37,848 nt of DNA from Candidatus Rokuibacteriota bacterium (GTDB lineage Bacteria > Methylomirabilota > Methylomirabilia > Rokubacteriales > CSP1-6): contig QHSI01000138.1 in NCBI GenBank assembly GCA_003221515.1, positions 1 to 37,848 on the forward strand, read 5' to 3'. Below, piece after piece: positions 1-37,848 of the stretch. The first letter of the stretch is position 1. Each line of letters starts with the position of its first letter. The translations under genes and the position numbers were made by a program. The notes beneath the pieces were generated by a model. That model saw only the letters and a program-made list of their open reading frames with translations. It was not told the DNA's origin and did no database searches.

Positions 1-398
1 CCGTCGAACAGCTTCAGGTCTCCCGCGTGCTCCACGCGGTTCCATCCCATGTGCGGGATCTTGGGTCCAGGCGGCAGACGGCGCACGGCGCCGGGAACCA
101 CGTCGAGCCCGCGCCCCTCGCCGAACTCCTCGCTCGTGGAGAACAGCAGCTGATAGCCGAGGCAGATCCCCAGGAACGGCCGCGTGCCGTCGAGCGCTCG
201 CCGCAGCGCGGGCAGGAGGCCGAGCGCGTCGAGGTTCCTCATGGCGTCGTGAAACGCGCCGTCACCGGGCAGCACCACGGCCTGCGCGTCGTCGACCGCG
301 CGCGGATCCTGGGTCACCACGGCGGGGCAGCCGACTCGCCGAAACGCCTTCTCGACGGAGCCGAGATTCCCCCTCCCGTAATCGATCACGGCAATCAT
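1..398 (-). CDS. hisH: HisH, glutaminase subunit of imidazole glycerol phosphate synthase (3' end outside window)
   Basis: Hydrolyses glutamine and channels ammonia to HisF in the fifth step of histidine synthesis; cytoplasmic. About 132 codons are visible. The start MIAVIDYGRGNLGSV is the classic HisH N-terminus and fixes ATG 398. The nucleophile-elbow motif LGICLGYQLLF places the catalytic Cys near residue 79. The family norm is about 200 residues, so the His/Glu end of the triad lies beyond the left edge. It is the last visible gene of prfA-prmC-hisG-hisD-hisB-hisH. The spacing from hisB (84 nt) is wide for this operon because the 5' end of hisH has been tandemly duplicated just upstream, leaving a second ATG at 442 that opens a 15-codon mini-ORF. 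Identity is near certain. Confidence 0.95.
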   Translation of the reverse strand, partial: MIAVIDYGRGNLGSVEKAFRRVGCPAVVTQDPRAVDDAQAVVLPGDGAFHDAMRNLDALGLLPALRRALDGTRPFLGICLGYQLLFSTSEEFGEGRGLDVVPGAVRRLPPGPKIPHMGWNRVEHAGDLKLFD

Positions 399-480
399 CG
401 GCTCGCCTCGCCTCCGGCTGCGGCTCGCACGGCGGCAATCATCGGCTCGCCTCGCCTCCGGCTGCGGCTCGCACGGCGGC
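389..480. repeat. 44-bp tandem duplication covering the hisH start
   Basis: Positions 389-436 are identical to 433-480, a period-44 repeat of about 2.1 copies. Each copy holds the first bases of hisH (ATG ATT GCC on the minus strand) and a GC-rich stretch. The outer copy creates an ATG at 442 followed by 15 codons ending in a TGA that overlaps the true hisH ATG at 398. The repeat fills the whole hisB-hisH gap, so the operon would have been more compact before the duplication. Confidence 0.93.
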
Positions 481-482
481 GA

Positions 483-1088
483 TCACAACGTACCCTTCGT
501 CGAGGGGAGGAGGCCGGCGATTCGCGGATTGAGGCGCGTCGCCTCGGCGAGCGCGCGGCCGACGGCCTTGAACACCGCCTCGGTGATGTGATGGAGGTTG
601 TGGCCGTAGTGCATCGTCACGTGGAGCGTCATCTCCGCGTTGAACGCGAAGGCCCGGAAGAACTCCGGGAGCAGGTCGAGGTCGAAGTTCGACACGCGCG
701 CACGCGTGACCGGCACGCTGAACACCAGGAAGGGCCGACCCGACAGGTCCACCGTCGACGACACCAGCGCCTCGTCCATCGGGATCGACGCCAGCCCGTA
801 GCGGACGATGCCCTTCTTGTCGCCGAGCGCCTGGCGGAGCGCTTGCCCGAGCACGATCCCGACGTCCTCCACCGTGTGGTGCTGATCGACCTCGACGTCG
901 CCCTGCGCGTCGAGCGCCAGGTCCATCAGGCCGTGTTTCGACCATGCCTCCAGCATGTGGCTGAAGAACGGGATCGGCGTCTGCACCTTCGCCGCGCCGG
1001 TGCCGTCGATGTTGAGGTGAAGCGCGATCTCCGTCTCCTTCGTCTTGCGCTCGACGCGCGCCTGCCGGCCGATTGTCTCGGCGCTCAT
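483..1088 (-). CDS. hisB: Imidazoleglycerol-phosphate dehydratase
   Basis: Dehydrates imidazole glycerol phosphate to imidazole acetol phosphate (histidine pathway) using Mn2+. 201 residues, the size of the monofunctional enzyme with no HisB phosphatase domain. Metal-binding motifs are visible: FFSHML near residue 41, HHTVED at about 70-75 and HNLHHITEA near residue 165. The usual Asp before the first metal His (FFDHML) is Ser here, a position outside the metal ligands. ATG 1088 overlaps the hisD stop by 4 nt (ATGA), so translation is probably coupled. Confidence 0.97.
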   Translation of the reverse strand: MSAETIGRQARVERKTKETEIALHLNIDGTGAAKVQTPIPFFSHMLEAWSKHGLMDLALDAQGDVEVDQHHTVEDVGIVLGQALRQALGDKKGIVRYGLASIPMDEALVSSTVDLSGRPFLVFSVPVTRARVSNFDLDLLPEFFRAFAFNAEMTLHVTMHYGHNLHHITEAVFKAVGRALAEATRLNPRIAGLLPSTKGTL

Positions 1089-2401
1089 GTCCTTCCCCTT
1101 TCGTCCGTGCGCAGCCGCAGCTCGGCGGCGTTCCCGTGTCCGGCCAGACCCTCGACCCGCGTCAGGGTCTTCAGGTGCGGCGCCGCGGCGCGCAACCCGC
1201 CCGGCGAGTAGTCGATCACGCTCGACCGCTTCACGAAGTCCTCGGTCCCGAGGGGCGACGCGAACCGCGCGGTGCCGGCGGTCGGCAGCACGTGGTTGGG
1301 ACCGGCGACGTAGTCCCCGACGACCTCGGGCGTGTGGCGGCCCAGGAACACCGCACCGGCGTGCCGTACGCGTGGCAGCAGCGCGGCCGGCACGGCGACC
1401 AGCAGCTCCAGATGCTCGGGCGCCAGCCGATTCGCGAGCGCGACCGCCTCGTCGAGGCTCGCTACCCGGATGAGCGCGCCATTCGCCCGGAGCGCTTCGG
1501 CCGCGATTTCGCGGCGCGGCAGCGCCGTCAGCTGGCGCTCGAGGGCCGCGCCCACGCGCGGGATCAGCTCGTCGCTGTCGGTGATCAGGACCGCACGCGC
1601 CATCGGGTCGTGCTCCGCCTGCGCGAGCATGTCGGCCGCGACGCAGTCGGGCTCCGCGGTCGCGTCCGCCACGACGAGCACCTCGCTGGGCCCGGCGACC
1701 ATGTCGATGCCGACCTCACCGTAGACGCGCGCCTTCGCGAGCGCGACGAAGATGTTCCCGGGCCCGACGATCTTGTCGACCCGGCGGATCGATTGAGTGC
1801 CGTAGGCCAGCGCGGCGATCGCCTGCGCCCCGCCGATGCGATATCCCTCGGTCACGCCGGCGATCCGCGCCGCCGCGAGCACCGTCGGCTCGATCCGGCC
1901 GGTGGATCCCGGAGGCGTCACCAGCACGATCTCCCGCACCCCCGCCACGCGCGCCGGGACGACGGTCATCAGGACCGTCGACGGGTACGCGGCCCGGCCG
2001 CCCGGCACGTAGACGCCGACACGGTCGAGCGGGCGGATCTCCTGGCCGAGGACCGACCCGTGCTCGTCGGTGATGCGCCACGATTTCGGCATCGCCGCGG
2101 CGTGGTAGCGCTCGATGCGGTCGGCCGCGTACTCCAGGGCGGCCCGCACGTCGGGGGGGATCGCGCGCTCGGCGGTCTCGAAGTCGGCAGCGCGCAACAC
2201 GAGATCGTCCGCCCCCCCGGTCTTGAAGCCGTCGATCTGCGCCGTGTACTCGCAGAGCGCGGCGTCGCCCCGCGCGCGCACCGCGGCGAGGATCGCGTCG
2301 ACCGTGCGATGGATCTCGGGAGCGACCGTCTCGGGCGAGCGCTCGAGCGCCGCCACGACCGCGTCGACCCCGAGCCGGCGCGCGTCGAGCGTGCGGATCA
2401 T
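1085..2401 (-). CDS. hisD: Histidinol dehydrogenase
   Basis: NAD-dependent four-electron oxidation of histidinol to histidine, the last two steps of the pathway; zinc enzyme. 438 residues, normal length. Motifs: YVPGGRAAYPSTVLM (131-145), IVGPGN (211-216), the family signature GIDMVAGPSEV (231-241) and zinc-ligand region QAEHD (261-265), with the catalytic APEHLEL further on. It overlaps hisB at its 3' end and hisG at its 5' end, each by ATGA. Nothing looks broken. Confidence 0.98.
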   Translation of the reverse strand: MIRTLDARRLGVDAVVAALERSPETVAPEIHRTVDAILAAVRARGDAALCEYTAQIDGFKTGGADDLVLRAADFETAERAIPPDVRAALEYAADRIERYHAAAMPKSWRITDEHGSVLGQEIRPLDRVGVYVPGGRAAYPSTVLMTVVPARVAGVREIVLVTPPGSTGRIEPTVLAAARIAGVTEGYRIGGAQAIAALAYGTQSIRRVDKIVGPGNIFVALAKARVYGEVGIDMVAGPSEVLVVADATAEPDCVAADMLAQAEHDPMARAVLITDSDELIPRVGAALERQLTALPRREIAAEALRANGALIRVASLDEAVALANRLAPEHLELLVAVPAALLPRVRHAGAVFLGRHTPEVVGDYVAGPNHVLPTAGTARFASPLGTEDFVKRSSVIDYSPGGLRAAAPHLKTLTRVEGLAGHGNAAELRLRTDERGRT

Positions 2402-3084
2402 GTGCGCGTCGCCGGCGGCGTCCCGTTCGGGAGCGGCGCGGGCTCGTTCCGGCGGGCGACGGCCTTCAGCTCGTCGATGAGCCCGGTGACCGCCGCGTGC
2501 TCCGTCTTCATCGAGGCGCGGTTCACGATCAGGCGCGCGGTCGACCGGGTGATCTCGGCCACCTCGACGAGGCCGTTCGCCCTGAGCGTCTCACCCGACT
2601 GGACCAGGTCGACAATGCGCTCGGCCAGCCCGACGAGAGGCGCCAGCTCGATCGAGCCGTCCAGGCGCACGATCTCCACCTGGATACCGCGATCGGTGAA
2701 GTACTGCTCGGCCAGCCGCGGATACTTCGTCGCCACGCGCACCCACGACCACTTCGCCGGGTCGTCGCGCTCCCACAGCTCGCGGGGCTCCGCCACCACC
2801 AGGCGGCAGAACCCGAAGCCGAGGTCGAGCGGCTCGTAGACGTCGGGCTCCTGCTCCAGCAGGACGTCCTTGCCCACGATCCCCAGATCGGCCGCACCGT
2901 AGAGGACGTACGCGGGAATGTCGGTCGGCTTGAGGAGGAGCAGGCGGAGCCCGCGGCGAACGTCGGTGAAGATCAGCTTCCGCGAGTCCTGGTCGACACC
3001 GTCGACGCCGAGCTCGTGAAGCAGCCGGAGCGCGGGGTCGAGCAGGCGCCCCTTCGGCAGGGCGAGCGTGAGCTGCTCCTTCAT
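2398..3084 (-). CDS. hisG: ATP phosphoribosyltransferase, short form
   Basis: Condenses ATP with PRPP, the first and controlling step of histidine synthesis. At 228 residues it is the short (HisG-S) type, which lacks the C-terminal regulatory ACT-like domain and in known systems works with HisZ. No hisZ is in the window. Motifs: N-terminal ALPKGRLL, DLGIVGKD, and the signature region around IVDLVQSGETLRANGL. ATG 3084 lies 25 nt after the prmC stop. The C-terminal tail after about residue 210 is Pro/Ala/Thr-rich and probably disordered. Confidence 0.95.
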   Translation of the reverse strand: MKEQLTLALPKGRLLDPALRLLHELGVDGVDQDSRKLIFTDVRRGLRLLLLKPTDIPAYVLYGAADLGIVGKDVLLEQEPDVYEPLDLGFGFCRLVVAEPRELWERDDPAKWSWVRVATKYPRLAEQYFTDRGIQVEIVRLDGSIELAPLVGLAERIVDLVQSGETLRANGLVEVAEITRSTARLIVNRASMKTEHAAVTGLIDELKAVARRNEPAPLPNGTPPATRT

Positions 3085-3109
3085 CGGCGCCGCTCGAGCC
3101 GCGCCGGCA

Positions 3110-3988
3110 TCAGGCGTTCCCCGCCACGAACCGGTCGACGCCGGCGAGATCGGCGCGGACGGCGACGGACTGGAAGCCCGCGCCCCGGAGGAGCGAGGCG
3201 GCCGCGGCGGCCTGAGCGCCGCCGGCCGTCTCGACGACCAGCACGCCCGCGCGGCGCAGGCACGTGCGCCCCACCGCGGCCAGCCGCCTGACCAGCGCGA
3301 GGCCGTCGGCCCCGCCGTCGAGCGCGATGCGCGGCTCGTGGCTCCTCACCTCGGGCTCGAGCCCCGCCACGAGCCCGGTCGGCAGGTACGGCGGATTGCT
3401 CACGATGAGATCCGCGCTGAGATCGCGCACACCCTCGAGCAGATCCGCGACGACCACCCGGACACGGGGCGCAAGATCGAGCGCGTGCGCGTTGTCACGC
3501 GCCACGGCCGCGGCGGCCAGCGACACGTCGAGGGCGACCACGTCGAGATCCGACCGTCCGGCGGCCAGCGCGCACGCGATGCACCCGGAGCCGGTGCCGA
3601 GATCGAGCGCCAGCAAGCGGCGCGGGCCCGGCGGCGGCAGGAGCGTCAAGGCCCACTCCACGAGCGCTTCAGTCTCGGGCCGCGGCACCAGCACCGCCTC
3701 GGTGAGCCGGATGCGCAGACCGAGAAAATCCTCCCAGCCGAGAATTCGCTGGAGCGGCTCGCGACGCGCCCGGCGACGTACCGCGTCCGCATAGCGCTCG
3801 GCGAGCGGCGCGGAAAGGACGCGCGACAGATCTATTCGGACGCCGGCGCGACCGATACCCAGCAACCCGGCGAGCAGCCACTCGGCGTCGACGCGCGCAG
3901 TCTGGACTCCGGCCGCCTCGAGCGTCGTGGTGGCAGCGTCGAGCTGTTCCCGGAACGTCGCCGCTCCCGAGGTCACCGCGGCGCCCAT
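3110..3988 (-). CDS. prmC: Release-factor glutamine N5-methyltransferase
   Basis: Uses S-adenosylmethionine to methylate the Gln of the GGQ motif in RF1 and RF2. 292 residues. The N-terminal helical substrate-binding domain is followed by VPRPETE (101-107), SAM motif I DLGTGSG (129-135) and catalytic NPPY (198-201), the tetrapeptide that holds the amide substrate. ATG 3988 shares one base with the prfA stop (TGATG), so the enzyme is coupled to its own substrate gene, the usual bacterial order. hisG follows 25 nt downstream and is probably in the same transcript. Confidence 0.97.
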   Translation of the reverse strand: MGAAVTSGAATFREQLDAATTTLEAAGVQTARVDAEWLLAGLLGIGRAGVRIDLSRVLSAPLAERYADAVRRRARREPLQRILGWEDFLGLRIRLTEAVLVPRPETEALVEWALTLLPPPGPRRLLALDLGTGSGCIACALAAGRSDLDVVALDVSLAAAAVARDNAHALDLAPRVRVVVADLLEGVRDLSADLIVSNPPYLPTGLVAGLEPEVRSHEPRIALDGGADGLALVRRLAAVGRTCLRRAGVLVVETAGGAQAAAAASLLRGAGFQSVAVRADLAGVDRFVAGNA

Positions 3989-5052
3989 CAGTGGTTCACC
4001 TTCTCGGCCTCCTCGGCGGCGACGAGAGCGTCGATCAGCTCGTCCAGGTCGCCTTCGAGTACGGCGGGAAGCCGGTGGAGTGTGAGCCCGATGCGGTGGT
4101 CGGTGACGCGGGTTTGCGGGAAGTTGTACGTGCGGATCCGCTCGCTGCGCTCACCGGTGCCGACCTGGCTGCGTCGGTCCGCCGCGATCGCCGCCTGCTG
4201 CTCCTCCTGCGCGCGCTCGAGAAGGCGCGCCTTGAGGACGCGCATCGCCTTCGCCCGGTTCTTGATCTGGGAGCGCTCGTCCTGGCAGGTCACGACGAGT
4301 CCCGTCGGCAGATGGGTGATCCGCACCGCCGAGTCCGTGGTGTTGACGCCCTGCCCCCCGGGGCCGGACGACCGGTACACGTCGACCCGAAGGTCCCTTT
4401 CGTCCACCTTGACGTCGACGTCCTCGGCCTCCGGAAGCACGGCGACCGTGACGGTCGAGGTGTGGATGCGGCCGCTCGACTCGGTGATCGGCACGCGCTG
4501 GACCCGATGCACGCCACGCTCGAACTTCAGCCGGCTCCAGGCGCCGCGCCCCTGGACGAACAGGATCGCGTCCTTGATGCCGCCCACGCCGGTGACGGTG
4601 GTATCCATCACCTCGACCCGCCACCGCTGGCGCTCGGCGTACTTCGTGTACATGCGCACCAGCTCGGACGCGAAGAGCGCGGCCTCGTCGCCGCCGGCGC
4701 CGGCGCGGATCTCGAGGAAGACGTTCTTCTCGTCGTTCGGATCGCGCGGGACCAGGAGCCGCTTCAGCTCCTCCTCGAGCGCCGACTCGCGCCCGGTGAG
4801 CTCGTCGATCTCGGCCTGCGCCAGCTCCGCGAGCTCACGGTCGCCGCCCTCGGCCAGGATGTGACGCGCCTCGCCGATCCGCCGGAGCACCTCGCGGTAC
4901 TCGGTGAACCGCTCGACGATCTCGACGGTGTCGGCGTGCTCCTTGCGGAGGCGGGCGTATTCGGCGGGCTGGGCGAAGATGGCGGGGTCCGACAGAATCC
5001 GAGCGATCTCGTTGGATCGCTCTTCGATCTGGCGGAGCTTGTCAAACAGCAT
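3988..5052 (-). CDS. prfA: Peptide chain release factor 1
   Basis: Recognises UAA/UAG on the ribosome and triggers peptide release. 354 residues, normal length. The stop-codon-reading P-x-T motif is PIT at 188-190 inside [11 protein letters not shown], which identifies RF1 rather than RF2 (SPF). The catalytic GGQ is at 232-234 in [14 protein letters not shown]. The N-terminal third is a charged helical domain. Starts at [16 protein letters not shown]. It lies 149 nt downstream of rpmE behind a terminator, so it should have its own promoter, but I could not identify a convincing one. Confidence 0.98.
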
Positions 5053-5090
5053 CGCGGCTCAGCACCCCTTTACGCAGGCACGAATCGGCC

Positions 5091-5131
5091 ATGCGCGCCG
5101 CAGGCCGTCGCGGGGCTGGGGCCCCGCCGGC
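5091..5131. repeat. Dispersed GC-rich hairpin repeat, copy 1
   Basis: 41 nt that recur in inverted orientation at 23543-23583 (28 nt identical at 5104-5131 versus 23543-23570, about 38/41 overall by eye). The core folds as GCGGGGC (5110-5116), loop TGGG, GCCCCGC (5121-5127). It lies between the rpmE terminator and prfA, in the prfA 5' region. Probably a REP-like intergenic repeat. Confidence 0.8.
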
Positions 5132-5152
5132 CGAGGTGCGGCGATGAATAGA

Positions 5153-5187
5153 CAAACAAAAACCGGCGGGAGTCCTGACGCCGCCGG
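5153..5187 (-). terminator. Intrinsic terminator of rpmE
   Basis: On the minus strand CCGGCGG (5187-5181) pairs with CCGCCGG (5169-5163) around an 11-nt loop and runs directly into TTTTTGTTTG. It begins 15 nt after the rpmE stop. It is the only U-tailed hairpin I found in the window. Confidence 0.88.
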
Positions 5188-5201
5188 CTTGGGAGCGCGA
5201 G

Positions 5202-5414
5202 CTACGAGGTCGTGGTCTGACGCTTGTACTTCCGCTGGAAGCGCTCGACCCGGCCAGCGGTGTCCATGAGCTTGTGCTTCCCGGTATAGAAAGGATGGCA
5301 CTTGGAGCAGACCTCCACGCGGATGTTGGGCCGGGTGGAGCGGGTGTGAACCACCTCGCCACACGCGCACGTGATGGTCGTGTCCACATAGTCCGGATGA
5401 ATACCCACCTTCAC
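5202..5414 (-). CDS. rpmE: Ribosomal protein bL31, zinc-binding form
   Basis: Large-subunit protein that bridges the ribosomal subunits. 70 residues from GTG 5414 ([13 protein letters not shown]). This start is chosen because AGGGGG lies 8 nt upstream and because bL31 begins just before the conserved IHP; the frame stays open further upstream, but that stretch does not resemble bL31. Four Cys (16, 18, 36, 39) in the CxC...CxxC pattern mark the zinc-binding type rather than the zinc-free paralogue made under zinc starvation. It is flanked by rho upstream and an intrinsic terminator downstream. Confidence 0.95.
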
Positions 5415-5439
5415 TGTCGCCACCCCCTCGAGATCCCCA

Positions 5440-5468
5440 AGAGTACCAGCCCCGGGCCGAACACGCAA
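5440..5468 (-). promoter_or_regulatory. Possible rpmE promoter
   Basis: TTGCGT (5468-5463), 17-nt spacer, TACTCT (5445-5440) in the rho-rpmE gap. Each box matches the sigma-70 consensus in only three positions, but the spacing is ideal and a separate promoter suits a gene with its own terminator. Confidence 0.4.
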
Positions 5469-5472
5469 AACC

Positions 5473-6726
<1,254 letters not shown>

Positions 6727-6881
6727 CCCGTTCACTTCAGAGTTCTGCGTCGGACTTCCTTGGCCTCGGTCTCGGCGGGTCATCAGCTGGGCTCCGGGCG
6801 GCTGGCGCCGCAAGCAAAGTGAGTGTCGGTTAAGCTTTCTGCCTGATTTACGGCGGGGTTAGAACGACAACGAACGGCGCT

Positions 6882-6910
6882 ATCTTGCCATCCCGAGGCC
6901 TCACTGTCAA
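6882..6910 (-). promoter_or_regulatory. Predicted rho promoter
   Basis: Perfect -35 TTGACA (6910-6905), 17-nt spacer, weak -10 CAAGAT (6887-6882; AAGATA one base further is an alternative). It lies just past the surA-like stop and would give rho a leader of about 150 nt. Confidence 0.6.
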
Positions 6911-6917
6911 CGATTTT

Positions 6918-8000
6918 TCACAATTGCCCATCCAGGCGCACGTCGATGATCGCACGCTGCTTGATCTCCTTGAGCCAGGTATCGAGACGGGCGTCGAACT
7001 TTTCCCTGAACAGGATGTCCCGGATCTGAGACTTGACGCGGTTCAACCCCTCGCCTTCCAGCGCCTCCTTCGATTCGAGGCGAAAGATGTGGTAGCCGAG
7101 CGCCGACCGGTACGGCGCGGAGATCGCCAGCGGGCTGAGAGAGAGGATCTGGGACTCGATGTCCTGGGCGAGCTCGCCGCGCTTGAGCGGCCCAAGGTCG
7201 CCGCCGTCCCGGGCGCTGGCGTCCCGCGAATGCTGGCGCGCCAGCTCCGCGAAGTCGGCCCCCTGGAGCAGCTGGGACCGGAGCATGTCTGCACGGATGC
7301 GCGCCGACTCCCAGCCCACGTCGGTATTGCCGCCCTCGGGCAGGATCAGGATGTGCCGCGCGTGGTAGGCCAAGCCGGTCTCGAGCTTGACGCGATTCGC
7401 CTCGAGATATTGCATCACTTCCGCCTCGGTGACCGACACGCGGAGCCTCACCTTACGGCCGACGATCCGGTTGCGGCGGAGCTCGTCCCGGATGCGCTTC
7501 TTGGCCGCATCGAGGGTGAGCCCCTGCGCCTTGAGCATCGCCTCGAGCTCGTCCTTGTCCTTCAGGTTCATCCGCTTGATGCGATCGGCCAGCTCTTCGT
7601 CGACCTCGGCGTCGTCGATGACGATCTTTTCGCGCTCGGCCTCCTGGATCTGGAGCCGGTTGTCGATCATACGGGTGAGGAACTGCTGGACGAGCGCGTC
7701 CGATGCCTCCACCGCGCGCTCGCGGTTCTCGTACCGGTAGACCGCGATCGCCTCCTGAAGCTCCGAGAGCGTGATCGCGTCGTTGTTGACGACGGCCAGC
7801 ACTCGGTCGGTCACGCTCTCATCGGACGGCGCCACCGTCCTCGGCACCGTGGGCGGCGACGCGGCCGGAGTGGCCGGAACCGACGTGGTCGGCCCTGTCT
7901 TGTCCGGAGGCTCCTCGCCGAGGTACGGCACCCACTGAGGCATCGAGCATCCGCCCAGGGCGAAGACCAGCAGCGCGGTGACGACGAGGCGCCGGCTCAC
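6918..8000 (-). CDS. SurA/PrsA-type peptidyl-prolyl isomerase lipoprotein
   Basis: Extracytoplasmic foldase and chaperone. 360 residues from GTG 8000, whose GTGA overlaps the mfd stop. The N-terminus VSRRLVVTALLVFALGGCS is a lipoprotein signal with lipobox LGGC (Cys18), followed by a Pro/Thr/Ser-rich linker to about residue 55. A SurA-type N domain follows (VLAVVNNDAITLSEL), then a charged helical region, one parvulin PPIase domain (YHARHILI through YHIFRLESKE) and a C-terminal helix. E. coli SurA has two parvulin domains and is soluble in the periplasm; this protein has one and is lipid-anchored, so it sits between the SurA and PrsA types. Substrate is unknown. Confidence 0.88.
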   Translation of the reverse strand: MSRRLVVTALLVFALGGCSMPQWVPYLGEEPPDKTGPTTSVPATPAASPPTVPRTVAPSDESVTDRVLAVVNNDAITLSELQEAIAVYRYENRERAVEASDALVQQFLTRMIDNRLQIQEAEREKIVIDDAEVDEELADRIKRMNLKDKDELEAMLKAQGLTLDAAKKRIRDELRRNRIVGRKVRLRVSVTEAEVMQYLEANRVKLETGLAYHARHILILPEGGNTDVGWESARIRADMLRSQLLQGADFAELARQHSRDASARDGGDLGPLKRGELAQDIESQILSLSPLAISAPYRSALGYHIFRLESKEALEGEGLNRVKSQIRDILFREKFDARLDTWLKEIKQRAIIDVRLDGQL

Positions 8001-11000
8001 GCCCGGCCCAGGTCGTCGAGCAGGCAGAGCAGCGAGTCGCGGACGCGCGGCCATTCGCCGCGCTCGACGGTCGCCTCGAGGGTGAACTCGCGCTTCATCT
8101 TGAGCCGACCACGGCTCCGCTGGATGATGCGAACGAGCCGCTCGGGCTCGAGCGTCGTTCCCGGCGAGAACGTGACCAGTGCTTTGCCCTCGCCGGCTTC
8201 GATCTTCTCGACGCCCACCGTGCGCGCCGCCACCCGGATGCGGACGATGTCCAGCAGCTGCTCGGCCGGGGGCGGAAGTGGACCGAACCGGTCGGCCAGC
8301 TCGGCGCGGAGATCAGCGACCTCCGCATCGCTGGCCGCTCCAGCGAGGCGCTTGTAGAGCGCGAGTCTCTGGTTGACCTCTGGAACATACTCGTCCGGCA
8401 AGAACCCTTCGACGCTCACGCTGATCACGGGATCGATCGTGGCAGCCGTCGGGCGGCCGGCCAATTCTCGCACGGCTTCGGCAAGAAGCTTGGAATAAAG
8501 ATCGTAGCCGACCGCGGCGATGTGGCCGTGCTGCTGGGCGCCCAGGAGGTTGCCCGCCCCCCGGATCTCGAGGTCCCGCAGCGCGAGCTTGAACCCGGAG
8601 CCGAGCTCGGTCAGCTCCTGGAGGGCCCGGAGGCGTCGCTGTGCCTGCTCGTCCACCCGCCCGTCCGCGGGAACCAGCAGATAGGCGTACGCCTGCTGGC
8701 GCTCCCGGCCCACCCGCCCGCGTAGCTGGTAGAGCTGGGCCAGGCCGAAGCGATCGGCGCGATTGACGATGATCGTGTTGGACGCGGGAATGTCGAGGCC
8801 GGACTCGACGATCGCCGTCGAGACGAGCACGTCGGCCTGGCCCGTGACGAACTTCACCATCGTGGCCTCGAGCTCGCGCTCCTTCATCTGGCCGTGGCCC
8901 ATGATCACGCGCGCGTCGGGCACCAACTCCTGAACGAACTTCACCATCGAGGGAAGCGACTGGACGCGGTTGTGGACGAAGAACACCTGGCCACCGCGCT
9001 CCAGCTCGCGCTCGAGCGCCTCCTTGATGACCGCCTTGCTGAAGCGCCGGATGACCGTCTCGACCGGGAGCCGATCCAGCGGCGCGGTCTCGATCACCGA
9101 CATGTCCCGCACGCCGGAGAGCGACATGTAGAGGGTTCGCGGGATGGGCGTGGCCGTGAGGGCGAGCACGTCCACCGAGGCGCGCAGCTGTTTCATCCGC
9201 TCCTTGTGGGCGACGCCGAACCGGTGCTCCTCGTCGATGACCATCAGGCCAAGGTTCTTGAACGTGACGTCCTTCGACAAGAGCCGGTGCGTGCCGATCA
9301 CGACGTCGACGGTGCCCTGCCGCAGGCCCTCGACGACCGCCTTCTGCTCCTTGGGCGAGCGGAAACGCGACAGCAGCTCGACCTTGGCCGGAAACGGCGC
9401 GAAGCGGTCGGCGAACGTCGACCAGTGCTGCTGGGCCAGCACCGTCGTCGGCACCAGCACCGCGACCTGCAGGCCGTCCGCCACCGCCTTGAAGGCGGCG
9501 CGGAGCGCGACCTCCGTCTTGCCGTACCCGACGTCGCCGGCGACGAGGCGGTCCATCGGCCGGCCCGATTCCATGTCGCGCTTGGCATCCTCGATCGCCC
9601 GAAGCTGGTCCGCCGTCTCCTCGAACCGGAACGACGCCTCGAACTCGCGCTGCCACGGCGTGTCCGTCCCGAACGCGTGGCCGCCGGCCACCGCGCGCTG
9701 GGCGTAGAGGCGCAGCAACCCTTCGGCCATCTCGCGTAGCGCGGCGCGCACCGACTCTTTCACGCGCTGCCAGGACGCGCCCCCCAGGCGGTCGAGCCGC
9801 GCGGCGTCGGTGTCCGCGCCGAGATATTTCGAGATGCGATCCAGACGCTCGACCGGCAGGTAGAGGCGGTTGGCCTCGGCGTACTCGAGCAGCAGAAAGT
9901 CCCCTTCGCGATCGCCGATCTTCATCGTTTGTAGACCGAGGTAGCGGCCGAGCCCGTGGTCCTCGTGGACGACGACGTCGCCGATCGCCAGATCGGTGAA
10001 CGCCGTGAGCTCGGCGCCGCGCTGGTACTTCGGCCGGCGGAGCGACCGCCGCCGCGAGCCGAAGACCTCGCCCTCGGTGAGCACGATGACGCCGAGTGCC
10101 GGGATCGAAAATCCAGCGGAGCAGTCTCCGACGACGATCGCCAACGACTCCGCGCCGTCGAGCGACGGCGCGATCGCCGCCTCGACGTCGTGCTCGCGCA
10201 GGATCTGGCGCACGTGCTCCGCCTGACGGTCGTCGGCGGCGGTGAGTCGCACGCGGAAACCCTCGGCGCGCCAGCGTCCGAGGTCCGCGGCGAGCTCCTT
10301 GAAGCGACCGGTGAAGCGCGAGACCTCGAGCGTCTCCAGCGCGAATTCCGTCGCGGCGGCGGCGCCCGCGGCGGCGCTGGAGGTGCCGGCGACCAGGCTC
10401 AGCTCGACGAGCTGACGTTCGCCGATCCGCTCGCGGAGCGACGGGCCGGCTGTCGCTTCCTCGGTCGGGCCGTCGAGCAGCTTCGGCAGGTCGACGATGA
10501 CGGGCGCCGACGCCGGCAGATAGTCGAACAGCTGCGCGTCCCCGGGCTCGGGCGCCTCGTCCTCCGCGGCCAGCGGCAGGACGAGCAGCTCGTCGAGCGG
10601 CCCGACGGAGCGCTGCGACGTGGGGTCGAACAGGCGGATCGACTCGATGTCGTCGCCGAAGAACTCGATCCGGGCCGGGCCAGCCTGGCTCGGCGAAAAG
10701 ACGTCGACGATGCCGCCGCGCAGGCTCCACTGCCCGACGGCGACGACCGTCTCCACGCGCTCGTAGCCGCAGCGCTCGAGCGCCTCGAGCAGCAGCTCGC
10801 GATCCAGCCGGTCGCCGGTCGAGAGCCGGAGCGTACGCGACGAGAACTCCGTGGGGCTCCAGAGCCGCGCGTCCAGGGCCAGAGGCGTGGCGACCACGGT
10901 GACGGGCTCGGCGACGGCCAGACGCCTCGCGATCGTCGCGCGCTCGGCATCGGCCTCCCGATGCTGGCCACCGCGCCAGAGCCTGGGCTCCGGCTGCGGG

Positions 11001-11221
11001 AACTCGAACACCGAAGCGCCGAAGAGGCGGAGATCCTGCGTCCAGCGGTGCGCGTCGGCCATGCTGCCGACGACCACGAGCGCGGGGCGTGGATGGGTCT
11101 GCAGGAGCTCGGCGACGACGAGCGGGCGGGCGGCTCCGGTGAGGCCGGCGACACGGAGACAGACTTCACCCTCGGCGAACGATTTCGCCAGCGCATCAAA
11201 AGCCGGCCACTCTCTCAGCAT
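7997..11221 (-). CDS. mfd: Transcription-repair coupling factor
   Basis: DNA translocase that removes RNA polymerase stalled at lesions and recruits UvrA. 1074 residues from ATG 11221 (MLREWPAFDALAKSF). Domain order: UvrB-like module (to about 300), degenerate module, RNAP-interacting domain (LAIGDVVVHEDHGLGRYLGL, about 411-430), helicase lobes with GDVGYGKT (562-569), DEEH (663-666) and LTATPIPRTLYMSL, then the C-terminal TRCF domain. The frame stays open to 11323, but the added residues come from repeat DNA and are unlikely to be translated; GTG 11257 is an alternative start. Downstream it is coupled to the SurA-type gene by GTGA. Confidence 0.97.
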   Translation of the reverse strand: MLREWPAFDALAKSFAEGEVCLRVAGLTGAARPLVVAELLQTHPRPALVVVGSMADAHRWTQDLRLFGASVFEFPQPEPRLWRGGQHREADAERATIARRLAVAEPVTVVATPLALDARLWSPTEFSSRTLRLSTGDRLDRELLLEALERCGYERVETVVAVGQWSLRGGIVDVFSPSQAGPARIEFFGDDIESIRLFDPTSQRSVGPLDELLVLPLAAEDEAPEPGDAQLFDYLPASAPVIVDLPKLLDGPTEEATAGPSLRERIGERQLVELSLVAGTSSAAAGAAAATEFALETLEVSRFTGRFKELAADLGRWRAEGFRVRLTAADDRQAEHVRQILREHDVEAAIAPSLDGAESLAIVVGDCSAGFSIPALGVIVLTEGEVFGSRRRSLRRPKYQRGAELTAFTDLAIGDVVVHEDHGLGRYLGLQTMKIGDREGDFLLLEYAEANRLYLPVERLDRISKYLGADTDAARLDRLGGASWQRVKESVRAALREMAEGLLRLYAQRAVAGGHAFGTDTPWQREFEASFRFEETADQLRAIEDAKRDMESGRPMDRLVAGDVGYGKTEVALRAAFKAVADGLQVAVLVPTTVLAQQHWSTFADRFAPFPAKVELLSRFRSPKEQKAVVEGLRQGTVDVVIGTHRLLSKDVTFKNLGLMVIDEEHRFGVAHKERMKQLRASVDVLALTATPIPRTLYMSLSGVRDMSVIETAPLDRLPVETVIRRFSKAVIKEALERELERGGQVFFVHNRVQSLPSMVKFVQELVPDARVIMGHGQMKERELEATMVKFVTGQADVLVSTAIVESGLDIPASNTIIVNRADRFGLAQLYQLRGRVGRERQQAYAYLLVPADGRVDEQAQRRLRALQELTELGSGFKLALRDLEIRGAGNLLGAQQHGHIAAVGYDLYSKLLAEAVRELAGRPTAATIDPVISVSVEGFLPDEYVPEVNQRLALYKRLAGAASDAEVADLRAELADRFGPLPPPAEQLLDIVRIRVAARTVGVEKIEAGEGKALVTFSPGTTLEPERLVRIIQRSRGRLKMKREFTLEATVERGEWPRVRDSLLCLLDDLGRA

Positions 11222-11240
11222 CCCCGCGAAGATCTCTACC

Positions 11241-11790
11241 CTATCACGGCACTCCACGCTTGCCGGAGGCGGACGGGCGGCGGGGGTCGTGGGTGAGAGG
11301 GGGTCACCGAGACCACGCGGCACGCGTCCGCTTCCCCTCGGCGGCTGGGCTCCATCCGGGCACGCCTCGCCCGTCGCCGCTTGTCGGGAACGGGTCCTGG
11401 TGACCCCCTCCCACCCACGACCCCCACCGCCCGCCCGTCTCCCCTCCTCGTGGAGTTCCGCGGTCGCTCTTGGTGCTTCGCGCCGCCGACGTTGAGCACG
11501 CGATTGTCACGGCGATTCTTGCTTAGCCTCACGCCCGTCTCCGCTCGACGTCAGGAGTTTCGCGATTCACCGATCGTGCTCTCGCCCGCCGACGTTGAGC
11601 GCGATTGTCACGGTGATGCTTGCTTAGCCTCACGCTCGTGCGCCGACGCGCGCGACCTCCCGGGGTGGTCGAAGGGCTCGGGCGATGTCGCCAGAGGCTC
11701 GGCGGCGAGGGTGGGACGGGGGCTGGGAGCTGGGGTAGTGGCGGGGGATCGCGAGGACCCGTTCCCGACGAGCGGCGACGGGCGAGGAGA
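11241..11790. repeat. Nested direct and inverted repeats between mfd and rex
   Basis: This stretch holds no gene apart from the repeat-derived 3' end of rex. Four relations were seen by eye. (1) 11400-11463 is an inverted copy of 11244-11307, roughly 80% identical around a 92-nt centre. (2) 11365-11408 is an inverted copy of 11744-11787, about 40 of 44 positions. (3) 11485-11539 is a direct repeat of about 11586-11640, with a 2-nt gap and a few mismatches. (4) The (2) copy near 11787 lies inside the rex reading frame. No transposase or target-site duplication was found. It looks like a cluster of non-coding dispersed elements, perhaps MITE-like. Confidence 0.8.
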
Positions 11791-12388
11791 GGTCGACGTG
11801 CTTGAGGCGGACGTCTTTGGGCACTTTGAGGCGCGCCGGGGCGAAGTTCAGGATCGCGCGGATCCCGGCGTTCACCAGCAGGTCGGCCACGGGCTGCGCC
11901 GCTTCAGGCGGCACCGCCATGATCGCGATCTGGATGCCGCGCGCCTTGATCTCGCGGCCGAGATCGCGGCTCGCGAAGATCGGCGTCGCCTCGACCTCGC
12001 GCGCCACCTTGGCCGGGTCCTCGTCGAAGATCGCCGCGATGCGGAATCCCTGGCGCGTAAATCCCTTGTAGTGGAAGAGCGCGGAGCCGAGGTTGCCGAA
12101 GCCCACGAGCGCCACTGCCCACTCACGATCGAGTCCGAGGATCCGCTGGAGCTCCGCCTTCAGGCCGGACACGTAGTAGCCGATGCCCCGGACGCCGAAC
12201 TCGCCGAAGTAGGCGAGGTCCTTGCGCACCTGCGCCGAGTTGAGGTTGAACCGCTCGGCGAGCTCCTGCGAGGACACGGTCTTGATCCCGTCCTCTTCGA
12301 GCTGCAGCAGACACCGCGTGTAGACCGAGAGACGACGGATCGTCATCTCGGGAATTTTCGGAAGGCGGTAGGCGGAGCGTCGTGACAT
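11630..12388 (-). CDS. rex: Redox-sensing repressor Rex with a repeat-derived C-terminus
   Basis: DNA-binding repressor that releases its operators when NADH is high. The N-terminal winged helix (KIPEMTIRRLSVYTRCL, then NSAQVRKDLAYFGEFGVRGIGY) is followed by a Rossmann domain with GFGNLGSAL (96-104) and NFAPARLKVP (181-190). The match to Rex holds to HVDL at 197-200. Family members then end with a short helix that swaps between subunits. Here the next codons read into an inverted repeat (SSPVAARRERVLAIP...) and continue for about 50 low-complexity residues, giving 252 instead of about 210-220. The dimer may be affected. A strong hairpin lies 7 nt before ATG 12388, and no Shine-Dalgarno sequence is adjacent. 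Confidence 0.92.
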   Translation of the reverse strand: MSRRSAYRLPKIPEMTIRRLSVYTRCLLQLEEDGIKTVSSQELAERFNLNSAQVRKDLAYFGEFGVRGIGYYVSGLKAELQRILGLDREWAVALVGFGNLGSALFHYKGFTRQGFRIAAIFDEDPAKVAREVEATPIFASRDLGREIKARGIQIAIMAVPPEAAQPVADLLVNAGIRAILNFAPARLKVPKDVRLKHVDLSSPVAARRERVLAIPRHYPSSQPPSHPRRRASGDIARALRPPREVARVGARA

Positions 12389-12395
12389 CAGAGGA

Positions 12396-12433
12396 GCAGG
12401 CCGGGCGCCGCCGTCGCGCGGCGCCCGGCCTGC
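12396..12433. promoter_or_regulatory. Perfect 16-bp-stem hairpin between atpE and rex
   Basis: GCAGGCCGGGCGCCGC (12396-12411), 6-nt loop, exact complement at 12418-12433. On the transcript it starts 22 nt after the atpE stop and ends 7 nt before the rex ATG. There is no U tract, so it is not a standard intrinsic terminator. The only good Shine-Dalgarno sequence, AGGAGG (12443-12438), lies on the far side of it. Confidence 0.92.
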
Positions 12434-12455
12434 GATGCCTCCTACCCGCTCGACA

Positions 12456-12785
12456 TCACGAGAACTGGATGCCCTTCACGAAGAGGAGAATCAGCGCGAT
12501 GACGAGCGTGTAGATCGCGAGCGACTCGATGAGCGCGAGACCGATGATCATCGCCGTCTGGATCCGCGCCGCGGCGCCCGGCTGGCGCGCCATCGCGTCG
12601 ACCGCCGACGCCACCGCCCTGCCCTGACCCAAGCCGCACAGCCCGGCCGCGATCGCCATGCCGATGCCGGCCGCGATGACCGCGAACGGACCGATCCAGC
12701 TCCCCGTGGCGGCTGGGGTCTGGGCGAACGCCAGGCCCGGAAGCCCGAAGACCGCAAGTCCTGCCAAAGTCAGTGACCGTCGCAC
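12456..12785 (-). CDS. atpE: ATP synthase Fo subunit c
   Basis: Proteolipid of the rotating c-ring. 109 residues from GTG 12785, fixed by GAGGAGG 6 nt upstream. An N-terminal signal-like segment ([21 protein letters not shown]) precedes the usual two-helix hairpin, so the protein may be processed; such extensions occur in some c subunits. Helix 1 and the polar loop read [19 protein letters not shown]. Helix 2 carries the ion-binding Glu in [12 protein letters not shown]. Gln in helix 1 and the Glu-Ser pair are part of the sodium ligand set, but the following Thr is Leu, so proton use is more likely. It follows atpB by 28 nt. Confidence 0.95.
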
Positions 12786-12813
12786 GACCGTCCTCCTCTG
12801 TACGTGTGGTCTG

Positions 12814-13596
12814 CTAGTGGTGGTGCTCGGACTGGTGCTCGGCATGATGCTCCGATTCCTCGATCGCTCCCGAGATGTAGAGCATCGTCAGCATCACGAA
12901 GATGAACGCCTGGAGAAACGCCACCAGGATCTTCAGCGGATAGAGGAAGCCGACCGTGAACACGACCGTGACGGCGCCGCCGATTCCGCCGACGATGGCG
13001 CCCGCCGCGCTGCCCGACAGCGCCCAACCGATCAGGCCGTCCAGGCCCATCAGCAGGAAGATGACGGCGAGCAGGATGTGACCGCCGACCATGTTGCCGA
13101 AGAGTCGCAGCGTGAGCGAGAGCGGCCGGGCGAGGTGGCTGATGATCTCGATCACGAACATCAGGGGCTTCAGCGCCAGCGGGACCGGACCCGCGAAGTG
13201 CGCGAGATACTTCAGGGCGCCCTGCTTGCGCACGCCGATCCAGTGATACGACACGAACACGACCAGCGCGCACGCCGCGTTGGTGTTCAGGTTGCTGGTC
13301 GGGCCCCCCATGCCGGGCACCAGGCTGATGAGATTGGCGGTGACGATGAAGAGCCCGAGCGTGGCCAGCAGCGGCAGATAGCGCCGGCCCTCGACGCCCA
13401 TCACGTCGTCGATCATCTGGATGAACTGTTCGAGGACGACTTCGAGGAAGTTCTGGAGCCCGCGCGGCACGAGCCGCACGTTGCGGGAGGCCGCGAACGC
13501 GACACCCGCCAGGATCACCATCACGAGCCACGTGTAGGTGACGTGATCGGGAATACCCGGCAGGCGGAAGATCGGCGGATGCTCGATGGCTTCCAC
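12814..13596 (-). CDS. atpB: ATP synthase Fo subunit a
   Basis: Stator subunit forming the proton half-channels against the c-ring. 260 residues from GTG 13596 ([14 protein letters not shown]), with GGAG 8 nt upstream and the atpI-like stop only 2 nt away. Five to six membrane helices; the essential Arg lies in [17 protein letters not shown]. It ends in an unusual His/Glu tail ([14 protein letters not shown]) that would face the aqueous side. Identity is firm. Confidence 0.95.
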
Positions 13597-13598
13597 GC

Positions 13599-13964
13599 TC
13601 AGGCTCCGCTGCGGGCCGACGCGAGCCCACGGACGACCACGTCGCAGGGCAGCACGGTGAACCCGGCCACCAGCCCGATCGGGTCGGCCCAACCGGTCTT
13701 GAGGAGGATCGCGCACGCGACCGTGCAGGCGGCGAACCGCAGCCCCGCGCCGATCACCCAGGCCGACACCGGCGCGCCGCCCGCGGCCGTCACGATCGCC
13801 GCGCGCGCCACGAGCCAGCGGAAGCTGAGGACGGCGAGCGCGCCGCCGGCGAGGACACCGCCGGCCACCGAGGCGCCGGCGACGAGGCCGCCGAGCGCGG
13901 CCAGCACCGCGGAGACCGCGCACGTGTCGAAGGTTACCCGAGCCGTCAGCTCACCTGGGGTCAT
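13599..13964 (-). CDS. AtpI-like ATP synthase subunit I
   Basis: Small hydrophobic protein of 121 residues from ATG 13964 (MTPGELTARVTFDTCAV) with about four predicted membrane helices. Position between atpZ and atpB, size and hydropathy match subunit I of ATP synthase clusters, an assembly helper for the c-ring or a Mg2+-related protein. Sequence similarity to AtpI is too weak for me to claim by eye, so the call rests largely on context. It overlaps the end of atpZ by 14 nt. Confidence 0.65.
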   Translation of the reverse strand: MTPGELTARVTFDTCAVSAVLAALGGLVAGASVAGGVLAGGALAVLSFRWLVARAAIVTAAGGAPVSAWVIGAGLRFAACTVACAILLKTGWADPIGLVAGFTVLPCDVVVRGLASARSGA

Positions 13965-14187
13965 CGAGATCGCGCTCCGCACGACTCACTGATCGAAAGA
14001 GGTTCACGAACCCCGCCGCGATGCCGAGCACGAGCCCGATCAGCAGGAGCCAGGGCGTCGTTCCCAGCCAGCGGTCCACGTAGTAGCCCCCGACCAGCCC
14101 GAGCACCGTCGAGATCACCAGTGTCAGACCGATCGAGGACAACTCCCCGAGCGCTTTCCAGGTCCCCTGCTCCCCGGATGGCGCCAT
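13951..14187 (-). CDS. atpZ: AtpZ/AtpI-family ATP synthase accessory protein
   Basis: 78 residues, two transmembrane helices. The pattern LGLVGGYYVDRWLGTTPWLLLIGLVLGIAAGF, read as two adjacent segments, is typical of the AtpZ/AtpI family (putative F0F1-ATPase subunit), which with AtpI may form an ion channel or assembly factor. It heads the cluster atpZ-atpI-atpB-atpE-rex. ATG 14187 is 25 nt after the stop of the ABC permease. A possible promoter and a partial Rex-like site lie in that gap. Confidence 0.85.
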   Translation of the reverse strand: MAPSGEQGTWKALGELSSIGLTLVISTVLGLVGGYYVDRWLGTTPWLLLIGLVLGIAAGFVNLFRSVSRAERDLDDPR

Positions 14188-14206
14188 GTGAACAGAAACA
14201 CTAGCA
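14187..14206 (-). promoter_or_regulatory. Possible atpZ promoter with overlapping partial Rex-like site
   Basis: On the minus strand TGC followed by TAGTGT (14206-14198) could be an extended -10 with no good -35. Read on the plus strand, 14187-14202 is TGTGAACAGAAACACT. Compared with the actinobacterial Rex operator TGTGAACnnGTTCACA, the left half is perfect and the right half keeps only CAC, 10 of 14 defined positions. The site would cover the transcription start and the atpZ start codon. Confidence 0.35.
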
Positions 14207-14212
14207 CAGAAC

Positions 14213-15931
14213 CTAGCCGAACATTCCTCCCATCCTCGTCCCGGCGATCCGATTGATCACGATCACGCTCACCGCGGCCACGGCGATGAGAATGACGCCG
14301 AGCGCGGCCGCTTCGTTGGCGCTGCCCGCGATGTAGAAGGAGAAAATCCCGACGGTGATCGTCTCCCACCCGCCGAGCGACAGGAAGAGCACGGCGGAGG
14401 CTTCCTGCAGCGAGGTCACGAAGGAGAAGAGCGAGCCCACCAGGACGCCGCGCCAGATCAACGGCAGCGTGATGTCGCGGAAGGAGCGCCAGCCGCGCGC
14501 GCCCACGCTCGCCGCGGCCTCCTCCATGGATCGGTGCACCAGCAGCAGCGACGCGTAGGAGCCGCGCACCGTGTAGGGCAGCCGGCGAATCGCGAGGATG
14601 AGCGGCAAGACGATCCAGAGACTCGTGAGCGCGTAGCCCACGCCGGGCAGCTCGAAGTGGAACGCGCGGACGTACGCGATACCGATGGCGGTCCCGGGGA
14701 TCGCGAGGATCAACGTGTTGAGTCCGTCGAGCGTGTCGCGCCCCGGCAGCCGCGTGCGCGCCAGGATCCACGCGATGGGCACGCCGACGACGATGCACAC
14801 CCCGACCGCCAGCCCGGCATAGAGGAAGCTGTTCACGATGTACTTCGGCGTCTCGACGATGACCCGCTCGAAGTAGTGGAGCGTGTACCGGACGGGGAAC
14901 GGCGTCAGCGACCATCCGCGGCCGACGGACGCGAGCGCCACGCCGAGATACGGGATGAACGACAGCAGCATCAACGCCGACAGGAACCCGATCGCGCCGG
15001 TCTGGCCGAGCCACGAGAGGCGCCGGCGCGGCACCTTCGAGTACGAGAGCGACGAGTAGTCCTTGATCGCGACGTAGCGGCGCGCCGCGATCAGGAAGAC
15101 GACGGCCAGCGCCACCATGAGCGCCGAGATCACGATCCCCATCCGGAACAGGCGCCGGTCCACGAACTGGACGATGTTCAAGTACGCCTGCGAGGCGAGG
15201 AGATCGTGGACGCCGAGCACCAGCGGGGTGGCGAAGTCCGAGAAGGTCCAGATGAACACCAGCAGCGCGCCGGCCACGTAGCCCGGCGTCGTCAGCGGAA
15301 GCGTGATCGTGACGAGCCTCGTCCAGCGCCGGGCGCCGACGCTCTCGGCCGCCTCCTCGAGCGCGGGGTCGATCTTGGCGAGCGCATCCACGACGTTCAG
15401 CGTGATCATCGGGAAAAGGTGGAGCGTCTCGACCAGCAGCACGCCATGGAGTCCGTAGACGAAATTGATGGGCCGGGTGAGGCCGAACCAGTCCTCGAGG
15501 AGCACGTTCACGGTCCCGGCCCGGCCCATGATGAAGGTGAACCCGAGCACGCCGACCAGCGGCGGCGAGATGATCGGGATCAGCGTCAGGTAGCTGAAGA
15601 GGTTGCGGCCGACGAAGTCGCAGCGGACGAGGAGGAACGCGACCGCGAAGCCCAGCACCGAGGTCGTCGCCACGGTGCCGATCCCGAGCACCAGCGAGTT
15701 CACCAGTGAGCGCAGATAGAAGCGGTCGCGCGCGAACTCGACGAAGTTGGCGAGCGTCAGACGCCCCGCCTCATCGCTGAACGCGTCGTAGAGGATCCGC
15801 GCGAGCGGGTAGACCAGGAACACGAGCAGGAAGAGCCAGATCAGCCCGACGCCGAGCGCCGGCATGACCCGGCCGGCGCGCGAGGCCGACGCGGACGCTG
15901 GGTGGCCCGAGTACGGCGCGAGGCGGGTCAT
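14213..15931 (-). CDS. Fused two-domain ABC permease (iron/2-aminoethylphosphonate/spermidine superfamily)
   Basis: Inner-membrane channel of a binding-protein-dependent importer. 572 residues with two permease halves in one chain, each with its ATPase-docking EAA loop: EEAAESVGARRWTRLVTITL and EEAAASVGARGWRSFRDITL. About twelve membrane helices. This FbpB/ThiP-like fused layout is typical of importers for ferric iron, thiamine or 2-aminoethylphosphonate. ATG 15931 overlaps the ATPase stop by ATGA. Third gene of a binding protein-ATPase-permease set attached to the 3' end of the ugp-glp operon. The substrate cannot be read from the sequence. Confidence 0.9.
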   Translation of the reverse strand: MTRLAPYSGHPASASASRAGRVMPALGVGLIWLFLLVFLVYPLARILYDAFSDEAGRLTLANFVEFARDRFYLRSLVNSLVLGIGTVATTSVLGFAVAFLLVRCDFVGRNLFSYLTLIPIISPPLVGVLGFTFIMGRAGTVNVLLEDWFGLTRPINFVYGLHGVLLVETLHLFPMITLNVVDALAKIDPALEEAAESVGARRWTRLVTITLPLTTPGYVAGALLVFIWTFSDFATPLVLGVHDLLASQAYLNIVQFVDRRLFRMGIVISALMVALAVVFLIAARRYVAIKDYSSLSYSKVPRRRLSWLGQTGAIGFLSALMLLSFIPYLGVALASVGRGWSLTPFPVRYTLHYFERVIVETPKYIVNSFLYAGLAVGVCIVVGVPIAWILARTRLPGRDTLDGLNTLILAIPGTAIGIAYVRAFHFELPGVGYALTSLWIVLPLILAIRRLPYTVRGSYASLLLVHRSMEEAAASVGARGWRSFRDITLPLIWRGVLVGSLFSFVTSLQEASAVLFLSLGGWETITVGIFSFYIAGSANEAAALGVILIAVAAVSVIVINRIAGTRMGGMFG

Positions 15932-16989
15932 TCTTCCGGAAGGGTGAGCGTCGCCGACGCGGGAAACGTCACGCGCACCGCCGACCCCGTCGGCAGCACC
16001 TCGTGGTGCCAGGGATCCCCCACGTCCACCTTGAGCACCACGCCCGTGCCGACCTCGACGTCGTAGCGGAGCGTATTGCCCAGGTACGCGGCGAGCACCA
16101 CGCGCCCCGCGAACGTGTTCTCCGAGCCGGCGCCGAGCGCGATGTTCTCGGGCCGCACCGCGAGCACGCAGCGCTCACCCGGCCTGAGCCGCGCGGTCGC
16201 CGAGCTCCGCACGACGCCGATGGCCGTCTCGGCGACGACGCCGCCGCCGTTGGCCTCGCGGCACGTCCCGGGCAGGAAGTTGTTGGTGCCGACGAAGTCG
16301 GCGACGAACCGGCCGGTCGGCCGCTCGTAGAGCGCCTTGGGCGCCGCCACCTGGAGCACGCGCCCGTCGCGCATGACCGCGACCCGATCGGAGAGCGAGA
16401 GCGCCTCCTCCTGATCGTGAGTGACGTACACCGTCGTGATGCCCAGGTCTTTCTGGAGCTTGCGGATCTCGGCGCGCACCTGCACCCGGACCTTGGCGTC
16501 GAGGTTCGACAAGGGCTCGTCCAGCAGCAGGATGTCGGGGTTGAGCACGAGCGCGCGGGCGAGCGCGACGCGCTGCTGTTGGCCGCCGGAGAGCTGGCCG
16601 GGATAACGGTGCTCGAGGCCCACCAGATTCACCTTGGCCAGCCCGGCCGCGACGCGCCCGCCGATGGTCGCCGCGTCGAGCTTCCGCAGCCTGAGCCCGT
16701 AGGTGACGTTGGCCTGCACCGTCATGTGGGGCCAGAGCGCGTAGTTCTGGAACACCATCCCGATGTTGCGCTCGTAGGGCCGGAGCCGGTCGACGCGGCG
16801 GTCGCCGAACCAGATCTCGCCGCCGTCCGGCGCGTAAAACCCCGCGATCAGCCGGAGCAGCGTCGTCTTGCCGCACCCGGAGGGGCCGAGCAGCGTGAAC
16901 AGCTCGCCGTCGCCGATCTCGAGGCTCGCGCGGTCGACCGCGGTCACGTTCCCGAACCGCTTGAGAACGTCCCGCAGCCCGATCTTCAC
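15928..16989 (-). CDS. ABC importer ATPase with TOBE domain
   Basis: Powers uptake. 353 residues: Walker A GPSGCGKTT (35-43), Q-loop Gln81, signature LSGGQQQR (133-140), Walker B ILLLDEP (153-159), H-loop His191, then a C-terminal TOBE region with AVRPENIALG. It belongs to the PotA/FbpC/UgpC/MalK group. It is the only ABC ATPase gene in the window, although two importers are encoded around it (UgpBAE and the adjacent binding protein plus fused permease). It may serve both, as multitasking CUT1-type ATPases do elsewhere. Spaced 13 nt from the binding-protein gene. Confidence 0.94.
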   Translation of the reverse strand: MKIGLRDVLKRFGNVTAVDRASLEIGDGELFTLLGPSGCGKTTLLRLIAGFYAPDGGEIWFGDRRVDRLRPYERNIGMVFQNYALWPHMTVQANVTYGLRLRKLDAATIGGRVAAGLAKVNLVGLEHRYPGQLSGGQQQRVALARALVLNPDILLLDEPLSNLDAKVRVQVRAEIRKLQKDLGITTVYVTHDQEEALSLSDRVAVMRDGRVLQVAAPKALYERPTGRFVADFVGTNNFLPGTCREANGGGVVAETAIGVVRSSATARLRPGERCVLAVRPENIALGAGSENTFAGRVVLAAYLGNTLRYDVEVGTGVVLKVDVGDPWHHEVLPTGSAVRVTFPASATLTLPEE

Positions 16990-17002
16990 CGACGGTCCCG
17001 GA

Positions 17003-18115
17003 CTATGGCTTCTTCCAGGTCGCTTCGATGTCCGTGCGGAACTTCTGCTTGAGCGCCTCCGACCGCTTCTGCGCGACGTCCTCGTCGTAGACGTTGGAGA
17101 CGTCGCGGTCGAAGTACGAGCGCACGCCGCCGGTGAACTCGACGGCCATCTCGGCGGTCGAGCCGGGCGGTCCCTGCACCTTGTACTTCGGCGTGATCGG
17201 GAAGAGCCCGCGCTCCATGAAGACCTTCTGACCGCGCTCGGACAACAAGAACTCGATGAAGGCGCGCGCCGCCTTCGGATTGCGCGAGCCGGCCAGGATC
17301 GCCATCGGCTCGGGGGTGACGAACGCGTTCTTCGGCGCGACGAACTTCAGCTCGAAGCCCGCCAGCTTCTCCTCGAACGCCATGTACGACGGCACGGCGA
17401 AGCCGGCGCTGTACTCGCCCTTGGCGACGACCGTGGGCACGTCACGGCTGCGCGCGGTGAAGAACCCGGTGTTCGCGGCGAGCTTCCGGAGCCAGTCCCA
17501 GCCCTTGTCCTCGCCGTGGATGGACAGGATCACCTCGTAGGTCGCGTTCGACGACGAGGAGCGGGTCGGCGCGCACTGGGCCACCTCGCCCTTCAGCTTC
17601 TGGTGCAACAGGTCGTCCCACTCCGTGGGCTCGGCGATGCCCAGGCGCTGGATCTTCTTCGGATGGTAGACGAGCCCGTACGGCTCGAGCGCGGTGCCGA
17701 CCCAGAACCCCTGCTTGTCCTTGAGCGGGATGGCGCGGGGCTTGCCGATCGACGCCGGGATCGAGTCCCACACCTCGCGCGAGATCTCGACCTTCTGGAG
17801 GAGCTTCTGTGCGGCGAGCTTCTCGAACAGCGCCGACTCACCCCCCCAGAAGATGTCGGCGTCGGGCCGGCCCTTCCACTCCACGATGCGGCCGTAGGCG
17901 ACCGGCGTGCCGGCCGGGATCGCGCTCACCTTGACCGTGACGTTCCACTTCTCCTTCGCGTACTCGGCGAACGCCTTGAGCGCGGCGTCGTGGATGAACT
18001 TCGACACCGGCGTGATCAGCGCCAGCTCGCCCTCGATCGGCGCCTGCGCCCAGGCCGTTCCGCGCGCGCCGGCCACGAGCAGCACCGCCAGCGCCAGGAT
18101 CGCGACGTGTCTCAT
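17003..18115 (-). CDS. Periplasmic solute-binding protein, AfuA/iron-type family
   Basis: Captures substrate for the neighbouring ATPase and fused permease. 370 residues from ATG 18115, chosen because AGGAGA lies 6 nt upstream and a signal peptide follows at once (MRHVAILALAVLLVAGARG, cleavage near AWAQA). The mature part starts ELALITPVSKFIHDAALKAF and contains DADIFWGGESALFEKL and NPKAARAFIEFLLSERGQKV, typical of family-1 iron/aminophosphonate binding proteins. It lies 13 nt after glpK and so within the glycerol-phosphate operon. That context favours a phosphorus- or headgroup-containing ligand such as an aminophosphonate, but this is inference. Confidence 0.85.
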   Translation of the reverse strand: MRHVAILALAVLLVAGARGTAWAQAPIEGELALITPVSKFIHDAALKAFAEYAKEKWNVTVKVSAIPAGTPVAYGRIVEWKGRPDADIFWGGESALFEKLAAQKLLQKVEISREVWDSIPASIGKPRAIPLKDKQGFWVGTALEPYGLVYHPKKIQRLGIAEPTEWDDLLHQKLKGEVAQCAPTRSSSSNATYEVILSIHGEDKGWDWLRKLAANTGFFTARSRDVPTVVAKGEYSAGFAVPSYMAFEEKLAGFELKFVAPKNAFVTPEPMAILAGSRNPKAARAFIEFLLSERGQKVFMERGLFPITPKYKVQGPPGSTAEMAVEFTGGVRSYFDRDVSNVYDEDVAQKRSEALKQKFRTDIEATWKKP

Positions 18116-18128
18116 CGACCGTCTCCTC

Positions 18129-19631
18129 TCATGCCGTGGCCCACCCTTTCGATCGCTCCACCGCCCGCCGCCACCCGTCGCAACGCGCCGTGCGCGCCGC
18201 CGCATCGAGCGCGGGCGTGAACCTGCGCTCCAGCGTCCACCGCCGGCCCACCTCGTCGAGCGAGCGCCACACGCCGGCGCCCAGCCCGGCCAGGTAGGCG
18301 GCGCCCAGCCCGGTCGTCTCGATGACGCTCGGCCTCAGCACGGCGACGCTCGTGACGTCGGCCTGGAACTGGCACAGGAAGTCGTTGACCGCGGCGCCGC
18401 CGTCCACGCGCAGCTCCCGGACCGGGATGCCCGCGTCGGCCGCCATCGCCTCCAGCACGTCGCGGCTCTGGAACGCGATCGCCTCGAGCGCCGCCCGCAC
18501 GAGGTGCGCGCTCGTCGTCCCGCGCGTCAGGCCCACGACCGTGCCGCGCGCGTACATGTCCCAGTGGGGCGCGCCCAGACCCACGAACGCCGGGACGAGA
18601 TAGACGCCGCCGGTGTCCGGGACCGACTCCGCTAGCGCCTGGCTCTCGGCCGCGTTCCGCAGCAGCCCGAGTCCGTCGCGCAACCATTGGATCGCGGCGC
18701 CCGCGATGAACACGCTGCCCTCGAGAGCATACGTGGTCCGCCCGCCGATCCGCCAGGCGATCGTGGTCACGAGCCCGCGCGACGACGCGACCGGCGCCTC
18801 GCCGGTGTTGAGCAGCATGAAGCACCCGGTGCCATACGTGTTCTTGGCCGCGCCGACCTCGTGGCACGCCTGTCCGAACAACGCGGCTTGCTGGTCGCCG
18901 GCGATCCCCGCGATCGGCACCCCGCGCGGGAGCCAGCCCAGGTCCGCCGTCTCCCCGACGACGCCCGAGGACGGCGCCACCCGAGGGAGCACGGCACGGG
19001 GGACGCCCAGGATCCCGAGCAGCTCGTCGTCCCAGTCGACCGTGCGGAGGTCGAGGCAGAGCGTGCGCGAGGCGTTCGTGGCGTCGGTGGCGTGGACGCG
19101 GCCACCCGTCAGCTTCCAGAGAAGCCACGCATCGACGGTGCCGAACGCGAGCGCGCCGCGCTCGGCGCGGGCGCGGGCGCCGGGGACCTCGTCGAGGAGC
19201 CAGCGGATCTTCGTGCCCGAGAAGTACGCGTCGAGAACGAGCCCCGTCCGCGCTCGCACCAGCGCTTCGAGCCCGTCGGCGCGGAGCCGGTCGCACATCG
19301 GCGCCGTGCGGCGGCACTGCCAGACGATCGCGCGATGGATCGGCGCGCCCGTCGCGCGCTCCCAGACCACGGTCGTCTCGCGCTGGTTCGTGATCCCGAT
19401 CGCGGCGATCTCGCTCGCGGCCAGGCGCGCCTCGGCCAGCGCCGCGCGCGCCGCGCGCTCCACGGTCGACCAGATCTCCTCGGGGTCGTGCTCGACCCAG
19501 CCGGGCCGAGGGAAATACTGGGGCAGCTCCGCGTAGCCGCGGGCGAGCACGCGGCCCTCGGGATCGACGACCAGCGCCGTCGAGCCGGTCGTGCCCTGGT
19601 CGAGGGCCAGGACGTGACGGCGCCCGGTCAT
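18129..19631 (-). CDS. glpK: Glycerol kinase
   Basis: Phosphorylates glycerol to glycerol-3-phosphate with ATP. 500 residues, full length. FGGY-family motifs: [16 protein letters not shown] at the N-terminus, [43 protein letters not shown] and the FGGY signature region [11 protein letters not shown]. It follows glpQ by 34 nt. It completes a path in which glycerol released from diesters, or diffusing in, joins glycerol-3-phosphate oxidised by GlpD. Confidence 0.97.
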
Positions 19632-19665
19632 CGACCGAGCAGACGCGGCAGGCGGATCGTTCGTC

Positions 19666-20421
19666 TCACGGCTTCGCCGGGAGCACGCGCTTGGCGAGGT
19701 CGGGCCGGTCGGTCGTGAGCAGGTCGACGCCGAGCGCGTGCATCCGGCGCATCGCCATCTCGTCGTTCACCGTCCACACCCCGAGCGTCAGCCTCGCCGC
19801 GCGCACCGCCGCCACCACGCCCTCGTCTACGAGCGTGTGCTCGAGCCCGAGGTCGGTCACGCCGGCGGCGACGGCCCAGTCGACGGCCGCCGCGGGCCGA
19901 GCGGCGGCTCGCCCGATCAACCGTCGCTCGATCAGCAAGGTCGTGCGGGCTTGCGGCGCCAGCGCACGCACGCGGGCGATCACCTCGGGATCGAACGCCA
20001 TCAGCGTCGCGCGCTGCTGGAGCCCGGCGCCCGTGAGCGCGGCGAGGACACGCTCCTCGAGCCCGTCGTAGCGGGCGCCCCGCCTCGGACTTTTGAGCTC
20101 GACCAGGAGCCCCACCGTCGAGGCGGCCGCCGTCTCGAGCACCTCGGCGAGCATCGGCACGTTCTCCGCGGTCGCGGCGCCGCCCGGCCCCTTGAGGTGG
20201 ACGCGCCGCAGGTCGTCCGCCGTCATCGACGCGACCGCGCCGCGGCCGTCGGTGGTGCGGTCGAGCGTCGCGTCGTGGATCACCGCGACGCCGCCCCCCG
20301 CGGTCAGGTGCACGTCGAACTCGATCAGGTCGCTGCCGAGGGCGATGGCGTTCCGGAAGGCGAGCAGGCTGTTCTCGGGCCAGAGGGCTGCGCCGCCGCG
20401 ATGCGCCGCGATCCGCGTCAC
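19666..20421 (-). CDS. glpQ: Glycerophosphodiester phosphodiesterase
   Basis: Hydrolyses glycerophosphodiesters (for example glycerophosphocholine) to glycerol-3-phosphate and an alcohol. 251 residues from GTG 20421, whose GTGA overlaps the ugpE stop. TIM-barrel GDPD motifs: [18 protein letters not shown] with catalytic His and Glu, [28 protein letters not shown]. There is no signal peptide, so it acts in the cytoplasm on imported diesters, like E. coli UgpQ. The last segment reads [17 protein letters not shown], the usual barrel end. Confidence 0.96.
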
Positions 20422-21317
20422 TTCTCGGACTCGATCAGGCCTTTCACGAACCACCGCTGCATGAAGAGGATCACCGCGACCGGCGGCAGCAGCGCCATCA
20501 TCGCCGCCGCCATCATGACGTTCCACTCCGGGACGTGGGTGCCGGTCCGTGGAATCAGATCTTGAAGGCCGATGACGACGACCCGCATGGTCTCGGTGTT
20601 GGTGATCATCAGCGGCCACAGGTACTGGTTCCAGCCGAAGATGAACAGGACGACGAAGAGCGCCGCGATGTTGGCCCACGACAGCGGCAGCAGGAACGCC
20701 CACAAGAAGCGCAGCGGGCCGACGCCGTCGAGCTGGGCCGCCTCCACCAGCTCGTTGGGAACGGTCATGTAGAACTGGCGGAACAGGAACGTGGCGGTCG
20801 CCGAGGCCATGAGCGGGATCGTGAGGCCCGCGTACGAGTTGAGCCAGCCGATGGACCCGATCACCTCGTAGGTGGACATGATGCGGACTTCCACCGGCAG
20901 CATCAGGGTGACGAAGATCATCCAGAACGCCACCGACTTGCCGCGGAAGTTGAAGTAGACGATGGCGAACGCCGAGAGCATCGAGATCGCGATCTTGCCC
21001 AGCGCCGAGGCGATCGCGACGACGGCGCTGTTGAGGAGCAGACGCGCCATGTTGGAGCGCTGCCACGCCGCCGCATAGTTCTCCAGCATGTGCCCGGATG
21101 GCCGCAGGAGCGGGGGCCGGCCGAGCACTTCGGGAACCGTCTGGGTCGAGATGACGAAGGCGTAGTAGAGGGGGAACGCGATCACCGCGACGCAGAGGAT
21201 CAGGAGCGCGTGGACGACGACGGTCCCCCAGTCGAACGTCCGCCCGCGCCGCGCCGCGGCGACCCGCGGCAGCGCGTCGACCCTCGCCGAGGCAACCGCC
21301 GCGCCGTCGGCGCTCAC
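20418..21317 (-). CDS. ugpE: Glycerol-3-phosphate ABC importer permease UgpE
   Basis: Second inner-membrane subunit of the Ugp importer. 299 residues from GTG 21317 (VSADGAAVASARVDAL); GTGA overlaps the ugpA stop. Six membrane helices and the EAA loop ELVEAAQLDGVGPLRFLWAF, which docks the ATPase. The string HVPEWNVMMAAAMMALLPPV, late in the protein, resembles UgpE. Tightly coupled on both sides (ugpA and glpQ). Confidence 0.95.
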   Translation of the reverse strand: MSADGAAVASARVDALPRVAAARRGRTFDWGTVVVHALLILCVAVIAFPLYYAFVISTQTVPEVLGRPPLLRPSGHMLENYAAAWQRSNMARLLLNSAVVAIASALGKIAISMLSAFAIVYFNFRGKSVAFWMIFVTLMLPVEVRIMSTYEVIGSIGWLNSYAGLTIPLMASATATFLFRQFYMTVPNELVEAAQLDGVGPLRFLWAFLLPLSWANIAALFVVLFIFGWNQYLWPLMITNTETMRVVVIGLQDLIPRTGTHVPEWNVMMAAAMMALLPPVAVILFMQRWFVKGLIESEK

Positions 21318-22198
21318 GAGTACGTCACGCGCTTCTCGACGAAGCGGAACTGGATCGCGGTCAGCGCGATGACCACCAGCATCAGCAGCACCGACTGGGC
21401 CGCGGAGGAGCCGAGGTTCAGGCCGATGAGGCCGTCGTTGTAGACCTTGAAGACCATGATCTCGGTGGCGCGGCCGGGGCCGCCCTGGGTCACCGCGTGG
21501 ATCACGCCGAAGGAGCCGAAGAACGAGAAGATCAGGTTCACGACCAGCAGGTAGAAGGTGATCGGCGAGAGCAGCGGAAAGATGATCGACCGGAAGCGGC
21601 GGATGGCCCCGGCGCCGTCGACGCTGGCCGCCTCCAGCACCGACGCCGGGATCGCCAGCAGCCCGGCCAGGAAGAAGGCGATGTTGTAGCCGACGTGCGT
21701 CCACGCCGTGGCGACGATGACCAGGGCCATCGCCACCCACCCCTTCAGCAGCCAGTTGAACTCGTAGCTGGTCACGAACGAGAGCCAGTACGGCAGCGCG
21801 CCATACGAGGGATGGAAGATGAACAGGAAGATGATACCGGCGATCGGCGGCGCGATCCCGTACGGCCACAGCACCGCGGTGCGGTACGCGGCCAGCCCGC
21901 GGATCTTCTGGGTGGCGAGCGCGGCGACCAGGAGGCCCGCGCCCAGTCCGATCGCCGTCACGCCGAACGCGAAGAGAAACGAGTTCACGATCGACGAGTA
22001 GTACTCGGACGAGGTCAGGAGCTTGCGGAAGTTCTCGAGGCCGACGAAGAAGCTCTTGTCCCCGAAGGGCGACGTCCGGAAGACGCTGAGACGCACGGAC
22101 TCGAGCGCCGGCCAGAAAAAGAACACGCCGGTCACCGCGATCTGCGGCAGCACGAGCAGATAGGGCAGCAGCCGGTTCGGGAAGACCGCCCGCTTCAT
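21314..22198 (-). CDS. ugpA: Glycerol-3-phosphate ABC importer permease UgpA
   Basis: First inner-membrane subunit of the Ugp importer. 294 residues, six membrane helices. It starts MKRAVFPNRLLPYLLVLPQI and contains FFFWPALESVRLSVFRTSPFG and the EAA loop SVLEAASVDGAGAIRRFRSI, followed by GGPGRATEIMVFKVYNDGL. It is 5 nt downstream of ugpB. Confidence 0.96.
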   Translation of the reverse strand: MKRAVFPNRLLPYLLVLPQIAVTGVFFFWPALESVRLSVFRTSPFGDKSFFVGLENFRKLLTSSEYYSSIVNSFLFAFGVTAIGLGAGLLVAALATQKIRGLAAYRTAVLWPYGIAPPIAGIIFLFIFHPSYGALPYWLSFVTSYEFNWLLKGWVAMALVIVATAWTHVGYNIAFFLAGLLAIPASVLEAASVDGAGAIRRFRSIIFPLLSPITFYLLVVNLIFSFFGSFGVIHAVTQGGPGRATEIMVFKVYNDGLIGLNLGSSAAQSVLLMLVVIALTAIQFRFVEKRVTYS

Positions 22199-22203
22199 CG
22201 AGC

Positions 22204-23511
22204 CTATTGCGCGCTGGCGGCGGCGAACTCCTTCAAGATGTCATTGCCCTTCGCCACCGCGGCGTCGAGGCCTTCCTTGGCGGTCTTCTTGCCGGCGAAG
22301 ACGTTCTCCAGCTCGCCCTCGATCGCCTCGCGGATCTGGACGAAATTCCCGAGCCGGTGGCCCAGGCTGTTGGGCGTCGGCTTGGCCGAGAGCTGGCTGA
22401 GCGCCGTCCACTGCTCCGGGTTCTTCTTGAAGTGGTACCCGGCCTCGAGGTTCTTGATCGCCGTCTGGGTGACCGGCACGTAGCCGGTGGTCACGCTCCA
22501 CCACATCTGCTGGTGCGGCTCGGCGATGAACCTCATGAACTGGGCGACGCCCTTGTCGTCGGCGCCCTTGTGGCCCTTCATCACCCAGAGCGTGCCGCCG
22601 CCGACGATCGTGTTCTGCTTCTTGTACGGCGCGCCCCAGTGCGGCAGCTGGCCGGTCGCCCACTCGAACTTCAGCGACTTCTTGAAGCCGCCGATCACCG
22701 CGGAGGACTGGATCAGCATGGCGCAGTCGCCGTTGATGAACTTCGGGTCGGGCTGGCCCATGCGGCCGCCGTAGGAGTAGACACCCTCCTTCTGCCAGGC
22801 CGCCAGCTGGCCGATGTGCTTGACGCCGAACTCGCCGTTGATCAAGAGCTTGGTGTCGAGGCCGGTGTAGCCGTTCTGGTTGGTGGCGAACGGCTGGTCG
22901 TGCCACGGGAACGTGTTCTCGAGCATCGTCCACGACGGCCACGAGGTCGTGAAGCCGCACTTCGCCCCACCGGCCGCGATGATCTTCTTGGAGAACTCGC
23001 CGACCTCTTTCCACGTCGCCGGCGGTTTGTCGGGCAGGCCCGCCTTCTTGAAGGCGTCCTTGTTGTAGTAGAGGATCGGGCTCGACGAGTTGAACGGCAT
23101 CGAGTAGAGGTTGCCGTCCTTCGAGTAGTAGCCGGTGACCGGCTTGATGAAGTCGCCCCAGTTGATCGCGATCTCCTGCTCCTTCATCAGCTGGAAGATC
23201 GGATGGATCGCGCCCGACAGCAGCATGGTCTGCGTGCCGACGTCGAACATCTGCACGATGTGCGGCGGGTTCTTCTGTCGGTAGGCCGCGATGGCGCCGG
23301 TGAGGACCTCGGGATACGTCCCCTTGTTCAGCGCCTTGACCTCGTACTCGGCCTGGCTGTGGTTGAACTGCTTCACCAGCTCGTTGACGGTGTCGCCGAG
23401 CTGGCCGCCCATCGCGTGCCAGAACGAGATCTCCGTCTTCGCCAACGACTCCGTCGGACCGACGACGAGCGCGGCGGCCACGACTGCGACGGCGCAAGCC
23501 CAGCGCTTCAT
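22204..23511 (-). CDS. ugpB: Glycerol-3-phosphate-binding protein UgpB
   Basis: Periplasmic receptor for sn-glycerol-3-phosphate and glycerophosphodiesters. 435 residues from ATG 23511, selected because GGAGG lies 5 nt upstream and MKRWACAVAVVAAALVV begins a normal signal peptide (cleavage near ESLA). The mature protein starts KTEISFWHAMGGQLGD, the UgpB hallmark, and includes MPFNSSSPILYYNKDAFKKA and TTGYVPVTQTA. First gene of ugpB-ugpA-ugpE-glpQ-glpK. Its predicted leader of about 107 nt carries a dispersed hairpin repeat. Confidence 0.97.
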   Translation of the reverse strand: MKRWACAVAVVAAALVVGPTESLAKTEISFWHAMGGQLGDTVNELVKQFNHSQAEYEVKALNKGTYPEVLTGAIAAYRQKNPPHIVQMFDVGTQTMLLSGAIHPIFQLMKEQEIAINWGDFIKPVTGYYSKDGNLYSMPFNSSSPILYYNKDAFKKAGLPDKPPATWKEVGEFSKKIIAAGGAKCGFTTSWPSWTMLENTFPWHDQPFATNQNGYTGLDTKLLINGEFGVKHIGQLAAWQKEGVYSYGGRMGQPDPKFINGDCAMLIQSSAVIGGFKKSLKFEWATGQLPHWGAPYKKQNTIVGGGTLWVMKGHKGADDKGVAQFMRFIAEPHQQMWWSVTTGYVPVTQTAIKNLEAGYHFKKNPEQWTALSQLSAKPTPNSLGHRLGNFVQIREAIEGELENVFAGKKTAKEGLDAAVAKGNDILKEFAAASAQ

Positions 23512-23542
23512 GCGAGCCTCCATGATTTCTAGCCGCGCCTCA

Positions 23543-23583
23543 GCCGGCGGGGCCCCAGCCCCGCGACGGCTTGCAGCGCGCAC
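23543..23583. repeat. Dispersed GC-rich hairpin repeat, copy 2
   Basis: Inverted copy of 5091-5131, with 28 nt (23543-23570) identical to 5104-5131. It lies between the predicted ugpB promoter and the ugpB start, so it would fold in the leader RNA 32 nt before the start codon. Confidence 0.8.
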
Positions 23584-23624
23584 GACCGGGTTTTCTGCGG
23601 GGTCATCCGTGCCAGGTCCGCCGC

Positions 23625-23633
23625 ACTATAGCA
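23625..23633 (-). promoter_or_regulatory. Predicted extended -10 promoter of the ugp-glp operon
   Basis: TGCTATAGT on the minus strand: an extended -10 (TGn) with TATAGT, five of six consensus bases. No -35 is recognisable, as is usual for extended -10 promoters. It sits in the glpD-ugpB gap and stands out in very GC-rich surroundings. Predicted start of transcription is near 23618. Confidence 0.6.
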
Positions 23634-23675
23634 CACGGTGCGCGACGGCCCGGTGACGTGGGAGCGACGCGCCGG

Positions 23676-25301
23676 CTACTCGCGGAACTTGTGCGAGCGC
23701 ACGACGTGGGCGTCGTAGGCCTCGAGCTCGGCCTGCAGCCGGCGGGGCGTCCAGCCGAGGAGCGGCGCCATGCGCCGGCCGATCGCCTCGGCGCAGTCGA
23801 GCCCCTGGCAGCGGCTGGTGCCGATGCCGGTCCGCCGCAGCAGCACGTCCTGGAGAGACACCGCCAGCTCGTCCTGCACCGCGTGGTGCAGCTCGGCGAC
23901 GATGTCGGGGTTGCTCGGGCACAGCCGCTCGCCACCGCCCGCGAGCTTGCCGGAGAGATCGGTCACGCGCGTCCAGGCGCGGCCGTAGGTCGTCACCAGC
24001 GTCTCGAGCGTCTCGCGGTCGAGCCCGGTCATCGCCGCCTCGCCCGAGACGTCGAGCCACGCGCGGGCCTCGACCTTCGACGCCTCGTCGTCGGTGCCGT
24101 CGAGCGCGAGGCGATCGGAGCAGCCGGCGCCGCGGCGACCGAGCGTGCGCACGACCTGGTCGCCCAGCCCGGCGGCGAGGCTCCGGAAGCACGTGAGCTT
24201 GGTGCCGGTGATCGACAGGAAGTGACCGCGCTCCTCGGCGACCACCTTGTGCGCGCGCGACACGTCGGATTCGCGCTTGCCCTCCTCGAACGAGAGCGGC
24301 CGCACGCCCGCGTACGTGTACAGGACCTCCTTGAGCGCGACGCGCGGGTCGGGCAGGGCGTGCCGCACCTCGCCCAACAGGTAGTCGACCTCGTCGCGGG
24401 TCGCGTGCAGGCGGTCGAGGTCACCGTCGAAGTCGCTGTCGGTGGTCCCGACCAGCGAGAACTCGCGCCACGGGATCACGAAGATCATCCGGTCGTCGCC
24501 GGTACTGTGGTAGATCGCGCGATCGGTCAGCCGCGGCAGGAGGCAATGGATGCCCTTGGTGCGTCGCAGGATGCGCTTGCCCCGGTCCGTGACGCCGGCC
24601 GCCGCGCGGATCTCGTCGACCCAGGGGCCGGTCGCGTTGACGACGATGCGCGCGCCGAGCGTCGCGACCCGGCCGGTCAGCAGGTCGCGCACCTTGACCC
24701 CTCGGATGGGGCCGCGCGGGTCGCGCACGGTCTCCTCGATGTAGGCGTAGTTGAACGCCCGCGCGCCGTGGCGGCACGCCGACAGGACGTTCTCGAGGCA
24801 CAGCCGCTCGGGGTAGACCAGCAGGTCGTCGAAGTAGTAGCCGGCGCCCCGGAGGTCGCGCGCCCGGATCGCCGGCTCGAGCGAGAGCGCGTCGACCGGT
24901 GGCAACACGCGGTAACGCTCCCGGTTGCGGCCGGGTGTCAGCCAGTCGTAGAGCTTGAGCCCGATGCGGACCTTGACGAGGCTGCGCGAGGACTTGCGGT
25001 AGATCGGCACCAGAAAGGGCAGCGGCCGGACCAGGTGCGGCGCCAGCCGGCGGAGCGTCTCGCGTTCGCGGAGCGACTCGCGGACCAGCCCGAAGTCGAG
25101 CAGCTCGAGATACCGGAGACCGCCGTGAATGAGCTTCGACGATTGCGACGTCGTCGCCGAGGCGAAGTCGGCCTTCTCGACGAGCGCCACCGAGACGCCA
25201 CGCAGGGCCAGATCGCGTGCGACGCCGGCGCCGGCCATGCCACCTCCGACGACGACGACGTCGTAGTCGGCGTCCTCGAGAGGCCAGGGACGGCTATTCA
25301 T
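23676..25301 (-). CDS. glpD: Aerobic-type glycerol-3-phosphate dehydrogenase
   Basis: FAD enzyme at the membrane that oxidises glycerol-3-phosphate to dihydroxyacetone phosphate and reduces quinone. 541 residues from ATG 25301; GTG 25310 would add three. FAD motif DVVVVGGGMAGAGVARDLAL at about residue 14, TTSQSSKLIHGGLRYLE substrate region, RRTKGIHCLLPRL, and the C-terminal cap domain with GIGTSRCQGLDCAEAIGRRM. A -10-like TACGGT ends 7 nt before ATG 25301, so the message may be leaderless. It is separated from ugpB by 164 nt but oriented with it, completing the glycerol-phosphate pathway. Confidence 0.96.
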   Translation of the reverse strand: MNSRPWPLEDADYDVVVVGGGMAGAGVARDLALRGVSVALVEKADFASATTSQSSKLIHGGLRYLELLDFGLVRESLRERETLRRLAPHLVRPLPFLVPIYRKSSRSLVKVRIGLKLYDWLTPGRNRERYRVLPPVDALSLEPAIRARDLRGAGYYFDDLLVYPERLCLENVLSACRHGARAFNYAYIEETVRDPRGPIRGVKVRDLLTGRVATLGARIVVNATGPWVDEIRAAAGVTDRGKRILRRTKGIHCLLPRLTDRAIYHSTGDDRMIFVIPWREFSLVGTTDSDFDGDLDRLHATRDEVDYLLGEVRHALPDPRVALKEVLYTYAGVRPLSFEEGKRESDVSRAHKVVAEERGHFLSITGTKLTCFRSLAAGLGDQVVRTLGRRGAGCSDRLALDGTDDEASKVEARAWLDVSGEAAMTGLDRETLETLVTTYGRAWTRVTDLSGKLAGGGERLCPSNPDIVAELHHAVQDELAVSLQDVLLRRTGIGTSRCQGLDCAEAIGRRMAPLLGWTPRRLQAELEAYDAHVVRSHKFRE

Positions 25302-25308
25302 CCCCCTC

Positions 25309-25371
25309 ACCGTACTGCCCGGCCACGAGGGGCGTCAACTTCGACGCCCGGGGGCGTCAACTTCGACGCCC
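25309..25371 (-). promoter_or_regulatory. glpD promoter overlapped by two tandem 20-bp palindromes
   Basis: GGGCGTCAACTTCGACGCCC occurs twice, at 25330-25349 and 25352-25371, period 22. Each copy is a 7-bp dyad around AACTTC. On the minus strand the nearer copy contains TTGACG (25338-25333), a five-of-six -35 box, followed by an 18-nt spacer and TACGGT (25314-25309). An operator for a glycerol-phosphate regulator is the simplest reading; a dispersed palindromic repeat is the alternative. Confidence 0.65.
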
Positions 25372-25375
25372 GCCC

Positions 25376-26173
25376 TCACCGCACGAGGTCGCGGATGGAG
25401 GCGACCACGAGATCGGGCGCGGTCTCCGCGATGCCCGCGTCGCCCTCGCGCGTGACTCCGCTCAGCACCAGAACCGTCGCCAGGCCGTGCCGCTTGCCCA
25501 TCATCATGTCCGTCTCGAGGCGATCGCCCACGATCACGCACTCACCCGCCGCCACCCCGAGCCGTTCCAGGGCAACCTCGAGGATGATCGGCGACGGCTT
25601 GCCGACGATGACCTCGACCGCGTGCCCGGTCACCGCCTCCACGGCAGCGGTCATCCCGGCGCAGTCGGGAATCTCGCCGTCCTCGGTCGGGCACGTGCGG
25701 TCCGGATTGGTGGCGATCAGCCGGGCGCCCTGCCGCACCGCCTGGAGCGCGGTGTTCAGCTTGGCGTAATCGAACGTACGGTCGAAGGCGATCACCACCC
25801 AGCGGACGCGCGGATCACCGCGCACCTCGAAGCCGTGGGCGCGCAGCTCGGCGATCAGCGGCGGCTCGCCGATCACGAACACCGGCGCGCCGGGATCGAG
25901 ACGCGCCAGATGGCGCGCGAGCACGAGCGAGGAGTTGACGACGTCGTCCTCGCGCGTGGGAATGCCGAGCCCGGTCAGCTTCCGGGCGTAGTCGGCGCGG
26001 GTCTGGAGCGGCTTGTTGGACAGGAAGGCGACGCGGCGGCCCGCCGCCCGGAGGGCCGCGATCGCGCCGTCGGCGCCGGGGATCAGCGCGTCGCCACGGT
26101 ACACCGTGCCGTCGAGGTCGAAGAGCCACCCGCGATGCGGCAGGACGATGGTCGCGGGACCGGCCGACCCCAT
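25376..26173 (-). CDS. HAD-superfamily subclass IIA phosphatase (NagD/phosphoglycolate-phosphatase-like)
   Basis: Phosphomonoesterase of unknown substrate. 265 residues. Motif I DLDGTVYRG supplies the nucleophile Asp19 and acid Asp21; motif II is FLSNKP, the Lys motif VIVGKPSP, and motif IV VIVGDRLETDMMMG. The C2-cap IIA type includes NagD, 4-nitrophenylphosphatase-like enzymes and phosphoglycolate/glycerol-3-phosphate phosphatases. It lies 4 nt after nuoN, probably on the nuoLMN transcript, and next to glpD. A metabolite-repair or glycerol-3-phosphate phosphatase role would suit the context but is not shown by the sequence. Confidence 0.9.
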   Translation of the reverse strand: MGSAGPATIVLPHRGWLFDLDGTVYRGDALIPGADGAIAALRAAGRRVAFLSNKPLQTRADYARKLTGLGIPTREDDVVNSSLVLARHLARLDPGAPVFVIGEPPLIAELRAHGFEVRGDPRVRWVVIAFDRTFDYAKLNTALQAVRQGARLIATNPDRTCPTEDGEIPDCAGMTAAVEAVTGHAVEVIVGKPSPIILEVALERLGVAAGECVIVGDRLETDMMMGKRHGLATVLVLSGVTREGDAGIAETAPDLVVASIRDLVR

Positions 26174-26177
26174 CCCC

Positions 26178-27635
26178 CTAGCGGAGCAGCGGCGCGACGG
26201 CGGCCTGGGCGAGGTCGGCGAACGGCGCCGGGATGACGCCGAGCAGTACGATCGCCAACAGCGCGATCGTCAGCGCCAGACCACTGGCGAACGAGGGCAC
26301 GCAGGACGTCGCCGCGCCCTCGGGCTCGCGCATGTACATGAGGACGACCACGCGGAGGTAGTAGTAGGCCGCCACCGCCGAGTTGAGCACGCCGATGACC
26401 GCGAGCCAGAAATAGCCCGCGCGCACCGCGGCCCCGAACAGGTAGAACTTGCCGACGAAGCCGGCCAGCGGCGGGATCCCGATCAGCGAGAGCAGGAAGA
26501 GCGCGAGCACCGCCGCCAGCGTCGGGTGACGACGGGCGAGCCCGGTGTAGTCCGCGACGTCGACCGCCTCGGCGCGGGCGCGCTCGCACAGCGTGATCAC
26601 CCCGAAGGCGCCGGCGGTGGTGAACGTGTACGTCAGCAGATAGAAGAGGATGGCGCCCACGCCGTCCGGGCCGCCGGCCACGAGGCCGATCAGCATGTAC
26701 CCGACGTGGGCGATCGACGAGTACGCGAGCATGCGCTTGAGGTTGGACTGCGCGATCGCGACCACGTTGCCCACCGTCATCGTGGCGGCCGCGCCGACCC
26801 AGACCAGCGCGGTCCAGTCCGCCGGCACGCCGCGAAGCTGGACCGCCAGCACCCGGATCAGCGCCGCGAACGCGGCGGCCTTGGACCCGGTCGCGATCAG
26901 CGCGGTCACGCTGGTGGGCGCGGCCTGGTACACGTCGGGCGCCCACATGTGGAAGGGCACCGACGAGATCTTGAAGCCGAAACCCACCAGCAGGAGCCCG
27001 AGGCCGATCACGAACAGCGGATCGTTGGTGCGCCCGGCCATGGCCAGCGCGATCCGGTCGAGGCTCGTGGTGCCGGCGGCGCCGTAGATCAGGGCGATCC
27101 CGTAGAGGAGGAACGACGAGGCGAAGGCGCCCAGCAGGAAATATTTCAGCGCGGCTTCGCCGGACGCCAGCTCGCGCTTGAAGAAGCCGGCCAGCACGTA
27201 GAGCGAGAGCGACATCAGCTCCAGGCCCAGGAACACCACCACCAGGTCGCCGGCCGCGGCCAGCAGCATCATGCCGGCGGTCGCGAACAGGACGAGCGCC
27301 CAGTACTCGGCCGAGTCGTTGCCGCTGCGGCGCAGGTAGTCCATCGACAGCAGCAGGATCAGCGCCGTCGCGTAGCAGATCACGACGTTGAAGAACAGGG
27401 CGAAGTTGTCGAGCACGATCATGTCGCGGAACGCGCGGCCCGTGGTGCCCCAGCGGGACAGCGTCACCAGGAGCGCCGCCACCATGCCCCCCAGCGCGAC
27501 GGCCGCGAGCAGCTCGCGGCCGATCCGTCGCGGCCCCAGGTCGAGCAGCAGCACCAGCGCCGCGGCGGCGAGCACGATCAGCGTCGGCAGCAGCGGCCCC
27601 AGGACGACCGGCGGGAAGACGATCGCGTCCATCAT
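26178..27635 (-). CDS. nuoN: NADH-quinone oxidoreductase subunit N
   Basis: Antiporter-like proton-pumping subunit of complex I. 485 residues from ATG 27635, which overlaps the nuoM stop; the next codon is also ATG. About 14 helices. Conserved pieces: FLGLELMSLSLYVLAGF with the essential helix-5 Glu, SGEAALKYFLLGAFASSF with a key Lys, VPFHMWAPDVYQAAPTSVTA and LKRMLAYSSIAHVGYMLIG. The open frame continues far upstream, but that part is out-of-frame nuoM and not coding. Confidence 0.97.
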   Translation of the reverse strand: MMDAIVFPPVVLGPLLPTLIVLAAAALVLLLDLGPRRIGRELLAAVALGGMVAALLVTLSRWGTTGRAFRDMIVLDNFALFFNVVICYATALILLLSMDYLRRSGNDSAEYWALVLFATAGMMLLAAAGDLVVVFLGLELMSLSLYVLAGFFKRELASGEAALKYFLLGAFASSFLLYGIALIYGAAGTTSLDRIALAMAGRTNDPLFVIGLGLLLVGFGFKISSVPFHMWAPDVYQAAPTSVTALIATGSKAAAFAALIRVLAVQLRGVPADWTALVWVGAAATMTVGNVVAIAQSNLKRMLAYSSIAHVGYMLIGLVAGGPDGVGAILFYLLTYTFTTAGAFGVITLCERARAEAVDVADYTGLARRHPTLAAVLALFLLSLIGIPPLAGFVGKFYLFGAAVRAGYFWLAVIGVLNSAVAAYYYLRVVVLMYMREPEGAATSCVPSFASGLALTIALLAIVLLGVIPAPFADLAQAAVAPLLR

Positions 27636-29134
27636 CGGTTCGCGCTGGTCTTGCTCTGTACCTGGGCGATCAGCGCCTCGACCGCCGTCTCGGTCGTACC
27701 GGTGAACGCGCCCGGGTAGACGCCGATCCAGACGATGAGCACCACCACCGGCACCAGCACCGCCCACTCGCGCGGCGTGAGATCGGGAAGGGCGCGGTTC
27801 GCCTCGTGGGTGATCTCGCCGAAGATCACGCGCTGATACATCCAGAGCAGGTAGACCGCGGCGAAGATGATCCCGCTGGTCGCGACCGCGGCGAGCCAGA
27901 TGCTGCGCTGGAACGCGCCGACCAGGACCAGGAACTCGCCCACGAAGCCGTTGAGGCCGGGCAGCCCCAGCGACGACAGCACCACCACCAGGAAGAGCGC
28001 CGAGAAGCCCGGCACCACCCGCCACAGGCCGCCGAAGTCCGCGACGAGGCGCGAGTGGCGGCGCTCGTAGATCATCCCGACCATCAGGAAGAGAGCGCCC
28101 GTCGAGAGCCCGTGGTTCACCATCTGGATGAGGCCGCCCACCAGCCCCTGCTGGTTGAGCGTGAAGATGCCGAGCATCACGAAGCCGAGGTGGCTCACGC
28201 TCGAGTAGGCGACGAGCTTCTTCATGTCCGGCTGCACCGTCGACACCCACGCGCCGTAGACGATGCCGATCACCGCCAGCGCGAACACGACGGGCCCGAA
28301 GGAGAGGCTCGCGTCCGGGAAGAGCGGCAGGCAGAACCGCAAGAATCCGTAGGTCCCCATCTTGAGCAGCACGCCGGCCAGGATCACGCTGCCGGCGGTC
28401 GGCGCCTCGACGTGCGCGTCGGGCAGCCAGGTGTGGAAGGGGAACAGCGGCACCTTGATCGCGAACGCCAGCGCGAACGCGAGGAACATGAGGTTCTGGG
28501 CCAGGCCCGGCGCCATCACGAACTGGGTCAGCGTCGGCAGGTCGAACGTGTAGCGGCCGCTCGCGGCGCCGTACTGATAGTAGAGCGCCAGGATCGCGAC
28601 GAGCATCAGGACCGAGCCCACCATCGTGTACAGCACGAACTTCACCGCGGCGTAGATACGGTCGGGGCCGCCCCAGACGCCGATGATGAAGTACATGGGG
28701 ATCAGCATCGCCTCCCAGAACATATAGAAGAGGAAGAGGTCCAGACTCACGAAGACCCCGAGCATCCCCGTCTCGAGGATCAGCATCGTCGCCACGAACC
28801 CCTCGACGCGGTCCTCGATCCCGTCCCACGCCGACGCGAGGGCCAGCGGCGTGAGAAAGGTCGTCAGGAGCACCAGGAGCAGGCTGATGCCGTCGATGCC
28901 GATGTGGTAGGAGACGCCGAGCGTCGGCATCCACATCCGGTACTCCTCGAACTGGTAGCCGGGGTTGTCACGGTCGAAGCCGAAGTAGAGCGGCAGCGAC
29001 AGCGCGAACGTGACCAGCGAGACCGCCAGCGCGGCGACGCGGGCGACGCCCCTCCGCCGCCCGGGGATCAGGAGGAGGGCCAGCCCACCGGCGCCGGGCA
29101 GAAACGTCACCGCCGAGAGGAGCGCGCCGGGCAT
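27632..29134 (-). CDS. nuoM: NADH-quinone oxidoreductase subunit M
   Basis: Antiporter-like subunit of complex I. 500 residues, about 14 helices. Family motifs: FLFYMFWEAMLIPMYFIIGV with the pumping Glu, YTMVGSVLMLVAILALYYQY, KVPLFPFHTWLPDAHVEAPT, KKLVAYSSVSHLGFVMLGIF. ATG 29134 directly follows the nuoL TAA with no gap. The order nuoL-nuoM-nuoN is standard. Confidence 0.97.
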   Translation of the reverse strand: MPGALLSAVTFLPGAGGLALLLIPGRRRGVARVAALAVSLVTFALSLPLYFGFDRDNPGYQFEEYRMWMPTLGVSYHIGIDGISLLLVLLTTFLTPLALASAWDGIEDRVEGFVATMLILETGMLGVFVSLDLFLFYMFWEAMLIPMYFIIGVWGGPDRIYAAVKFVLYTMVGSVLMLVAILALYYQYGAASGRYTFDLPTLTQFVMAPGLAQNLMFLAFALAFAIKVPLFPFHTWLPDAHVEAPTAGSVILAGVLLKMGTYGFLRFCLPLFPDASLSFGPVVFALAVIGIVYGAWVSTVQPDMKKLVAYSSVSHLGFVMLGIFTLNQQGLVGGLIQMVNHGLSTGALFLMVGMIYERRHSRLVADFGGLWRVVPGFSALFLVVVLSSLGLPGLNGFVGEFLVLVGAFQRSIWLAAVATSGIIFAAVYLLWMYQRVIFGEITHEANRALPDLTPREWAVLVPVVVLIVWIGVYPGAFTGTTETAVEALIAQVQSKTSANR

Positions 29135-31009
29135 TTAGCGAGACAGCAGGAAGACGACGATGGCGACGGCGCCGCCGAGCATCGTGAGCGCGTAGTTGAC
29201 CGTGAAGCCGGTCTGGATGCGGCGCAGGCGCGTCGCGCCGGCGACGACGGCGCGGCCGAGCGCGTTGACGAGCCCGTCGATCAGCCGCAGGTCGAACACG
29301 CGGGCGAGGAACTCGGAGAGCGCCAGGAGCGGACGCACGATCAGCCGATCGTAGAGCGCGTCGACGTAGTACGCGTCGAGGAGCCAGCGGTGGAGCGCCG
29401 TCTTCGGCCGCCCGATCTCGTCGGCGCGCACCGGTGAGGCCATGTACCGGACCCAGGCGAGGGCGATGCCCGCCGCGAACACGGCGACCGTCATGACCAA
29501 CAGCATCAGCGCGACGAGGCCGCTGTGTCCGCTCTCGTGCACGGGGAACACCGGCGCCAGGAACCGCGCGAACCGCGTCCCCTGGTCCGACGGAATCCCG
29601 AAGAGCACGCCGGTGATCACCGTGAGCAGGGCCAGGACCGTGAGCGGGAGCGTCATCACGCGCGGCGACTCGTGGACGCGGTGGGCGGCTTCCTTGCTCA
29701 TCCGCGGCCCGCTGTAGAACGCCAGGAACAGCATGCGAGCCGTGTAGAACGTCGTGAGGAACGCGCCCAGCAGCAGCAGCGCCCACATCAGGCGATGGCC
29801 GCTCACGAACGCGGCCGCCAGGATCTCGTCCTTCGAGAAGAACCCGGCCAGGCCCGGGAGCCCGGCGAGGCCGAGCGCGCCGATCGTCGTCGTGATGGTG
29901 GTGGTCACCATCCTCGAAGAAAGCCCGCCCATCTTCCGCAAGTCTTGCTCGCCGCCGAGGCCGTGGATGACGCTGCCGGCGCCCAGGAACAACAGCGCCT
30001 TGAAGAAGGCGTGGGTCACCAGGTGGAAGATGCCGGCGGCGTACGCGCCCACGCCGACCGCGGCGAACATGTACCCGAGCTGGCTCACCGTCGAGTAGGC
30101 GAGCACGCGCTTGATGTCGGTCTGGACCAGGCCGATCGTGGCGGCGAAGAGGGCCGTGGCCACGCCGACCCACGCGACGACCTCGAGCGCGACGGGCGAC
30201 CGCTCGAAGATCGCGTGGCTCCGCGCCACCATGTACACGCCGGCGGTGACCATCGTCGCCGCGTGGATGAGCGCCGACACCGGCGTGGGTCCCTCCATCG
30301 CGTCCGGCAGCCACGTGTGCAGGGGCAGCTGGGCCGACTTGCCGCAGGCGCCCATGAACAGCAGCAGCGCGATCCCGGTCGCCGTCGCCGGCGGCAGCGC
30401 GGCGGCGGCCTTGAACACGCCGGCGTAGTCGAGGGTGCCCACGGCACTCCAGAGCCACATGATGCCGAGGCCGAAGCCGAAGTCGCCGACCCGGTTCACG
30501 ATGAACGCCTTCTTGCCGGCCTGCGCGGCCGCCGGGCGCGTGTACCAGAAGCCGATCAACAGATACGAGCAGAGACCGACCCCCTCCCAGAACACGTAGA
30601 GCAGGAGGAAGTTGCCAGCCAGCACCAGCATCGTCATCGAGAACACGAACAGGTTCAGGTAGGCGAAGTAGCGCGCGTAGCCCGGATCGTCGTGCATGTA
30701 GCCCGCCGAGTACAGGTGGATCAGCGCGCCGACGCCGGTGACGACCAGCAGCATGACGGCGGTGAGCGGATCGACGTACGCGGTCACCGACGTCTCGAAG
30801 TCGCCGGCCACGATCCAGCGGAACAGCGTCGTGGTCAGCGTCTCGCCCGAGGCGACGCGCGAGAACACCGCGCACGACGCGACGAACGAGCCGGCGAGCG
30901 CGGGCACCGCGATCCAGTGCGCGCGACGACCGATCACGTTACCGAAGAAGATATTGAGGACTGCGCCGGCGAGCGGAAGCGCGGGGATCAGCCAGACGCT
31001 GGTCGACAC
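29135..31009 (-). CDS. nuoL: NADH-quinone oxidoreductase subunit L
   Basis: Distal antiporter-like subunit of complex I, with the long lateral helix at its C-terminus. 624 residues from GTG 31009 (VSTSVWLIPALPLAGAVLN). Motifs: FWEGVGLCSYLLIGFWYTRP, AFIVNRVGDFGFGLGIMWLW, LPLHTWLPDAMEGPTPVSAL, KRVLAYSTVSQLGYMFAAVG. A near-consensus promoter ends 6 nt before the GTG, implying a leaderless transcript. nuoA-K are absent; upstream there is only an unrelated small membrane gene. Confidence 0.97.
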   Translation of the reverse strand: MSTSVWLIPALPLAGAVLNIFFGNVIGRRAHWIAVPALAGSFVASCAVFSRVASGETLTTTLFRWIVAGDFETSVTAYVDPLTAVMLLVVTGVGALIHLYSAGYMHDDPGYARYFAYLNLFVFSMTMLVLAGNFLLLYVFWEGVGLCSYLLIGFWYTRPAAAQAGKKAFIVNRVGDFGFGLGIMWLWSAVGTLDYAGVFKAAAALPPATATGIALLLFMGACGKSAQLPLHTWLPDAMEGPTPVSALIHAATMVTAGVYMVARSHAIFERSPVALEVVAWVGVATALFAATIGLVQTDIKRVLAYSTVSQLGYMFAAVGVGAYAAGIFHLVTHAFFKALLFLGAGSVIHGLGGEQDLRKMGGLSSRMVTTTITTTIGALGLAGLPGLAGFFSKDEILAAAFVSGHRLMWALLLLGAFLTTFYTARMLFLAFYSGPRMSKEAAHRVHESPRVMTLPLTVLALLTVITGVLFGIPSDQGTRFARFLAPVFPVHESGHSGLVALMLLVMTVAVFAAGIALAWVRYMASPVRADEIGRPKTALHRWLLDAYYVDALYDRLIVRPLLALSEFLARVFDLRLIDGLVNALGRAVVAGATRLRRIQTGFTVNYALTMLGGAVAIVVFLLSR

Positions 31010-31015
31010 CGGGTC

Positions 31016-31044
31016 ATGCTAGCGAGCAGCCACGGGGGTGTCAA
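31016..31044 (-). promoter_or_regulatory. nuoL promoter, probably giving leaderless mRNA
   Basis: TTGACA (31044-31039), exact 17-nt spacer, TAGCAT (31021-31016). Only 6 nt separate the -10 box from GTG 31009, which puts the expected transcription start on the start codon. There is no room for a Shine-Dalgarno sequence. Confidence 0.78.
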
Positions 31045-31061
31045 GCAACGCGGCCCGATCT

Positions 31062-31400
31062 TCACGCGCGCGGCGCGTACATGATCAGCGCGACACCCAC
31101 CAGGCAGACGAGACCGCCGATCAGGTCGAACCTATCGGGGGCTTCCCCGGCGAGCGCCCAACCCCACGCGAGCGAGAGAACGATGAAGACGCCCCCGTAC
31201 GCGGCGTAGACGCGGCCGAACGGCGCCGCCTGCAGCGTCGGCACGACACCGTAGGCGATCAGGATCGCCGCGCCGGCGACGCCGAGCAGCGCGCTCCGTC
31301 CCTCGCGCAGCCACAGCCACACCAGGTAGCCGCCGCCGATCTCGCAGAGCCCGGCGAGCAGGAACAGCGCGATCGACGCGACGAGCCGTTCGAAGGTCAT
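31062..31400 (-). CDS. YnfA/UPF0060-family small membrane protein
   Basis: 112 residues, four membrane helices. The pattern [53 protein letters not shown] (two adjacent segments) and [20 protein letters not shown] is characteristic of the YnfA family, an inner-membrane relative of small multidrug-resistance exporters with uncertain function. Divergent from the M23 peptidase with a 32-nt gap. Its stop lies 17 nt upstream of the nuoL -35, so read-through into nuoL is possible. Confidence 0.92.
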
Positions 31401-31416
31401 GGGAGCGCGGTCCGCG

Positions 31417-31426
31417 TGGTATTATC
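31417..31426. promoter_or_regulatory. Overlapping divergent -10 elements
   Basis: Plus strand: TGG then TATTAT (31417-31425), an extended -10 ending 7 nt before GTG 31433 of the M23 gene, so leaderless initiation is likely. Minus strand: GATAAT (31426-31421) is offset by one base and points at the YnfA-type gene, whose ATG is 20 nt further. No -35 box is clear on either strand. Confidence 0.5.
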
Positions 31427-31432
31427 CGCCTC

Positions 31433-32848
31433 GTGCCTCAGCGGTCCGGCCCGAAAATCTGGGCGCTCCTGTTCGTCGTGTTGCTCCTGGGCGTCGTCGG
31501 CTCCGTGTCCTACCTCGGCTGGCGCCAGTCGACGCCGGGCGTGCAGGCCGTCGCCACGCCGCCGCGCTTCCTCGGGCAGAAGACGGCGTTCACCGTCGTC
31601 GTCGAGGCGCGCGGGGGCAATGTCGCGCAGGTCGACGTCCGCGTCGTCCAGAACACCAAGTCGACGTCCGTGGTCAAGCAGGAGGGCGCACGCGGCGGAC
31701 GCCTGGAGCTTCCCGTGGCGGTGGACAGCGCCGCGCTCGGGCTCCGCGAGGGCGCCGCGACGGTCGAGGTGTGGGCGCGCGACGACTTCTGGCGGCCGCT
31801 CCGGCGCGACGATCGCGCGATCGCGGCCTATCCGGTCACCGTCGATCTCACGCCGCCGAAGATCGAGGTGCTCGCCGCGACTCACTACATCGCGCCGGGC
31901 GGGAGCGGCCTCGTCGCGTTCCGGGTGACCGGCGCCGCGCGCGCCGATGTCACCGCCGGCCCGCTCACGTTCCGCTCGTTCGCGTTCGGCCCCGCCGATC
32001 GCGGCGCGCGGGTCGCGCTGATCGCCCTGCCCTGGGACTTCGACCCGGCCGCGCCGCTGACGATCCGGGCGACGGACGAAGCGGGCAACGCCGCCGCGCG
32101 CGGGATCCCCGCCGAGCTGCTCCCGCGCAAGTTCCCGCGCGACACGATCGAGATCAGGGAGCCCTTCCTGCAGGCCAAGGTGCCCGAGCTCCTGCCGCAG
32201 CGGCCGCCGAACCAGTCGCTCGTCGACGGCTTCCTGGTCATCAACCGCGATCTGCGCCGTCAGGCCGAAGAGGCCAAGCGGCGGATCGGCGCCACCAGCG
32301 CCGACAAGCCGCTCTGGGAGGGGCCGTTCGTCCAGCCGCGCAACTCGAAGGTGTTCGCGAACTTCGCCGAGCTGCGCACGTACGTCTTCGGCGGCCACGA
32401 GATCGACCGCCAAGTGCACTTCGGATACGACCTCGCGTCGACTCGCCAGTCGGCCGTGCCGGCCGCGAACAAGGGCGTGGTGGCGTTCGTCGAGCCGCTG
32501 ACGATCTACGGCAACACCGTCGTGATCGACCACGGTCTGGGGCTCCAGACGCTCTACGCCCACCTGTCGAGCACCGCCGTGAAGGTCGGGGACGCGGTCG
32601 CGAAGGGCCAGGAGATCGGGCGCACCGGTTCGACGGGGCTCGCGATCGGCGATCATCTGCACTACGAGGTGCTGGTGAACGGCGTCTCGGTGACGCCGCT
32701 CGAGTGGTGGGACGCGAAGTGGATTCGCGATCGCATCGGCAAGCCGCTGAAGGAAGCGGGCCTGCCGGAGATCAGCGGGGCCGAGGCGCGCGACGAGGAT
32801 CCGGCCTCACGCCCCGCGCCGCGCGCCAGCCGCCGCCGCGGCCGTTAA
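31433..32848 (+). CDS. Membrane-anchored M23 (LytM-type) peptidase
   Basis: Predicted zinc endopeptidase of peptidoglycan, or a LytM-type activator. 471 residues from GTG 31433. One N-terminal membrane helix (about 9-28), then a long beta-rich extracytoplasmic region with Ig-like character (about 40-230), a linker, and the LytM domain: HFGYD (329-333), YAHLS with His377, and HLHYE (408-412). All four expected zinc and catalytic residues (H329, D333, H377, H410) are present, so it should be active rather than a degenerate scaffold. The tail after about 450 is basic and Pro/Arg-rich. Convergent with the PKS operon, with a 23-nt gap. Confidence 0.92.
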   Translation: MPQRSGPKIWALLFVVLLLGVVGSVSYLGWRQSTPGVQAVATPPRFLGQKTAFTVVVEARGGNVAQVDVRVVQNTKSTSVVKQEGARGGRLELPVAVDSAALGLREGAATVEVWARDDFWRPLRRDDRAIAAYPVTVDLTPPKIEVLAATHYIAPGGSGLVAFRVTGAARADVTAGPLTFRSFAFGPADRGARVALIALPWDFDPAAPLTIRATDEAGNAAARGIPAELLPRKFPRDTIEIREPFLQAKVPELLPQRPPNQSLVDGFLVINRDLRRQAEEAKRRIGATSADKPLWEGPFVQPRNSKVFANFAELRTYVFGGHEIDRQVHFGYDLASTRQSAVPAANKGVVAFVEPLTIYGNTVVIDHGLGLQTLYAHLSSTAVKVGDAVAKGQEIGRTGSTGLAIGDHLHYEVLVNGVSVTPLEWWDAKWIRDRIGKPLKEAGLPEISGAEARDEDPASRPAPRASRRRGR

Positions 32849-32871
32849 GCTCCGCGGGAACGCGCCGAATC

Positions 32872-33534
32872 TCAGAACGCGCCGAACTTCTCGTAGGCGG
32901 CCAGCGGCGTCATGCCGCGCCGGACCGCGGTGCGCACCTTGGTCTCGGTGCCGACCAGCTTCTCGCATCGTCCCAACACCTCGTGGGCGGCGCGGCGGGG
33001 GATGACGACGACGCCGTCGAGATCGCCCACCACGATGTCGCCGAGGCTCACCCGCACGCCGCCGATCGTCACCGGCTGGCCCCAGTCGGCCACTCGCCAG
33101 CGCGGGACCGAGTCCTGGGGCGTTCGGTAGCGCACGAAGGTCGGAAAGCCCTGGCGCACGATCGCCGCGGTGTCGCGGGTGGCGCCGTCGATCACCGCGC
33201 CCCGCACCCGGCGGGTACGGCACCAGGACGCGCTGAGCTCGCCGAAGTGCGCGGCGACGTTGTCGTGGGCGGCCACCACCAGCACCGAGTCCGCCGGCGC
33301 CGCCCCCAGCATCGCGAGGAAGCGCCGCAGCGTCTGATCGCGCTCGCGGGGATTGCCGCTGTGCGAGCGCCCGCGCACGGTGAACGCGTAGCCGGCGGTC
33401 CGCATGGAGTCGGCGAGCGGCTGGATCGTCGAGGGCAGCGTCTGGCGGCGGAGACCCATCTCGTCCATCACGTCGGTGATCGCAGCCGTGTAGATCTTCG
33501 CGAAGCGGCGCGGCAGGTTGTCGCTCGGACTCAT
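32872..33534 (-). CDS. RraA-like / HMG-aldolase-family protein
   Basis: 220 residues from ATG 33534 (MSPSDNLPRRFAKIYTAAI). The fold includes ITDVMDEMG, SVLVVAAHDNVAAHFGEL and GAVIDGATRD, whose Arg-Asp pair binds the divalent metal and pyruvate in 4-hydroxy-4-methyl-2-oxoglutarate aldolases, then GDIVVGDLDGVVVIP. Members are often misnamed demethylmenaquinone methyltransferase; known activities are retro-aldol cleavage, oxaloacetate decarboxylation and, in E. coli RraA, RNase E inhibition. It is 5 nt after the FAD oxidoreductase and last in the PKS operon, suggesting a step on a keto-acid or ring substrate, which is inference. Confidence 0.88.
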   Translation of the reverse strand: MSPSDNLPRRFAKIYTAAITDVMDEMGLRRQTLPSTIQPLADSMRTAGYAFTVRGRSHSGNPRERDQTLRRFLAMLGAAPADSVLVVAAHDNVAAHFGELSASWCRTRRVRGAVIDGATRDTAAIVRQGFPTFVRYRTPQDSVPRWRVADWGQPVTIGGVRVSLGDIVVGDLDGVVVIPRRAAHEVLGRCEKLVGTETKVRTAVRRGMTPLAAYEKFGAF

Positions 33535-33539
33535 CGGCG

Positions 33540-34736
33540 CTAGCGCCCGAGGATACCCTTGACGAGCGCGCGCGGGGGGACGAAATCGCCGATCACGCCG
33601 AGCAGCAGGTCGAGCACCCGCTGGCGCCGCACGAGGACCCGCGCCGCCAGGTTGGCGAGCACGCGATTCCCGACGACCACGCGGAGCGCGCGGGTCACGC
33701 GCTCCTTGTCCGCGAACGCCAGGCGCCGCGCGCGCTGGTAGCCCGCGAGCCCTTGCGCGGACACGTCGCCGTGGCGCAGCGCGTGCACGGCCGCGGTCAC
33801 CGCGAGCTCGGCGGACCGGAGACCGCTGAAGATACCCTCGCCGGTGAACGGATCGAAGAAGCCCGCGGCGTCGCCGACCAGGAGCACGCCGCCCGTGCGG
33901 GGCGGGTCCACGACGTACGCCAGCGGCCCCATCGCGCGCACCGGCGCGACTCGCCGCGCGCCGGCGACCCGCCGGGCCAGGTGGCGCAGCTGCTTCACGC
34001 GCGCGTCGAAGAACGCCTCGAGGCGCCCACTCCACGGCGCCGCGTGGGCCATCGGCACCACGACGCTGAGGTTGGCGCGCCCGGGGTCGATCGGATTGAG
34101 GATCGCGTAGTCGGGCGGGTCGACGAAGATCTCGCCGTAGCGTCCGAGGTCGGCCAGGTCCTCGACGTAGGTGACCAGCGCCATCCGCTGGAGCCGGTGG
34201 GCTCGCCGGAGCCCCAGGCGCTGGGCGACGACCGAGGCGCGACCGTCGGCGGCGATGGTGAGCGGTGCGCGAAGGGTCAGCCGGTGGTGATCGTCGTCGA
34301 TCGCCTCGACGCCCTCCACGCGACCGCCCGTGACGATCAGATCGGTAACGCGCATGTGCTCGGCGAAGTCGACGGGGAGCGCGCGCACGCGGTCGACCAG
34401 GATCGCGTCGAGCGCCTCCCGCGGGATCGCCATCGCCTGTTCCCGATACGGCCGCCAGGGGCCGATCCGACGATACTCGCCGACGAGCGCCGTGCCGTCG
34501 GGCGCGGTGATCCGCATTCCCGCCAGCGGGCGCGCGACGGCGTCGACGGCTTTGAGCGCGCCGAGACGATCGAGCAGCCGCGGCACCTCGGGGCTCAGGT
34601 ACTCGCCGCAGATCTTCGGCCGCGGGAACCGCGCGCGGTCGACGAGACGCACGGAGACGCCGTGCTCGGCCAGGAGGATCGCGGTGGCGGCACCGGCGGG
34701 CCCGGCGCCGACCACGATCACGTCGGCGGCGGTCAC
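33540..34736 (-). CDS. FAD-dependent oxidoreductase, geranylgeranyl-reductase/hydroxylase type
   Basis: 398 residues from GTG 34736; GTGA overlaps the methyltransferase stop. FAD-binding DVIVVGAGPAGAATAILLAE at the N-terminus, FPRPKICGEYLSP (the CGE box of geranylgeranyl reductases and related hydroxylases), and GVLLVGDAAGFFDPFTGEG, the second FAD motif. In the phenolic-lipid operon srsABC of Streptomyces griseus, the third enzyme is a flavoprotein hydroxylase acting on a methylated alkylresorcinol. The order PKS-methyltransferase-flavoprotein is the same here, so ring hydroxylation or alkyl-chain reduction is proposed. Confidence 0.88.
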   Translation of the reverse strand: MTAADVIVVGAGPAGAATAILLAEHGVSVRLVDRARFPRPKICGEYLSPEVPRLLDRLGALKAVDAVARPLAGMRITAPDGTALVGEYRRIGPWRPYREQAMAIPREALDAILVDRVRALPVDFAEHMRVTDLIVTGGRVEGVEAIDDDHHRLTLRAPLTIAADGRASVVAQRLGLRRAHRLQRMALVTYVEDLADLGRYGEIFVDPPDYAILNPIDPGRANLSVVVPMAHAAPWSGRLEAFFDARVKQLRHLARRVAGARRVAPVRAMGPLAYVVDPPRTGGVLLVGDAAGFFDPFTGEGIFSGLRSAELAVTAAVHALRHGDVSAQGLAGYQRARRLAFADKERVTRALRVVVGNRVLANLAARVLVRRQRVLDLLLGVIGDFVPPRALVKGILGR

Positions 34737-35428
34737 GAGAGGACCGCCAGCATCCGGCCCAGCGCCGGATACTCGTGGATCGTCAGCCGATGCGCGCCCG
34801 CGCGGGCGGCCAGCACCCGCAGCTCGTCGCTCGAGTACGAGCGCCGCACCGACAGCGGACCGTCGTGGCGCGAGATCGGATGGCAGCAGAAGAGCCGGGT
34901 CGCCAGCCACACCAGGCCGAGCGAGAGGCGACGGCGCAGGAGGTCGTTCACCACGACGGCGATCGCGGCGGCCGCGGTCATCTGCCGAAGACCCTGGACC
35001 GCCTGCTCGGGCTCGAGGTGATGGAGGGTGAGTCCGGTGGTGACGATGTCGGCGGCGCCGGCGCGCAACGGCAGCGCGGCCGCGTCCCCCTGCACGAGGA
35101 AGACTTCGGGATAGCCCGCGGCCACGGGCCGCGCGAGCGCCAGCACCGCCCCGTCGCGCTCGACGACCACGACTCGAATCGCCCGGCCGCTCCGCCGCGC
35201 CCACTCGGCCAGCCGCACCGCGAACGCCGCGGCGCCGCCGCCGACGTCGACGACGCGCAGCGTGCGCTCCCGCGCGACGCCCGCCGCCAGGCGACGGATC
35301 TCGCGCAGGCTCAACGCGTAGCCGCCGAACCACGTGTTGAGGCGGTCGACGTCGCCGAGCGTCGCCGCGAGGTCGGCGGCGCCGATGTCACCGTCCAGGA
35401 CCTCCAGCGCGCCTTCGGCCCGGCGCAT
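34733..35428 (-). CDS. Class I SAM-dependent methyltransferase
   Basis: 231 residues from ATG 35428, which shares one base with the PKS stop (TGATG). SAM motif I is VVDVGGGAAAFAVRLAE; acidic VVERD follows at the end of strand 2; GDAAALPLRAGAADIVTTGL is motif II. The late string CHPISRHDGPLSVRRSYSS resembles methyltransferases commonly found beside bacterial type III PKS genes. It probably O-methylates the PKS product, by analogy with SrsB, though the substrate cannot be read from the sequence. Confidence 0.88.
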   Translation of the reverse strand: MRRAEGALEVLDGDIGAADLAATLGDVDRLNTWFGGYALSLREIRRLAAGVARERTLRVVDVGGGAAAFAVRLAEWARRSGRAIRVVVVERDGAVLALARPVAAGYPEVFLVQGDAAALPLRAGAADIVTTGLTLHHLEPEQAVQGLRQMTAAAAIAVVVNDLLRRRLSLGLVWLATRLFCCHPISRHDGPLSVRRSYSSDELRVLAARAGAHRLTIHEYPALGRMLAVLS

Positions 35429-36453
35429 CACCACCGGAGCAGCGCGCCCTCGGCGGCGAAGCCAGGACCGAGGGCGATCATCACGCCCCAGTCGCCCGGG
35501 ATCGGCGCCTCGTGACGGAGCGTCTCGTGCAGCACGAACAGGATCGTGGCGGACGACATGTTGCCGTAGTGCCGGAGCACCGTGCGCGAGTGGCCCACCT
35601 GTGCCTCGGAGAGCTCGAGCAGCGCGCACGCGCGATCGATCACGCGCCGTCCCGCGGAGTGCAGCACCCAGTGCGCGATGTCCTCCCGCTTGAGGCCCTG
35701 GGTCGTCATGAGGATCGCCGCCATCTCCCCCATCATGCCGGCGCCGATGCGCCGCACGTCCTTGGAGAGGATCACACGCGGCCGCCCGCCCGGGTACTCG
35801 AAGCCCATGGCGTCGAGGTGCTCGGGCCGGAAGAGCGTCCGGTGCGCGACGATCGAGGGCCCGGCGCCGTCACCGGCCACGGCCAGGGCGCCGGCGCCGT
35901 CGGCGAAGATCGCGTGGGCCACGGCGCTCTCGAGCCGGTCGTCCAGGAAGTAGGCGGCCGAGCAGATCTCGACGGCGACCACGAGCGCGCGGCGCGTCCG
36001 CGACGCGGCGACGTAGTTCGACGCCTGCTGGAGCGCCACCATCGCCGACGCGCACCCGGTGTCGCCCACGTGCACGCGCTGGACGTCGGGGCGGCAGCCG
36101 AGCCGCCCGATGAGGTGTGCGTCGAGGCTCGGGGTGAGGCGTCCGGTGCACGTGGTCGTCGCCAGGAAGTCCACGTCGCGCGCGTCCCAGCCCGCGTCCG
36201 CGAGCGCACGGCGCGCCGCCGACTCGCCGAGCTCGAGCGCGCCGGCGCGGAAGCGCGCGTTCAGCTCGTCCACCGACTCGTTCGGACGGAAGGTGGCGCG
36301 GTCGATACAGAGGTTGCGGCCCTCGATGTCACTGCGGGTGAAGAATCCCCGGCGCCCCTCGTCACGATAGCCGGCGAGCGCCAGCAGCTCGGCCTGCGTG
36401 AAGCGATTCGGCGGCGTCGCGGTGGCGACCGCCACGATCTTGGGGGCCGGCAT
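35428..36453 (-). CDS. Type III polyketide synthase (chalcone/alkylresorcinol synthase family)
   Basis: Homodimeric iterative condensing enzyme that extends an acyl-CoA starter with malonyl-CoA and cyclises it. 341 residues from ATG 36453, fixed by AGGAGG 4 nt upstream. The catalytic triad is complete: Cys134 in VHVGDTGCASAMVAL, His265 in HWVLHSAGRR, Asn298 in HYGNMSSATILF. The His-Asn spacing of 33 equals that of plant chalcone synthase. Asn rather than a FabH-type pair in the last motif and MGEMAAILMTTQGL support type III PKS over KAS III. First gene of a four-gene operon; likely product a pyrone, resorcinol or resorcylic acid with a lipid chain. Confidence 0.93.
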   Translation of the reverse strand: MPAPKIVAVATATPPNRFTQAELLALAGYRDEGRRGFFTRSDIEGRNLCIDRATFRPNESVDELNARFRAGALELGESAARRALADAGWDARDVDFLATTTCTGRLTPSLDAHLIGRLGCRPDVQRVHVGDTGCASAMVALQQASNYVAASRTRRALVVAVEICSAAYFLDDRLESAVAHAIFADGAGALAVAGDGAGPSIVAHRTLFRPEHLDAMGFEYPGGRPRVILSKDVRRIGAGMMGEMAAILMTTQGLKREDIAHWVLHSAGRRVIDRACALLELSEAQVGHSRTVLRHYGNMSSATILFVLHETLRHEAPIPGDWGVMIALGPGFAAEGALLRW

Positions 36454-36468
36454 CGATCCTCCTCGCAC

Positions 36469-36502
36469 TTCACGCATCGAGTAAATTTCACGCATCGAGT
36501 AA
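36469..36502. repeat. 18-bp direct repeat in the PKS / carbonic anhydrase divergent region
   Basis: TTCACGCATCGAGTAA occurs at 36469-36484 and again at 36487-36502, spaced 18 nt start to start. It lies 16 nt upstream of the PKS start and 38 nt before the carbonic anhydrase start, where regulation of either gene would act. On the minus strand the unit contains ATGCGTGAA in the PKS frame, so extra in-frame ATGs arise upstream. Confidence 0.9.
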
Positions 36503-36540
36503 GATGAGGGCACTCCGAGGATACTGCGAGGGTCCAGCCC

Positions 36541-37065
36541 ATGCCACTGTTCAGCTTCGAGGGCAAGAGTCCGAAGATCCACCCGACCGCGTTCATCGCG
36601 CCCACCGCCGTGATCGTCGGCGACGTCACGGTCGAGGAGCGCGCCTCCGTCTGGTACAACGCCGTGCTGCGCGGCGACTTCAACCCGATCGTGGTCGGCC
36701 GCGGCGCCAACGTGCAGGACTGCGCGGTCGTGCACGTCACCCCGCGCGGCGGGACCTCGATCGGCGCCGGCTCGACGGTCGGTCACAACTGCACGATCCA
36801 CGCGGCGACGCTCGGCGAGGAATGTCTGATCGGCAACGGCGCGACGGTGCTCGACGGCGCGCGCATCGGCGTGCGGGCGATGGTGGCCGCGGGCGCCCTG
36901 GTGACGCCGGAGACCGAGATCCCTGACGGTACGCTGGCGCTGGGCGCGCCCGCGAAGGTGCGCGGGCCGCTGGCCGGCACGCCGGCCGAGCGCTGGGTGC
37001 GCGCGAACCCCGAGGGCTACCAGGCCCTCGCCCAGCGCCACAAGGCGTCGGTCCAGCCCTGCTGA
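36541..37065 (+). CDS. Gamma-class carbonic anhydrase family protein
   Basis: Left-handed beta-helix trimer, cytoplasmic, predicted to hydrate CO2. 174 residues. Hexapeptide repeats run through most of the chain. Putative metal ligands are His65 (VVHVT), His82 and His87 (VGHNCTIHAA), the spacing seen in YrdA/CaiE/gamma-CA proteins; the RGDFNPI stretch at 44-50 is also conserved. Many members of this YrdA-like subgroup have little measured anhydrase activity. GAGGG precedes the ATG by 9 nt. The thioesterase gene follows 4 nt later. Confidence 0.92.
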   Translation: MPLFSFEGKSPKIHPTAFIAPTAVIVGDVTVEERASVWYNAVLRGDFNPIVVGRGANVQDCAVVHVTPRGGTSIGAGSTVGHNCTIHAATLGEECLIGNGATVLDGARIGVRAMVAAGALVTPETEIPDGTLALGAPAKVRGPLAGTPAERWVRANPEGYQALAQRHKASVQPC

Positions 37066-37069
37066 GGTC

Positions 37070-37486
37070 ATGAAGCCCCCGCTCGATCCGGCCGCGCTGA
37101 CCGCGCTGCATCGCGCCTGCCTTCCCGAGCTCCTGGGCATCCGGTTCGTCGAGGCTGCGCCCGATCGGCTCGTCGCCGAGCTCACGATCCGCGACGACCT
37201 GCGCACGGTCGGCGGCGCGCTGCACGGGGGCGCGATCATGGCCTTCGCCGACACCGTCGGGGCGACGGCGACGTTCATCAACCTGCCGCCCGGCGCGTCG
37301 ACGACGACGCTCGAGTCCAAGACCAACTTCTTCGCGGCCGGGCGCGACGGCGTCGTGCGCGCCGAGACGACGCCGCTGCACCGCGGCCGCACCACGATGG
37401 TGTGGCAGACGCGCGTGACGGACGCGTCGGGCCGACTCCTGGCGCAGGTGATCCAGACGCAGATGGTGCTGGCGCCCCCCGGTTGA
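37070..37486 (+). CDS. PaaI-type hotdog-fold thioesterase
   Basis: Predicted to hydrolyse acyl- or aryl-CoA thioesters. 138 residues. The hotdog motif TVGGALHGGAIMAFADTVGA includes HGG with the downstream acidic residue (Asp60) in the position of the catalytic carboxylate of PaaI-type enzymes. It starts 4 nt after the carbonic anhydrase and is likely co-transcribed. It lies divergent to the PKS operon, so a role in acyl-CoA supply or PKS editing is possible but unproven. Confidence 0.92.
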   Translation: MKPPLDPAALTALHRACLPELLGIRFVEAAPDRLVAELTIRDDLRTVGGALHGGAIMAFADTVGATATFINLPPGASTTTLESKTNFFAAGRDGVVRAETTPLHRGRTTMVWQTRVTDASGRLLAQVIQTQMVLAPPG

Positions 37487-37512
37487 CAGGGGCGCCTCGC
37501 CCCTGATAGCGT
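37483..37512 (+). promoter_or_regulatory. Promoter with a perfect dyad in its spacer
   Basis: TTGACA (37483-37488) overlaps the thioesterase stop codon. An 18-nt spacer leads to TAGCGT (37507-37512). The dyad CAGGGGCG (37487-37494) / CGCCCCTG (37498-37505) fills the spacer, starting inside the -35 box. In RNA the same bases form an 8-bp hairpin one base... directly after the stop codon, without a U tract, so a terminator role is also possible. Confidence 0.6.
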
Positions 37513-37574
37513 CCGCCGGCATCCCGTCCTGTTCCGTCCCTGGCCAATGTCCCGCAGCTCCGGGAGGGTGTCAG

Positions 37575-37848
37575 ATGGCGACAGGAATCCGACGACACCG
37601 GGCATTCGTCATCGCGGTCGCGCTCGCAATCGGTGGCCTGGCGGTCCCGCGCTTCGCGTCGGCCCAATCGACCGAGACCCCCCGCCGCGGGGGAATCTTG
37701 CTGGCGGCCATCGGCGCCGACGCGCCGGGCCTCGACCCGCACCAGGAGCAAACCTTCGCGACGCTCCAGCCGGTCGCCCCGCTCTACAGCACGCTCTTGC
37801 AGATCGATCCGTACAGCTACCCGAACGTGATCGGCGACGTGGCCAGCG
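37575..37848 (+). CDS. Family-5 extracellular solute-binding protein, N-terminus only
   Basis: Receptor of a peptide/nickel-type ABC importer. 91 codons are visible before the right edge. ATG 37575 has GGAGGG 7 nt upstream. Signal peptide MATGIRRHRAFVIAVALAIG continues to a cleavage site near FASAQ. The mature start is RRGGILLAAIGADAPGLDPH, typical of SBP family 5 (DppA/OppA), whose members begin with a strand and then 'LDP'. The ligand cannot be told from this part. Confidence 0.88.
   Translation, partial: MATGIRRHRAFVIAVALAIGGLAVPRFASAQSTETPRRGGILLAAIGADAPGLDPHQEQTFATLQPVAPLYSTLLQIDPYSYPNVIGDVAS

Follow-up and report, generated by a model that had tools for sequence, protein, structure and literature searches.

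Gene clusters with a type III polyketide synthase (PKS) are for the most part assigned to secondary metabolism. The locus described here raises the question of what such a cluster would make in a member of the Methylomirabilota, and whether its role there is occasional or core. The window, a 37,848-nucleotide stretch of DNA from an uncultured Candidatus Rokuibacteriota bacterium of soil, carries on its minus strand genes for a type III PKS, a methyltransferase (MT), an FAD-dependent oxidoreductase and an RraA-like protein. On balance, we favour the view that this operon directs the biosynthesis of a methylated and oxidised phenolic compound of the resorcinol type, which is probably lipophilic.

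Organization of the locus

The PKS gene (35428..36453, minus strand; 341 aa, start at 36453) is followed on the same strand by the MT gene (34733..35431), whose GTG start makes it overlap the end of the PKS gene by 4 nt; an alternative ATG start at 35428 would reduce this overlap to 1 nt. The gene for the FAD-dependent oxidoreductase (33540..34736, minus strand), of the geranylgeranyl-reductase-like superfamily, also has a GTG start and a 4-nt overlap, here with the MT stop, and the RraA-like gene (32872..33534, minus strand; 220 aa) begins 5 nt past the FAD stop. The four head-to-tail genes, their overlaps and the 5-nt gap are thus as the initial annotation had described them. The operon promoter presumably lies in the divergent intergenic region (36454..36540) that separates the PKS gene from a gamma-carbonic-anhydrase-like gene, although a consensus scan found no promoter or terminator, this region included.

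Identity of the polyketide synthase

The enzyme class of the PKS is demonstrated by its sequence, its place in the tree and its predicted fold. Both Pfam chalcone/stilbene-synthase domains are found above the cut-off of 27 (PF00195 at 52.8 and PF02797 at 61.3 bits), and ACP_syn_III_C outscores both (71 bits, cut-off 26.6). The catalytic residues Cys134 (codon 36054-36052), His265 (35661-35659) and Asn298 (35562-35560; all minus strand, computed from the start at 36453) are invariant across a 58-row structure alignment of the window PKS with 57 selected relatives and occupy the same alignment columns as the triads of Pks18, Pks11 and one plant enzyme; the YGNMSSA and ALGPGFA stretches correspond to the GNMSS and GPG motifs of type III PKSs. 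The AlphaFold2 model (mean pLDDT 93.3) superposes on solved type III PKSs, including Pks11 (4jap; Z 49.4, 1.5 A over 338 residues). Pks11 is counted among the resorcinol formers in PMC5916927, unlike in the title of its PDB entry.

In a midpoint-rooted tree of 48 rows, selected from a larger set of loci, the window PKS sits in an 18-row clade with support of 100/99. Within-family pairs of PKSs have 100/100 support (f5, f7, f8 and f9), and the splits that separate families are weakly supported. The genome's two KAS III paralogues branch off with row L175 at 99/95, a join that we regard as a long-branch effect. Alignment, tree grouping and structure match rule out a KAS III identity; the absence of a KAS III entry among the best 50 structure matches listed carries no evidential weight. 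The initial reading of a type III PKS with a complete triad, grouping with its own class and not with KAS III, is therefore upheld, and judged from its sequence the enzyme belongs to a clade of its own, with no characterised member among the tree rows compared.

Pocket residues were compared by alignment only. Since the ArsC structure is absent among the 60 matches listed, the position of ArsB Trp281 was placed through Trp230 of Pks11; according to PMC5916927, position 230 of MMAR_2474 corresponds to the ArsB Trp, which is described there as conserved in PKS11. The window PKS has Phe218 here (codon 35802-35800, minus strand), as do all 18 rows of its clade, whereas Trp occupies this position in 20 other tree rows, among them Pks11 and 13 from the hierridin-like, planctomycete and allied groups. 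At the chalcone synthase (CHS) positions 196, 197 and 256, the window PKS has Ala, Ala and Phe.

Conservation across the Methylomirabilota

PKS orthologues (E<=1e-60) were found in 76 of 95 genomes of the phylum, and in 49 of the 53 that reach 90% completeness with contamination no higher than 5%. The gene order PKS-MT-FAD, whose conservation in relatives had been named as a check on the initial annotation, holds for this core in 40 of 43 loci with over 2.6 kb of sequence beyond the PKS (9 of 52 loci have less and were left out); in the three exceptions (L079, L082 and L083) PKS and MT are present and the FAD match is absent in the stretch read. Tight spacing is not conserved: judged from the ends of tblastn alignments, which approximate gene ends only, the PKS-MT gap ranges from overlap to about 240 nt, excluding a figure of 287 nt in L058, where the MT alignment is split, and the FAD-RraA gap lies between 5 nt and about 2.9 kb. 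In L144, outside the 43-locus count, the PKS is in two pieces about 2.1 kb before the MT. The PKS is absent in two f9 genomes scored as 100% complete (G062 and G063, 7 and 10% contaminated). Two other genomes without the orthologue, G048 and G054, have another type III PKS next to a PRK06202-like MT, as if the function had been replaced. Family f5 includes named Ca. Methylomirabilis records. In family f1, synteny across carbonic anhydrase-PKS-MT-FAD-RraA-M23-nuoL is widespread.

In several sister lineages the operon has a further member. A YceI-type frame follows the MT in all six f7–f9 loci by profile search, with a profile built from five loci, three of them on the contigs of L066, L069 and L071, so that three of these six loci are themselves in the profile. 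Such a frame occurs in only 2 of 11 f5 loci; none was found in the window, nor in any of 34 loci from the order to which the window belongs, three of which end just after the PKS. According to PMC9113575, YceI structures hold octaprenylphenol or ubiquinone-8. As YceI proteins bind lipid phenols and quinones, their presence supports a lipophilic product.

The RraA-like gene

The RraA-like protein (PF03737) scores under the curated NCBIfam cut-offs of both LigK (64.9 against 304.5) and the RNase E regulator RraA (25.9 against 136). It keeps the motif E99-X20-R120-D121, with E99 21 residues before R120. In the HMG/CHA aldolase, PMC5065237 names Arg-123 as catalytic and Asp-124 and Glu-199 as metal ligands; in a single alignment, the counterpart of Glu-199 falls on T197, adjacent to E196. 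A menaquinone 'MenG' function was set aside: this is an old name of PDB 1nxj, and the Pfam family is aldolase/RraA.

The initial annotation had this enzyme add a step to the pathway. Its linkage to the operon stands, in part of family f1, and the added step is weakly founded. A genuine pathway of four steps, with the RraA-like protein acting on the polyketide or on a by-product, would draw on the retained Arg-Asp pair with its acidic residue and on close linkage: RraA lies at most 165 nt after FAD in 20 of the 22 f1 loci that have both (alignment ends), and among the 24 f1 genomes whose RraA orthologue reaches 70% identity, it lies beyond FAD on the contig of the PKS in 22, while in G034 it shares a contig with a PKS fragment and in G001 it is on a separate contig, the PKS contig ending just past the PKS. 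Yet linkage alone says little in a block so widely syntenic, and the gene is missing in 8 of 30 f1 loci with an FAD match (in 7 of these 8 the sequence continues for at least 1.4 kb past FAD) and in all 11 loci of other families with at least 3 kb after FAD. Nine f1 genomes that have the PKS show no RraA match at E<=1e-20; matches in other families are limited to G037 (60%) and to G052 and G053 (35-39%), that of G037 being on a contig other than the PKS, beside aminotransferase and transporter genes. Even within linked loci RraA can lie about 1.1 and about 2.9 kb from FAD (G030 and G023) or about 0.9 kb (L100), and the HMG/CHA aldolase studied in PMC5065237 acts on 2-oxo acids, not on resorcinols. 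We therefore hold a four-step pathway to be quite unlikely; the RraA gene is probably a local addition, an accessory of part of family f1, and most likely contributes a separate activity of the 2-oxo-acid aldolase or decarboxylase type.

Proposed pathway and alternatives

In the pathway that we favour, the PKS would condense an acyl starter with malonyl-CoA units and cyclise the chain to an aromatic ring; the class I MT would then methylate the aromatic product and the FAD enzyme hydroxylate or oxidise the ring, steps described for HidA and HidB in hierridin synthesis and suggested here by shared families. In several sister lineages, the operon-encoded YceI lipocalin may bind or carry the product. 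The membrane phenolic lipid or redox quinone of the initial annotation may be what the operon makes.

The starter might instead be short. DpgA is a malonyl-starter enzyme, is the top NCBIfam model for the window PKS (238.9 bits) and has the same three residues at the CHS positions above; the CSAAY motif and Phe218 are likewise as in DpgA (L169), and the window HSAG stands alongside HSGG of DpgA, instead of HPGG. A PKS loading malonyl- or acetyl-CoA in this way would yield a small non-lipid phenol, then methylated and oxidised, for example a pigment, signal or cofactor. However, the DpgA cut-off is 425 bits and the same model is also top for the distant PKS of L086; in the tree the DpgA rows stand apart in their own clade (100/99 with L148); in L169 dpgA has DpgB, DpgC and an aminotransferase as neighbours, and no genes of these kinds, dpgB/C-like ones included, are among the four scanned neighbours of the window operon. 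Together with YceI in the sister operons, which suggests a lipophilic product, this makes a short starter unlikely. Still less probable is an alkylpyrone pathway, in which the PKS would lactonise the chain and form no ring by aldol condensation. Pks11 is the closest solved structure among the best 50 listed and its PDB title names methyl-branched alkylpyrones, and the Trp tied to resorcinol formation is replaced by Phe in the window PKS; but all 18 clade rows keep an aromatic residue where, according to PMC6274091, the Gly of ArsC gives pyrones, and genes for a ring-acting MT and FAD enzyme are conserved beside the PKS.

A further reading overlaps with the lipid phenol that we favour and specifies both product and role: a polyketide quinone that would carry electrons in respiration, the role proposed for the pkqABC product of Mycobacterium and Streptomyces. 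The three activities are those of the pkq operon as given in PMC9927152, the PKS is near-universal in the phylum, YceI proteins are reported to bind ubiquinone-8 (PMC9113575), and alternative quinones could matter in the anoxic setting of Ca. Methylomirabilis, for which PMC8163242 describes methane oxidation with nitrite. Against it, menaquinone genes exist in the phylum and in the source genome: MqnC is over cut-off in 52 of 59 genomes, the source genome included, MqnE is over cut-off in the source genome, and an MqnA/MqnD-family gene is found in 58 of 59, with one PF02621 gene in the source genome, whose pathway may therefore be incomplete, and two in many relatives. Moreover, pkq is homologous to srs (PMC5916927), whose MT is of another family (PMC6669644). 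Such a carrier is rather doubtful, and a polyketide quinone as the only quinone was judged unlikely given the menaquinone genes.

The favoured phenolic would be no occasional metabolite. A match of at least 55% identity to the window PKS occurs in 53 of the 59 relatives, about as widely as MqnC, and judged on such sequence surveys this breadth suggests a core role; near-universality in the phylum would fit an envelope, antioxidant or redox function over a sporadic secondary metabolite. We tentatively put forward, as a possibility short of even weight, that the Methylomirabilota, including Ca. Methylomirabilis, depend on a polyketide-derived lipid phenol or quinone, not described before, that acts in their membranes as a core antioxidant or electron carrier, made by their own PKS clade and served in several lineages by a YceI carrier. 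If the product is a lipid phenol or quinone, the membranes of this phylum, those of nitrite-dependent methanotrophs included, would hold a component of which no description from Methylomirabilota or Rokubacteria was found in open-licence PMC articles (titles and abstracts for Rokubacteria). Ca. Methylomirabilis enrichment cultures exist, according to PMC8163242.

Relation to known systems

The initial annotation had taken srsABC of Streptomyces griseus as its model. Like srsABC and pkqABC (Mycobacterium, Streptomyces), the window operon joins a type III PKS, a methyltransferase and an oxidising enzyme, but the MT family rules out srsABC as the homologous system. The window MT matches four class I methyltransferase families in Pfam, including PF13649 and PF08241, with no ICMT match at E<=1e-3, and its top NCBIfam model is PRK06202 (119.4 bits, curated cut-off 243); in contrast, SrsB is an isoprenylcysteine carboxyl methyltransferase (ICMT) in an operon 51-63% identical to that of S. 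griseus, as reported in PMC6669644, and PMC5916927 describes pkq as srs-homologous. The Azospirillum cluster L170 (PKS-ICMT-SDR) exemplifies the ICMT type. DpgA, the 3,5-dihydroxyphenylacetyl-CoA synthase, is the best NCBIfam model for the window PKS and shares its Ala/Ala/Phe set; the window PKS differs in falling far under the curated cut-off and in its separate clade. The RraA-like protein shares PF03737, the Arg-Asp motif and the acidic residue 21 positions before Arg with the HMG/CHA aldolase and RraA family, and differs in its scores under both cut-offs.

Closer likeness is found in the hierridin-like hidABC of Cyanobium and Synechococcus and in planctomycete MT-FAD-PKS operons, which share the PRK06202 MT, the flavoprotein and the type III PKS; hid-type planctomycete operons yielded long-chain alkylresorcinols in C. 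glutamicum (PMC10896814). For the window FAD enzyme the best NCBIfam model is TIGR02032 (GG-red-SF; 146.9 bits, cut-off 158.8), with FAD_binding_3 in Pfam, and PRK06202 and GG-red-SF are also the top models for MT and FAD in Synechococcus L160 and in G044 of family f5 (L072). The window thus agrees with L160 in having an MT and an oxidoreductase of HidA/HidB type with one type III PKS, all under the curated cut-offs; L160, classed as hid-like by its gene order and source organism, stands in for the Cyanobium HidA and HidB sequences. The window order PKS>MT>FAD equals hidC>hidA>hidB, one of two hid orders described in PMC8086630; outside the phylum this order occurs in 2 of 21 loci and MT precedes PKS in 16 of 21. 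Of 185 matching plasmid records, seven were hand-picked. The difference lies in the PKS: those of Synechococcus and planctomycetes form another branch (100/98, 24 rows) with Trp and HPGG, whereas the window PKS, with Phe218 and HSAG, falls outside the HidC clade. By the families of its MT and flavoprotein, then, the nearest match of the window operon is the hierridin-like hidABC set, not srsABC.

Conservation of the operon

The operon occupies the minus strand at 32872-36453, and its four genes lie where the initial annotation had placed them: the genes for the polyketide synthase (PKS, 36453-35428), methyltransferase (MT, 35431-34733) and FAD oxidoreductase (FAD, 34736-33540) overlap by 1-4 nt, and an RraA-like gene (33534-32872) follows after a 5-nt gap. 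The claimed Cys134-His265-Asn298 triad of the PKS is complete and is unchanged throughout a 58-row alignment of relatives. According to Pfam, the PKS carries chalcone/stilbene synthase N and C domains over cut-off, the second gene class I methyltransferase domains and the third FAD_binding_3, while the fourth is RraA-like. The window, contig C181, belongs to a 5.1-Mb genome that is 95% complete. Its PKS is 92% identical to that of Candidatus Rokubacteria / Rokuibacteriota isolate AR31, with NC10 bacteria and Candidatus Methylomirabilis next, and these named relatives place the genome in the phylum Methylomirabilota.

One flank of the operon is formed by a divergent gamma-carbonic-anhydrase-like gene. 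Downstream lie genes for an M23 peptidase (convergent) and for a YnfA-family protein, and the long frames beyond the latter presumably encode complex I subunits, as recognised by inspection. In the intergenic region that separates the PKS gene from the divergent carbonic-anhydrase-like gene, TTCACGCATCGAGTAA is directly duplicated (36469-36502); a second copy was seen in none of the intergenic stretches of 12 relatives. ATACTGCG, near the carbonic-anhydrase start, is common to all 12 of these stretches, and GAGTAAGATG to 8 of them.

A PKS match at E<=1e-60 was found in 76 of 95 genomes of the phylum and in 49 of the 53 of good quality (completeness at least 90%, contamination at most 5%); this cut-off also admits one 40% paralogue, in G002, a genome that has the orthologue too. 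Gene order was read with tblastn at 52 loci, 43 of which extended beyond the PKS by more than 2.6 kb of downstream sequence. PKS-MT-FAD stand on one strand in 40 of these 43, and the other three have PKS-MT, a FAD match being absent from the stretch read; the core order is thus kept in relatives. Four good-quality genomes lack the orthologue. Two of them (G048 and G054) have another type III PKS (28-32% identity) adjoining a PRK06202-like MT; in G016 (locus L182, G016:C120, 5682-7012) PKS residues 1-43 are directly joined to the FAD gene, the MT and all further PKS residues being missing through either deletion or assembly error; the fourth is G045. The locus is intact in G094 (L185), of the same genus as G016. 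No orthologue was found in two genomes of family f9 (G062 and G063), for which completeness was scored at 100% and contamination at 7 and 10%. At a Rokubacterium locus (L144, 6527-11527), unlike the others, the PKS match is split in two about 2.1 kb before the MT, through an insertion, a frameshift or an assembly error. The core operon is nearly universal in one phylum, its PKSs forming an uncharacterised clade, and its distribution is wider than the initial annotation could show.

Identity and chemistry of the PKS

A 48-row tree bears out the assignment to type III PKSs. An 18-row clade (100/99) unites the window enzyme, 16 further Methylomirabilota enzymes and a Bryobacteraceae one (51% identity), and two KAS III paralogues from the window's genome fall apart from this clade; placement with the type III PKSs rules out a KAS III identity. 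Same-family PKSs pair at 100/100, the forks between families are weak, and so is the fork (94/65) joining the window clade to the non-DpgA type III PKSs. The AlphaFold2 model (mean pLDDT 93.3) has Pks11 (4jap) as its best solved-structure match (Z 49.4, 1.5 Å, 338 residues, 33% identity). A second Rokubacteria type III PKS, at L084 (G002:C71) and L148, has 39% identity and groups with DpgA (100/99); a tblastn search with the other genes of the window detected neither an MT nor a FAD relative next to it.

All 18 clade rows carry Phe at the site that corresponds to ArsB Trp281, a position where Trp is described as favouring resorcinols and Gly pyrones (PMC6274091); Trp stands there in 20 rows outside the clade, among them Pks11 and 13 rows of hierridin-like, planctomycete and allied enzymes. 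The pocket of the window PKS resembles that of DpgA, with identical Ala, Ala and Phe at CHS positions 196, 197 and 256; elsewhere among the Methylomirabilota rows, positions 196/197 are occupied by Ala, Ser or Thr. Judged from these residues, the aromatic side chain argues for ring formation, and a DpgA-like pocket would not fix starter length. We infer both the product and the role of the operon.

YceI and RraA-like genes

In families f5, f8 and f9, five proteins whose genes lie between those for the MT and the FAD enzyme were compared with Pfam, and each scores above the cut-off for the YceI domain. A profile built from them (E<=1e-5) matches directly 3' of the MT in all six f7-f9 loci, with FAD coming next in five and L070 ending before FAD; L066, L069 and L071 are also in the profile, leaving L067, L070 and L077 as independent loci. 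Of 11 f5 loci, 2 have a match, one of these being weak (36 bits). The 34 loci from the order to which the window belongs have none; 3 of those 34 stop shortly past the PKS. The window's genome has one YceI gene, on a contig other than the operon's. YceI lipocalins have been found carrying octaprenylphenol, octaprenylphosphate or ubiquinone-8 (PMC9113575), and the 'S. ferox' PKS operon also includes a gene for a putative lipid/isoprenoid-binding protein (PMC10896814). By analogy, these ligands, that gene and YceI in the sister operons together support a lipophilic phenol or quinone as the product.

The proposal that the RraA-like gene extends the pathway is not supported by the comparison. In the window's own family, f1, RraA lies within 165 nt downstream of FAD, measured between alignment ends, in 20 of 22 loci with both (about 1.1 and 2.9 kb in the other two). 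Another 8 f1 loci, of which 7 extend at least 1.4 kb beyond FAD, show no match, and neither does any of the 11 loci from other families that reach 3 kb or more past FAD. Given the wide synteny of this neighbourhood in f1, linkage does not establish a shared function. An orthologue (at least 70% identity) is present in 24 of 35 f1 genomes; elsewhere, G037 has a 60% match beside aminotransferase and transporter genes on a contig apart from its PKS, and G052 and G053 have matches of 35-39%. The motif E99-X20-R120-D121 suggests that the protein may retain class II 2-oxo-acid aldolase or decarboxylase chemistry.

Relation to quinones

A polyketide quinone would be a special case of the favoured product, a methylated, oxidised resorcinol-type phenolic, so the odds of the two readings overlap. 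The gene complement makes a menaquinone route likely: 52 of 59 genomes, the window's among them, have an MqnC gene that passes the cut-off, MqnE is over cut-off in the window's genome, a PF02621 (MqnA/MqnD) gene occurs in 58 of 59, and the window's genome has three UbiA-family genes. The polyketide product would then be additional to menaquinone. In the window's genome the MqnE and MqnC genes are adjacent (G000:C36:1507-4727), and a single PF02621 gene was found where many relatives have a second; one futalosine-pathway gene may have been lost or replaced.

Comparison with known systems

The likeness to Streptomyces griseus srsABC drawn in the initial annotation is not supported by the methyltransferase: an operon of srs type that shares 51-63% identity with the S. 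griseus one is described as having an isoprenylcysteine carboxyl methyltransferase (PMC6669644), whereas that of the window is class I. The hierridin-like (hid) set is the better match. In the window, in a hierridin-like Synechococcus cluster (L160) and in an f5 genome (G044, L072), the MT has PRK06202 as its top NCBIfam match and the flavoprotein has the geranylgeranyl-reductase superfamily; every one of these scores is under the curated cut-off.

On Caballeronia sp. SBC2 plasmid pSBC2-3 (L175), a divergent PKS, a PRK06202-like MT and a FAD gene of the geranylgeranyl-reductase superfamily are followed by acyl carrier protein and ketosynthase genes, which may supply an ACP-bound starter. A Deinococcus proteolyticus plasmid (L172) has a PKS-MT-FAD operon with the MT over the PRK06202 cut-off and a flavoprotein that resembles monooxygenase/UbiH-type models more closely than the geranylgeranyl-reductase type.

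Of the two gene orders described for hid clusters (PMC8086630), the window has the second, hidC>hidA>hidB, that is, PKS>MT>FAD. Planctomycete hid-type relatives gave long-chain alkylresorcinols in a C. glutamicum laboratory host rich in malonyl-CoA (PMC10896814). The pathway class is already known. Because their top families agree, the tailoring pair of MT and flavoprotein is taken as common to the window and the hid-type operons, whereas the window PKS stands outside the HidC clade.
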